Shown here one piece after another: positions 1 through 33,856 of a DNA stretch of 33,856 bases. The notes beneath the pieces were generated by a model. The model was not told the DNA's origin, ran no database searches, and saw only the letters and a program-made list of their open reading frames with translations. Made by a program: the position numbers and the translations under genes. Position 1 is the stretch's first letter. The number at the start of each line of letters is the position of its first letter. Source of the DNA: Nitrospirota bacterium (GTDB lineage Bacteria > Nitrospirota > Thermodesulfovibrionia > UBA6902); NCBI GenBank assembly GCA_016213945.1, contig JACQZF010000020.1, forward strand, positions 1 to 33,856, in the 5' to 3' direction.

Positions 1-1194
1 AAAAAACAGAGACTCGGTTTCGCTTTTACAACTACCGCTGACGATATAGATAAAGTAATCAATGAAGCCGTGGAAGCTTCCGCATGGACAGCGGTTGATG
101 AATATGCCGGTATCCCCGATTGCATGCCTTCAGGAGATGTTTTGATATTTGATGAAAAAATAAAAAGCCTGAGTGAAGATGACGTCATAAGAGAGGCCAT
201 GCGTCTTGAAGAGAGCGCCCTTGCCTTTGATAAGAGGATCAAAAAGGTGAGAAAGGCAGAGGCGGGGGCAAGAATAGGAAGTACGGTCATTGTAAATTCA
301 AAAGGGGTCAACGTCAGTTATGAAAGCACATATTACTCTGCGCATTTGACCACTCTTGCCCAGGATGATAATGACAGCCAGATGGGATGGGATTTTGCAG
401 GCAGCAGGAGAATGAGCGATATTGATTTAAACTCAGTCGGGCGCAACGCATCTAAGAGGGCCATAGAGCTTCTCGGTTCAAGAAAGATATCTACAGTGAA
501 AGCCCCGGTAATACTTGATCCATCCGTTGCAGTCGATTTCCTTGATATCCTGAGCTCATCCATGTCCGCTGAGGCGGTCCAGAAAAACAGATCTTTTCTC
601 TCAGGCAAAACAGGCCAATGTGTTGTAAGCGAACTCGTCGATATCATTGACGACGGGACTATGCCGTGGGGCTCAGGCACTAATCCCGTTGATGACGAAG
701 GCGTCCCATCTGAAAACAAGACGATTATTTCAAAGGGCGTTTTAAACGGTTATTTCTATAACACGTATTCAGCCAAAAAGGCCGGGACAAAATCTACCGG
801 CAATGCAGTGAGAGGCAGCTTCAAAAGCCTGCCGGGGATTGGCGTGACGAATTTTCATATTAATGCAAAAGGCATCAACCCCTCTAAATCCCCCCTTAGT
901 AAAGGGGGTCATGAGTCAGATAACAAGTTGGTAAAATCTTTATCAAAGGGGATACTCATTCTCGGCGCGATGGGGGTGCACACTGCAAACCCGATATCAG
1001 GTGATTTTTCAATAGGCATCTCCGGGCTCTGGATCGAAAACGGTGAAGCGCTTTATCCGGTCAAGGAAGCCGTGATCTCAGGCAATATCCTTGAACTGTT
1101 CAGAAAGATAGAAGGCGTCGGTGATGACCTTACATTTTTCGGCAACATCGGCTCGCCAAGCCTTCTGATCGGGGAGATGGATATAAGCGCATGA
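1..1194 (+). CDS. pmbA: PmbA/TldD-family metallopeptidase-like protein (5' partial)
   Basis: The reading frame is open from base 1, so the true start lies upstream; 397 residues are present against about 450 for the family. The visible N-terminal part (QRLGFAFTT, then ...DEYAGIPD) and the C-terminal part (GAMGVHTANPISGDFSIG...GLWIENGE) are typical of PmbA/TldD-type modulators of peptidase or peptide maturation. Known family members act with TldD in degrading CcdA or maturing microcin-type peptides. No HExxxH metal motif is seen, which fits the PmbA rather than the TldD subunit. A short palindrome-derived insert (about NPSKSPLSKGG) interrupts the C-terminal domain in frame, so the protein carries a repeat-encoded peptide. 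TldD is not in the window. The family call is firm; the substrate is unknown. Confidence 0.9.
   Translation, partial: KKQRLGFAFTTTADDIDKVINEAVEASAWTAVDEYAGIPDCMPSGDVLIFDEKIKSLSEDDVIREAMRLEESALAFDKRIKKVRKAEAGARIGSTVIVNSKGVNVSYESTYYSAHLTTLAQDDNDSQMGWDFAGSRRMSDIDLNSVGRNASKRAIELLGSRKISTVKAPVILDPSVAVDFLDILSSSMSAEAVQKNRSFLSGKTGQCVVSELVDIIDDGTMPWGSGTNPVDDEGVPSENKTIISKGVLNGYFYNTYSAKKAGTKSTGNAVRGSFKSLPGIGVTNFHINAKGINPSKSPLSKGGHESDNKLVKSLSKGILILGAMGVHTANPISGDFSIGISGLWIENGEALYPVKEAVISGNILELFRKIEGVGDDLTFFGNIGSPSLLIGEMDISA
876..910. repeat. Palindromic repeat inserted in frame within pmbA
   Basis: A C-run/G-run hairpin has arms CCCCCTT (891-897) and AAGGGGG (902-908) around a 4-base loop. Together with the flanking CCCCTCTAAAT it resembles the widespread dispersed palindromes of the TAAATCCCCCTTT...AAAGGGGG type found in many bacterial genomes. 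It is translated as part of PmbA, giving a Ser/Lys/Pro/Gly-rich peptide that is not expected in the family. Confidence 0.75.
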
Positions 1195-1197
1195 AAT

Positions 1198-1222
1198 AGC
1201 TGACAGCTATCAGTTATCAGCT
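1198..1222. repeat. Short imperfect palindrome (AGCTGACAGC.../...TATCAGCT)
   Basis: AGCTGACAGCTATCAG is followed by TTATCAGCT, an imperfect inverted repeat that starts just after the pmbA stop. It also supplies the last codons and stop of the converging membrane-protein gene. It may act as a weak bidirectional end signal, but there is no T-run. Confidence 0.45.
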
Positions 1223-1515
1223 TTCGGTTTGTTATTCAAAACAGCATCCTTGATACTATTTGCGCCGTCCTTAAAACGTTTCAGCAGGTGTCTTGCCCAT
1301 ACAAATTCCGTTGCGAGGATCCCCAGCCCGACGGGAATAACAACAATAGCCGGCCCGGGCAATGCAATCATGATTATTCCTATAGCCAGCACTGTAAATC
1401 CCACTACAATTCTAATGAGACGTTTCGTCTGCTGAAGTGTAGCAATTAAAGGATGTACTTTCTTGCCCGGTTTCATTTCGCTGATAAGTTCATGGTAGAG
1501 ACACTTGCTTGTCAT
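1210..1515 (-). CDS. Small PGPGW-type two-helix membrane protein
   Basis: The product is 101 residues with two adjacent hydrophobic segments (about 31-53 and 56-70) separated by a LPGPA turn, then a basic tail (WARHLLKRFKDG). This matches the putative transmembrane PGPGW family, of unknown function. It is encoded downstream of the slipin on the same strand. The first ATG (1515) lies inside a dispersed inverted repeat and has no ribosome-binding site; an internal ATG at 1476 (MKPGKKVHPL) may be the real start. The 3' end also lies in a short palindrome, so both gene ends seem altered by repeat insertion. The family call is moderately firm; the role is unknown. Confidence 0.7.
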   Translation of the reverse strand: MTSKCLYHELISEMKPGKKVHPLIATLQQTKRLIRIVVGFTVLAIGIIMIALPGPAIVVIPVGLGILATEFVWARHLLKRFKDGANSIKDAVLNNKPKADN

Positions 1516-1568
1516 TCCGACTTGTTCGGAATCTTTTTTGAAGAAGATTCCGGCAAACCAGAATGACA
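1511..1568. repeat. Dispersed inverted repeat, family A (GTCATTCC...GAATGAC)
   Basis: The outer arms are GTCATTCC and AGAATGAC, each with an internal hairpin (TTCCGA-CTTGT-TCGGAA and ATTCCGG...CCAGAAT). This two-hairpin architecture recurs in the window at 2511, 18229 and 24620, and as a half copy near 4671. Confidence 0.75.
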
Positions 1569-1578
1569 GATTTTAATT

Positions 1579-2349
1579 TCACACAGCTTCCTTTTTCATT
1601 TTCTTCAGGAACGGCTCAATGAGATCTATCGGCACAGGGAAAATAATAGTTGAATTTTTCTCGGCAGAGATTTCTGTCAACGTCTGTAGAAATCTCAACT
1701 GGATTGCTGAAGGCTGGGTGCCGATGATCGCCGCCGCATCTGCCAGCTTTTGCGATGCCTGAAATTCACCTTCAGCATGAATGACCTTGGCCCTTCTTTC
1801 GCGTTCAGCCTCGGCCTGTTTTGCGATCGCCCGCTGCATCTCAACAGGCAGGTCCACATTTTTGACTTCAACTGTAGTGACTTTTATGCCCCAGGGTTCT
1901 GTCTGCTCGTCAATAATTTTCTGGAGCTGCGCGTTCAATTCATCTCTTTTAGAAAGGAGGTCATCAAGCTGGCTTTGTCCCAGAACGCTCCTTAGTGTGG
2001 TTTGTGATATCAGTGAGGTCGCGTATTCAAAGTCTGTTACCTCGGTGATCGCTTTTATCGGTTCAACGACCCTGAAATAAACAACCGCGTTCACTTTTAC
2101 CGTCACATTGTCTCTTGTTATGATGTCCTGTGAAGGCACATCCATTGTGACCGTCCGCAAACTGACCTTTACCAGCCTGTCGATTATGGGCCAGATGATC
2201 ACGAGTCCCGGGCCTCTGACCGGTATTATTCTGCCGAGCCTGAAGACAACGCCTCTCTCGTATTCACGGAGTATCTTGATCGCGCTTGAAAGGAAATACA
2301 CTAAGAGAACAACTGCTAAGATCAATCCTGAAAAACCTACCTGAAACAT
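1579..2349 (-). CDS. Slipin (stomatin-like SPFH/Band 7 membrane protein)
   Basis: The protein is 256 residues. It has an N-terminal membrane segment (about 6-26), then an SPFH/Band 7 domain with hallmark stretches [12 protein letters not shown] and [12 protein letters not shown]. An alpha-helical Glu/Arg/Ala-rich segment ([22 protein letters not shown]) drives oligomerisation in relatives. Slipins form membrane scaffolds and are usually cotranscribed with an NfeD-type serine protease that cleaves the slipin C-terminus. Here the NfeD gene is on the same strand but about 12.7 kb upstream in transcription order. The start is secure: GGAGGGG sits just before the ATG at 2349. Confidence 0.9.
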
Positions 2350-2455
2350 TTTACCCCTCCTAATTCACGCCCCGATTGAGCGGTTACATTGTTATTGTCC
2401 TTTGTCACCCACGGCTTCAAAAATGATGGTTATTATGTTAAATAGATTATAACAC

Positions 2456-2464
2456 TGGTATAAT
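2456..2464 (+). promoter_or_regulatory. Extended -10 promoter element upstream of the efflux operon
   Basis: TGGTATAAT is a perfect extended -10 (TGnTATAAT). No good -35 is seen at 17 bases. Transcripts from here would carry the family A repeat at 2511-2586 in the leader of the adaptor gene. Confidence 0.4.
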
Positions 2465-2510
2465 AATCGAGTTTGTACGCGAAAGCAAATTGTTTAGGAG
2501 TTCCGAAATT

Positions 2511-2586
2511 GTCATTCCCGCAGTCAGTAAGCGGGAATCCAGTTAATTTTGAATTTGGATGCCCCGATTAAAAACTTAGGGCATGA
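2511..2586. repeat. Dispersed inverted repeat, family A
   Basis: GTCATTCCCGC...GCGGGAAT forms a first hairpin and TGCCC...GGGCATGAC a second, with GTCAT/ATGAC outer ends. It occupies most of the gap between slipin and the adaptor gene, in the likely 5' leader of the latter. Confidence 0.75.
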
Positions 2587-2608
2587 CACAGTATTAATTG
2601 AATAAGCC

Positions 2609-3817
2609 ATGCCGAACGAAGACATAACAAAACTAAAGATAGACAAATCCACATCTGTCTCTGCTCCGTCAAGACGCAGAAAGGCATTGTACCCTGTAAT
2701 TGCGATCATAGTCATTGCGCTTGCTGCCGCATTCTATTTTAAAGGGACTGCCGTGGAAGTGGAGGTTGCGGGTGTTTCGCAGATATATCCTTCCCAGTCT
2801 TTTACGCTGCTGAACGCCAGCGGATATGTCGTGGCCCAGCGGAAGGCAGCCGTTGCGTCAAAGATAACGGGACGCCTCATATCAATAAATGTCGAAGAAG
2901 GCAATCACGTTAAAAAAGGTGATATCATCGCCCGGCTTGAAAATGAGGATGTGACCGCAATGTATGAACAGGCAAAGGCAAACCTCGCTTCCACGCGCGC
3001 CGGCCTCGAACAGGCGAAGGCGGAGCTGCATGACGCTGATGTAACTTTCAACCGTTATAAAGAACTGATGAAAAGCGAACTGGTGTCAAAGAACGATTAT
3101 GATTCCGCTGAGGCCCGGTACAAAAAAGCTGTTGCGGCTGCTGCCGGGGCTGAGGCCGCTATCACCGCTGACAAAGCAGCTCTCAGCGGAGCGGAAGTCT
3201 CACTTGAATATACACTGATACGCGCCCCGTTTGACGCGGTAGTTTTGACAAAGAACGCTGACATCGGCGACATCGTTACACCGCTTGGCTCAGCGGAAAA
3301 CGCGAAGGCCGCTGTCGTTACCATTGCTGATATGAGCTCCCTGCAGGTGGAAGCGGACGTCTCTGAATCAAACCTGCAATATGTGAAACTGGCACAGCCT
3401 TGCGAGATCCAGCTTGACGCATTCCCGGATTCAAGGTTCCGCGGAGCAGTCCATATGATCGTCCCGACCGCTGACAGGAGCAAGGCTTCAGTGATGATAA
3501 AGGTCAAGTTCCTGGACTATGACAGCAGGATACTTCCTGAAATGAGCGCCAAGGTTGCGTTCCTCCAGCGTCCGGTAAAACCGGAAGAACAAAAACCCCG
3601 CACCGTTATCAATCCCGCCGCTGTCGTAAACAAAGGCAATAATAAATTCGTATTCTTAGTCAACGGAGAACGGGTTGTTGAGACCCAAATACAAACAGGC
3701 GAACAGTTTGGCGACGTGATCGAGATTCTAAGCGGCGCAAAGGCAGGGGACAAAGTCGCCCTGAAGCCGCTTGAGAAATTGAGAAACGGCGTAAAGATCA
3801 AGGTAGCTGAGAAATAG
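2609..3817 (+). CDS. HlyD/MacA-type periplasmic adaptor (membrane fusion protein)
   Basis: The protein is 402 residues. A basic cytoplasmic N-terminus is followed by one membrane anchor (about 27-44), a split lipoyl/barrel region (YVVAQRKAAVASKITGRL; NVEEGNHVKKGDIIARL) and an Ala/Glu-rich coiled-coil hairpin (about 110-195). It re-enters the lipoyl domain at LIRAPFDAVV, followed by barrel and membrane-proximal domains. Such adaptors link an inner-membrane transporter to an outer-membrane channel. The next gene is a MacB/LolD-type ATPase, and two FtsX-type permeases lie further down the strand, so a MacAB-like exporter is inferred. No TolC-like gene is in the window. The ATG at 2609 has only a weak Shine-Dalgarno. 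Confidence 0.85.
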   Translation: MPNEDITKLKIDKSTSVSAPSRRRKALYPVIAIIVIALAAAFYFKGTAVEVEVAGVSQIYPSQSFTLLNASGYVVAQRKAAVASKITGRLISINVEEGNHVKKGDIIARLENEDVTAMYEQAKANLASTRAGLEQAKAELHDADVTFNRYKELMKSELVSKNDYDSAEARYKKAVAAAAGAEAAITADKAALSGAEVSLEYTLIRAPFDAVVLTKNADIGDIVTPLGSAENAKAAVVTIADMSSLQVEADVSESNLQYVKLAQPCEIQLDAFPDSRFRGAVHMIVPTADRSKASVMIKVKFLDYDSRILPEMSAKVAFLQRPVKPEEQKPRTVINPAAVVNKGNNKFVFLVNGERVVETQIQTGEQFGDVIEILSGAKAGDKVALKPLEKLRNGVKIKVAEK

Positions 3818-3826
3818 AATTGTGAA

Positions 3827-3912
3827 AACCACAGAGACACAGAGTCACGGAGAAAAGAATTCCTCATATATATTTTCCTGTTAACTCTCTGCGTCTCCGT
3901 GCCTCTGTGGTT
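3827..3912. repeat. Dispersed inverted repeat, family B (ACCACAGAG...CTCTGTGGT)
   Basis: The left arm AACCACAGAGACACAGAG pairs with the right arm at 3886-3912 ending CCTCTGTGGTT; the two are long, near-perfect inverted copies around an AT-rich centre. It fills the gap between the adaptor and ATPase genes. A related copy is at 33292-33361. Confidence 0.8.
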
Positions 3913-3921
3913 AAATCTTTT

Positions 3922-4626
3922 ATGGAAAACAAACCTCCTATCGTTGAGATAAAAAATCTGTTCAAGTCCTACCGGCGGGGCGCACAGGTAATCCCTGTCT
4001 TGCAGGACATTAATCTTGATATCGGTGAGAGTGAATTCCTGGCACTGATGGGGCCCTCAGGCTCCGGGAAAAGCACACTGCTGAATCTGATAGCTGGAAT
4101 AGACAAGGCTGACAGCGGCCTGATAAAAGTAGTCGGGACGGACATCACTTCTCTTTCTGAGACTGAGCTTGCATTGTGGCGCGCCACCAACGTCGGTTTT
4201 ATCTTTCAGTTTTATAACCTGATCCCGGTGCTTACGGCCTATGAAAATGTCGAGCTTCCCCTGCTCCTGACAGGGCTTTCAAGGAAAGAAAAAAGAGAGC
4301 ATGTGGAGACCGCCCTTCGGGTCGTAAACCTCTCCGACCGGATGGACCATTATCCCGGCCAGTTGTCAGGCGGCCAGCAGCAGCGCGTTGCAATCGCCCG
4401 CGCTGTTGTCACTGACCCGACAATAATAGTTGCTGACGAACCGACCGGAGACCTCGACAGGGTCTCGGCTGAGGAGATACTGGCGCTTATGGAAAGGCTC
4501 GTTCATGAACTCGGCAAGACCATCATAATGGTGACCCACGACCCGCGCGCCGCCAGGATGGCCCATGTCATAAGACATCTTGATAAAGGTGTTTTGAACC
4601 AAAATAATGCAGGTATTATTCAGTAG
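3922..4626 (+). CDS. ABC transporter ATPase, MacB/LolD type
   Basis: The 234-residue nucleotide-binding protein has Walker [10 protein letters not shown] (44-52), Q-loop FQFYNLIP, signature [14 protein letters not shown], Walker [13 protein letters not shown] and switch His in MVTHD. Sequence and size match the LolD/MacB/FtsE-like family that powers FtsX-type permeases in lipoprotein or drug export. Its permeases would be expected immediately downstream but start about 7.9 kb later (12564 and 13821), beyond an inserted block. I chose the ATG at 3922; an in-frame GTG at 3907 lies within the family B repeat and would add five residues. Function as exporter ATPase is firm; the cargo is unknown. 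Confidence 0.9.
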
Positions 4627-4667
4627 AACAAACCTTTAACAGGATTAGTCATTCACTCGAAAATAGG

Positions 4668-4701
4668 TCGTCATTACTGACTTGATCGGGAATCCAGTTT
4701 T
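4668..4701. repeat. Half copy of family A repeat with T-run
   Basis: CGTCATTACTGACTTGATCGGGAATCCAG followed by eight T resembles one half of the family A repeats (compare 24620-24650). No second hairpin is seen. It sits at the left edge of the inserted block, after the ATPase gene. Its poly-T could end transcription, but the stem is weak. Confidence 0.5.
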
Positions 4702-4775
4702 TTTTAATCATTTTTTTCTTTATATCCATTCATAACATCGGATATACTTTATCATTCTTAAAAGAAGGGGACTCA

Positions 4776-7700
4776 ATGGAAGACATCTACTCTATTTTTG
4801 AAAAGCCGAAAAATCCGACGGAATTTGAGGCCATTAAAATAAAGCTTGCCTCTCCCGAAAAAATACGGGCGTGGTCTTATGGTGAAGTAAAAAACCCCGA
4901 GACCATAAATTACCGGACCTTCAAACCTGAAAGAGATGGTCTCTTTTGCGCCAAGATTTTCGGTCCTGTCAAGGACTGGGAATGCATCTGCGGAAAATAC
5001 AAGAGGATGAAACACCGGGGAGTCGTCTGCGACAAATGCGGAGTAGAAGTCATACGGGCAAAGTCGAGACGTGAGAGGCTCGGACACATAGAGCTTGCGA
5101 CATCAGTTTCGCATATCTGGTATTTAAAGAGCAGGCCGAGCATAATCGGGACGCTCCTCGATATGACCATGCGTATGCTTGAAAAAGTGCTCTACTTTGA
5201 AAGCTATATTGTAGTTGATTCCGGTGAAACCAAATTAAAGCAGAGAGATGTATTAAGCGACAAAGAATTCAGGAAACATGTCCAGGAGCATGGTGATACA
5301 TTTCAGGCCGGAATTGGCGCAGAGGCGATTAAAGAACTTCTCAGAGATATTAAACTGGATAATTTATCGGTGGAGCTAAGATCAGGTATCATTCGAACTA
5401 ATTCCCAGACCACAAAAACGAAACTTGCCAGACGGCTGAGAATTGTCGAGGCGTTCAGAAAATCAGGTAATAAACCTGAATGGATGATCATGGACGTTAT
5501 CCCGGTCCTGCCCCCTGACCTCCGTCCGCTCGTTCCACTTGAGGGCGGCAGATTTGCAACATCAGACCTAAACGATCTCTACCGGAGGGTCATAAACAGA
5601 AACAACAGACTCAAGAGACTTATGGAACTTAACGCCCCAAGCGTTATTATCCGCAATGAAAAAAGGATGCTCCAGGAAGCGGTGGACGCGCTGTTTGATA
5701 ATGGCAGGAGAAGCCGCGTGCTCAAGGCTGCAACAAAGAGCCCGCTGAAATCCCTGAGTGACATGATTAAAGGCAAACAGGGACGTTTCAGACAAAATCT
5801 TCTTGGGAAGAGAGTGGATTATTCGGGACGATCAGTTATCGTTCCTGCGCCGGAACTTAAATTGCACCAATGCGGACTTCCCATTAAGATGGCACTTGAA
5901 CTGTTTCGCCCTTTCATTTATAGCAAACTTGATGAAAAAGGTATTGTCACTACAATAAAGGATGCAAAAAGATTGATCGATTCTGCATTTAATTACAATT
6001 TTTATTCATCATTAATGCAAATTTTAAAAGATGAACTGGTTAGCAGAGAAACAATTCTTGATAAACTTTTATCACTTCAAGAAGACGGCATCATCAAAAT
6101 TAATATCCCTAATTTTAATGAAAAAGTATTTAAGACATGGGAGTCATTATTAAAAATTGTCACATATTATGAAAAAAAACATAAAATACCTCCAACTTTC
6201 CGAGAAACGATCTCAACGCTCTATAAAGAAGGCTATATCGCAGTAGGTGAAAAGGTCAAAGAACTTAAAAACGATTATAAGATAATATTAAGCAGCCTTG
6301 AAGAGGTCACTGCTGAACACCCCATTATTCTCAACAGACAACCGACACTTCACCGTCTTGGCATACAGGCGTTTGATCCAGTACTGACAGACGGCAAGGC
6401 GATAAGACTGCACCCTCTTGTCTGCAAGGCGTTTAACGCCGATTTTGACGGCGACCAGATGACAGTTCATGTACCGCTTTCACTTGAGGCGAAGATTGAG
6501 TCTCGTGTGTTGATGATGTCTGTGAACAATATTCTCAGTCCGGCAAACGGCAGGCCTGTTATGACTCCGACTCAGGATATGTTATTGGGCATTTATTACT
6601 TGACGAAAGAAAGACCGGATGCAAAGCATGTGGAGACAATCTTTTCAGGCGCTGACGAAGTCAGATGTGCTTATGATGCTGGGGTTATTGATGAGCATAC
6701 AAAAATCAAGGTCAGAATCAACGGTAATTTTCAAGACACGACAACAGGGAGGATTGTTTTACATGGGTTATTTCCCTGCGGATTTCCATTTGAGAAGATA
6801 AACAAAACTATAACCAATAGCGACATTGAGGAAATCATCGCAATTTTATATAACCTATTCGGCAAACAAGATACAGTGGAGACTTTAGACAGGCTGATGA
6901 GGGCAGGCTTTGAGTATGCGACAAAGTCAGGCATCTCCGTCTGCATGGATGATATCGTCACTCCTGCAGCCCGGAATCATATTATTGAAGATACGACAAT
7001 TAAAGAAAGTGAATATATGAAAATGTTTAGTAAGACGAACAACGATGATGATGAGTCTTTATTTACATCAGATGAACAGAAAAAACCGATTGTCGCATTA
7101 TGGCAGACGGCAGCAGATTTGATAAATAATCAAGTTAAATACACTTTTGAAAAAGCAGATAGTTCACTTAATGACATTTATATGATGATTGACTCCGGCG
7201 CAAGGGGTAGCTGGTCGCAGTTGCAGTATATTGCAGGGATTAAAGGTCTTGTTGCTGATCCGACCGGAGAGATCATTCCTTATGCAATTACGTCTAATTT
7301 AAGAGATGGGTTATCACCGTTTCAGTACTTTATTTCAACATACGGAGCACGAAAAGGACTGACAGATATTGCGTTAAGAACAGCTAATTCAGGATACCTC
7401 ATGAGAAGGCTTGTGAATGTAGCGCAGGAAATTGTAATTTCAGAAGAAGACTGCGGAACTTCAGACGGGATTTATATATCAGCCATCTCTTTGAATACTA
7501 TATCAATCTCATCTCTTGAAAATAGGATAACGGGAAGATTTTCTGCAGAAGAAATCCTACATCCAGCAACAAATGAAATTATTCTGATGCCTGATAAGGA
7601 AATAACAGAGGCAAAGGCAGAGAATATATTTACATCAGGTTTAGAAAAAATAAAAATAAGATCAGTCCTTACATGTCATGCTGTTAATGGAGTTTGTGCA

Positions 7701-8399
7701 AAATGTTATGGCAGAAATCTTTCCACTGGTCAAATAGTGGATATCGGAGAATCTGTGGGAATTATAGCAGCTCAATCAATAGGAGAACCCGCTACACAGC
7801 TTATTATGGATAGCAAACATTTAAATGGCAGCAATGGATTACCAAGAATAGTTGAATTGTTTGAGGCAAGACAGCCAAAGGATAAAACCTCAGTAAATAT
7901 TCAACGAATACTTGAAGAAACTGGATTAAGAGAGGCGCAGTTGGCTATTCTAAACGAACTTCAGATTGTCTATCGTCTTCAACATATCTGTATCAATGAT
8001 AAACACTTTGAGATAATTATCAGAAAGATGACTGAGAATATAAAGATTGAAGACCCCGGCGATACACTCTTTCTAAGAGGAGAAACCGTTCATAGACAAA
8101 TATTCGTTGAAGAAAACACTCAGGTTCAGTTTGAGGGTGGGAAACCTTCTATCGGGAAGCCGCTACTTATGGGTATTACAAAGGCTACGTTATCAACTGA
8201 TAGCTGGATTTCAGCGGCTTCATTTCAAGAAACTACAAAAGTTCTAACCGAGGCGGCAATTAATGGAGCAGTGGATGAGTTAAAAGGTCTCAAGGAAAAC
8301 GTTATCATAGGCGGGCTTATTCCTGCTGGGACTGGAATGCCAGGATATAAGGATACTTTTGTTGAAAGTAACGTTGGGGAAGTAGGCGAGAATCTTTGA
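4776..8399 (+). CDS. Divergent orphan RNA polymerase beta' subunit paralogue (RpoC-like)
   Basis: The product is 1207 residues against about 1350-1400 for usual RpoC. The N-terminal zinc ribbon is intact (C70, C72, C85, C88), as are the switch/lid region ([14 protein letters not shown], 342-355), the Mg-binding NADFDGDQ (554-561), the bridge helix ([12 protein letters not shown], 850-861) and the second zinc site (C893, C967, C974, C977). Oddities: about 95 extra AT-rich residues (402-508) replace a short linker; the trigger loop reads [11 protein letters not shown] instead of QLTMRTFHxGG, so the conserved Arg is Asp1012 while Met1011 and His1015 remain; the loop tip is shortened; and the jaw segment after [10 protein letters not shown] is missing. 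GAAGGGG precedes the ATG. No rpoB, rplL or rpsL is nearby. The 5' third looks compositionally native and the 3' part is much more AT-rich. It may be a specialised or competing polymerase subunit; function unproven. Confidence 0.9.
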
Positions 8400-8455
8400 T
8401 ATAATAAACAAACATTGGGATCATAATATATTCAGGGAGGGTAAAAGGAGGTCAC

Positions 8456-8725
8456 ATGAAATTGCGAGCAACTATTGAATTATGGCAAAAGGGGGACTGG
8501 TGTATTGCCAGAATGCCGGAACTGGATTTTGTGGCACAGGGGAGGACTATTGAAGAAGCGAAGGCAAATCTCTCTGAAGTTGTTAAAATCCAGTTTGAAG
8601 AAATGAGAGGGATGGGGACTCTTGATGACTATCTCGCTGAATGCGGTTATGTCATTAAAGGCGATACGGTTGAACCCGAGAATGAGATCATCGGGTTTGA
8701 AAAACAGACTATGCAGGTTGCCTGA
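8456..8725 (+). CDS. hicB: HicB-family antitoxin
   Basis: The 89-residue protein has the HicB partial RNase H-like fold pattern: a beta strand, then WCIARMPELDFVAQGRTIEEAKANLSEVV. It is preceded by a near-perfect ribosome-binding site (AAAGGAGGT, seven to eight bases before the ATG). Its stop overlaps the start of the HicA-type gene (TGATG), so the pair is translationally coupled. HicB proteins neutralise HicA and often autoregulate through a C-terminal DNA-binding part; no clear helix-turn-helix is visible here. It begins 56 bases after the RpoC-like stop, probably in one transcript. Confidence 0.85.
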   Translation: MKLRATIELWQKGDWCIARMPELDFVAQGRTIEEAKANLSEVVKIQFEEMRGMGTLDDYLAECGYVIKGDTVEPENEIIGFEKQTMQVA

Positions 8726-8955
8726 TGCCGAAAATATTCCCTACCGACTGGAAAACCCTGTTAAAGATATTTGAGATGCACGGCTGCATATATAAACGAA
8801 AAGAAGGATCACATCATGTCCTGACCTGTCCCGGCGCTAAACGAGCTGTAGTTATTCCCGAATATAAAGCGATCGATGTCGATATTATAAAAAGCAACAT
8901 GCGTACAGTTAATATGAGCAGAGAAGAATATTTTGAACTACTGAAAAAAATATAA
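8725..8955 (+). CDS. hicA: HicA-family mRNA interferase toxin
   Basis: The 76-residue basic protein has the double-stranded-RNA-binding-like HicA fold. It carries KRKEGSHHVLTCPGAKRAVVIP, where the GSH histidine (H30) corresponds to the catalytic His of HicA, and a Lys/Asp helix after it. Known HicA toxins cleave mRNA ribosome-independently. The ATG overlaps the hicB stop by one base. The order is hicB-hicA, reversed relative to E. coli but common elsewhere. The pair could stabilise the inserted block. Confidence 0.85.
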   Translation: MPKIFPTDWKTLLKIFEMHGCIYKRKEGSHHVLTCPGAKRAVVIPEYKAIDVDIIKSNMRTVNMSREEYFELLKKI

Positions 8956-9040
8956 GGACAGAATGTTAAAAGCTAATGATGATTAAAATGATTTCTATAT
9001 ACATCCGATCATTTAAAAACAATTTTTTTTACCTATATAT

Positions 9041-9478
9041 TTGAGGTCTGAAAAACAATATTATTTGGATAATAAAAAGCAAAACATAAAAAATATAGAA
9101 CAATATGGGAAAATACATAGCGGGAGAGAAGTCGGTAAGACTACTTGGCCTTTGTGGATATGTAATGACATAATTGGCTATCTTCTTATTGGAGTTGATC
9201 CAAAAGAATCATACATATTTGAGTTATACGGAATAGATCATAAAAAAGGTTATAAGAGGATCCCACCACATCCGGGGTGGAGGCGATCAAATATGATGGG
9301 GTGGATAGAACAGGAGAAATATGGATTCACCGATAATTATATTACGCCATCTAATGATGGACTATCAGATTTTCTAAAAAAGATTCATGGGAATTTAGGA
9401 AAACGTAAAAAGTATTTTGATTTAGATTATTGGTTAAGAGTTGTTACTTGTTTTGATTTGAAAAAGTTTTTGAGTTGA
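9041..9478 (+). CDS. Hypothetical protein, 145 residues, AT-rich
   Basis: I do not recognise this protein. It is rich in Lys, Tyr, Trp and Ile, with no membrane segment or signal peptide. Stretches such as WPLWICNDIIGYLLIGVDPK and PPHPGWRRSNMMGW suggest a compact globular domain. The start is uncertain: TTG at 9041 has no Shine-Dalgarno, and the frame is open back to 9017 without an ATG. The base composition is clearly more A/T rich than the flanking chromosomal genes, in keeping with the foreign block it sits in, between HicA and the SNF2 helicase. Confidence 0.55.
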   Translation: MRSEKQYYLDNKKQNIKNIEQYGKIHSGREVGKTTWPLWICNDIIGYLLIGVDPKESYIFELYGIDHKKGYKRIPPHPGWRRSNMMGWIEQEKYGFTDNYITPSNDGLSDFLKKIHGNLGKRKKYFDLDYWLRVVTCFDLKKFLS

Positions 9479-9528
9479 GAGTGTTCTATATCTAACCCCC
9501 AATAATCTTACAAATTTTGATAAAAACA

Positions 9529-12500
9529 ATGACGAAAGGCCGTTTGATTTTAACAGATAGTTTTAAGACAGACGTAATCCCTCTTTCCCACTTCCACCAA
9601 ACTATCATAGCCCATGAGCTTACTCTCAAACGCGCATCTATCGACATGCGAAAGATGGAGGCCCCGCTTTCGTCTGCAATGGTTGATCTGAATCCGCATC
9701 AGATAGACGCAGGGCTTTTTGCATTTAAAGGGCCGATGTCAAAAGGGGCGATTCTTTGTGACGAGGTTGGGTTGGGGAAGACTATTGAGGCAGGGCTTAT
9801 CATCTGCCAGTTATGGGCTGAAGGAAAGCGGAAGATTATCGTTGTAGTTCCAGCTTCTATAAGAAAGCAGTGGCAGAATGAGTTGCTGGAAAAGTTCAGC
9901 ATCCCATGCGTCATAGTTGATGGTTTTGAATATAGGCAGGCAAAGAAAAACGGCAAAAAGAATCCTTTTGACAGGAATGAAGTCGTAATAACCTCGATAC
10001 CATTTGCCTCAATGAAGTCTCCTGATGTTGCATCAGCCGGGAGATGGGATTTGGTGGTTATTGATGAGGCACATCGCCTGAGAAATGTATATAAGAAAAC
10101 AGGCAGTATACAGGCAAAGAAGCTAAAAGAGATATTCACGGGGATTCCCAAAATACTCTTAACCGCTACTCCGCTTCAAAATACTCTGATGGAGCTTTAC
10201 GGACTTACAAGCATTATTGATGAGCGGATATTTGGATCTGAGTACGCCTTTAAAGTAAAATTTATAGCTGATTCAAGTGGACATGTAGCCAATAATCTTG
10301 AGCTATTGAAGGAACGTCTTTCATCCGTTGCTATACGGACTATCAGAAGACAGGTTCGGGAATATATTCCCTATACAAACCGCATTTCAATGTTGGAAGA
10401 TTTTACGCCAACAGATGAAGAGCTTAAGCTTTATGAACAGGTATCCGGATACCTGCAGCGGCCTGTAGCAGCGGCCATTCCTACCAAACAAAGACACCTT
10501 ATGATCTTGATATACAGGAAAATTCTTGCCAGTTCAAGCTTTGCAATTGCCAAAACCCTTCAGAGTCTTATAGACAACGTTGAAAAACAGATCAAAGGGT
10601 TGCATCCTGTATCAATAGAAGACTTGATAAACGATATGGATGGATACGAAGAAGAAAAAGAGGACATAGCAAAAAGGGAGGATGGAGAAACAGTTGAAGA
10701 TGATGAAGATGGAAAAGGGAAAAAAGTCGTTAAGGTGGCATTTTCATTAGATCAGCTCGAATCAGAAAAAGAAGAACTGCTTTCAATGAAAAACCGCGCT
10801 GAATCCATCCACAAAAACGCTAAGGGTGACGCCTTGTTGATGGCGATTGAAAAGGCTTTTTCCCATGCGAGGAAGATGGGCTGGAGCGAAAAGGCGGTTG
10901 TTTTTACTGAATCAAGAAGGACACAGGAATATCTTTTAAGACTCTTTTCCGGTAACGGATATAAAGACCAGATAACCAACTTCAATGGAACAAACGAAAG
11001 CCCTATTGCAAAGAGGGCGTATGCACTGTGGGAACAAGAAAGGGTAAGACATGAAGGAGAAGGCATGCTCTCAAAGGACGCTGTTATAAGAGAGGCATTG
11101 ATACATGAGTTTAAGCATCATACTAAAATCCTGATTTCTACGGAGGCTGGGGCTGAGGGCATCAACCTTCAGTTTTGTAATATCGTCATCAATTATGATC
11201 TTCCGTGGAATCCTCAGCGTGTTGAGCAGAGGATAGGCAGATGTCACAGATACGGTCAGCAAAATGATGTGGTAGTTCTCAATTTTCTTAACAGGTCGAA
11301 TGCAGCAGACAAAAGGGTCTTTGAACTTCTTGATAAAAAATTCAGGCTCTTTAACGGTGTCTTCGGCGCATCTGATGAAATACTCGGTGCAATCGGTTCA
11401 GGAATTGATTTTGAGCAACGCATACTTGATATATACCAATCCTGTAGGACCGAAAATGAAATTAACACTGCATTTGACAAACTTCAGGAAGAACTCTCCG
11501 AACAAATCGATCAGAGAATGCTTGAAACAAGGGCAAAACTTCTTGAGCATTTTGACGATGAAGTGCGGGCGCGATTCAAGGTTATTAATAAAAAGATCAG
11601 AGAAGACCTGTCTGCTATTGATATGATGCTTGCAAGTCTGATTATAAGCGCCATAGGGATTAAAGAGTTTGATTTGACTGATGGAATATGTAGGCTACAA
11701 ATTGATTCTATCCCTAAAGAAATTGCTGCTCAGGCCCAAGAAAAGCTCTTGCCGGGACAATACTATATCGGTAGATATTTTGAATGCTCAGACTGTGAAC
11801 GAATACATCTTGGGCATTCTCTCACCAATGCTGTGATTCGGAAGATCAAAGAGATGGAGTCTGACAAGATACGCTTTATAAGGCTCTGTTACTCTGAGGG
11901 TGATCACAAAATTTCTCAGCTTGAACCATATATCGGCAAGAACGGTTTCTGGACCGTATATAAATTTGTTCTTGAAGGTCTGGATACAGAAGAACATTTG
12001 ATACATGTTGTTCTTATATGGGACAAAAATGAGTGGATCATTTTGAAGCAGGAATTAGCAGAGAAGCTGGTTAATATTATGGCAAAAGAAAAAGAGATGA
12101 TAAATGCAGATATAAATACCATGCGGGTACCGGATGATGACCTGATAGAATCTGCCCTTGTAGAGATTGGAAATAACCTTTCAGAAAAAATCGGTGTAAG
12201 AAATGAGGAATATTATGATGCCGAACTTGATAAACTGGAGTTATACGCAGAAGAAGTTTTGTTGCGACTTTATGATGAGCTAAAAGAAAAGGAAGCGGAT
12301 CTTAATGAAGCTAAGAAGAAAAAACAGAGGGCTTTGAACTTTGAAGAGCGACAGGATGCAAGAAAGGATATACATAAACTTGAAATGTCATACAGCCATC
12401 TTACTGATAAAATAGCACAAAAGAAGAAGCAACTTTTTGAAGAAAAAGACAGAGAGATGAAAGGCCTTGAGAAGAAATTGAAATTGAAGGTTCAAAAGAC

Positions 12501-12534
12501 CTGCATTGCAAAAGCATGTTACGTGATGGAGTGA
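9529..12534 (+). CDS. Large SNF2/RapA-like helicase-family ATPase
   Basis: The product is about 1001 residues. The first RecA lobe has Walker A DEVGLGKT (78-85), DEAH (179-182) and TATPLQN (212-218). An acidic linker (about 373-400) precedes the second lobe, with STEAGAEGINLQF (537-549) and QRIGRCHRYGQ (567-577). The C-terminus carries one CxxC (753/756) and a long charged coiled coil (about 915-985). Such stand-alone SNF2 proteins include RapA, which recycles RNA polymerase, and DISARM DrmD-like defence proteins; sequence alone does not settle which. No methylase or nuclease partner is adjacent. I chose ATG 9529; an in-frame TTG at 9517 is possible. The last codons and stop fall within a repeat shared with 19911-19945, so the C-terminus may have been created by a recombination junction. 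Confidence 0.85.
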   Translation: MTKGRLILTDSFKTDVIPLSHFHQTIIAHELTLKRASIDMRKMEAPLSSAMVDLNPHQIDAGLFAFKGPMSKGAILCDEVGLGKTIEAGLIICQLWAEGKRKIIVVVPASIRKQWQNELLEKFSIPCVIVDGFEYRQAKKNGKKNPFDRNEVVITSIPFASMKSPDVASAGRWDLVVIDEAHRLRNVYKKTGSIQAKKLKEIFTGIPKILLTATPLQNTLMELYGLTSIIDERIFGSEYAFKVKFIADSSGHVANNLELLKERLSSVAIRTIRRQVREYIPYTNRISMLEDFTPTDEELKLYEQVSGYLQRPVAAAIPTKQRHLMILIYRKILASSSFAIAKTLQSLIDNVEKQIKGLHPVSIEDLINDMDGYEEEKEDIAKREDGETVEDDEDGKGKKVVKVAFSLDQLESEKEELLSMKNRAESIHKNAKGDALLMAIEKAFSHARKMGWSEKAVVFTESRRTQEYLLRLFSGNGYKDQITNFNGTNESPIAKRAYALWEQERVRHEGEGMLSKDAVIREALIHEFKHHTKILISTEAGAEGINLQFCNIVINYDLPWNPQRVEQRIGRCHRYGQQNDVVVLNFLNRSNAADKRVFELLDKKFRLFNGVFGASDEILGAIGSGIDFEQRILDIYQSCRTENEINTAFDKLQEELSEQIDQRMLETRAKLLEHFDDEVRARFKVINKKIREDLSAIDMMLASLIISAIGIKEFDLTDGICRLQIDSIPKEIAAQAQEKLLPGQYYIGRYFECSDCERIHLGHSLTNAVIRKIKEMESDKIRFIRLCYSEGDHKISQLEPYIGKNGFWTVYKFVLEGLDTEEHLIHVVLIWDKNEWIILKQELAEKLVNIMAKEKEMINADINTMRVPDDDLIESALVEIGNNLSEKIGVRNEEYYDAELDKLELYAEEVLLRLYDELKEKEADLNEAKKKKQRALNFEERQDARKDIHKLEMSYSHLTDKIAQKKKQLFEEKDREMKGLEKKLKLKVQKTCIAKACYVME
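12499..12531 (+). repeat. Direct repeat copy 1 at right edge of inserted block
   Basis: A 20-base stretch beginning ACCTGCATTGC is identical to 19911-19930. After a 4-base (here) versus 5-base gap, ten more identical bases follow (GTGATGGAGT). The copy overlaps the end of the SNF2 gene and lies about 30 bases before the first permease gene. Confidence 0.7.
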
Positions 12535-12563
12535 GTAGATGCAAGAGAGATTGAATTATAACA

Positions 12564-13721
12564 ATGCAAATCTTCAAGCTCATATATAAAAATGCCTTCC
12601 GTCACAAGCTGCGCACCTTCCTTACCATTGCGGGCATCAGCATTGCCATACTTTCATTCGGTCTTCTCCGCACTGTGATAAGCGCCTGGTATGTGGGTGT
12701 CGAAGCCTCTTCCGCAAACCGTCTTGTAACAAGGAATTCTATATCCCTGATTTTCCCGCTCCCCATTTCCTATAAAGATAAGATCCGCCAGATAGACGGG
12801 GTGTCAAACGTGTCTTACGGGAACTGGTTCGGCGGAATTTATATTGACGAAAAAAACTTCTTCGCCAATTTTGCCGTGGAGCCTGAGAGTTATTTGAAGC
12901 TGTATCCCGAATACGTCCTCCCGCCGGACCAGAAGGCCGCATTCTTACGGGACAGAAAGGGATTTTTTGCGGGAAGAAAGCTCGCTGAGAAATACAAGTG
13001 GAAACCCGGAGACACCGTTGTCCTCAAAGGCACCATTTTCCCCGGGGAATGGGATTTTGTACTGCGCGCTATTTATAAGGGCCGGGACAAGAACATAGAT
13101 GAAACACAGTTCATCTTCCACTGGGATTACCTCAATGAGACCATGAAAAAGACCGCGCCGCTTCGCGCTGACCAGGTCGGCTTTTACATGATCAGCGTGA
13201 AGAACCCGGCACTTGCCGCGGACGTATCGGTGGCTGTAGACAAAACTTTCAAGAACTCTCTTGCAGAAACACTTACCGAGACGGAGAAGGCCTTTCAGTT
13301 GAGTTTTATCTCGATGAGCGAGGCGATCGTGGTCGCCATACAGATGGTTTCGTTTGTCGTGATAATCATAATCATGGCTGTAATGGCAAACACCATGGCA
13401 ATGTCCGCCAGGGAGCGCTTCAGTGAATACGCGGTATTTAAGACCCTCGGTTTCGGAGGCGCTTACATCGCCGGTCTTATATTCGGTGAATCGCTCTTCA
13501 TCACCTCGATCGGATGCATCCTTGGGATTATTCTGACCTTTCCTGCCGCGCAGGCATTCGGCAGCGCCATGAGCCAGTTCTTCCCGGTGTTTAATGTTTC
13601 GGTCAAAACCATTTATCTTGATATCGCTTCATCGTTAGTGGTCGGAATTACAGCGGCGATCATCCCTTCCTACCGCGCCGTCAGCATCAGCATAGCAGAC
13701 GGTCTGAGGAGAATAGGATGA
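12564..13721 (+). CDS. FtsX/MacB-type ABC permease 1
   Basis: The protein is 385 residues. An N-terminal basic segment and membrane helix (FRHKLRTFLTIAGISIAILSFGLL) are followed by a periplasmic domain of about 200 residues. Three further helices sit in the FtsX domain (about 262-285, 304-330, 352-375), with the conserved REFSEYAVFKTLGF-like stretch and ...IPSYRAVSISIADGLR near the end. This is the expected membrane partner of the ATPase at 3922-4626, from which it is separated by the inserted block. AGAGAG precedes the ATG. The cargo is unknown. Confidence 0.9.
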   Translation: MQIFKLIYKNAFRHKLRTFLTIAGISIAILSFGLLRTVISAWYVGVEASSANRLVTRNSISLIFPLPISYKDKIRQIDGVSNVSYGNWFGGIYIDEKNFFANFAVEPESYLKLYPEYVLPPDQKAAFLRDRKGFFAGRKLAEKYKWKPGDTVVLKGTIFPGEWDFVLRAIYKGRDKNIDETQFIFHWDYLNETMKKTAPLRADQVGFYMISVKNPALAADVSVAVDKTFKNSLAETLTETEKAFQLSFISMSEAIVVAIQMVSFVVIIIIMAVMANTMAMSARERFSEYAVFKTLGFGGAYIAGLIFGESLFITSIGCILGIILTFPAAQAFGSAMSQFFPVFNVSVKTIYLDIASSLVVGITAAIIPSYRAVSISIADGLRRIG

Positions 13722-13735
13722 ATAATAAATTTTTC

Positions 13736-13810
13736 AGCCACGAATCAGCACGAATTTTCACGAATAAAAATATCTTTTCATTCGTGTTTCATTCGTGTTC
13801 ATTAGTGGCT
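13736..13810. repeat. Dispersed inverted repeat, family C (AGCCACGAAT...ATTAGTGGCT)
   Basis: AGCCACGAATCAGCACGAAT and the distal ATTCGTGT...AGTGGCT form long imperfect inverted arms around an AT-rich centre. It occupies the whole gap between the two permease genes and would fold in their shared transcript. Confidence 0.8.
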
Positions 13811-13820
13811 AATAGGTAAA

Positions 13821-14987
13821 ATGAAAATTCCTCTTTCATACAGCTTTCGTAACCTCTGGACGCGGAGGCTTACGACAATACTCACTGCCTCCGGCATTGC
13901 GCTTGTCGTGTTTGTTTTTGCCTCGATCCTGATGCTGTCTGAAGGCCTGAGAAAGGCGCTTGTAGACACCGGTTCATACGACAACGTTGTTATTATCAGG
14001 AAAGGCTCCGACTCCGAGGTGCAAAGCGGCGTTGAACGCATCCAGGCCTCAATAGTTGAAACCCAGCCTGAAGTGGCCATCGGCGCGGACGGCAAACGTC
14101 TTCTGGCAAAAGAGCTTGTCGTCCTTATCAGCCTGCCGAAACGCGGAACGGACAAGCCTTCAAATGTGGTGATCAGGGGGACATCTGAAAGCTCTCTGCC
14201 TTTACGGCCCCAGGTGAAACTTGTTGAGGGGCGTTTGCCGCGCGCGGGTTCATCGGAGATATTAGCGGGCCGGAGTATCGCAAAGAGGTTTAAAGGCGGC
14301 GGGCTTGGCGAGACCATCCGCTTCGGCATGAGGGACTGGACCGTTGTGGGAATATTTGATGCAGGCAACACCGGTTTCAGCTCTGAGATATGGGGAGATG
14401 TCGATCAGCTCATGAGCGTGTTCCGGCGTCCTGCTTACTCGTCCGTCATATTCAAACTACGGGACCCGTCAGGGTTTGAAAGATTCAAAGCGCGGGTTGA
14501 GAGCGACCCCAGGCTGACTGTTGAGGCGGACAGGGAAACGGTATATTACGCAAAGCAGTCCGAGATGATGGCGAAATTCATCAGGATACTCGGCCTGTCT
14601 CTAACGATGATATTTTCCCTCGGCGCGATCATCGGTGCGATGATCACGATGTACTCGGCAGTCTCCAACCGCACAGCGGAGATCGGGACAATGCGCGCGC
14701 TCGGGTTTCGGAGGAGAGATATTCTTTTCGCGTTCATGGTGGAATCCCTGCTGCTGAGTTTTACCGGCGGCTGCGCCGGATTGTTCTTCTCCTCATTCAT
14801 GCAGCTTCTGACTATTTCGACCATGAACTTCCAGACGTTTTCGGAATTGGCCTTTACCTTCGCGCTGACCTTCGAGATCTTTTACAAGGCCCTCTTGTTC
14901 TCACTGATAATGGGATTTATCGGCGGCGTGCTCCCGGCCGCAAGGGCGTCAAGGATGAATATCGTTGAGGCGCTAAGAGAGGGGTGA
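13821..14987 (+). CDS. FtsX/MacB-type ABC permease 2
   Basis: The protein is 388 residues with the same architecture as the preceding permease: an N-terminal helix after a basic stretch (FRNLWTRRLTTILTASGIALVVFVFA), a large periplasmic domain, and three C-terminal helices (about 252-276, 296-322, 345-372). The motifs RTAEIGTMRALGFRRRDI and LPAARASRMNIVEALREG are hallmark FtsX-domain sequences. Two non-identical permeases with one ATPase suggest a heterodimeric LolCDE- or MacB-like exporter. Its 3' end converges on nfeD with a gap of 23 bases. Confidence 0.9.
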   Translation: MKIPLSYSFRNLWTRRLTTILTASGIALVVFVFASILMLSEGLRKALVDTGSYDNVVIIRKGSDSEVQSGVERIQASIVETQPEVAIGADGKRLLAKELVVLISLPKRGTDKPSNVVIRGTSESSLPLRPQVKLVEGRLPRAGSSEILAGRSIAKRFKGGGLGETIRFGMRDWTVVGIFDAGNTGFSSEIWGDVDQLMSVFRRPAYSSVIFKLRDPSGFERFKARVESDPRLTVEADRETVYYAKQSEMMAKFIRILGLSLTMIFSLGAIIGAMITMYSAVSNRTAEIGTMRALGFRRRDILFAFMVESLLLSFTGGCAGLFFSSFMQLLTISTMNFQTFSELAFTFALTFEIFYKALLFSLIMGFIGGVLPAARASRMNIVEALREG

Positions 14988-15010
14988 TTGTGGCGGCAGG
15001 GATTTCCTGG

Positions 15011-16315
15011 TTAAGAACGCCTGACCTTGACTCTCAAGTGCTCGACTTTCTCGACGATAACATTTTCACCGGCCTTGATCGGTCCATCGCTCCAGGCCTT
15101 CCAGATTTCGCCGTGGACAAAGACCATGCCCTCGTTGTGAATATCGGTCTTCGCCCTGCCCTCAAGTCCGACAAGCCCTTCGGCTCCGGTGACAGGCTTC
15201 TGTTTCTGAGCCTTTACAGCAAGCCTGATCGTCAGGAAGAAAAACAGGGTTGTAAGAAGAACTCCGGGAAGGACCACTTTAAGGGACAGTTGAAAAAACG
15301 GCATGGGAGATTCAAAGAGCATCAGGGAGCCTATGGTCATCGCGATAATTCCGCCGATCGTAAGCACACCATGAGAGATAATTTTGATCTCAAGAATGAA
15401 TAAAATTAAGGCAAGAATTATTAAGAGCAGTCCGGCATAATTTACAGGCAGGGTCTGGAATGAGTAGAACGCGAGTATCAATGAGATCGCGCCGAACACC
15501 CCGGGGAATATTGCTCCGGGATTTGTCATCTCAAAAAATATTCCGTAAAAGCCGAGCAGCATCAGCAGGTACGCGACATTCGGATCGCTGATGAGATCCA
15601 GGATCTTGCTCCTGATGCCCATCTCCTTCATTACGATCTTTACGTCTTTGGTTTGTAAGACACGCTTCCCTGCCGCGGTTACAACCTCTTTTTTATCTAT
15701 GGAGTCGAGAAGTGTTTTCAGGTCCGCCGCGACAAGATCGATCACGTTCAGTTTCAAGGCTTCGGTCTCTGTGATCGACACGCTCTCTCTCACCGCCTTC
15801 TCAGCCCATTCGGCGTTCCTTCCTCTTTTCTCGGCTGTGGACTTAATGTAAGCGGCGGCGTCATTGACGGCCTTTTCCGCCATTGTCTTGTCCATCTTCT
15901 CTCCAACGCCTACCGGGTGCGCGGCCCCGATATTAGTGCCGGGGGCCATCGCGGCAATATGTGCGACAATGGTAATGAATACTCCCGCTGAAGCGGCCCG
16001 CGCCCCGCCAGGGGCTACATAGACAGCTACGGGGACCTCGCTTGCAGTCATCCTTTTTACAATAGACCTCATTGAGGTATCCAGTCCGCCCGGTGTGTCG
16101 AGTTCGATGACAAGCAGTTCGGATTTTTCCTTCTCAGCTTCATCTATGCTTTTTGTAATGTATTCGGACATGACGGGATTCACTACGCCATCCGCTTTTA
16201 TGACGATTATGTCAGCGACCGATCGTGAGGCAAAGAGAAGTGACGCGAGAAGAGAAAAAAATATGAACGATATTTTCATGGACATAATTGAATTGCAGTT
16301 GAAAAGGTTTTTCAT
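15011..16315 (-). CDS. nfeD: NfeD-type membrane serine protease (ClpP-like, S49-related)
   Basis: The 434-residue protein has a signal peptide (MKISFIFFSLLASLLFASRSVA, starting at residue 13) and a ClpP-fold protease domain with ELDTPGGL and GGARAASAG; Ser109 is the likely nucleophile and Lys148 the likely base. Four or five membrane segments (about 250-375) and a C-terminal OB-like NfeD domain follow (GLVGLEGRA...VHGEIWKAWSDGPI). Family members cleave the C-terminus of slipins and are usually encoded just before the slipin gene; here the slipin is at 1579-2349 on the same strand. The first ATG (16315) adds twelve residues before the signal peptide; internal ATGs at 16285 or 16279 are plausible. 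No strong Shine-Dalgarno is seen. It is divergent from queE. Confidence 0.92.
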   Translation of the reverse strand: MKNLFNCNSIMSMKISFIFFSLLASLLFASRSVADIIVIKADGVVNPVMSEYITKSIDEAEKEKSELLVIELDTPGGLDTSMRSIVKRMTASEVPVAVYVAPGGARAASAGVFITIVAHIAAMAPGTNIGAAHPVGVGEKMDKTMAEKAVNDAAAYIKSTAEKRGRNAEWAEKAVRESVSITETEALKLNVIDLVAADLKTLLDSIDKKEVVTAAGKRVLQTKDVKIVMKEMGIRSKILDLISDPNVAYLLMLLGFYGIFFEMTNPGAIFPGVFGAISLILAFYSFQTLPVNYAGLLLIILALILFILEIKIISHGVLTIGGIIAMTIGSLMLFESPMPFFQLSLKVVLPGVLLTTLFFFLTIRLAVKAQKQKPVTGAEGLVGLEGRAKTDIHNEGMVFVHGEIWKAWSDGPIKAGENVIVEKVEHLRVKVRRS

Positions 16316-16323
16316 GGTATAAT
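16315..16323 (+). promoter_or_regulatory. Extended -10 promoter for queE
   Basis: TGGTATAAT is a perfect extended -10, placing a start of transcription near 16330, about 28 bases before the queE ATG. A TTGCAG at 16293 is a poorly spaced -35 (19 bases). The element overlaps the first possible nfeD start codon on the other strand. Confidence 0.5.
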
Positions 16324-16357
16324 ACTTTTACTAAATTTTAACATAAGAATTCAGGAT

Positions 16358-17005
16358 ATGCTGAAAATAAACGAAATCTTCAAAAGCATTCAGGGGGAAT
16401 CAACTTTCGCGGGGCTCCCCTGCACTTTCATAAGACTCGCCGGCTGCAATCTCAGATGCACTTACTGTGATACCAGTTATGCTTACTACAACGGCAAAGA
16501 GATCGCTGATGATGAGATCATTTCAAAGATAGATGAATACGGCGTCAAGCACGTGGAGTTCACTGGCGGGGAACCATTGCTCCAGGAAGAAACTCCGCCT
16601 TTGCTTAAGACCCTCCTCGATAAAGGCTACACTGTATTGATCGAAACAAACGGCTCTATATGCATTGGCTGCCTCGACAAAAGACTGAACATCATCATGG
16701 ATTATAAATCGCCGAAAAGCGGTATGAGCGAAAGGATGCGTCCAAAGAATTTTGATTTTCTAAAAAAGACCGACCAGATAAAATTTGTCCTCATGGACGA
16801 GTCCGATTACAATTGGGCAAAAGGGATAATCTCTGAAAATAAACTCATTGAGAGATTCGATAACATCCTGATGTCCCCTGCTTACGGCATCCTGCCTGCC
16901 AAAGACCTCGTGATGTGGGTATTGCGCGACAACCTTCCCGTCAGGGTGCAATTGCAGATCCATAAATACATATGGGCCCCCGACGAGCATGAAGGGGTTT
17001 TTTAA
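16358..17005 (+). CDS. queE: 7-carboxy-7-deazaguanine synthase (radical SAM)
   Basis: The 215-residue radical-SAM enzyme of queuosine/7-deazapurine synthesis converts 6-carboxytetrahydropterin to 7-carboxy-7-deazaguanine. The 4Fe-4S motif CNLRCTYC (CxxxCxxC) follows the QueE-typical start EIFKSIQGEST, with FTGGEPLLQ (SAM-binding GGE) and ...QLQIHKYIWAP at the end. No queC, queD or queF is adjacent. AGGA lies only a few bases before the ATG. The next gene, bioF, starts about 50 bases later after a short tandem repeat. Confidence 0.93.
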   Translation: MLKINEIFKSIQGESTFAGLPCTFIRLAGCNLRCTYCDTSYAYYNGKEIADDEIISKIDEYGVKHVEFTGGEPLLQEETPPLLKTLLDKGYTVLIETNGSICIGCLDKRLNIIMDYKSPKSGMSERMRPKNFDFLKKTDQIKFVLMDESDYNWAKGIISENKLIERFDNILMSPAYGILPAKDLVMWVLRDNLPVRVQLQIHKYIWAPDEHEGVF

Positions 17006-17015
17006 GATGATAATT

Positions 17016-17045
17016 CAGAAGTCAGAAGACAGAAGTCAGAAGACA
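17016..17045 (+). repeat. Short tandem repeat (CAGAAGTCAGAAGA units)
   Basis: CAGAAGTCAGAAGA occurs twice in tandem just upstream of bioF. Similar AGAAGTCAGAAG runs are common dispersed repeats in environmental genomes. With only two units, it is not a CRISPR array. Confidence 0.6.
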
Positions 17046-17056
17046 GATCAAAGATA

Positions 17057-18217
17057 GTGAACTGGTTTGGCGTTGAGCTTCAGTCGCTCAGTAAAAAAAA
17101 TCTCCTCAGAAAACTTACCTGCATTGAATCATCTCATGGTTCAAAGATCTTAATTAACGGTCAGACCTGCATCAATTTTTCCTCAAATGACTATCTCGGC
17201 TTATCAGGCCATCCTGAAATTGTGAGGGCTGCCGCACGGGCGTTGAAGGAATACGGCCTCGGCTCAGGTTCATCAAGGCTTCTGAGTGGCACACATACTC
17301 CGCATGAAAAACTTGAGGCGCGGATAGCTGAATTCAAGAAAACAGAAGCCGCCCTCGTATTCAACACAGGTTATGCTGCCAATACAGGGACCATTCCGGC
17401 GATAGCAGGAGATGATGCGTTGATCCTCAGTGATGAGCTCAATCATGCGAGCATTGTTGACGGCGTGAGACTTTCAAGAGCCAATGTGAAAATATATAAG
17501 CATAGAGACGTGGACCATCTCGAATCTCTTTTAAAGAAAACTTATAAAAGCAAAGCAATCAAAAGACGCCTGATAATCACCGACACGATCTTCAGTATGG
17601 ACGGAGACATAGCGCCGCTAAAGGACATTCTTTTTCTTTGTGAAAAATATAACACTCTGCTGATGATCGATGACGCTCATGGGACAGGTGTGATAGGGAA
17701 AACCGGCAGGGGCGCTCTTGAGCATTTCAATATTAAATCAGACTGCATAATACAGATGGGCACATTGAGCAAGGCGGCCGGGTGCTTCGGCGCATTTGTC
17801 GCGGGCCCAACCGATTTAATAAACCTGCTGACCAGCAAGGCAAGGAGCTTCATCTATTCGACCTCACTCCCTCCCGCAATAGCTGAGGCAAGCGCGAAAG
17901 CGATAGATATAGTGGAGTTTGAGTCGGGACAGAGAAGGAACAAATTATGGAAAAACAGGGAGCGATTATTTGAAGGCCTCAAGGGCCTCGATTTTGATAC
18001 GCTTAACTCGGAGACACCGATAATCCCGGTACTGATCGGCGATACAAAAAAAGCGTTGAAGGCAGGAAATTATCTTTTCAATGAAAAAATATTTGCCCCT
18101 GCAATACGCCCCCCAAGCGTGCCTGATGGAAAATGCAGGTTAAGATTTTCAGTAACTGCAAGTCATTCGGATAAGGATATTGACAGAGTTCTGGAGGTAT
18201 TGCACGTATTAAGATAG
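17057..18217 (+). CDS. bioF: 8-amino-7-oxononanoate synthase
   Basis: The 386-residue fold-type I PLP enzyme condenses pimeloyl-ACP/CoA with alanine, the first step of biotin ring assembly. Visible motifs are INFSSNDYLGLSGHP, GSGSSRLLSGTH, ELNHASIVDG, DDAHGTGVIG and the PLP-lysine region MGTLSKAAGCFGAFVAG. Length is normal. The start is GTG at 17057, giving NWFGVELQSL. It is followed by an SDR gene and, after an apparent insertion, bioD; bioA and bioB are not in the window. Confidence 0.93.
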   Translation: MNWFGVELQSLSKKNLLRKLTCIESSHGSKILINGQTCINFSSNDYLGLSGHPEIVRAAARALKEYGLGSGSSRLLSGTHTPHEKLEARIAEFKKTEAALVFNTGYAANTGTIPAIAGDDALILSDELNHASIVDGVRLSRANVKIYKHRDVDHLESLLKKTYKSKAIKRRLIITDTIFSMDGDIAPLKDILFLCEKYNTLLMIDDAHGTGVIGKTGRGALEHFNIKSDCIIQMGTLSKAAGCFGAFVAGPTDLINLLTSKARSFIYSTSLPPAIAEASAKAIDIVEFESGQRRNKLWKNRERLFEGLKGLDFDTLNSETPIIPVLIGDTKKALKAGNYLFNEKIFAPAIRPPSVPDGKCRLRFSVTASHSDKDIDRVLEVLHVLR

Positions 18218-18228
18218 CATCTTTTAGT

Positions 18229-18289
18229 GTCATTCCCGCTTGTCGGGAATCTTTCTTTTCTGGAAGGATTGCGGACAAGCCGCAATGAC
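18229..18289. repeat. Dispersed inverted repeat, family A
   Basis: GTCATTCCCGCTTGTCGGGAAT and GGATTGCGGACAAGCCGCAATGAC form two hairpins with GTCATT/AATGAC outer ends. It lies between bioF and the SDR gene. Confidence 0.8.
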
Positions 18290-18330
18290 AGATTAAGTGG
18301 GATATTGAATTTTATATTTTGAATTGTCAA

Positions 18331-19047
18331 ATGGTCTGTCTAATCACTGGTTCATCAAGAGGTCTCGGAAAAGCTGTTGCTCTCGCTTTCGGAAAGCGGG
18401 GGCATCGGGTTGTTGTCCACTATAAAGATAAAAAGTGTGAGGCTGAGGCAGTTGCTTCCGGGATTAGAGAATCACTGGCGCTCAAAGCTGATGTCAGAGA
18501 TTTTAAAGAGGTGGAATCTCTGGTTGAAAAAGTCGTGGAGAAATGGGGTCGCATTGATGTGCTTGTGAATAACGCCGGAATTACAAAAGAGGCCCTGCTG
18601 CTAAAAACATCTGAAAATGATTTTGACGAAGTAGTCAACACCAACCTCAAAGGGCCGTTCAATTTCATCCGCGCAGTTATCCCATACATGATAAAACCCC
18701 ACAATCAAACTATCAAACATATCATCAACATCTCTTCCATCGCCGGAATAAAAGGCAAGGCAGGCTTGTCAGCTTACTCGGCATCAAAGGCAGGCCTGAC
18801 CGGTTTAACAATAAGCGCGGCACGAGAGTTAGGCGAACACAACATCATGGTCAATGCAGTGCTTCCCGGATACATGCTGACCGAAATGGGAATAGCGTCG
18901 AATGAGAAAGCAAAGGAACTCGCGCTTCAGGACAGTCTCGTAAAGCAATTCTCTAACCCGCACAATGTCGCCGACTTTATCTGCTACCTCTCAGAGACAA
19001 AAGAAATAACAGGACAGGTTTTCAATCTCGATTCAAGGATATTGTAG
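18331..19047 (+). CDS. Short-chain dehydrogenase/reductase (FabG-like) in biotin block
   Basis: The protein is about 238 residues. Its Rossmann motif is TGSSRGLGKA, with the NNAG motif (VLVNNAGITKEA), catalytic Ser in ISSIAG and YSASKAG with the catalytic Tyr and Lys. It closely follows the 3-oxoacyl-ACP reductase (FabG) pattern but is encoded between bioF and bioD, so it may serve pimeloyl-chain synthesis for biotin; that is inference from context. I chose the ATG at 18331; a TTG at 18319 would add four residues. Neither has a clear Shine-Dalgarno. The stop codon lies at the edge of a strong hairpin. Confidence 0.85.
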   Translation: MVCLITGSSRGLGKAVALAFGKRGHRVVVHYKDKKCEAEAVASGIRESLALKADVRDFKEVESLVEKVVEKWGRIDVLVNNAGITKEALLLKTSENDFDEVVNTNLKGPFNFIRAVIPYMIKPHNQTIKHIINISSIAGIKGKAGLSAYSASKAGLTGLTISAARELGEHNIMVNAVLPGYMLTEMGIASNEKAKELALQDSLVKQFSNPHNVADFICYLSETKEITGQVFNLDSRIL

Positions 19048-19078
19048 GGGCAGGCCTTACGCCTGCCCGGTTATTTTT
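19048..19078 (+). terminator. GC-rich hairpin with T-run after the SDR gene
   Basis: GGGCAGGC and GCCTGCCC form a perfect 8-bp stem with a 5-base loop, followed by GGTTATTTTTT. It would work as a Rho-independent terminator. The whole stretch (TAGGGGCAGGC...GCCTGCCCGG) also resembles a common dispersed repeat, so it may be a repeat acting as terminator. Confidence 0.65.
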
Positions 19079-19106
19079 TCTCTTTAAATCCAGCCTTCCC
19101 ATTGTC

Positions 19107-19126
19107 TATAATTTAACTGATATAAT
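19107..19126 (+). promoter_or_regulatory. Possible promoter region for the antitoxin/PIN pair (two TATAAT boxes)
   Basis: Two perfect TATAAT hexamers (19107-19112 and 19121-19126) lie upstream of the antitoxin gene and after the hairpin terminator. No well-spaced -35 is evident, so assignment rests on the -10 boxes only. Confidence 0.35.
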
Positions 19127-19178
19127 GAAGATTGAATTTAAAGGAAACATTACAGGATAGGATTAGGAGGTGCAAACA

Positions 19179-19373
19179 ATGAAGACACTGCAAGCTGAAT
19201 TGCCTGATAAGCTATATGAACAGATTAAAATCCTTGTTGATGCTGGATGGTTTCTTGATGAAAAATCTGTTTTAACTGAAGCCTTGCGCCGTTTTCTTGA
19301 AACACACAAACCGGAACTCATGGAAAAGTTTATAAAAGAAGACATCGAGTGGGGTTTGCGTGGAAAAGACTGA
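19179..19373 (+). CDS. Small antitoxin-like protein partnered with PIN toxin
   Basis: The 64-residue protein begins KTLQAELPDKLYEQIKILVDAGWF, then DEKSVLTEALRRFLETH, resembling ribbon-helix-helix antitoxins that pair with DUF3368-type PIN toxins. AGGAGG eight bases before the ATG at 19179 fixes the start; an in-frame GTG inside that Shine-Dalgarno (19170) is not used. Its end overlaps the toxin start by 14 bases. Antitoxins of this type bind both toxin and operator; no operator was identified. Confidence 0.8.
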   Translation: MKTLQAELPDKLYEQIKILVDAGWFLDEKSVLTEALRRFLETHKPELMEKFIKEDIEWGLRGKD

Positions 19374-19887
19374 GCAGTCAACTGCCCCAATTATTGTTAT
19401 AGATGCGGGCCCGATCATTCATCTCGATGAGCTTGGGAGCCTCCAACTTCTTTCGGATTTTAAAAAGCTTCTGGTTCCAGACGCTGTATGGCACGAAATA
19501 GAACACCATAGGCCGTCAGCCTTTAATGATAAAAAAATCTCTCTTGATAAAATTCAGGTTCCTCAAGATAGAAACGCGCATATCCAAATAGTTTGTAATT
19601 CATTCAACCTTGATGCCGGAGAAACAGAAGCAATAATTTTATGCTCCAATCATCCTCATTCCATTCTTCTAACTGATGATGCTGCCGCAAGACTTGCAGC
19701 CAATGCGCTGGGTTTAAGGGCGTATGGTACTATCGGTGTACTTTTGAGGGCTATAAGAAGAAAGCAGCTTACGCCTGGTGACGTTATCAAAAAACTGGAA
19801 GAAATTTCATTGAAGTCAAGTTTGTTCGTAAGGCATAGTTTGCTGGAAGAAATAATAGTAAAGGTTAAAAAGGAATACGGTCCTTAA
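19360..19887 (+). CDS. PIN-domain toxin-like nuclease (DUF3368/VapC-like)
   Basis: The 175-residue protein has PIN-type acidic residues: IVIDAGPIIHL near the N-terminus, VWHEIEHH, then LDAGETEAIIL and LLTDDAAARLAA in the middle. The order and spacing match DUF3368 PIN proteins, predicted Mg-dependent RNases. The start is GTG (19360), overlapping the antitoxin gene by 14 bases, which implies coupling. The pair lies between the biotin SDR gene and bioD and so seems inserted in the biotin block. Target RNA is unknown. Confidence 0.82.
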   Translation: MEKTEQSTAPIIVIDAGPIIHLDELGSLQLLSDFKKLLVPDAVWHEIEHHRPSAFNDKKISLDKIQVPQDRNAHIQIVCNSFNLDAGETEAIILCSNHPHSILLTDDAAARLAANALGLRAYGTIGVLLRAIRRKQLTPGDVIKKLEEISLKSSLFVRHSLLEEIIVKVKKEYGP

Positions 19888-19910
19888 TTTGGCAACATGC
19901 GGACAGTTAA

Positions 19911-19945
19911 ACCTGCATTGCAAAAGCATGGGTGTGTGATGGAGT
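19911..19945 (+). repeat. Direct repeat copy 2 at right edge of toxin-antitoxin insertion
   Basis: It is identical over 20 bases (19911-19930) and then ten bases (19936-19945) to 12499-12531, with a one-base difference in gap length. It lies just before bioD. Confidence 0.7.
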
Positions 19946-19964
19946 AAATGAGCTAAAGAGTGTA

Positions 19965-20669
19965 ATGGTTACTATGCACAAAGGCATCTTCATAACAGGC
20001 ACTGACACTGGCGTCGGCAAGTCATTTGTAGCAATCGGTCTGATGAGGGCTTTTAAGGAAATGGGATTGAGCGTCTGTCCCATGAAGCCGGTGGAGACAG
20101 GCTGCAAGGTTCGGAAGGGGAAGCTCATTCCGGCTGATACGGTGAAACTTATCAACGCCGCTAATGTGAATGAGCCGCTTGACCTCATCAACCCTTACCG
20201 CTTCAGACAACCGCTTGCCCCGGCAGTAGCGGCTGAGGTTGAGGGAGTTGTAATCAAAAAAGAAAAGATATTGTCCGCCTGCAAACAACTTTCAAAGAGA
20301 TACGACATTACAATTGTCGAAGGCGCGGGCGGGATAATGGCGCCTGTGTATAAAAGATATCTTTTTCTTGACCTTATAAAAGATCTGAGACTGCCGGTCG
20401 TAATCGTTGCAAGGCCCGGCCTCGGAACGATCAACCATACCCTCCTGACGATAAATGCCGCAAGGAGCAACGGAATTGAAGTTCTTGGAGTGATAATAAA
20501 TTATGCAAGTGAGATTAAAAAAGATATTTCCATGAGGACTAACCCTGAACTGATCGAGGGGCTTGGCAGGGTCCCGGTATTGGGTACTTTGCCATTTTCT
20601 AATACGTTAAAAAAATATCCCGGAAAAGTATTTCAGCAAATTGCAAAAAATATTTTGTCCTGTCTTTAA
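19965..20669 (+). CDS. bioD: Dethiobiotin synthetase
   Basis: The product is about 234 residues. The ATP-binding loop GTDTGVGKS (12-20) is followed by MKPVETGC, VEGAGGIMAPV and VIVARPGLGTINHTLLT, the full set of BioD motifs. It catalyses ATP-dependent carboxylation of 7,8-diaminopelargonate. I chose ATG 19965, preceded by AAAGAG; an ATG at 19974 (MHKGIFITGTD) is almost as likely, and a GTG at 19932 lies inside the direct repeat and is unlikely. It follows the PIN toxin gene. Confidence 0.93.
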   Translation: MVTMHKGIFITGTDTGVGKSFVAIGLMRAFKEMGLSVCPMKPVETGCKVRKGKLIPADTVKLINAANVNEPLDLINPYRFRQPLAPAVAAEVEGVVIKKEKILSACKQLSKRYDITIVEGAGGIMAPVYKRYLFLDLIKDLRLPVVIVARPGLGTINHTLLTINAARSNGIEVLGVIINYASEIKKDISMRTNPELIEGLGRVPVLGTLPFSNTLKKYPGKVFQQIAKNILSCL

Positions 20670-20710
20670 TAATTCAGAGACATTTAATTAACCGGGACCC
20701 TGTCTTCGCG

Positions 20711-21088
20711 TCATTCCACAATTAGCTTGCCTATCATACCACCCCATGAATAATGGAATCCCTTTTCAATGTAGCAGCCAAATTCAAACTCGCCTGATTT
20801 GGAGGCGTAAAATTCCCCGGCTACCTTCTTGCCTTTTGGAACTTCAAAGCGCAGGCCATAGCCGTTGAGCCTGAAATTATAATCCCAGTCAACGCTCTCC
20901 ACCTCCAATATCACGTGGGAATCCTTTTTCACCGTTATGGCATTCGGCTCCCAGTTGCAGTTTTCACCTTTCAATTGGACTTTCATGACAGGCGCGCCGG
21001 AAGGCATTCCCTCCAGGGCTGTCATTTTCTGCTTTGCTGCGCATCCGACAATAAAGATCATAAACACAAGAAGACATAGCTTTCTCAT
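20711..21088 (-). CDS. Cupredoxin-like lipoprotein
   Basis: The 125-residue protein has a lipoprotein signal (MRKLCLLVFMIFIVGC; Cys16 of the lipobox is predicted to be lipidated). A beta-rich domain follows, ending FGCYIEKGFHYSWGGMIGKLIVE, where C105, H112 and M118 sit like the Cys, His and Met ligands of a type 1 copper site or a COX2-like cupredoxin. The usual first His is not evident; the equivalent stretch reads WDYNFRL. Copper binding is therefore uncertain. The start at 21088 is set by AAAGGAGG; the earlier ATG at 21103 lies upstream of that site. It converges with bioD. Confidence 0.75.
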   Translation of the reverse strand: MRKLCLLVFMIFIVGCAAKQKMTALEGMPSGAPVMKVQLKGENCNWEPNAITVKKDSHVILEVESVDWDYNFRLNGYGLRFEVPKGKKVAGEFYASKSGEFEFGCYIEKGFHYSWGGMIGKLIVE

Positions 21089-21192
21089 TACTCCTCCTTT
21101 CATTAAAATAATTTTATTCGTATTAACTTCTGATTATCACACGAAGCAATGCGTGTCCACTTTAAAAATTTAATAAAACTATAAAACGCAAG

Positions 21193-21238
21193 GTGTAAAA
21201 TTCCCTTCTTTGACTTACACTTTTCAAATCAGTTAACT
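21193..21238 (+). promoter_or_regulatory. Possible lipA promoter with inverted repeat
   Basis: TTGACT (21210-21215) and TTAACT (21233-21238) are spaced 17 bases. GGTGTAA and TTACACT form inverted arms (about 21192-21221) overlapping the -35, a candidate operator. The -10 lies only about eight bases before the lipA ATG, implying a very short leader. Confidence 0.35.
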
Positions 21239-21246
21239 TTATATTC

Positions 21247-22095
21247 ATGCGTCACCCGGAATGGATAAAGGTAAAATTAACAGAGACACACGGTACCAAA
21301 AAGATACTCAGGCATCATAAAGTCTCCACCGTCTGTGAAGAAGCCCGGTGCCCCAACCAGGGAAAGTGTTTTTCACGGAACACCGCGACCTTTATGGTCT
21401 TAGGCGACAGGTGCACGAGGAACTGTTCCTTCTGCGCTGTTGAATCCTCAAGCCCTTTGCCGCTTGACCCCAATGAACCTGAAAGGGTCGCGGATGCCGC
21501 CTCAGCGCTGGGCCTGAAATTTGTCGTCATCACCTCTGTAACGCGAGACGATCTGCCGGACGGCGGGGCCGGGCAGTTTGCAAGGACGATACAAGCGGTG
21601 AGGAAGAAAAATCCTGCGATCAAAATTGAAGTGCTGACTCCTGATTTCAGGGGAAATGTTCAGGCGTTAAAAACAGTCCTTGATGCGCAGCCCGACGTAT
21701 TTAACCATAATGTCGAAACAGTGCCGCGTTTGTATTCAACGGTCAGGCCTCAGGCCGGTTATCTTCTTTCGATACACGTTCTTAAAACTGCAAAGCAATT
21801 GTGTCCCGGCATGAAAACCAAATCAGGACTTATGCTCGGTCTTGGTGAGAATGCATCAGAGGTGCTGTCGGTCATGAGGGATTTGAGGGACGCAGACTGT
21901 GACTTCCTGACAATAGGCCAATACCTGAGGCCCCGGAGAAACAATATCCCCGTTGTTGAATACATAAGACCGGAGATGTTTGAGCAATACAGGATAAAGG
22001 GGCTTGAGATGGGGTTCATCGCCGTCGCTTCATCGCCGCTGACGAGAAGTTCAATGGACGCTGGAGATTTGTTTAAAACAATTAAAGTCGAATAA
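21247..22095 (+). CDS. lipA: Lipoyl synthase (radical SAM)
   Basis: The 282-residue enzyme inserts two sulfurs into octanoyl-lipoyl domains. The auxiliary cluster motif CEEARCPNQGKC (CxxxxCxxxxxC), radical-SAM motif CTRNCSFC, DDLPDGGAGQFARTI, HNVETVPRLY and the C-terminal RSS (serine ligand of the auxiliary cluster) are all present. The ATG at 21247 has no Shine-Dalgarno. lipB or lplA is not adjacent. It may share a promoter region with the divergent lipoprotein gene. Confidence 0.95.
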   Translation: MRHPEWIKVKLTETHGTKKILRHHKVSTVCEEARCPNQGKCFSRNTATFMVLGDRCTRNCSFCAVESSSPLPLDPNEPERVADAASALGLKFVVITSVTRDDLPDGGAGQFARTIQAVRKKNPAIKIEVLTPDFRGNVQALKTVLDAQPDVFNHNVETVPRLYSTVRPQAGYLLSIHVLKTAKQLCPGMKTKSGLMLGLGENASEVLSVMRDLRDADCDFLTIGQYLRPRRNNIPVVEYIRPEMFEQYRIKGLEMGFIAVASSPLTRSSMDAGDLFKTIKVE

Positions 22096-22246
22096 ACTGT
22101 AAATTAAATTTCCCTGACTTAATGGTCCTATCGTAACTTGGACCCGTTTTTTTCATCATTATCTTGTCCCTTACCTTGAATAAATCCAAGTATTTGGAGC
22201 ATAATATTTTTTCAGATAAAATTTATTGACTGCTTGCGGGGTAACA

Positions 22247-23557
22247 TTGAAAAACAACTCTGTAACTATCGGCATTATCGGCTTTGGAACTGTAGGAGCC
22301 GGGACCGCAAAAATTCTTTTAAGGAAACGCGCGGAACTTGAGAGTAAGCTCGGATTCCCGCTGGTCCTGAAAAACATTGCCGACCTCGATACGAAGCGCG
22401 ACAGGGGCATTAAACTTCCATCCGGAGTTCTAATAAATGACGCAAAGGCAATGTTAAATGATCCCTCCATTGATATCGTGGTCGAGCTTATGGGAGGAAT
22501 ACATCCGGCAAAGGAGTTTATCCTTCAGGCAATCAAAAACGGGAAGCACGTTGTGACTGCCAACAAGGCGCTTCTTGCTACTGAGGGCCACGAGATATTC
22601 AAGGCAGCGCGAAAGAGCAAAGTGGATATCGGCTTTGAGGCCTCGGTTGCCGGAAGCATTCCTATTATAAAGGTCGTGAGGGAGTCGCTCATTGGCAATA
22701 ACATCCAGAGCATCTACGGTATCATCAACGGCACGTCAAATTATATTCTTACGAAAATGACCGACGAGGGAATTGACTTCGGGACCGCCCTCAAAGAGGC
22801 ACAGGCGCTTGGCTACGCGGAGGCAGACCCTACTTTTGATATTGAAGGCATCGATTCAGCGCACAAGCTGACAATCCTTTCATCGCTTTCTTTCGGCATC
22901 CCGCTTTCCTTTACGAAGATCTACACCGAGGGCATAATGAAGATCACACCGCTGGATATCCAGTTTGCATCTGAGTTTGGATATAAGATAAAATTACTGG
23001 CGATCGCGAAACAGGCTGACAGCCATATCGAGGTGAGGGTGCATCCGACAATGCTCCCGAAAGACCACCTCATTGCAAATGTGAACGGCGTGTTTAACGC
23101 GATTTACATTGAGGGCGACGCGATAGGCTCCCAGCTTTATTATGGAAAGGGCGCCGGTGAAATGCCCACAGGCAGCGCCGTTGTCAGCGATATCGCGGAT
23201 ATCGCAAGAGGTATCAAGACGGGTCTGTCATGCAGAACACACGGAATTACCATGACTGAAAACCCTGAATTGAAGATCAAGAAGATCGACGACATCCGGA
23301 CCTGCTATTACCTGCGGTTCTCAGCGCTTGACAAGCCGGGGGTGCTGTCTAAAATATCGGGCATCCTCGGAAGCCGCGATATCAGCATTAAGTCGATGAT
23401 ACAGAAGGGCAGAAAGGTGGAGAAGGCGGTGCCTGTTGTTATGATGACGCATGAAGCAAGGGAAAATGATATGGCCCGGGCGCTAAAAGAGATCAACCGG
23501 CTCTCACTTGTGTCGGAGAAAACAATTTATCTGAGGGTCGAGGGAGGAGAAAATTAA
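22247..23557 (+). CDS. hom: Homoserine dehydrogenase with C-terminal ACT domain
   Basis: The product is about 436 residues. An NAD(P)-binding motif (IGIIGFGTVGAGTAKIL), a catalytic domain with VELMGG, HVVTANKALLA, FEASVAGSIPII, GIINGTSNYIL and EADPTFDIEGIDSAHKL, and an ACT regulatory domain (about 355-430, YYLRFSALDKPGVLSKI) are present. It reduces aspartate semialdehyde to homoserine; the ACT domain usually confers threonine feedback. I chose TTG at 22247, preceded by GGGG; a TTG at 22226 would add seven atypical residues. It heads a cluster with tusA-like, MoeB/ThiF-like and threonine synthase genes. Confidence 0.94.
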   Translation: MKNNSVTIGIIGFGTVGAGTAKILLRKRAELESKLGFPLVLKNIADLDTKRDRGIKLPSGVLINDAKAMLNDPSIDIVVELMGGIHPAKEFILQAIKNGKHVVTANKALLATEGHEIFKAARKSKVDIGFEASVAGSIPIIKVVRESLIGNNIQSIYGIINGTSNYILTKMTDEGIDFGTALKEAQALGYAEADPTFDIEGIDSAHKLTILSSLSFGIPLSFTKIYTEGIMKITPLDIQFASEFGYKIKLLAIAKQADSHIEVRVHPTMLPKDHLIANVNGVFNAIYIEGDAIGSQLYYGKGAGEMPTGSAVVSDIADIARGIKTGLSCRTHGITMTENPELKIKKIDDIRTCYYLRFSALDKPGVLSKISGILGSRDISIKSMIQKGRKVEKAVPVVMMTHEARENDMARALKEINRLSLVSEKTIYLRVEGGEN

Positions 23558-23560
23558 TCC

Positions 23561-23809
23561 ATGTCAGAGACAAAAGCAGACAAATATTTAGATATAAGAG
23601 GCGTTGTTTGCCCGTATACTTTAGTAAAGTCCAAGCTTGCAATTGAAAACATTAATGTCGGCCAGATCCTTGAGATTATACTTGATTATCCTGAGGCGTC
23701 AGACAGCATCCCAAAGGCTATGATAAATTATGGCCATGCGGTCCTGAAAGTGGAAAAGATTAATCCAAAGGAATGGATCATACAGGTCAAAAAAGAGGTA
23801 GAAGACTGA
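23561..23809 (+). CDS. TusA/SirA-family sulfur-transfer protein
   Basis: The 82-residue protein has the TusA motif (LDIRGVVCPYTLVKSKLAIE) in which the CP cysteine carries persulfide sulfur in relatives. GGAGG lies upstream of the ATG, within the end of hom. Its stop overlaps the start of the MoeB/ThiF-like gene (TGATG), so coupled translation is likely. With the E1-like enzyme and carrier downstream, a role in delivering sulfur to a carrier protein is inferred. Confidence 0.88.
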   Translation: MSETKADKYLDIRGVVCPYTLVKSKLAIENINVGQILEIILDYPEASDSIPKAMINYGHAVLKVEKINPKEWIIQVKKEVED

Positions 23810-24609
23810 TGGAATTCACCGAAGAGCAATTAAAAAGGTACAGCAGGCATATAATCCTTCCTGAGGTCGGCGGCAAGGGACAGCAGAAGATTTCAAATTC
23901 AAAGGTCCTCATTGTCGGCGCAGGCGGCCTTGGCTGTCCTGTCGGATATTACCTTGCAGCGGCAGGCGTCGGCACACTCGCACTTGTGGACAATGACGTT
24001 GTTGAACTGAGCAATTTGCAGAGACAGATCGCGCACAGCGTGAAGACACTTGGCATAAATAAGGCTGATTCAGCGAAGCAGACCTTTGAGAACTTAAACC
24101 CTGATGTCAACGTAGTTGCCGTAAAAGAGAGGATCAACAGCAAGAACATCCTTGGCCTGTTCAAAGATTATGACATCATCGTGGACGGGACGGACAATTT
24201 CCCTACACGTTATCTTATCAATGACGCATGTGTGATGCTGAAGAAACCCCTTGTCAGCGGGGCCATTCTCAGGTTTGAAGGACAGGTCACAACAATATTG
24301 CCGGGCGAAGGGCCGTGTTACCGGTGCCTGTTTGAAGAGCCGCCCCCGGCAGGGCTTGTGCCTTCATGCCAGGAAGCAGGAGTGCTTGGCGTTCTTCCCG
24401 GTATCATCGGTGCGCTTCAGGCGACCGAGGTTTTAAAATTAATCATCGGCAAGGGAAAACCTTTAAAGGGTGAATTGCTGATCTATGATGCCCTTGGCGT
24501 GAATTTCAGAAAAGTAAGGGTCCCAAAAAACAGCGACTGTCCTATTTGCGGAAAGAACCCCACGATCAAGGAGCTGTCGGATATACCCGAACAGTATTGT
24601 TCGATATAA
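23809..24609 (+). CDS. MoeB/ThiF/HesA-family E1-like adenylyltransferase
   Basis: The 266-residue protein has the ATP-binding GAGGLG (37-42), LSNLQRQIAHS with the catalytic Arg, and VDGTDNFPTRY. Zinc Cys pairs are C170/C173 and C244/C247; Cys187 (SCQEAG) lies in the usual thioester-forming position. There is no rhodanese domain. Such enzymes adenylate the C-terminal Gly-Gly of ThiS/MoaD-like carriers before sulfur loading. The carrier candidate is encoded at 26038. The start at 23809 overlaps the tusA-like stop; an upstream in-frame ATG at 23773 lies inside that gene and is not used. Confidence 0.9.
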   Translation: MEFTEEQLKRYSRHIILPEVGGKGQQKISNSKVLIVGAGGLGCPVGYYLAAAGVGTLALVDNDVVELSNLQRQIAHSVKTLGINKADSAKQTFENLNPDVNVVAVKERINSKNILGLFKDYDIIVDGTDNFPTRYLINDACVMLKKPLVSGAILRFEGQVTTILPGEGPCYRCLFEEPPPAGLVPSCQEAGVLGVLPGIIGALQATEVLKLIIGKGKPLKGELLIYDALGVNFRKVRVPKNSDCPICGKNPTIKELSDIPEQYCSI

Positions 24610-24619
24610 TTAGATAAAT

Positions 24620-24689
24620 GTCATTGCCCGGCTTGATCGGGCAATCCAGTACCTTATTAAAACTGGATTCCCGTTTTCACGGGAATGAC
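24620..24689. repeat. Dispersed inverted repeat, family A
   Basis: GTCATTGCCCGGCTTGATCGGGCAAT and ATTCCCGTTTTCACGGGAAT make two hairpins, with GTCATT...AATGAC ends. It fills the gap between the E1-like gene and the threonine synthase gene. Confidence 0.85.
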
Positions 24690-24713
24690 GGAAACTACAC
24701 GGAGGCAAAGTAA

Positions 24714-25946
24714 ATGAGTTTTGTACATGGACTGAAATGCAGGGAGTGCGGAAGAGAATACCCTGTTGATCCTATATATGTTTGTGAATTCTGCTTCGGG
24801 CCTCTTGAGGTCGTTTACGACTATGAAGAGATAAAGAAGGTTTTGACAAAAAAGAAGATCCTCTCAAGGCCGCAGAACCTGTGGCGTTACAAGGAATTGC
24901 TGCCGATTGACGGAGAGCCCACGAGCGGGCTTCAGTCAGGGTTCACCCCTCTTGTTAAGGCGGACAAGCTCGCAAAAGTCATCGGGGTGAAGGAGCTCTA
25001 TATCAAGGACGATACAGTTACTCACCCTACCCTCTCTTTTAAAGACAGGGTCGTTGCAGTCGCGCTTTCCAAGGCGAGGGAATTCGGGTTTGATACAGTG
25101 GCCTGCGCGTCAACAGGCAATCTCGCGCATTCAGTATCGGCCCACGGCGCGGCAGGAGGTTTCAAGAGATTCATTTTCATACCCGCAACCCTTGAGCGCA
25201 GCAAGATAGTCGCCTCGCTTGTGTATGAGCCGAATCTCATCGCTGTGGACGGGAATTACGATGACGTAAACAGACTGTGCAGTGAAGTCGCGAATAAATA
25301 CCACTGGGCATTCGTGAATATCAATATCCGTCCGTTTTACGCGGAAGGCTCAAAGACCCAGGGATACGAAATTATCGAGCAGCTTGGATGGAAAGCCCCG
25401 GACGCGGTTGTGGTGCCATCCGCGAGCGGTTCTTTGCTTACGAAGATATGGAAGAGCTTTAAAGAGTTCAAGGAACTCGGTTTGATCGATAAATTACATT
25501 CAAAGGTGTATTCAGCCCAGGCAACAGGATGTTCGCCGATCGTTACCGCCATAAAGGCAGGCGTTGATGTTATCAAGCCGGTAAAACCGGACACGATCGC
25601 AAAGTCCCTCGCCATCGGAAATCCCGCTGACGGTTATTACGCCACACATGTGGTAAAGGAGAGTGGCGGATTTGGAGAAGACGTCCCGGACCAGGAGATA
25701 ATAGACGCGATAAAACTCCTTGCAAGGACAGAGGGTATATTTGCGGAGACAGCGGGCGGGGTCACTTTGGCCTCTGCGATAAAGCTGATAAGAGCGGGCC
25801 ATATAAAAGAAGACGACCTGACCGTGCTTTGCATAACAGGCAACGGCCTCAAAACAAAGGAAGCTATTATGGGACAAACCGGCGAACCTTATCAAATTCA
25901 ACCGAACCTGAAATCCTTTGAAGAAGTTTTAAAGAAAATAAAGTAA
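24714..25946 (+). CDS. thrC: Threonine synthase (with N-terminal zinc-ribbon)
   Basis: The 410-residue fold-type II PLP enzyme has an N-terminal rubredoxin-like CxxC pair (CRECG...CEFCFGPLEVVYDY). The PLP-lysine motif is THPTLSFKDRVVAVAL, followed by CASTGNLAHSVSAHGAAGG and SGSLLTKIWK. Length and domains match the long threonine synthase form that converts O-phosphohomoserine to threonine. GGAGG precedes the ATG. A second threonine-synthase-like gene lies 700 bases downstream with sulfur-carrier and NIL genes between, so one of the two may have another substrate. Confidence 0.9.
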   Translation: MSFVHGLKCRECGREYPVDPIYVCEFCFGPLEVVYDYEEIKKVLTKKKILSRPQNLWRYKELLPIDGEPTSGLQSGFTPLVKADKLAKVIGVKELYIKDDTVTHPTLSFKDRVVAVALSKAREFGFDTVACASTGNLAHSVSAHGAAGGFKRFIFIPATLERSKIVASLVYEPNLIAVDGNYDDVNRLCSEVANKYHWAFVNINIRPFYAEGSKTQGYEIIEQLGWKAPDAVVVPSASGSLLTKIWKSFKEFKELGLIDKLHSKVYSAQATGCSPIVTAIKAGVDVIKPVKPDTIAKSLAIGNPADGYYATHVVKESGGFGEDVPDQEIIDAIKLLARTEGIFAETAGGVTLASAIKLIRAGHIKEDDLTVLCITGNGLKTKEAIMGQTGEPYQIQPNLKSFEEVLKKIK

Positions 25947-25951
25947 AAATA

Positions 25952-26013
25952 TATCCACAGATAACTAAGATTACGCAGAGAGAATAAAAAAAATCTGCGC
26001 AATCTGCGGATGT
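25952..26013. repeat. Dispersed inverted repeat, family D (ATCCACAG...CTGCGGAT)
   Basis: ATCCACAGAT...TTACGCAGAG and the distal CTGCGCAATCTGCGGAT form imperfect inverted arms around an A-rich centre, between thrC and the carrier gene. The ribosome-binding site of the next gene lies just outside it. Confidence 0.7.
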
Positions 26014-26037
26014 ATCAATATAAAGGAGGAGCATTAA

Positions 26038-26310
26038 ATGGCAGTAACAGTAAAAATACCCGTACCGCTTCAGAGACTGACACAGGGAAAGGCAGAAGTT
26101 GAAGGGGAACCCGGCACCATCATATCACTCATTACCAACCTTGACCAGAAGTATCCCGGACTTGGAGAAAGAATATCCGATGGCGGCAAACTGAGGAGAT
26201 TTGTAAACGTGTATGTGAACGAGGAAGACGTGAGATTTCTCAAGAACGAAGCCACCGAAGTCAAAGACGGAGATGAAATTTCCATAGTCCCTGCAATTGC
26301 AGGAGGATAA
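26038..26310 (+). CDS. MoaD/ThiS-like sulfur-carrier protein
   Basis: The 90-residue ubiquitin-like protein ends in Gly-Gly (VPAIAGG), the tail that E1-like enzymes activate and convert to thiocarboxylate. A DGDEISIVPAIAGG ending and VNVYVNEEDVRFL strand match MoaD/ThiS/CysO relatives. AAAGGAGG precedes the ATG. Placement between two threonine-synthase-like genes, with E1-like, TusA and NIL genes nearby, argues for sulfur delivery to an amino-acid product (homocysteine or cysteine) rather than molybdopterin or thiamine; this is inference. Confidence 0.88.
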   Translation: MAVTVKIPVPLQRLTQGKAEVEGEPGTIISLITNLDQKYPGLGERISDGGKLRRFVNVYVNEEDVRFLKNEATEVKDGDEISIVPAIAGG

Positions 26311-26330
26311 AAAGACCGTGATGAGTGATT

Positions 26331-26397
26331 CGTAATGCGTAATGTGAAACGGCAATGAATTTTCTTACGTATTACGTGTCACGCATAACGCATTACG
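26331..26397. repeat. Dispersed inverted repeat, family E (CGTAATGCGT/ACGCATTACG)
   Basis: The outer 10-base arms CGTAATGCGT (26331-26340) and ACGCATTACG (26388-26397) are perfectly complementary. Inner TACGTATTACGTG adds a smaller palindrome. It lies between the carrier and NIL genes. Confidence 0.8.
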
Positions 26398-26417
26398 GAT
26401 TTTAAAAGGGAGTTAAG

Positions 26418-26654
26418 ATGAAGACGAGAGTAAAATTAACATTTCCGCAGCAGCTCATAAGAGAGCCTGTGATATTCACTATGGCAAAGAAGTTCGACAT
26501 AATGCCGAATATCAGGAGGGCGCGCGTAACTGAAAGCGTCGGGGAGATGATACTCGAACTTGAAGGCACACATGAAAATATTGATAAAGGGATAGAATCT
26601 CTCAGGCAGCAGGGGGTTAATGTGGAGCTTGTGGAAGGCGACATCATCGAATAA
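26418..26654 (+). CDS. NIL-domain protein
   Basis: The 78-residue protein consists of a single NIL (ferredoxin-like) domain: [20 protein letters not shown], then GEMILELEG...[19 protein letters not shown] domains occur in methionine-uptake ATPases and in proteins linked to assembling homocysteine from inorganic sulfur. AAAGGGAG precedes the ATG, and its stop overlaps the start of the next gene by one base. Context suggests sulfur amino-acid metabolism. Confidence 0.88.
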
Positions 26655-27724
26655 TGATGCAACCCTGGCATGGCCTTATTAATCAATACAGAAGTTTCCT
26701 GCCCGTAACAGACAAAACACCTGTTGTCACCCTTAATGAAGGCAACACTCCTTTAATAAGGGCCTCCAATATTAATGAAATAATCAAAGAAGAAATCAGT
26801 TTGTATTTTAAATTTGAGGGCGCCAACCCCACCGGCTCGTTTAAAGACCGGGGCATGACCCTTGCCATTTCAAAGGCAGCCGAGGAAAACGCGAAGGCCG
26901 TTATCTGCGCGTCCACAGGAAATACATCCGCGTCAGCGTCGGCATATTCCGCAAGGGCCAACATATCCTGCATTGTGCTCATTCCAGAAGGCAAGATTGC
27001 AATGGGCAAACTTGCCCAGGCCATGATACACGGTGCGATGGTGCTGCAGGTCGACGGCAATTTTGATGACGCATTGCGAATGGTCAAAGAGGTCGTGGCA
27101 AAACATCCTATTGTGCTTGTTAACTCCATAAACCCCTTCCGTATCGAAGGTCAGAAGACTGCGGCCTTTGAGGTCTGCGACCAGCTCGGCAAAGCACCTG
27201 TTTATCATGCGCTTCCTGTCGGTAACGCCGGTAATATCACTGCTTACTGGAAAGGCTATAAAGAATATCAGGCGTCCGGGAAAATCACATTATTGCCCAA
27301 GATGATAGGGTTTCAGGCAGCAGGCGCGGCGCCTATTGTCCTGGGTCACCCTGTTGAAAAGCCTGAAACAATTGCCACGGCGATCAGGATCGGCAATCCC
27401 GCAAGCTGGAAAGGCGCAGTGGCTGTAAGAGACGAATCCGGGGGGGAAATAGATTCCGTAACCGACGATGAAATCCTGGAGGCGTATAAATTTATCGCGT
27501 CACGTGAGGGGATATTCTGTGAACCGGCGTCAGCCGCGTCCCTTGCAGGTGTGATTAAATTCTCGAAGCGGAACTACTTCAAAGCAGGCGATACCATCGT
27601 CTGCACCCTTACCGGTCACGGGTTAAAAGATCCCGATACCGCGCTGAAAGTTTCAAAAGAGCCTGTAAAAATAAAATCGTCACTTTCGGCGTTGGAGGAT
27701 ATTTTGAGGGGCTGCTGTATTTAG
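26654..27724 (+). CDS. thrC: Second threonine synthase (short form, no zinc-ribbon)
   Basis: The 356-residue fold-type II PLP enzyme has PLP-lysine motif [32 protein letters not shown] and [19 protein letters not shown]. It matches the short threonine synthase form and lacks the N-terminal CxxC segment of the gene at 24714. ATG at 26654 overlaps the NIL stop by one base (a second ATG follows at once). It may be the true threonine synthase, with the longer paralogue diverted, or the reverse. Assays would be needed to assign each. Confidence 0.9.
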
Positions 27725-27898
27725 TCGCTGTTACTTTCACTAAGCACCTTCTGTTTTGAATTTTTCAAAGAATGTGTCTCTACTCCTGCTTTGTTTAACT
27801 TCTATTATTGCGCCGCTTTTTCATTCCTTCTCCGAAACCTAATGAAAAGTCATATTATTGCCGATAAAGAATTATAACCTTGTCATCTGAGGAAGGAA

Positions 27899-28027
27899 AT
27901 GGAAAAAGACAGCGACTGGTTTAAAGAAGAAATAAATGAAATCCAGACACGGCTTGAGAAATTAATTAAGGATGTTGAAGAGCTGACTGAAGAAAAAGAT
28001 GACAAAGAAAGTGATTATGGAATATAA
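27899..28027 (+). CDS. Small acidic coiled-coil-like protein (42 residues)
   Basis: A small frame starts MEKDSDWFKEEINEIQTRLEK and continues to ...KESDYGI. It is preceded by a good Shine-Dalgarno (GAGGAAGG) immediately upstream. It is highly charged with heptad-like Leu/Ile spacing, so a single helix or coiled coil is likely. It overlaps the next small gene by 11 bases, a typical sign of coupled genes. No family is recognised. Confidence 0.55.
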   Translation: MEKDSDWFKEEINEIQTRLEKLIKDVEELTEEKDDKESDYGI

Positions 28028-28175
28028 AGTGGTCATACAGGAAAACCTGGATGACGGCAATTTGTTTTTTCACAATTACCCTCTTGAACCCCTCTCCTTC
28101 CATGAAGCCCTGAAGTTCAGAACAATGAGTTATCACTCGGACTGCTTTTTCATTGTAGAATATTCCTCAAATTAA
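28017..28175 (+). CDS. Small hypothetical protein (52 residues)
   Basis: The frame begins MEYKVVIQENLDDGNLFFHNY and ends ...FFIVEYSSN. It overlaps the end of the preceding small gene by 11 bases in another frame. It looks like a compact beta/alpha mini-domain (alternating strands with PLSFHEALKF in the middle). No membrane segment is present. Function is unknown; the main support is the linked start and stop and the protein-like composition. Confidence 0.5.
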   Translation: MEYKVVIQENLDDGNLFFHNYPLEPLSFHEALKFRTMSYHSDCFFIVEYSSN

Positions 28176-28182
28176 TCAACCC

Positions 28183-28443
28183 TCATAAATACTCTTTCCT
28201 TACTGGCGACCAGGCATCAACTGCCTTGCAGAACTTCTTGCCGGCGGAGGCGGAATGTTCCACATTCGATGGTATGGCAATTACTTCCCCCGCTTTCAAG
28301 GTAACGGTTTTCCCCTTATATGCCAAGCTTTCTTATTATCCGGTCAACAGTTAATAGAACTCCTCCTCAGCCACGGCATTAGTATGCCATGCGGCCTTAA
28401 GGTTCAGGACTATCCTGGCTGTCATCGGATTTGTGAAAAACAT
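28183..28443 (-). pseudogene. Decayed cupin-domain gene
   Basis: One frame of 87 codons on the minus strand reads as a small cupin: motif 1 is about AWHTNAVAEEEFY-LLTG, with the E-x6-G spacing kept, and motif 2 is GEVIAIPSNVEHSAS (GxxxxxPxxxxH), ending DAWSPVRKEYL. Stop codons interrupt it at codon 31 (28351-28353) and codons 36-37 (28333-28338). All stops lie in the same frame, so point decay rather than a frameshift explains it. TTGACA (28473) and TAAACT (28450) at 17-base spacing may be its old promoter. Confidence 0.7.
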
Positions 28444-28500
28444 GTTTTAAGTTTAGGCCAACTTTTTTTCCATGTCAAGAATTTTTTCAGAATGAATTAT

Positions 28501-29694
28501 TTATAACGCCTTCAGCCTTGAGAATTCTTTTAGCGACCTCGAAACACAGTCCTCTATTGCCATGCCGTCAAAATAATTTCCGGTCAGCAAAAGCCTCTTG
28601 CCCGCGATCACACTGTCGATCATGCCGGTAAGTTTCTCATGACCAGCCCTGAGTGAAGGCACTACATTCTCTCTTGATGCGACGTGCGTAATGTCTTCGC
28701 GCTGTATTCCAAGCACCTCGCTGATGCGCTTCAGCCGGACGTCATGGTCCATGACACCCGGTTTGAAATGGAAAGTGAATCCGCGATACGTGTCATGGTG
28801 AACAATATCCCTGGAGACTACGGAGAAAAAATTATCTTTAATCGGGACAAGTCCGGCGCAGGGATTAATGCGGAGCATTTCCTTCTTCACTGCCACGCCC
28901 ACGGATTCAACCTGCGCCTCCCTGATCTGTGACAGGTATACTGAGACATCATGGAATGACGCAGACAGGAGCCGCGCCGCAGCCGAAGGCGGTATTGCCA
29001 TTGCGAGATTTCGTGATTCATATATGGTGCCGTCTGCCGTCATGATTACGAAAACGCCTTTATCAAATCTGATATCACGGGTTTCCTTTCCGGTCATGAC
29101 AGTTATATCTTTTTGCGAGACAATCGAATCCGTGATGGTCTGGATGCCGTTGTCCAGGGAAAATTTACGTATGATATCCTTTCTGCGCGGACGCTTTTGA
29201 AAAAGCATAGCGGACGGAAAGTCATCAGCGGCCTGACAGATCACGGCGCAGAGAGAAGGCGAAAGGACTTTCTCATAGTTTTTGCTCCCGACGATCCTTG
29301 AATAATAGGAACTGATGCTCTGCCCTTCTTTTTTGAGAGTAAAAAGTTTCGGCGCTGACAATAACAGCTCCACAAAATCAAGCTGTGAAGGAATGGATGT
29401 TATCCTGTTACCGGCAAGCATCCTGAAGGACACCTTTTCACGCTGGATAATACGGCTGATAGCGCCGCTCTCTTCCAATATCTTTATCAGGTTGCCGTAG
29501 GAATTGTAACAGGTGTGCGCCCCGAGTTCTATCCAGAACCCATCAGTGCCTTCAAAGCGCTGCGAATGAAACGTGCCCCCTGCCCTGTCGCTTTTTTCCA
29601 GCACGAGGGTTTTAAATCCCGCCCTGGCGCAATAATGCGCAAGGCTCAATCCGCTGATACCCGCGCCTACAATTACAATGTCGAAGTTATTCAT
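28501..29694 (-). CDS. FAD-dependent oxidoreductase, protoporphyrinogen-oxidase/amine-oxidase-like
   Basis: The 397-residue protein has an N-terminal dinucleotide motif (IVIVGAGISGLSLAHYCARAG), then LEKSDRAGGTF and a C-terminal FAD-contact stretch (LLLTGNYFDGMAIEDCVSRSLKE). This is the arrangement of HemY/HemG-type porphyrinogen oxidases and other flavin amine oxidases. It is shorter than typical HemY (about 450-470). No hem genes are adjacent, so a haem role is only probable. It could also act on carotenoids or amines. The start at 29694 is the natural one before the FAD motif. Confidence 0.75.
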   Translation of the reverse strand: MNNFDIVIVGAGISGLSLAHYCARAGFKTLVLEKSDRAGGTFHSQRFEGTDGFWIELGAHTCYNSYGNLIKILEESGAISRIIQREKVSFRMLAGNRITSIPSQLDFVELLLSAPKLFTLKKEGQSISSYYSRIVGSKNYEKVLSPSLCAVICQAADDFPSAMLFQKRPRRKDIIRKFSLDNGIQTITDSIVSQKDITVMTGKETRDIRFDKGVFVIMTADGTIYESRNLAMAIPPSAAARLLSASFHDVSVYLSQIREAQVESVGVAVKKEMLRINPCAGLVPIKDNFFSVVSRDIVHHDTYRGFTFHFKPGVMDHDVRLKRISEVLGIQREDITHVASRENVVPSLRAGHEKLTGMIDSVIAGKRLLLTGNYFDGMAIEDCVSRSLKEFSRLKAL

Positions 29695-29756
29695 GGTGAA
29701 CTCCGTTCCAATGGTTACTGAAATGGAAGGCTGCGGAAGAATTTCTATACGACACC

Positions 29757-29792
29757 TTTAAAAAGCAGAGGGCAAAGAGCAGAGTGCATAGA
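29757..29792. repeat. Short AG-rich dispersed-type repeat (GCAGAGGGCAAAGAGCAGAG)
   Basis: Imperfect repeats of GCAGAG/GCAAAGAGCAGAG resemble common intergenic repeats of other environmental genomes. The gap 29695-29926 otherwise holds no gene that I can support. Confidence 0.45.
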
Positions 29793-29926
29793 GTTAAAAG
29801 GCATGAATCCTATTGCCCCGAAGCAAATATGTTATAAGTCGTTTGTCGATTATAGAAATTCTGTAGCAGGCTTTCATTTCAGCCCCATAGATACTAAATA
29901 TGTTTGCCTCTCAGAACAATTGTACA

Positions 29927-30727
29927 TCATTTGCGCCCTTCAACATAGACGCTGACCACATAATCATCGAGGGATTCACCTTTACCCAGGCTGTTTAAGA
30001 TCGCCCTGCCGATAGGGTCTTTTGTGTCTGGGTCGATGCAGGCTGAAGATCCTTTGACGGTCACTTTAACTTTTTTAAATCCCGCATCCTTAACTATTTC
30101 CTTGTAGTCTTCGACAAGTATTGCCCCGCCTACACAACCGACATAGGCCTCCATGCTTTTCTTGATCTTCGCTGGGAGACCTTTCTTCAGGGCAATATCC
30201 GAAATTGCAATTCTGCCGCCGCGCCTTAAGACCCTCTTCACCTCATGGAGGACTTTTTTCTTGTCAGAAGAGAGATTGATGACGCAATTGGAAATAACAA
30301 CATCCACGGTATTATCTCCGGCAGGAAGGTTTTCGATCTCACCAAGCCTGAATTCCACATTTGCGAATTTACTTTTCCGGGCATTCTCTCTTGCCTTCTC
30401 GATCATCTGAGGTGTCATGTCCACGCCGATGACCTTTCCGCTCCGGCCCACATTCTTTGCCGCAAGGAAACAGTCAAAGCCCGCGCCTGATCCGAGATCA
30501 AGGACCGTCTCACCCTTTTTGATGCTTGCCAATGCCGTCGGGTTCCCGCAGCTAAGTCCCAGGTTTGCCTCTTCAGGGATAACGTTCAATTCCTTTTCCG
30601 AATAGCCAATGCCTTTTGCAAATTCCCTGGCGTCCGGCCCGCAGGTGCCGCAGCCGCAGCCTTTTTGTTCAATGGCGATCCTGCCGTAGGATTCTCTAAC
30701 GGCCTTTCTTACATTAGTTGATTTCAT
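29927..30727 (-). CDS. arsM: Arsenite S-adenosylmethionine methyltransferase
   Basis: The 266-residue protein has SAM-binding motif [11 protein letters not shown] (76-86). Cys60 (GLSCGN), Cys148 (SNCVINL) and Cys198 (YVGCVGG) match the three As(III)-binding cysteines of ArsM, with the usual 50-residue spacing between the last two. An additional N-terminal CGCGTCG (24-30) may also bind metal. ArsM methylates arsenite for detoxification. No arsR or ars operator is evident nearby. It is transcribed away from the apgM-like gene. Confidence 0.92.
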
Positions 30728-30831
30728 TTAGCTTCCTCCCCGTTTGTTCCTGCACCTCGCCGTCTTCACTTTTGTAAAGCGGAAAGGTTAATATAAACTC
30801 TATTTTACAGGGGAGTTTAAAAAAAACAACT

Positions 30832-32043
30832 ATGAAATACATCGTATTTATCGGCGACGGAATGACCGGCAGGCCGCTGAAGGAGCTCGGCAACAAGACC
30901 TGCCTTCAAAAAGCGCGCACTCCCAATATGGACAGGCTCGCCGCTGAAGGCATTATCGGCACGGCACGCACTATTCCGCACGGATTTCATCCCGGATCCG
31001 ATGTTGCCAACCTCAGCATCCTTGGTTACAACCCTGTTCAGTACTATACAGGCAGGGCGCCGCTTGAGGCAGCAAGCATCGGCGTGAAGCTCGACGTCAA
31101 CGATGTCGCTTACAGATGCAATCTCGTTACCTTGAGAGCCGATGCTGATAAAACATTTATGGATGACTACAGCAGCGGTCACATAACAACTGAAGAGGCT
31201 GTAGAGATTATCAAGTCGGTCAGCGATGAACTTGGGAATGAGGAAATACAATTCTATCCCGGAGTGAGTTACCGTCATCTGATGGTCTGGAAGAACGGAC
31301 ATGCGGACATCCAGTGCACCCCTCCTCATGACATCCTCGGAAAAGAGATCAGCGGCCATATGCCGTCTGGAGCAGGTGAAAAGGTTTTAAGGGATTTAAT
31401 GAAGCGCTCCGTAAAAATCCTTGAGGACCATCCAGTAAACCAGAAGAGACTGAAAGACGGAAAGAAACCCGCCAGCAGTATCTGGCTCTGGGGACAAGGC
31501 AAAAAACCGCAGCTGCCCACATACCATGACAAGTACGGATTGAAGGGCGCGCTCATCTCGGCAGTGGACCTTACAAAAGGGCTTGGCATATACGCGGGAT
31601 TTGAGATACTGAAAGTGCCGGGTGTGACAGGCTGGCTTGATACGAATTATAAAGGCAAGGCTGATTACGCCTTGAATGCGCTGAATGACGCTGACTTTGT
31701 TTATATACACGTCGAGTCTCCTGATGAGGCCGGGCATTCTGGAAGTTATGAAAACAAGCTGAAGGCCATAGAGGATTTTGATGCCCTGGTTGTCGGGCCT
31801 GTGATGAAAGGTCTGGCGGAAAAGTTTGACAATTATCGTGTCGTGCTTATGCCTGACCACGCGACCCCGATCGAAGCAAGGACCCACACGTCCGACCCCG
31901 TGCCGTTCGTCATATTTGACAGCCGACACAAGAAGAATAACGAGGGCGCGGTATTTGACGAATCCATTGCTGAGAAGAAAAACATTATGGTCTTTGAAGA
32001 GGGCTACAGGTTGATGGATTATTTTATCAAGGAGGTTTTTTAA
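30832..32043 (+). CDS. apgM: Cofactor-independent phosphoglycerate mutase-like protein (ApgM family)
   Basis: The 403-residue alkaline-phosphatase-superfamily protein has an N-terminal metal-site GDGM, nucleophile region [12 protein letters not shown], and metal-binding DEAGHSG and [13 protein letters not shown]. It matches the archaeal-type phosphoglycerate mutase family. Its placement directly before lysC (two bases between stop and start) and near hom and thrC without a thrB gene fits the known suggestion that some members act as homoserine kinases. Both activities remain possible. The ATG follows a divergent region with arsM. Confidence 0.9.
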
Positions 32044-32045
32044 TA

Positions 32046-33260
32046 ATGTTAATCGTTCAGAAATACGGAGGCACCTCTGTCGCTAACGTCGGCAGGATAA
32101 AAGCTGTCGCGGAGCGTGTTTCGAAAACTGCGCAAGAGGGACACAAAGTTGTTGTCGTCGTGTCGGCCATGTCGGGCGAGACCGACAAGCTGATAGGGCT
32201 TGCCAGCCAGATATCGCAAAACCCCGGAGAGCGGGAAATGGACCTGCTGCTTTCATCCGGTGAACGCGTTACCAGCGCGCTCACCGCAATGGCTGTCGAA
32301 GCGCTGGGGCATAAGGCAATGGCGTTTACAGGAAGGCAGATGGGCATCATTACTGACGCGGTCCACACAAAGGCAAGGATAGAGAAGATCACTGGTGAAA
32401 GGGCACAAAAGGCGCTGGATGAAAACTATGTCATCGTGGTCGCGGGATTTCAGGGGATCACCGAGACAGATGATGTAACGACCCTCGGCAGGGGCGGCTC
32501 CGACCTTTCCGCGGTTGCGATAGCCTCTGCCCTGAATGCCGACCTGTGCGAGATTTACACTGACGTTGACGGGGTCTACACCACAGACCCCAATATCGTG
32601 CCGGAGGCAAAAAAGCTTGAAAAAATATCCTATGAAGAAATGCTTGAGCTTGCAAGTCTCGGGGCAAAGGTGCTTCAGACACGTTCTGTAGAATTTGCAA
32701 TGAAATACGGAGTGCCTGTGGTGGTGAGATCGAGTTTCAATGATAACCCGGGAACGCTTGTTACCAAGGAGGACAAAGATATGGAGAAGGTTGTAGTATC
32801 CGGCGTCGCTTATGATAAAAACCAGGCCAAGATAACTGTGATGGCAGTGCCCGACACACCCGGAATAGCGGCAAGGCTTTTTAGAGGAATTGCGGATGCA
32901 AACATTGTCGTCGACATGATCGTCCAGAATATCAGCAGTGACGGAAACGCGGCTGATATTTCATTCACCGTTCCCAAGACTGACAGCAAAAAAACATTGA
33001 AGCTGGCTGAAGAAATTGCAAAGGCGCTCAATGCGAAAAGCGTTAACCTCAGGGAGGACATTGCCAAGATATCCGTTGTTGGAGTCGGCATGAGGACGCA
33101 TTCCGGCGTAGCCTCGCAGATGTTCGACACCCTCGCAAAACACGGGATAAATATCATGATGATCGGCACATCGGAAATAAAGGTGTCCTGCGTCATAGAG
33201 CTGAAATATACCGAGCTTGCGGTGAGGGTGCTGCATGAGGCATTCGGTCTGGCGCAATAG
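32046..33260 (+). CDS. lysC: Aspartate kinase
   Basis: The 404-residue protein has the kinase signature VQKYGGTSV at the start, then [14 protein letters not shown] and [13 protein letters not shown], and two ACT domains (about 270-330 and 345-400) that usually bind lysine or threonine. It phosphorylates aspartate, the first step to Lys, Met, Thr and Ile. AAGGAGG precedes the ATG, overlapping the end of the apgM-like gene. Length is normal for a monofunctional enzyme. Confidence 0.95.
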
Positions 33261-33291
33261 AAGTTGTACAAGAATAAATTAAAAAAGAACT

Positions 33292-33361
33292 AAAACACAG
33301 AGGCACGGAGAAACTTCTTATCTTTAACTTATTCTCTGTGTCTCAGTGACTCAGTGGTTTC
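33292..33361. repeat. Dispersed inverted repeat, family B
   Basis: AAAACACAGAGGCACGGAGAA and TTCTCTGTGTCTCAGTGACTC form the inverted arms, related to the copy at 3827-3912. It sits between lysC and cimA. Confidence 0.75.
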
Positions 33362-33368
33362 AGAGATA

Positions 33369-33377
33369 TGGTAAAAT
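33369..33377 (+). promoter_or_regulatory. Extended -10 element just before cimA
   Basis: TGGTAAAAT (TGnTAAAAT) lies six bases before the cimA ATG, so a transcript from it would begin at or near the start codon and be leaderless. No Shine-Dalgarno lies before the ATG, which agrees. Confidence 0.35.
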
Positions 33378-33383
33378 AACGCC

Positions 33384-33856
33384 ATGCGTAAAATTGACTT
33401 ATACGACACGACATTAAGGGACGGCGCCCAGTCAGAGGACGTCTCCTTCTCTGTAGAAGACAAGCTGAGGATAATGTGGAAGCTCGACGATCTGGGCATC
33501 CATTACATCGAAGGCGGCTGGCCCGGATCAAATCCACGAGACGCCGAATTTTTTACCAAGGCAAAAAAGTTTAAATTCAAAAACGCCCAGCTCGTGGCCT
33601 TCGGCTCCACTTACCACGCATCAAACAAAGTAAACGACGACCCGAATATCAAGGCGTTGCTTTCCGCCAAAACCCCTGTAATTACCATTGTTGGAAAGAC
33701 CTGGGACTTCCATGTGAAAGAGGCCCTGAGGGTTTCACAACAGACAAATCTTGAACTGATCTACAATTCGATAGAGTATCTCAAGAAGAGGGTATCAAAA
33801 GTATTCTTTGACGCTGAGCATTTCTTTGACGGCTACAAGGCAAATCCGGAATATGC
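33384..33856 (+). CDS. cimA: Citramalate synthase (3' partial)
   Basis: The first 157 complete codons are present, running off the window end. The N-terminus LYDTTLRDGAQSEDVSFSVEDK is the HMG-lyase-like TIM-barrel signature of the citramalate/isopropylmalate synthase family, and IEGGWPGSNPRDAEFF is typical of the long CimA type. It condenses pyruvate and acetyl-CoA to citramalate for isoleucine without threonine. It follows lysC after a family B repeat. Confidence 0.92.
   Translation, partial: MRKIDLYDTTLRDGAQSEDVSFSVEDKLRIMWKLDDLGIHYIEGGWPGSNPRDAEFFTKAKKFKFKNAQLVAFGSTYHASNKVNDDPNIKALLSAKTPVITIVGKTWDFHVKEALRVSQQTNLELIYNSIEYLKKRVSKVFFDAEHFFDGYKANPEY

Follow-up and report, generated by a model that had tools for sequence, protein, structure and literature searches.

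The 20 + 10-base direct repeat that precedes both permease 1 and bioD in the window (the whole 33,856-nt stretch of contig JACQZF010000020.1 from a Nitrospirota bacterium) is best explained as the scar of a gene cluster relocation. Its two copies would be paralogous 3' ends of one gene, encoding an SNF2 helicase, and would have no role in recombination; we assign this reading a probability of about 0.88. The copies and the genes next to them are as follows:

12499..12532, + strand: repeat copy 1 (20 + 4 + 10 nt), comprising the final 11 codons of SNF2 and the first base of its stop codon TGA (12532-12534)
19911..19945, + strand: repeat copy 2 (20 + 5 + 10 nt), remains of an earlier SNF2 3' end, frameshifted and located in the bioD leader, as aligned to the relatives G005 and G006
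9517..12534, + strand: DrmD-like SNF2 helicase, with profile matches to DrmD
19974..20669, + strand: bioD, with the start codon set by comparison with G004, G005, and G006

Each copy consists of the identical 20-mer ACCTGCATTGCAAAAGCATG (12499-12518 and 19911-19930), a gap of TTAC (4 nt) in copy 1 or GGTGT (5 nt) in copy 2, and GTGATGGAGT at the close (12523-12532 and 19936-19945), in agreement with the preliminary description of this DNA. With up to three mismatches allowed, the 19-mer core had two matches in the window, and dinucleotide shuffles of the window gave a mean of 0.02 and never two. The 10-mer was not significant by itself, while its register was. A search of the whole 3.5-Mb genome (≤3 mismatches) retrieved only these two copies, both inside the window, which ruled out the dispersed intergenic element that the preliminary description had named as a counter-explanation. 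The repeat pair is real, local, and non-dispersed. Exact matches to the 19-mer in Ensifer and Microbulbifer, as well as one of 18 nt in a viral contig, were judged to be due to chance; no 10-mer was present there at the correct spacing, and the matches with two or three mismatches in other relatives had unrelated contexts.

Copy 1 is read in the SNF2 frame and closes this ORF (...KTCIAKACYVME and stop), as had been proposed. The C-termini of SNF2 orthologs elsewhere are alike, with ...ICIAKAGWKMV and stop in G013 and ...LIAQAIWRME and stop in G049, at loci unrelated to bioD or permeases, and the copy 1 C-terminus matches the G005 ortholog as well. As this C-terminus is kept in orthologs of other genera, the repeat belongs to SNF2 itself rather than being the end of an added element.

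Among 120 relatives searched, one-mismatch matches to the repeat were found in two congeners, G005 and G006, and near-identical matches occurred only at SNF2 ends with bioD directly after. In G005, the genes run band7-hlyD-ABC-perm1-perm2-nfeD-queE-bioF-fabG-RpoC2 (disrupted)-...-SNF2-bioD, and ABC overlaps perm1. G006 has the same overlap. A distance of 6 kb separates its fabG from bioD, and the cluster between them is degraded; the stretch holds other genes, a C-terminal fragment of rpoC2, and, directly before bioD, a stump with the last 68 bp of SNF2 (87% identity). Because the intact gene of G005 and the stump of G006 both precede bioD, copy 2 is an SNF2 relic at the bioD-linked site, homologous to the end of the intact gene and syntenic with both. 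The 20 + 10 stump with its one-base frameshift is the sole SNF2 remainder before bioD in the window. The start of bioD that relatives share is the ATG at 19974, not the GTG at 19932, and copy 2 is thus untranslated leader.

The preliminary description had placed the repeat at the right edge of two insertions. This holds for the first site, where it is the end of SNF2 itself, and fails for the second, where it lies between a toxin-antitoxin pair and bioD and belongs to neither. The same sequence at two right edges would fit an att-like recombination site, or a terminus of a mobile element family to which both blocks would owe their insertion. We consider this very improbable, as the repeat is SNF2 coding sequence kept in orthologs elsewhere, has no further copies in the genome, and is missing from the empty fabG|bioD and ABC|permease 1 sites of relatives; its near-identical matches in relatives are confined to SNF2 ends, no matching left end, terminal inverted repeats, or recombinase was found for the insert, and the arrangement in G005 and G006 contradicts it. 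An integron attC site was set aside once the repeat proved to be SNF2 coding sequence, and tRNA-linked integration was ruled out because the window contains no tRNA. Of the shared mobile origin that had been suggested, what stands is that the copies are remnants of one mobile gene cluster; a recombination site or common element end does not, and the toxin-antitoxin block does not share its end with the SNF2 block. A regulatory element kept upstream of both bioD and permease 1 would agree with the start codon located 28-31 nt downstream of each copy. This explanation is hardly credible, because the repeat (≤3 mismatches) is missing from G001-G004, G007, and G008, genomes that each carry bioD, and copy 1 is coding sequence.

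The intact SNF2 gene is carried by a segment located between the genes for an ABC ATPase and a permease:

3907..4626, + strand: ABC ATPase, last codons replaced at the insertion
4594..4611, + strand: 18-bp target duplication, left copy, TTGAACCAAAATAATGCA, where the ABC ORF ends and permease 1 formerly started; 16/18 to G004
4612..12550, + strand: inserted segment of ~7.9 kb (RpoC2-HicBA-orf-SNF2), missing at ABC|permease 1 in all relatives read
12551..12568, + strand: 18-bp target duplication, right copy, TTGAATTATAACAATGCA, including the permease 1 start codon; 16/18 to G004
12564..13721, + strand: FtsX-like permease 1, which overlaps or directly follows the ABC gene in most relatives

That both sites are insertions, as previously described, was borne out by the relatives, in most of which ABC|permease 1 and fabG|bioD are contiguous. 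At the former, eleven relatives (G001, G003-G006, G008, G009, G026, G038, G042, and G044) have an empty site, with the two genes directly joined or no more than about 220 bp apart, and fabG lies next to bioD (≤100 bp) in seven (G001, G002, G003, G007, G008, G013, and G026). The nearest relative is G004, with 97% identity in perm1; its empty ABC|permease 1 site holds a single TTGAATCAAAACAATGCA, and the boundary sequence is TTTTGAATCAAAACAATGCAACTTC. The two flanking 18-mers are the only window segments that agree with the 18-mer of G004 at 15/18 or more. They are 14/18 identical to each other, and this difference makes an assembly joint at a shared word unlikely. The simplest reading of these sequences is that 4612-12550 was inserted in one event that duplicated 18 bp of the target, and that the duplicates have mutated since. 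The G004 site could in principle instead be a post-excision product of recombination between two such 18-mers.

No terminal inverted repeats were found, as the left end of the segment matched the reverse complement of its right end no better than shuffles did (p = 0.6 and 0.36). A search for a matching left end showed no similarity between the two inserts on that side. Scans with Pfam, NCBIfam, and PADLOC detected no recombinase or transposase among the insert genes; an enzyme encoded outside the insert may have acted in trans.

A tandem duplication from the ABC/permease boundary to the end of SNF2, followed by differential loss, would need no insertion: the first copy would have lost permease 1 through fabG, and the second would have lost RpoC2 through SNF2 with the stump remaining. 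One such event would yield both the SNF2|permease 1 junction and the stump before bioD with the strand unchanged. However, the starts of the duplication and of the deletion would have to coincide by chance within 18 bp in ~6.6 kb, and nothing else of a second permease...fabG copy was seen, so that we regard this course of events as unlikely.

The fabG|bioD interval, in which a copy of the cluster would once have stood, is occupied by other sequences in the window:

18319..19047, + strand: fabG-like reductase, left neighbor of the fabG|bioD hotspot
19067..19152, + strand: candidate left stump of the cluster, from the region upstream of RpoC2
19179..19887, + strand: toxin-antitoxin pair, with a small antitoxin (19179-19373) and a PIN-domain protein (19360-19887; PADLOC PDC-S70)

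The segment 19067..19152 was the top match in the window to the fabG-rpoC2 intergenic region of G005 (score 44, next 41), a weak suggestion of a left stump derived from the RpoC2 upstream region. In G004, two short genes between fabG and bioD (L149, 17440-18121) resemble a RelBE-type pair, and the repeat search in relatives found no SNF2 stump before bioD in this genome. On gene content, fabG|bioD is a turnover hotspot for toxin-antitoxin and defense-like genes within the biotin gene cluster. The cargo seen at this position among congeners is RelBE-like, a large TIR-like protein, MazEF-like, or PIN, and the position is empty in others; the cargo region of G006 spans 10588-16627 of L038.

In the history that we propose, the cluster RpoC2...SNF2 would have lain between fabG and bioD, as it does or did in at least two congeners, with the SNF2 tail abutting bioD. 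In the lineage of the window, a copy of it would have entered ABC|permease 1 at a staggered break, which would account for the 18-bp target duplication, either by capture at the break or through an enzyme acting in trans. The bioD-linked copy would then have been lost, with only ~30 nt of its end surviving in the bioD leader, and the PIN toxin-antitoxin pair would later have come to fill the former place of the cluster. As G004 has no stump at bioD, a loss in G004 or a different history must be assumed for it. We found no directly relevant paper in the literature on relic or duplication-loss mechanisms.

The SNF2 genes of the window and G005 differ at 122 of 310 fourfold sites (0.39), compared with 0.49-0.72 for individual core genes (pooled about 0.60) and 0.61 for the first part of RpoC2. 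The fourfold divergence of SNF2 between the window and G013 is 0.65, and the low value is thus not intrinsic to the gene. These values indicate that SNF2 was probably exchanged horizontally between lineages after the species split. The ~20 nt after the SNF2 stop showed no significant similarity to the bioD leader. The inserted copy may have come by direct copying from the chromosome's own bioD locus or from another strain.

The remaining genes of the cluster are the following:

4776..8399, + strand: RpoC2, paralogous to the housekeeping beta' subunit of RNA polymerase, NADFDGD motif retained
8456..8955, + strand: HicB-like antitoxin (8456-8725) and HicA toxin (8725-8955), with orthologs at the same place in G013
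9041..9478, + strand: ORF of 145 aa with no family match

The first 403 residues of RpoC2 (4776-5984) are ~85% identical to the housekeeping RpoC of the genus and the rest only ~52%, which suggests a gene conversion product or hybrid gene. The identity to the housekeeping subunit on contig C21 is 84% over residues 1-403 and about 52% over 502-1029. An insertion of ~95 residues shortly before the catalytic NADFDGD motif is present in the RpoC2 of the window (5982-6279, residues ~403-502) and of G389, and is missing from the RpoC2 of G025 and two housekeeping RpoC proteins.

RpoC2 and close SNF2 homologs occur together in G000, G005, G013, G025, and G389, the last from another family, and the SNF2 homolog of G049 had no adjoining RpoC2 in the 19 kb read, so that the pairing is common but not invariable. 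A variable toxin-antitoxin pair (HicBA, MazEF-like, or PIN) lies between the RpoC paralog and the DrmD-like SNF2 gene in the window (4776-12534) and at L036, L160, L162, and L188; the window has HicBA as in G013, and the pair in G005 and G006 is predicted to be MazEF-like. In G389, rpoB directly precedes the RpoC paralog; it is the sole rpoB found in the assembly and may be housekeeping. A second SNF2 gene, 43% identical to that of the window, was found close to ribosomal protein genes (L195, G000:C95, 9263-12136) and is followed by apparent restriction/helicase genes. Our literature search for a linked RpoC paralog retrieved nothing relevant. An unrecognised mobile module, composed of an RNA polymerase beta' paralog that retains its catalytic motif, a DrmD-like SNF2 protein, and an exchangeable toxin-antitoxin pair, which might serve defense or alternative transcription and move by recombinase-free capture at staggered breaks, is a speculative proposal that we put forward with considerable doubt.

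The repeat itself is explained and ordinary, and the stump documents the relocation of a gene cluster within a bacterial lineage. With empty, occupied, and former sites available, it provides a clean natural case of movement of a defense-like cluster without an encoded recombinase. The recurring cluster of an RpoC paralog and an SNF2 helicase is more interesting than the repeat and merits study.

Three known systems were compared with the locus. The SNF2 protein resembles the DrmD of class 1 DISARM (E = 1.5e-203 to PADLOC DrmD; 678.6 bits to NCBIfam DISARM_DrmD_b), but this score is under the curated DrmD cutoff of 950 bits, and no DrmA, DrmB, DrmC, or methylase is encoded among the neighboring genes in the window, which are RpoC2, HicBA, the ORF without a family match, and permease 1. 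The empty site of the nearest relative, the short flanking duplication, and the clean borders are as in an insertion with target-site duplication (transposon-like or by break capture). Target duplications of 18 bp are long for known bacterial transposases, and the difference here is this length together with an insert that has no terminal inverted repeats, transposase, integrase, or reverse transcriptase. Copy 2 is most like a gene relic or pseudogene stump, that is, a short, frameshifted 3' remnant at the place where relatives keep the intact gene. The difference from such relics is that the intact gene persists 7.4 kb away, which gives the stump the appearance of a direct repeat and illustrates that a gene stump can mimic the end of a mobile element.
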